Of a DNA stretch of 9,404 nucleotides, positions 1 to 9,404 are shown one piece after another (within the stretch, counting starts at the first letter, position 1; every line of letters starts with the position of its first letter). A program made the position numbers and the translations under genes. The notes under the pieces are model-generated. The model did not search any database. It was not told the origin of the DNA and worked only from the letters and a program-made list of their open reading frames with translations. The stretch covers positions 1 to 9,404 of the forward strand of contig JALSRO010000293.1 of assembly GCA_026984715.1 (NCBI GenBank). The letters are read 5' to 3'. The stretch is from Chromatiales bacterium. GTDB taxonomy: Bacteria; Pseudomonadota; Gammaproteobacteria; Thiohalospirales; Thiohalospiraceae.

Positions 1-579
1 CTGATACCACGCCTGAGCCAGCAGTACCGTGCTGTCGGAGGCCTCCGATCCCGGACGCTGGAAGCTGGTGGCGTTGAGCGAGGCGAAGGCATCTCCCGGA
101 TTCTCCAGCCCCAGCCCCTGCCCCATCCGGAAGTGGGTGAAGATGAAGCCCTGCGCCGCTCCCAGGGTACCGGCCGGGAGGCTCACGGTGGCATCGCCGC
201 GGTAGCTGAGCTCGCCATCCTTGCTGTCACCGGCCGGGGAACCGCTCACCCCCTGGACCATCATGGTCAGCCCCACCCCGGCGCTGATCCTCTGCAGCGA
301 CTCCACGGTACGGGCCGCCTGGCGATAGCTGTCGACCTGCGACTCCACCGCCTTCAGGCGCGCCGCGATCTCAGGCTCCGTGGCGCTGATGTAAGGCTCT
401 TCGAGAGAGTGCTGCAGCTCCGCCCTCTCCCGCTCCAGCTGCCGGATGCGCTGCTCCAGTACATCCAGCCGCTGCCGGATCTCCCTGCCATCCACTGCTC
501 CGGCCGACGCCCCCGCCACCCAGGGAACGGCAGCGAGAATGGAGAACAGCACCAAGGAGGTGTTCTGCCACAACCTCAC
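1..579 (-). CDS. Outer-membrane porin-like protein (OprB/LbtU-type), N-terminal part, runs off the left edge
   Basis: The first 193 residues are present and the frame is open to base 1. A GTG start at 579 lies one base after the stop of the P19-like gene, with a G-rich stretch (587-593) as possible ribosome site. Residues 1-28 form a signal peptide (hydrophobic core about 8-22, AGASAGA before the mature end). Residues 30-60 are charged and heptad-like, a short coiled coil. After a second helical stretch (about 66-95) the sequence becomes beta-rich, with alternating hydrophobic residues, including GDAFASLNATSF and LLAQAWYQ. Signal peptide, short periplasmic coiled coil and beta-barrel strands is the layout of trimeric porins and of carbohydrate-porin (OprB) relatives such as the Legionella LbtU type. 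By context it may pass iron or an iron chelate across the outer membrane, but this is inferred. The CDS is certain; the exact porin family is not. Confidence 0.75.
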   Translation of the reverse strand, partial: MRLWQNTSLVLFSILAAVPWVAGASAGAVDGREIRQRLDVLEQRIRQLERERAELQHSLEEPYISATEPEIAARLKAVESQVDSYRQAARTVESLQRISAGVGLTMMVQGVSGSPAGDSKDGELSYRGDATVSLPAGTLGAAQGFIFTHFRMGQGLGLENPGDAFASLNATSFQRPGSEASDSTVLLAQAWYQ

Positions 580-580
580 C

Positions 581-1144
581 TCAGTATCCCCCCCGCTTAC
601 CGATGCCCGCATAGATGAAGTCATACTCGACATCGAACGCCTTGAACCAGGGCCGTACCCCGGTCAGACGGTCCGTATGACGGCCGAAGTGGTGTCCGGC
701 CGGGTTCTCCGGGGCGTTGGGAGGATAGATGGTGTACCTGACGTGATACTTGCCAGGGCCGTCGAGCTTGACGTTGTCGCCGTAGTGGGGGCCATCGTTG
801 GCCACCATGGGCATGAAGTCACCGGACACCTTCCAGTCGGAACCCCTCTTGGTGACCTCGTACTTCACATGCAGATAGGGGATCCACTCCCCCTCGGCGA
901 AGCCGTTGGCGTTGATGTCCAGCGCGCGGATATCCGCCTCGAGATGGATGTCCGACTCGGGGGCCGGACGCATCATTCCCTCGGGCTCCATCCGGACCGG
1001 CTGCAGATACACCGCAGTGATCTCCATACCGGCACGCTGCTCCGGAACACCGATGGGATACTCCACCGCTCCCGCACTCTGCACCACGGACAACAGCACC
1101 CATCCCAGCAACGCCAGGGAAACGCGACACCGAAAACTCCTCAT
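581..1144 (-). CDS. Periplasmic iron/copper-binding protein of the P19/Tp34 family
   Basis: A 187-residue secreted protein of the P19/Tp34/ChpA family (Pfam Iron_transport), which binds copper and iron in the periplasm and supports iron uptake, often with an FTR1-like permease. The ATG at 1144 is preceded by GGAGG at a 5-nt spacing. Residues 1-26 are a signal peptide (hydrophobic core about 8-21, cleavage likely after AGA). The mature protein starts EYPIG, the usual beginning of this family. Family motifs seen are GMEITAVYLQP (39-49), DIHLEAD (65-71), EWIPYL (86-91), MPMVANDGPHYG (111-122) and HTDRLTGV (156-163). H67, E69, M113, H120 and H156 sit where the family places its metal ligands. One deviation is Arg73, where I recall His being frequent. 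The porin-like gene follows one base downstream, and a promoter with an overlapping Fur-box-like site lies just upstream, so iron-repressed expression is likely. Confidence 0.9.
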   Translation of the reverse strand: MRSFRCRVSLALLGWVLLSVVQSAGAVEYPIGVPEQRAGMEITAVYLQPVRMEPEGMMRPAPESDIHLEADIRALDINANGFAEGEWIPYLHVKYEVTKRGSDWKVSGDFMPMVANDGPHYGDNVKLDGPGKYHVRYTIYPPNAPENPAGHHFGRHTDRLTGVRPWFKAFDVEYDFIYAGIGKRGGY

Positions 1145-1165
1145 TACGACCTCCAGTATTACGAA

Positions 1166-1180
1166 TGACAATGATTCTTG
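1166..1180 (-). promoter_or_regulatory. Fur-box-like operator
   Basis: The plus strand reads TGACAATGATTCTTG. Against the 7-1-7 Fur pattern TGATAAT-N-ATTATCA it matches 10 of 14 positions (6 of 7 in the left half, 4 of 7 in the right). It lies just downstream of the -10 box of the P19 promoter, over the expected transcription start, where bound Fur would block RNA polymerase. The iron-related gene downstream supports the call; binding itself is inferred. Confidence 0.6.
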
Positions 1181-1186
1181 TTTGCC

Positions 1187-1215
1187 TTTATAACAGCATG
1201 AACGGATGCCGTCAA
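1187..1215 (-). promoter_or_regulatory. Sigma70 promoter of the P19-porin unit
   Basis: On the minus strand: -35 TTGACG (1210-1215, 5 of 6), a 17-nt spacer, and -10 TATAAA (1187-1192, 5 of 6) preceded by TGT, an extended -10 element. Transcription should start near 1180, about 35 nt before the ATG at 1144. Confidence 0.7.
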
Positions 1216-1324
1216 CCGTCATCGGCAAAAAGGGGCATCGCTCTCTCAGCGCACTCGGGAAATCGCCTCTCCACCTGCGGAATCACGCGGGAACGAAAAG
1301 CCGATACCGGGGCATGGCTGCCTG

Positions 1325-1344
1325 TTCGATGTCAGGCCATCGAA
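1325..1344. repeat. Perfect inverted repeat, 7-bp stem
   Basis: TTCGATG (1325-1331) and CATCGAA (1338-1344) are perfect reverse complements around a 6-nt loop (TCAGGC). The repeat lies directly downstream of the candidate terminator hairpin on the minus strand. It could be part of a tandem transcript end or a protein-binding site. There is no T-run after it on either strand. Confidence 0.4.
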
Positions 1345-1379
1345 AATTCAGGGGCCCGTAAACCGCGTTTATCCGGCCC
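1343..1379 (-). terminator. Candidate weak terminator of the hyf-like operon
   Basis: The minus strand has an imperfect hairpin: GGGCC (1379-1375), an internal loop, TAAAC (1371-1367), loop GCG, GTTTA (1363-1359), an internal loop, then GGCCC (1356-1352). It is followed by CTGAATTTT. The T-run is only four bases and starts several bases after the stem, so this is a weak or partial intrinsic terminator at best. It is the best candidate between the hyf-like operon and the next promoter. Confidence 0.3.
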
Positions 1380-1511
1380 TTGATCGAAACGGCCGTGGAA
1401 GGAACTTCTCGGTCCCCAGTCCGGATCCTGGACGGCGTGCGAACCTCTTTCGTCGGGGGAGGCCCCTACCCGTTCGGTTGTTGGTATGGGGCCGGGGAGG
1501 GATCTCTTCGG

Positions 1512-1552
1512 CTTCCTGCCAGCCAGGCAGGGGCACCTGTCACAACAGGAAG
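1512..1552. repeat. Nested inverted repeats downstream of hyfI
   Basis: Two small hairpins stand side by side: CCTGCC (1515-1520) with GGCAGG (1526-1531), and CCTGT (1536-1540) with ACAGG (1545-1549). An alternative long pairing joins CTTCCTG (1512-1518) and CAGGAAG (1546-1552). The two folds exclude each other. No T-run follows on either strand, so this is not an intrinsic terminator. It could protect the 3' end of the hyf-like transcript. Confidence 0.35.
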
Positions 1553-1661
1553 GCGGCCCGGTTGCAGCGCATCGTTGCTGTCCCGCCGAGCCAAGGAGGA
1601 AGCGTGGTCTGCCGGGAGGAGGGCGAACGGCGCCACCCGGCGAGGGGGAGCGGGGGGGCGA

Positions 1662-2171
1662 CTAGCGGCGTATCGCCGCCAGGATACCGCGCAGCAGCTC
1701 CATCGGCGTCGGCGGGCATCCCGGGATCAGGACATCCACCGGCAGCAGGTCGGCCACCGCCCCGCGGCAGGCGTATGAGACCCCGAACTCACCACCATCA
1801 CAGGCACACTGTCCGGCGGCGATGACTATCTTTGGCGCCGGCACCGCCTCCCAGGTGCGCCGCAGGGCCGCCTCCATGTGGCGGGAGACGGGTCCGGTCA
1901 CCAGCAGGGCATCGGCATGGCGCGGAGATGCGACGAAGCGCACTCCGAAACGCTCGATATCGTGATAGGGGTTGTCGAGGGCATGGATCTCCAGCTCACA
2001 TCCGTTACAGGATCCCGCATCCACCTGCCGAATCGCCAGGCTCCCGCCGTAGCGAGCCTCCACCACTCGTCTGACTTCGATCCCCACCTGCTGCAGCGTC
2101 GTATCATCTGCATCGGGAGGAGTCTCGGTCACCACACCGATGCGCCGAATGCGATCGAGAATTCTCAACAT
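1662..2171 (-). CDS. hyfI: HyfI/NuoB-like small subunit with a [4Fe-4S] cluster site
   Basis: 169 residues, homologous to HyfI/HycG and to NuoB of complex I, the subunit that carries the Fe-S cluster next to the catalytic or quinone site. All four expected ligands are present: C55 and C58 in SCNGCE, C122 in GQCACDGG and C152 in PGCPPTP. Other family signatures are SPRHAD (82-87) followed by VTGPVSR (91-97), and the PVDVLIPGCPP segment (144-154). It is soluble and should sit on the cytoplasmic face against the HyfG-like subunit. It is the last gene of the operon, 18 nt after hyfG, with a GGAG about 11 nt before the ATG. An intact cluster site while the partner has lost its NiFe centre suggests that electrons still reach this point, perhaps to a quinone or an unknown acceptor. 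The family is certain; the electron route is inferred. Confidence 0.93.
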   Translation of the reverse strand: MLRILDRIRRIGVVTETPPDADDTTLQQVGIEVRRVVEARYGGSLAIRQVDAGSCNGCELEIHALDNPYHDIERFGVRFVASPRHADALLVTGPVSRHMEAALRRTWEAVPAPKIVIAAGQCACDGGEFGVSYACRGAVADLLPVDVLIPGCPPTPMELLRGILAAIRR

Positions 2172-2189
2172 ACCGACTCTTGCTCCATG

Positions 2190-3776
2190 TTACAGATCGT
2201 GCCCCGAGTAGGAGCCGTTGACCGATTTGTTGCAGACCGGAAAGTCGGGAACGATGTTGCCCAGCATGATCTGCTCTAGTGCCGGCCAGTTGAACCAGCT
2301 CGGATCACGGGGGAAGAAGCGGGCGATCCGGCCCTTCTCCCCGAACCGGACATAACAGACGATCTCCCCCCGCCAGCCCTCTACCATACCGATCCCCCGG
2401 GCTCCCGCCGCGGGAACCGACATCTCCCGCACGATCCCGCCCTCCGGCAGCTGAAGCAGCAGCCGGTCGAGAAGGTCGAGAGAGTTCAAAGTCTCCTCCA
2501 TCCGCACCCGCAGGCGCGCCGCCACGTCCCCTTCCCGAAAGAGCGGCACCACCACCGGCAGACGGTCATAGGGAGGATGAGGGCTGGCTTGGCGCACATC
2601 GAACCCCTGCCCCGAGGCCCTGCCCACATAACCCAGGCAACCGAGCCGGTGAGCGGTCTCCGGCGTGAGCCGGCCGGTGGTGAGCAGCCGATCCTCCAAG
2701 GAAGGGTGATCCTCCAGAATGTCGTAGAGCGCGCCCAACTCATCCCGCAGCAGCCGGTGATCCTCCTGCAGCAGGCCCACCGCGGCTGGCTCCGGCTCCA
2801 CCGCCACACCACCGGGAACGATCCGGTCCATCATCAGCCGGTGACCGAACAGCTCGTGGTTGCGGCGCAGCCAGAGCTCGCGAAGACGGGAGAACTGGAC
2901 AAGCGCGAAGGCAAAGCCGACATCGTTGCAGATGGCGCCGATATCCCCGAGGTGATTGGCCACCCGCTCCCGTTCGGCCAGCAGCGCCCGCAGCGCCACG
3001 CCCCGCGATGGAACCTCCACCCCTGCAGCCCGCTCCATCGCCAGGCATGCGGCCCAGGTGTGGGCGACCGTGGTATCGCCCGAGATCCGCCCAGCCAACC
3101 GCGCCAGCCCCACCGGATCACGCCCCACGGCGATCTTCTCGATCCCCTTGTGGAGATAACCCAGACGCTCCTCCAGCTTCAGCACCCGCTCTCCCACCGC
3201 CTGAAAACGGAAGTGGCCGGGTTCGATGATACCGGCATGAACCGGACCCACAGGGATCTCGTACACGCCAGCCCCCTGGACCCGCGAGAACGGGTAGTCG
3301 TCGTCCGGTGGCGTCTCCTCGAGTACCTCCCCGTTGAGCGGAAAATCGTCACGCAGCGGATACCGCCCCGCTGGCCAGGCAGCATGACGAACCCAGCGCC
3401 GCGCATCCGGATGCTGCCCGAAGCGGATCCCGAACAGATCCTGCAGATGTCTTTCCTGGCGATCCGCGGCGGGGTAAACGGGGGCGTGGGAGGCGATCAA
3501 TGGTGCGGCCAGTGGCAGTTCAGTCTCCAGGATCAGGTAGTCCCCCCGATACTCCAGCAAGCAGTAAAGACCGAAGCGGCCACCCCGCTGTTCCGCCCAC
3601 ACTCCCGCCCAGCGGCATCCGAAGGCGGCGGAGTACCGGCCCGCCCGCCCCCAGTCATCCGCCTCCACTTGGATTACCCGGGCGGGCGGGAGCCGGGTGC
3701 CACCGTCACCCTGCAGAGGGACCCCACCGGCCTCCAGGCGTGCCCGATACTCCTCCAGCCATTCGAAACGGCTCAC
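2190..3776 (-). CDS. hyfG: HyfG-like large subunit (NuoC-NuoD fusion) lacking the NiFe ligands
   Basis: 528 residues with a GTG start whose GTGA overlaps the hyfF stop, preceded by GGGAGGA. The N-terminal part (about 1-145) is NuoC/30-kDa-like, with ERHLQDLFGIRFGQHPD (108-124) and YPLRDDFPL (139-147). The rest is NuoD/49-kDa or hydrogenase large-subunit-like, with GPVHAGIIEPGHFRF (177-191) and YLHKGIEKIAVGR (207-219). In true group 4 hydrogenases (HycE/HyfG) a first CxxC stands in an R-V-C-G-I-C-G motif. Here residues 230-236 are R-I-S-G-D-T-T. The C-terminal D-P-C-x-x-C is N-G-S-Y-S-G at 520-525. All four NiFe cysteines are therefore absent, while flanking residues (A-H-T, H-D-L end) still align. 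It cannot hold a NiFe site, so H2 chemistry is excluded on present knowledge. This matches Ehr-type relatives. What it oxidises or reduces is unknown; quinone is a reasonable guess by analogy with NuoD. An upstream ATG at 3857 would lie inside hyfF and is less likely. Confidence 0.93.
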   Translation of the reverse strand: MSRFEWLEEYRARLEAGGVPLQGDGGTRLPPARVIQVEADDWGRAGRYSAAFGCRWAGVWAEQRGGRFGLYCLLEYRGDYLILETELPLAAPLIASHAPVYPAADRQERHLQDLFGIRFGQHPDARRWVRHAAWPAGRYPLRDDFPLNGEVLEETPPDDDYPFSRVQGAGVYEIPVGPVHAGIIEPGHFRFQAVGERVLKLEERLGYLHKGIEKIAVGRDPVGLARLAGRISGDTTVAHTWAACLAMERAAGVEVPSRGVALRALLAERERVANHLGDIGAICNDVGFAFALVQFSRLRELWLRRNHELFGHRLMMDRIVPGGVAVEPEPAAVGLLQEDHRLLRDELGALYDILEDHPSLEDRLLTTGRLTPETAHRLGCLGYVGRASGQGFDVRQASPHPPYDRLPVVVPLFREGDVAARLRVRMEETLNSLDLLDRLLLQLPEGGIVREMSVPAAGARGIGMVEGWRGEIVCYVRFGEKGRIARFFPRDPSWFNWPALEQIMLGNIVPDFPVCNKSVNGSYSGHDL

Positions 3777-5245
3777 AACAGATGTCCTCCCGAGATGAGC
3801 CACGTGGCCTGATCCAGCCAGTGGGCGAGAAAGGCGGGAATGGCGATCCCCAGCCACAACACCAGACCGAGATGGACCATTACCGGCAACATATTGGCCG
3901 CCACCGGTTGCTGCCCTTCTGGCGCCTTGCCATAGACCATGGGGTGCAGATGGCGGAACAGGCCGGCGAAAGCGACCACCAGGCCGAACAGCAGGACCGA
4001 AGTCAGCCAGGGCCAGCTCTGCATGGTGGCAGAGAGCAGCAGGAACTCGCTGGTGAACACGCCGAAAGGCGGAAACCCGGCGATGGCCGCTACACCGATC
4101 AACAGACCCCAGCCCACCGCCGGCTGGGTGCGGATCAGGCCGCGGATCTGCTCGATGGTCTGGGTACCGGCGATATGGCTGGCGTGTCCCACGGTGACAA
4201 AGATGGCCGACTTGGTCAGCGAATGCACCAGCATATGCAGCAGCGCGCCGAAGGTGGCCAGCGGCCCGCCAATCCCGAAGGCAAAGGTCATCAACCCCAT
4301 GTGCTCGATGGAGGAGTAGCTGAACATCCGTTTGATGTCACGCTGGCGGTGCAGGAACAGACCCGCCACCAGAAACGAGATCAACCCAAATCCCATCATC
4401 AGCTCGCCGGCGATACCGGGCTGGTCGCTGGCGACCAGGGCGCCATCCACCAGCATCTTGAAACGCACCACGGCGTACAGCGCCACATTGAGCAGCAGGC
4501 CGGACAGCACTGCCGACATCGGTGTCGGCCCCTCGGAGTGGGCATCCGGCAACCAGTTGTGCAACGGCACCAGCCCCACCTTGGTGCCGTATCCCACAAG
4601 CAGGAAGACGAACGCAATGGCCATCACCGTGGGATGGAGCCGGGCGGCCTCGCCATACAGTACCGTCCAGCTCAATCCCCTGGAGGGATCGGCCAGAGCA
4701 TGCTGGGCGGCGAAATAGACCAGCACGGTACCGAACAGGGCCAGTGCGATACCGACACCACAGAGGATGAAATATTTCCAGGCCGCCTCGATGGACTCCG
4801 GAGTGCGATAGAGGCTCACCAGCAACACCGTCGCTAGAGTGGCCCCCTCCACCGCTACCCACAGCACCCCAAGGTTGTCAGTGGTCAGAGCCAGCAGCAT
4901 GGTGAACAGAAACCCTTGGAACATGGAGTGGTAGAGGCGCATGCGCCGCTCCGTCACCCTCCCCTCCCGACACACATGAGCCATGTATGGTCGGGAGAAA
5001 ATGGCGGTGGTGAGGCCGACGAAAGCGGTCAGCACCACCAGATAGACATTGAAGGCGTCCACGTGGAAACCGTGTCCGGTCAAATCGCCACCTTGGAGAA
5101 TCCTCAACGCCAGCCCCAACGCGGCAGCCAGCGTAGTTGCGCAGAACCCGAGATTGAGCCGGCCTGCCAGCTGCAGGGAGCGGATCCCTGCCAGCACCAG
5201 GGTACCCATCAAAGGGACGAATACCGTCATCAGCAGCGCGCTCAC
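3773..5245 (-). CDS. hyfF: HyfF-like antiporter-type membrane subunit
   Basis: 490 residues, a polytopic membrane protein of the NuoL/M/N-MrpA/D family (proton-translocating subunit), nearest to HyfF. The GTG start (5245) overlaps the hyfE stop as GTGA and follows GGAGG. Key polar residues of the ion path are visible: E133 in a WVAVEG segment (TM5), K222 in GTKVGLVPLHNWLPDAH (TM7) and K345 in HSLTKSAIF (TM12). At the TM8 position, where HyfB has K261, this protein has N253 (LLLNVALY). It overlaps hyfG by 4 bp. With HyfB it makes two antiporter-like subunits in the complex, so more than one ion-translocating channel is likely. Direction and ion (H+ or Na+) cannot be read from the sequence. Confidence 0.93.
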   Translation of the reverse strand: MSALLMTVFVPLMGTLVLAGIRSLQLAGRLNLGFCATTLAAALGLALRILQGGDLTGHGFHVDAFNVYLVVLTAFVGLTTAIFSRPYMAHVCREGRVTERRMRLYHSMFQGFLFTMLLALTTDNLGVLWVAVEGATLATVLLVSLYRTPESIEAAWKYFILCGVGIALALFGTVLVYFAAQHALADPSRGLSWTVLYGEAARLHPTVMAIAFVFLLVGYGTKVGLVPLHNWLPDAHSEGPTPMSAVLSGLLLNVALYAVVRFKMLVDGALVASDQPGIAGELMMGFGLISFLVAGLFLHRQRDIKRMFSYSSIEHMGLMTFAFGIGGPLATFGALLHMLVHSLTKSAIFVTVGHASHIAGTQTIEQIRGLIRTQPAVGWGLLIGVAAIAGFPPFGVFTSEFLLLSATMQSWPWLTSVLLFGLVVAFAGLFRHLHPMVYGKAPEGQQPVAANMLPVMVHLGLVLWLGIAIPAFLAHWLDQATWLISGGHLL

Positions 5246-5925
5246 GGCTCATCCTCCCAGGCGGAGAGCCGGTTGAGACGATCCACATCCAACGACTCGA
5301 TACTCTCGCTGATCTGCAAAAAGAAAACCCCGAACAGCACCGCCGCCACCAGCACATCGAAGGCCACTCCCAGCTCCACCACTAACGGCATGCCGTGGGT
5401 GGCGGTCGCCGCTGCCAGGAACAGGCCGTTCTCCATCGACATGAAGCCGATCACCTGGGTGACTGCCTGGCGCCGGGTCACCATGATCAGCAGGCCAAGC
5501 AGCACCACAGCCAGGCTGAGAGAAAGGATGTTGCGGGTCGTCGCCAGCTCCAGACGTTCGATGGGCACTACCACCCAGTAGCTGAAGATCACCAAGGCCG
5601 CCCCCAGCATCAGCGCCACGGCGGGCCGGGGCAGCGGGTCCAGATGGCGCTCGAGCTCCAGCCGGCGTACCAGGCGGTGAAGCATCCACGGGATGAGTAG
5701 CGCCTTCAGGGCAAGAGTCAACCCGGCCGAGACCAGCAGATGGGGCTCCCCATCCACCAGGGCGACCAGACCGGTGGCGCCGGCCAGCACCGCACCCTGC
5801 CAGGCAAACACATGGATCCCGGCCACCAGGCGCGCCTGGGCAAGGATGGAGAAGGAGAGAAACAGCACCAGGGCAGCAAGTACGAACACCGCCTGCTCCA
5901 CCAGCGTGAGTTGCGTCAGGATCAT
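5242..5925 (-). CDS. hyfE: HyfE-like small membrane subunit (NuoK/MrpC-related)
   Basis: 227 residues, slightly longer than E. coli HyfE (about 216). The ATG at 5925 forms an ATGA overlap with the hyfC stop and is preceded by GGAGGG. The frame is open further upstream inside hyfC, but that extension is low-complexity shadow sequence without membrane character. The protein is mostly hydrophobic, with six to seven predicted membrane segments. The C-terminal half is related to NuoK/MrpC and carries the conserved glutamate motif VIGFMSMENGLFL (158-170, E165), with a second membrane glutamate at E184. These acids belong to the proton path that couples the redox module to the antiporter-like subunits. 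The C-terminus is charged and cytosolic (IESLDVDRLNRL). Confidence 0.93.
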   Translation of the reverse strand: MILTQLTLVEQAVFVLAALVLFLSFSILAQARLVAGIHVFAWQGAVLAGATGLVALVDGEPHLLVSAGLTLALKALLIPWMLHRLVRRLELERHLDPLPRPAVALMLGAALVIFSYWVVVPIERLELATTRNILSLSLAVVLLGLLIMVTRRQAVTQVIGFMSMENGLFLAAATATHGMPLVVELGVAFDVLVAAVLFGVFFLQISESIESLDVDRLNRLSAWEDEP

Positions 5926-6872
5926 GCCCCACCCTCCAGGATCACATGGCTCAGCAGGCCGAGCAGCGCCAGCAACAGGGAAAAATTGAGGAACTGCGGA
6001 GCCCGGAACAGGCGCATCTTGGCCAACACCGTTTCTGTCACGGCCAGCAACACCCCCAGCAGGAGCAGCTTGGCCACCACGGCAAACAGACCGAACGATA
6101 CCGCCGCCAGCGACACCTCCCGGGCAATGCCCCACGGCAGGAAGACATTGACGATGAGCACCCCATAGAGCATCAGCTTCAACTGAGCAGCCCACTCCAT
6201 CAGCGCCAGGTGGCGGCCGCTGTACTCCAGAATCATCGCCTCGTGAATCATGGTCAGCTCCAGATGAGTGGTCGGATTGTCCACCGGGATGCGCCCGGTC
6301 TCGGCCACGGCCACCAGTACCAGCGCCATCAGGGCGAACAGATAGGAGGGCCGCAACACCAGGCCGAAGGCCAGCTGGTGGTCGATGACACTGGAGAGAT
6401 TGGTGCTGTGCGCAGTCATCGCCAGGGTGAACACCGCCAACAGCATCGCCGGCTCGGCCAGCGCCGAGACCAACATCTCCCGTGACGCCCCCATCCCTCC
6501 GAAGGCAGTACCCACATCCATCCCGGCCAGGGCGAGGAAAAACCGCCCCAATGCCAGGAACCCGACCAGCACGATGACATCGGCCACCGCCGTGAACGGC
6601 TGCCCCACCGCTACCAGCGGAACCCCCAGACAGGCCAGCAGCGTGGTGGCGAACACCACATAGGGCGCGGCACGGAACAGCTCCGAAGCGGTATGCGCCA
6701 CCAGTGCCTCCTTGGCGAACAGCTTGTTGAGATCACGATAGGGCTGCAACCAGCCTGGACCGCGACGGTTCTGCAGACGGGCCTTCACCCGCCTCACCCA
6801 CGCCATCAGCAGCGGCGCCCCGAACAGGAACAGCGCGGCCTGAAGCAGAACCCATCCGGACGAGAGATTCAC
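5922..6872 (-). CDS. hyfC: HyfC/NuoH-like membrane anchor subunit
   Basis: 316 residues, the usual HyfC/HycD length. The GTG start at 6872 overlaps the hyfB stop as GTGA; the ribosome site before it is weak, so translation is probably coupled to hyfB. It is related to NuoH (complex I subunit 1), the membrane subunit that docks the HyfG/HyfI module and forms the quinone-side chamber in complex I. Signatures: RRVKARLQNRRGPGWLQPY (27-45), GMDVGTAFGGMGASREM (117-133) and AETGRIPVDNPTTHLELT (190-207) followed by HEAMILEYSGR (210-220). The acidic and arginine residues of these loops, which link redox chemistry to ion movement in the family, are intact. The membrane coupling machinery thus looks functional although the NiFe site is gone. 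Confidence 0.93.
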   Translation of the reverse strand: MNLSSGWVLLQAALFLFGAPLLMAWVRRVKARLQNRRGPGWLQPYRDLNKLFAKEALVAHTASELFRAAPYVVFATTLLACLGVPLVAVGQPFTAVADVIVLVGFLALGRFFLALAGMDVGTAFGGMGASREMLVSALAEPAMLLAVFTLAMTAHSTNLSSVIDHQLAFGLVLRPSYLFALMALVLVAVAETGRIPVDNPTTHLELTMIHEAMILEYSGRHLALMEWAAQLKLMLYGVLIVNVFLPWGIAREVSLAAVSFGLFAVVAKLLLLGVLLAVTETVLAKMRLFRAPQFLNFSLLLALLGLLSHVILEGGA

Positions 6873-8893
6873 GAGATCACCCACAACAACACCACCAGAG
6901 TTCCCAGGGACCATGCCAGATAGACCCGGATATTGCCCGACTGCAGCCGGGTCACCCGGCGGGCCACCGCATGAATCCAGCGCTCGACAGGGGCGTAGAG
7001 CCACCCCCATGCCCGATCCAGCACAAGCAGCTGATAGCGCATCCCCTCCTCCCGTCGTTCTATCCGCTCCTCGATACGGAAGATTGGCCCGAAAACACGG
7101 CGGATGGGTTGGGAAAAAGCGGTAGCGGTGTACTGCATACGGGGCGACGGCAGAACCTGCCCGAAACCACAATCCCAGGGATCACAGCGCCGCACCTCAC
7201 CCCCGTCGTGACGGCGCAGCACCACGGCTGCGAGCCAGCCGACGAGAACCAGGGCCGCCACGACCACCGGAGCCGAATAACTGGCGACCTCCGGGGCCAC
7301 CGGCGTCAGCCACAGCCAGCCACGAGCGGTCGCCTGGGACAGCCCCTGCCCGAGCAGCTGAGCGGGAACCGCATCCAGCCACAGCAACACCGTCGTGGGG
7401 AACACCCCCGCCAAGAGGCAGAGGAGCGCAAGAGCGGCCTGTGCGGCACGCATACCAAGTGGCGTGGGGCGGGCACGGCGAACCCGCCGTGAGCGGGCCT
7501 GACCCAGGAAGGCCACCCCATAGACCTTGACAAAACAGGCTGCCGCCAGAGCCCCGGTCAACGCCAGCATGGCGGCCGTGATGGGGATCAGACTGCGCAA
7601 CACGCCCCCATCCAGCATCCAGGCCTGCAGTGCCGTCTGAAAGGTCAACCACTCGGAGACGAAGCCGTTGAACGGCGGCAGGGCAGAAATACTGATACAC
7701 CCCACCAGGAAAAACAGCCCGGTCCAGGGCATGCGCCGCAGCAGCCCACCCATACGCTCCAGATCCCGCTCATTGGCAGCATGCAGGATGGCGCCCGCGC
7801 CAAGGAACAACAGACTCTTGAACAGAGCGTGATTCAGTGTATGGTAGAGGGCGGCGACCAGCCCCAGCACCCCAATGGCGGGATGACCCGTAGCCAGGAA
7901 GATCACCCCCAATCCCAGCCCGATGAAGATGATGCCGATATTCTCCACCGAATGATAGGCCAGCAGGCGCTTGAGATCGTGCTGCATCAGCGCATAGAGC
8001 ACCCCCATCAGGGCTGAGGCGCTGCCGGCCACCAGGATCGCCACACCCCACTGCCACTGCAGCTCCCCCAGCAGATCGAACACGAAGCGAACAAAGCCGT
8101 ATACCGCAACCTTCAGCATCACCCCGGACATCATGGCCGAAACATGGGACGGCGCAGCGGGATGTGCCTCCGGCAGCCAGACATGCATCGGGACCAGGCC
8201 GGCCTTCATCCCGAACCCCACGAATGCCAGACCAAAGGCCACACTGGCCCAGCCGGGAGAGAGCGGAGCGGCACGCATGGCGTCGAAGGCGAAACCCTCC
8301 CCGAACCCGGCCAGGACACCATACCCCAGCAGGATCGACAGTGCACCCACATGGGCCATCAACAGATAGAGAAAGGCCGCGCGCCGGTTGGCAGCCTGCT
8401 CGTGCTGAAAGGCCACCAGGAAGTAGGAGCTCAACGACATCAGCTCCCACGCCACCATGAAAAGAAAGGCGTCGTCGGCCAGCACCACCAGCAGCATGCC
8501 AGTCACGAACAGGCCGGTGAACAGCCCCAGCACAGGCAGCGGATCCTGACCATGTTCGAAATCGCGCACATATCCTGGCCCATAGATCGCCACTGCAGCT
8601 ACCACCAGCCCGATGACCAGCAGGAAGAAGCCGGCCAGCGCATCGAGCCGCAGACGCCAGGCCAACCACGGCAACCCCAGCGGAAGCTCGCCGAGCGCCG
8701 CCTGGGGCGAAGCCAGGGCCGCCAGCCCGGCACCCACCGCCGCCACACCAGCCACCCCCAGCAGAACGAACATCGACCGCTTGAACAGCGGACCCCGTTT
8801 TCCCCCCGTTCCCAACGCCGAAACAGCCGACGCCAGCGACGCCAGCAGCGCCACACAGGCAAGCAAGAGAGAGAAAGGGAATACGCCGCCCAT
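6869..8893 (-). CDS. hyfB: HyfB-like antiporter-type membrane subunit
   Basis: 674 residues, close to E. coli HyfB (about 672). The ATG at 8893 comes 2 nt after the stop of the XRE regulator, with AGAGG as ribosome site. An in-frame upstream start at 8971 would overlap the regulator and adds non-membrane sequence. It belongs to the NuoL/M/N-MrpA/D family. The ion-path residues are complete: E150 in MVAWELMSLSSY (TM5), K230 in GMKAGLVPMHVWLPEAH (TM7), K261 in VMLKVAVYG (TM8) and K359 in HALFKSLLFLGAG (TM12). The C-terminal extension typical of HyfB follows, with CDPWDCGFG and SPRMQYTATAFSQPI and a last membrane helix near the end. It is the distal antiporter-like subunit; its ion specificity is not visible. 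Confidence 0.94.
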   Translation of the reverse strand: MGGVFPFSLLLACVALLASLASAVSALGTGGKRGPLFKRSMFVLLGVAGVAAVGAGLAALASPQAALGELPLGLPWLAWRLRLDALAGFFLLVIGLVVAAVAIYGPGYVRDFEHGQDPLPVLGLFTGLFVTGMLLVVLADDAFLFMVAWELMSLSSYFLVAFQHEQAANRRAAFLYLLMAHVGALSILLGYGVLAGFGEGFAFDAMRAAPLSPGWASVAFGLAFVGFGMKAGLVPMHVWLPEAHPAAPSHVSAMMSGVMLKVAVYGFVRFVFDLLGELQWQWGVAILVAGSASALMGVLYALMQHDLKRLLAYHSVENIGIIFIGLGLGVIFLATGHPAIGVLGLVAALYHTLNHALFKSLLFLGAGAILHAANERDLERMGGLLRRMPWTGLFFLVGCISISALPPFNGFVSEWLTFQTALQAWMLDGGVLRSLIPITAAMLALTGALAAACFVKVYGVAFLGQARSRRVRRARPTPLGMRAAQAALALLCLLAGVFPTTVLLWLDAVPAQLLGQGLSQATARGWLWLTPVAPEVASYSAPVVVAALVLVGWLAAVVLRRHDGGEVRRCDPWDCGFGQVLPSPRMQYTATAFSQPIRRVFGPIFRIEERIERREEGMRYQLLVLDRAWGWLYAPVERWIHAVARRVTRLQSGNIRVYLAWSLGTLVVLLWVIS

Positions 8894-8895
8894 TG

Positions 8896-9168
8896 TCAAC
8901 CTCTGAGCCGCACTCCACGCCCCCCAGCCGGGCTGGCCGCCCCTTCGGCAATCAGCTCCACACCGCCGCACTCCAGCGCCGCCACCACCTTGACCAGGGA
9001 GTCGACGTTGCCACGCACGTTACCCTCGCTCGCCTCCATGCGTTGAATGGTCGGCAGGGAGAGCCCGGCCTCCTGCGCCAGGTGGCTCTGGTCCCACCCC
9101 AGCAGCACTCTGGCCGCCTTCATCTGTCTTGCGGTAATCAATGGCTCATCCTCCTCCTCGTTCCCCAT
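8896..9168 (-). CDS. Small XRE-family HTH transcriptional regulator
   Basis: 90 residues from the ATG at 9168, which has GGAG four bases upstream. In-frame starts further up (GTG 9237, ATG 9228) would give up to 113 residues but have no clear ribosome site. The protein is almost only a DNA-binding domain: LITARQMKAARVLLGWDQ (10-27), then HLAQEAGLSLPTIQRMEAS (29-47) as the helix-turn-helix. A short helical tail follows, with GGVELIAEG and GRGVRLRG at the end, typical of a large group of small XRE regulators. No ligand-binding or Fe-S domain is present. As the first cistron of the hyf-like operon, 2 nt before hyfB, it probably controls that operon, including itself. The palindrome at 9292-9304 on the -35 box is its best candidate operator. 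Confidence 0.88.
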   Translation of the reverse strand: MGNEEEDEPLITARQMKAARVLLGWDQSHLAQEAGLSLPTIQRMEASEGNVRGNVDSLVKVVAALECGGVELIAEGAASPAGGRGVRLRG

Positions 9169-9271
9169 GGAGCTCCGGCAGGCGGGCAACCGAATGTCGG
9201 CTCCCTCTTCCGACTCCACCCCGCCCATCTGGGGCACAGCGACAAAAGCATGTTTGAAAACTGCTGTTTAC

Positions 9272-9300
9272 ATTATTTACCATGAATAGTGATGCTTCAA
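9272..9300 (-). promoter_or_regulatory. Sigma70 promoter of the XRE-hyf-like operon
   Basis: On the minus strand: -35 TTGAAG (9295-9300, 4 of 6), a 17-nt spacer and -10 AATAAT (9272-9277, 5 of 6). It lies in the only AT-rich patch (about 9241-9315) of this end of the window. Transcription would start near 9265, leaving a leader of about 97 nt before the ATG at 9168. Confidence 0.6.
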
Positions 9301-9304
9301 GCAT
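9292..9304. promoter_or_regulatory. Palindromic candidate operator over the -35 box
   Basis: ATGCTT-C-AAGCAT is a perfect 6-1-6 inverted repeat and covers the whole -35 box (9295-9300). Its size and symmetry suit a dimeric XRE repressor. A further AAGCAT half-site stands at 9246-9251, about 50 bp away on the other side of the start point. Binding by the first-cistron regulator is inferred. Confidence 0.45.
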
Positions 9305-9404
9305 TAATTACGACATAGCAGTCCCATCTTCGCTCCCCTCCTACCGAAGGACTACTCACCGCGCAAGGGAGCGCCGCCAGCAACCGGGCATTGGGCCACT
9401 GTAG
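9297..9404 (-). CDS. Possible C-terminal end of an upstream gene (unrecognised)
   Basis: The minus strand is open for 35 codons from the right edge to a TGA at 9297-9299, with an ending like ERRWDCYVVINA. The other two minus frames are closed. The opposite strand also has a 40-codon frame (ATG 9282, TAG 9402-9404) without ribosome site. I recognise neither product. If the minus frame is real, its stop lies inside the operator palindrome and the upstream gene would end right at the hyf-like promoter. A remnant of a mobile element is also possible. Confidence 0.2.
   Translation of the reverse strand, partial: LQWPNARLLAALPCAVSSPSVGGERRWDCYVVINA

Follow-up and report, generated by a model that had tools for sequence, protein, structure and literature searches.

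A hyfBCEFGI operon whose hydrogenase-like large subunit carries another conserved set of residues in place of the NiFe cysteines

Operon layout and genomic setting

The window, that is, the whole stretch of 9,404 nucleotides analysed here, is a complete contig (G000:C293) of a Chromatiales genome of 2.14 Mb in 490 contigs, 86.5% complete. Read along the minus strand, it carries an XRE-HTH gene followed by hyfB, hyfC, hyfE, hyfF, hyfG and hyfI, with small overlaps or gaps between the genes:

8896-9168, minus strand: XRE-family HTH regulator, directly 5' of hyfB; 90 residues from the ATG at 9168, start uncertain
6869-8893, minus strand: HyfB-like antiporter subunit, 674 residues; pump residues E150, K230, K261 and E414 retained
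5922-6914, minus strand: HyfC/NuoH-like membrane anchor, about 330 residues, start uncertain; E151, D209, E216 and E227 retained
5242-5925, minus strand: HyfE-like membrane subunit, 227 residues
3773-5245, minus strand: HyfF-like antiporter subunit, 490 residues; pump residues E133, K222 and E400 retained
2190-3776, minus strand: HyfG/HycE-like large subunit, 528 residues, with NuoC-like and NuoD-like domains and without the NiFe cysteines
3069-3089, minus strand: first former CxxC, R-I-S-G-D-T-T (R230-T236), read codon by codon
2193-2234, minus strand: C-terminal motif C515-N-K-S-V-N-G-S-Y-S-G-H-D-L528, which spans the second former CxxC and runs to the protein terminus
1662-2171, minus strand: HyfI/NuoB-like small subunit, 169 residues, with cluster cysteines C55, C58, C122 and C152
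581-1144: iron-transport protein (PF10634; Tpd), about 520 bases downstream of the operon

The order B-C-E-F-G-I recurs in 76 of the 81 loci of the main family (the one to which the window's HyfG belongs) that have enough sequence on both flanks, as well as in seven annotated plasmid records. The five that deviate are L005, L132 and L138, where genes were not found, L033, which has no B or C match, and L044, in which C is fragmented. A HyfI match after HyfG is absent from five main loci with room for one (L005, L011, L032, L132 and L138). In L132 (genome G043) the large subunit stands without any B, C, E, F or I match nearby; this locus and L138 (G276), an operon without an I match after G, both belong to family f33. 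Of the 120 loci searched, 15 (14 of them distinct) have a gene like the XRE gene of the window upstream of hyfB, and the three Rhizobium plasmids that have one there show 61-69% identity.

No operon match was found in the 11 other genomes of the host's genus and family that were searched, so the operon either was gained recently or reflects a binning error. The neighbouring Tpd gene, found in one of these 11 (G001, 82% identity), favours a true gain over a binning error, but thinly.

The former NiFe site of HyfG

HyfG matches the profiles Complex1_30kDa and Complex1_49kDa and, weakly, the start of NiFeSe_Hases. Its closest relative of known structure is E. coli HycE, both by sequence (7z0s_E, E 1.8e-59) and by fold: the AlphaFold2 model (mean pLDDT 86.7, pTM 0.88; low-confidence stretches at residues 171-191, 201-208 and 524-528) has its best match in HycE of 7z0s, with a TM of 0.88, which bears out the HycE/HyfG relationship proposed in the initial annotation. 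That annotation had also read the two altered motifs as RISGDTT (3089-3069) and NGSYSG (2219-2202), with all four NiFe cysteines lost. Codon by codon these positions are exact, and in the alignment C241, C244, C531 and C534 of HycE correspond to S232, T235, S522 and G525 of the window.

The loss is shared throughout the family. In the 114 rows formed by the fetched main loci and the window, which include two exact duplicate pairs, cysteine occurs in four rows at the S232 column, in two at the T235 column and in none at the S522 and G525 columns; no row has more than one of the four cysteines, and each is therefore without at least three. A second alignment of 121 rows, consisting of the query and the best 120 of 8000 scored homologues with the window protein counted twice, has cysteine at the S232 column in two rows and at the other three columns in none.

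In place of the cysteines, the family has a set of residues of its own. D234, N516, K517, S518 and Y523 are each invariant (114/114), and a phylum-wide search yielded 26 further Cys-less rows, all with the same five residues. N520 and D527 are each found in 113 of 114 rows, serine occupies the S232 and S522 columns in 101 rows each, and the T235 column holds S or T in 109, giving a main-family signature of G-D-[ST] ... N-K-S-x-N-x-[SAN]-Y-[SA]-G-x-D-L. Of the five residues singled out in the initial annotation, D234 is kept without exception and S232, T235 and S522 in most rows; the fifth, H526, is not, with histidine in only 56 of 114, and the H239 and C515 columns vary as well. Relative to five NiFe rows, the substitutions in the clade are D for I at 234, D for N at 278, D for F at 285, D for A at 491, N for I at 516, K for G at 517 and N for D at 520. 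The C-terminal end differs too: HyfG terminates at D527-L528, and HycE reads ...CTDR and then 32 more residues. In HycE this tail is removed by cleavage once nickel has been inserted. By their alignment with HycE, the new residues (D234, D278, D491, N516, K517 and N520, among others) would sit at the former NiFe site.

Judged by the replacement residues conserved across the 114 rows, this is a maintained site and not decay, in agreement with the stable substitution described in the initial annotation. Sequencing error is rejected along with decay: a single open reading frame of 528 codons runs from the GTG at 3776, and the relatives carry the same residues.

HypD bears on the same question. 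NiFe sites depend on it for their Fe(CN)2CO group. Of 275 genomes sampled from the class, 34 have the main family at more than 500 bits (the carriers), and a HypD match at E <= 1e-20 was found in 109 of the 275, among them 17 of the 34 carriers; it is absent from the other 17, so NiFe assembly is dispensable for the complex. The host genome itself has HypD and a full NiFe hydrogenase elsewhere, and for the window the non-NiFe case accordingly rests on the cysteines. Contig C114 of this genome encodes the large subunit of a NiFe hydrogenase at full length (781 bits).

An active NiFe hydrogenase, with its motifs masked by sequencing error or with other ligands used instead, has next to no probability. 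The fold and the family names speak for it, but each of the 114 rows has lost three or all four cysteines and HypD is missing from the 17 carriers mentioned; of the features of group 4 NiFe enzymes, the window has S-T-S-G instead of C-C-C-C, and a HyfH-like ferredoxin subunit was not found.

Phylogeny and distribution

A tree of 81 rows was built with both motif stretches left out. In it the Cys-less Hyf-type rows group together (SH-aLRT 99), comprising 48 main-family rows and seven of a second subfamily, T2, with five CCCC (NiFe) rows on the opposite side (98). Within the Cys-less side the main family has a support of 99 and T2 of 92. The tree was made by a quick method, with no bootstrap, and was rooted on NuoCD by a weak root branch (79); it took in every third row of the main alignment (39 of 114, window included) and nine of the 26 Cys-less phylum rows. 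The separation from active NiFe enzymes anticipated in the initial annotation thus holds against the HycE/HyfG type, the only NiFe rows in the tree; with Ech, Mbh and other group 4 enzymes left out, an unsampled NiFe lineage could still be nearer. In a second tree, the one used for SulP below, six Nitrospirota rows (L032, L033, L035, L038, L047 and L060) are placed inside the main family.

The Cys-less form is common. A search with E. coli HycE of 199 genomes sampled from the window's phylum matched 55 genomes at E <= 1e-40, for which 30 loci were obtained; after exclusion of the window's own, 26 of the 29 loci read are Cys-less and three are CCCC NiFe enzymes.

T2 differs from the main family in its ferredoxin equipment. 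HyfH/NuoI-like matches are located in T2 operons, and in Variovorax (L236) the T2 small subunit has Fer4 domains fused to the NuoB-like domain, whereas the adjoining main one has none. Among the main-family operons there is no match to HyfH, NuoI or HyfA (120 loci searched, 113 of them main), and no ferredoxin domain was found in the window's HyfI.

Three further observations concern these relatives. Parts of T2-like operons lie just upstream of main BCEFGI operons at L236:1-1416 (Variovorax), L046:1-4329 and L079:190-3534. The T2 genes of L154-L160 are ordered C-E-F-G-I-B, and L159 and L160 each have a second B. A further NuoD-like class (L184-L193 except L187, L195, L197, L199 and L200), ends in ...CPPEVDR or ...YPPEIER and has no more than two of the four cysteines; ten of its rows read C-D-C-E at those columns.

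Coupling subunits and the iron-sulfur subunit

The residues expected of a pump are retained in the membrane subunits, counted in alignments that skip translated rows with internal stops or less than 60% of the query length. Compared with E144, K234, K265 and E407 of NuoM, HyfB has E150 (90/90), K230 (90/90), K261 (86/91) and E414 (91/91), and HyfF has E133 (99/99), K222 (99/100) and E400 (100/100); HyfF has no matching lysine in the K265 column, and its conserved K263 is located elsewhere. In HyfC, E151, D209, E216 and E227 are each present in 94/94 rows, and acidic residues are retained in HyfE too. These charged residues support a working pump, and from them we infer that the complex pumps.

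The HyfI cysteines C55, C58, C122 and C152 are invariant (107/107), and the CxxC spacing is that of E. coli HyfI, i.e., of the hydrogenase type. The four are predicted to hold one [4Fe-4S] cluster, and by this measure there is no sign of an open cluster like that of the Pyrococcus MBS complex, where a shortened loop of the small subunit leaves one iron without its cysteine.

Site residues and the known chemistries

We take H38 of Nqo4 to be the second histidine of the NHPS-x-H loop and Y87 to be the tyrosine after D-R-x-(D/E). The presumed H38 column reads I184 in 114/114 rows and H in 7/7 NuoCD rows; the presumed Y87 column reads G233 in 111/114 rows, otherwise A, and Y in 7/7 NuoCD rows. E185, at the position of MbhL E21 in an alignment with MbhL, is the proton-gate glutamate, with E in 113/114 rows, and the E-P-G-H-F loop of HyfG is of the hydrogenase kind. 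D285 aligns with NuoCD D325, a position that is F in the five NiFe rows. In the excerpts of PMC7684303, H38 and Y87 of Nqo4 are markers of the quinone headgroup, MbhL E21 is the marker of proton reduction, and an incompletely coordinated cluster is that of sulfane reduction. The site thus keeps a hydrogenase feature without NiFe, lacks the quinone residues at the presumed columns and, by cysteine count, has no open cluster iron, and the residues of HyfG and HyfI match none of these three known chemistries (H2, quinone and sulfane).

An Ehr complex that reduces quinone or oxidises quinol, passing electrons between the HyfI cluster and a quinone in the HyfC/G/I cavity and pumping protons as complex I does, is possible but doubtful. 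The architecture and pump residues of the complex I family are consistent with it, as is D285; I184 and G233 in the presumed headgroup columns, the hydrogenase-like E-P-G-H-F loop and the absence of a donor module from the operon argue against it. The missing His and Tyr are no proof against quinone, because MBS, though likewise without this pair, reduces a hydrophobic substrate all the same, as those excerpts have it (PMC7684303).

Candidate partners and substrates

We looked for partners both beside the operon and in whole genomes, the carrier and non-carrier counts below being from the single class sample of 275 with phylogeny ignored. Of the 113 main loci, 18 have a SulP gene in the stretch fetched, against none of 20 nuoD control stretches (p 0.07), with three probes drawn from the very loci counted and a control of only 20 stretches. 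In Methylocaldum (L027) SulP stands inside the operon, between F and G, where the Methylocalor plasmid L235 has a SulP-like fragment. On the second tree the SulP trait changes eight times, six of these being forced by well supported branches (two duplicate loci left out, SulP scored on 85 of 112 rows). At genome level SulP is no commoner in carriers (24/34) than in non-carriers (173/241, p 0.84), and the host genome has none at E <= 1e-40; an obligate partnership is rejected on these two grounds, despite the recurrent adjacency. Seven SulP proteins were tested: all stay below the BicA cut-off, and five pass the general sulfate-permease cut-off. RuBisCO is not enriched either (19/34 carriers against 124/241 others, p 0.72), and with it a link to CO2 fixation is rejected.

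Formate dehydrogenase gave a similar picture. Fdh-alpha at E <= 1e-150 occurs in 17/34 carriers and 111/241 others (p 0.72), with none at that threshold in the host genome, 86.5% of which is represented in the assembly. Of 120 loci, only L075 has an FdhF-like match, about 6 kb away from its operon, and none has an XdhA/CoxL-like one; this FdhF-like match apart, the loci searched have no formate dehydrogenase, CO-dehydrogenase-like or ferredoxin genes beside the operon. A formate hydrogenlyase partner is rejected, since formate dehydrogenase is neither adjacent nor enriched.

Because no electron donor or acceptor was found beside the operon, there is room for a complex that is not a redox enzyme but handles a small anion such as bicarbonate at the expense of the proton motive force, in the manner of DAB and of NDH-1MS for CO2, with SulP as partner in some lineages. 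The SulP genes in and near the operon, the repeated changes of this trait on the tree, and the new invariant lysine and asparagine, which could bind an anion, all point that way. We consider it unlikely, in view of the marginal control comparison and its shared probes, the genome-level figures for SulP and RuBisCO, the BicA result and the invariant cluster cysteines of HyfI. Nor is there a zinc set among the near-motif residues examined: the Cys/His columns (H239, C515 and H526) vary, which makes a zinc site near the motifs improbable; other His and Asp residues of the catalytic subunit are invariant. The excerpts of three papers on dissolved inorganic carbon uptake (PMC6458275, PMC10880623 and PMC13144422) do not describe an operon of the window's type.

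More improbable still is a role as membrane arm of a formate- or CO-oxidising complex, FHL-like or FDH-Ehr, with the dehydrogenase encoded elsewhere. The published excerpts lend it some weight: an FDH-Ehr complex has been proposed (PMC6349859), the Geobacter Ehr is more abundant on formate (PMC7894505), and a CODH adjoins the operon in Ca. Nitrospira nitrosa (PMC5596200). The adjacency and enrichment counts for the dehydrogenases given above weigh against it, as does the want of a HyfA- or HyfH-like linker in the main operons.

Relation to known systems

The gene family is an ordinary one, known in print as Ehr, and its hydrogenase name is wrong. Ehr complexes are described in PMC6349859 and PMC10284858, in the excerpts to hand, as lacking the CxxC motifs and as having no known function, and the Ehr reading of the initial annotation fits these descriptions; with such complexes already in print, the window belongs to a known kind. 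Its further point, that the hydrogenase-4 name misleads, proved real: as far as the excerpts go, hyfBCEFGI operons were read as hydrogenase-4 or formate hydrogenlyase in PMC5596200 and PMC3958643, genome papers that inferred H2 or formate metabolism from them, whereas the catalytic subunit of the A. ferrooxidans hyfBCEFGI is a non-hydrogenase by HydDB in PMC7735108. No reaction is given for the hyfBCEFGI family in the literature excerpts found, and PMC7894505 states that the role of Geobacter Ehr was never investigated.

With Ehr the window shares its standing as a group 4/complex I relative without NiFe ligands, the antiporter (Mrp/Nuo-type) subunits in the operon, and the six-gene order, which is named for Acidithiobacillus, Nitrospira and vent Epsilonproteobacteria in excerpts of PMC7735108, PMC5596200 and PMC3958643. 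The published Ehr of Geobacter and Nitrospira were compared by description, and the Nitrospirota rows do fall in the main family. Unlike Ehr as described, the main family has no ferredoxin subunit in the operon and has its own signature, which the excerpts leave unmentioned. To the extent of these excerpts, the Ehr papers likewise do not mention the residue tests, the distinction between a ferredoxin-less main family and a ferredoxin-fused T2, the XRE gene or the recurrent SulP.

E. coli hydrogenase-4/FHL has the same fold, the B, C, E, F, G, I order among its hyf genes, the glutamate at E185, the EPGHF loop and the four-cysteine cluster subunit; the window differs in being without the NiFe cysteines, HyfA/D/H and the C-terminal tail, and has D234, D278, N516 and K517 for I245, N289, I511 and G512 of E. 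coli HyfG. Complex I (NuoCD, NuoB, NuoH and NuoL/M/N) has the pump residues and the aspartate at NuoCD D325 in common with the window, and is set apart by the window's I184 and G233 at the quinone His/Tyr, a cluster CxxC instead of CC, and an operon with no NADH arm. The Pyrococcus MBS also lacks the quinone residues and has partly lost the NiFe cysteines, but it has a cysteine-free cluster iron and no glutamate of the MbhL E21 kind (excerpts of PMC7684303), whereas the window keeps four cysteines and E185. DAB2 and NDH-1MS combine antiporter-type subunits with a non-hydrogenase catalytic part, as the window does, and the SulP neighbours of some lineages are a further likeness; the window genes include an iron-sulfur subunit and no DabA- or Cup-like protein.

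Proposed function

Since the NiFe cysteines have been replaced by another conserved set, the proton pumping is likely to run via another reaction. On balance we favour HyfB, C, E, F, G and I as an Ehr-type complex without the nickel cysteines, probably a redox complex that translocates protons and has as its substrate a small polar molecule, neither H2 nor a quinone of the complex I kind. Its subunits would assemble as in formate hydrogenlyase, and the cluster of HyfI would be built and active in electron transfer. Since the search of the operon gave no ferredoxin-like subunit, the electron partner would dock directly on HyfI. A change of charge at the pocket may then be passed to HyfC and drive the two antiporter subunits. 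The tests for H2, quinone and sulfane residues, together with the clade signature, narrow the Ehr question to the molecule at D234/N516/K517/Y523.

More speculatively, and with a good deal of doubt, the complex could add a fourth chemistry to the complex I superfamily: a one-cluster pump without a ferredoxin arm, its former NiFe cavity turned into a D/N/K/Y pocket that receives a small anion (e.g., formate or bicarbonate). In several lineages a repeatedly recruited SulP would supply the anion, and the complex would be governed by an XRE switch of its own.

Other neighbouring genes

Some lineages have further genes near the operon. The idea of a hypoxia island for the Burkholderia copies was dropped, as the excerpts of PMC3759415 and PMC9104464 gave nothing on the operon. 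A YoaK/DUF1275 membrane protein is encoded near the operon in L041, L065, L069, L074, L081 and the plasmid loci L238-L241, which are of Burkholderiales type or from Rhizobium, and spermidine-synthase-like genes recur in some of these. In the Methylococcales loci L011, L016, L021, L026 and L031, two genes that by sequence resemble a histidine kinase and a response regulator lie 3' of the operon, and in four of the five loci a DUF2490-type protein precedes the pair.
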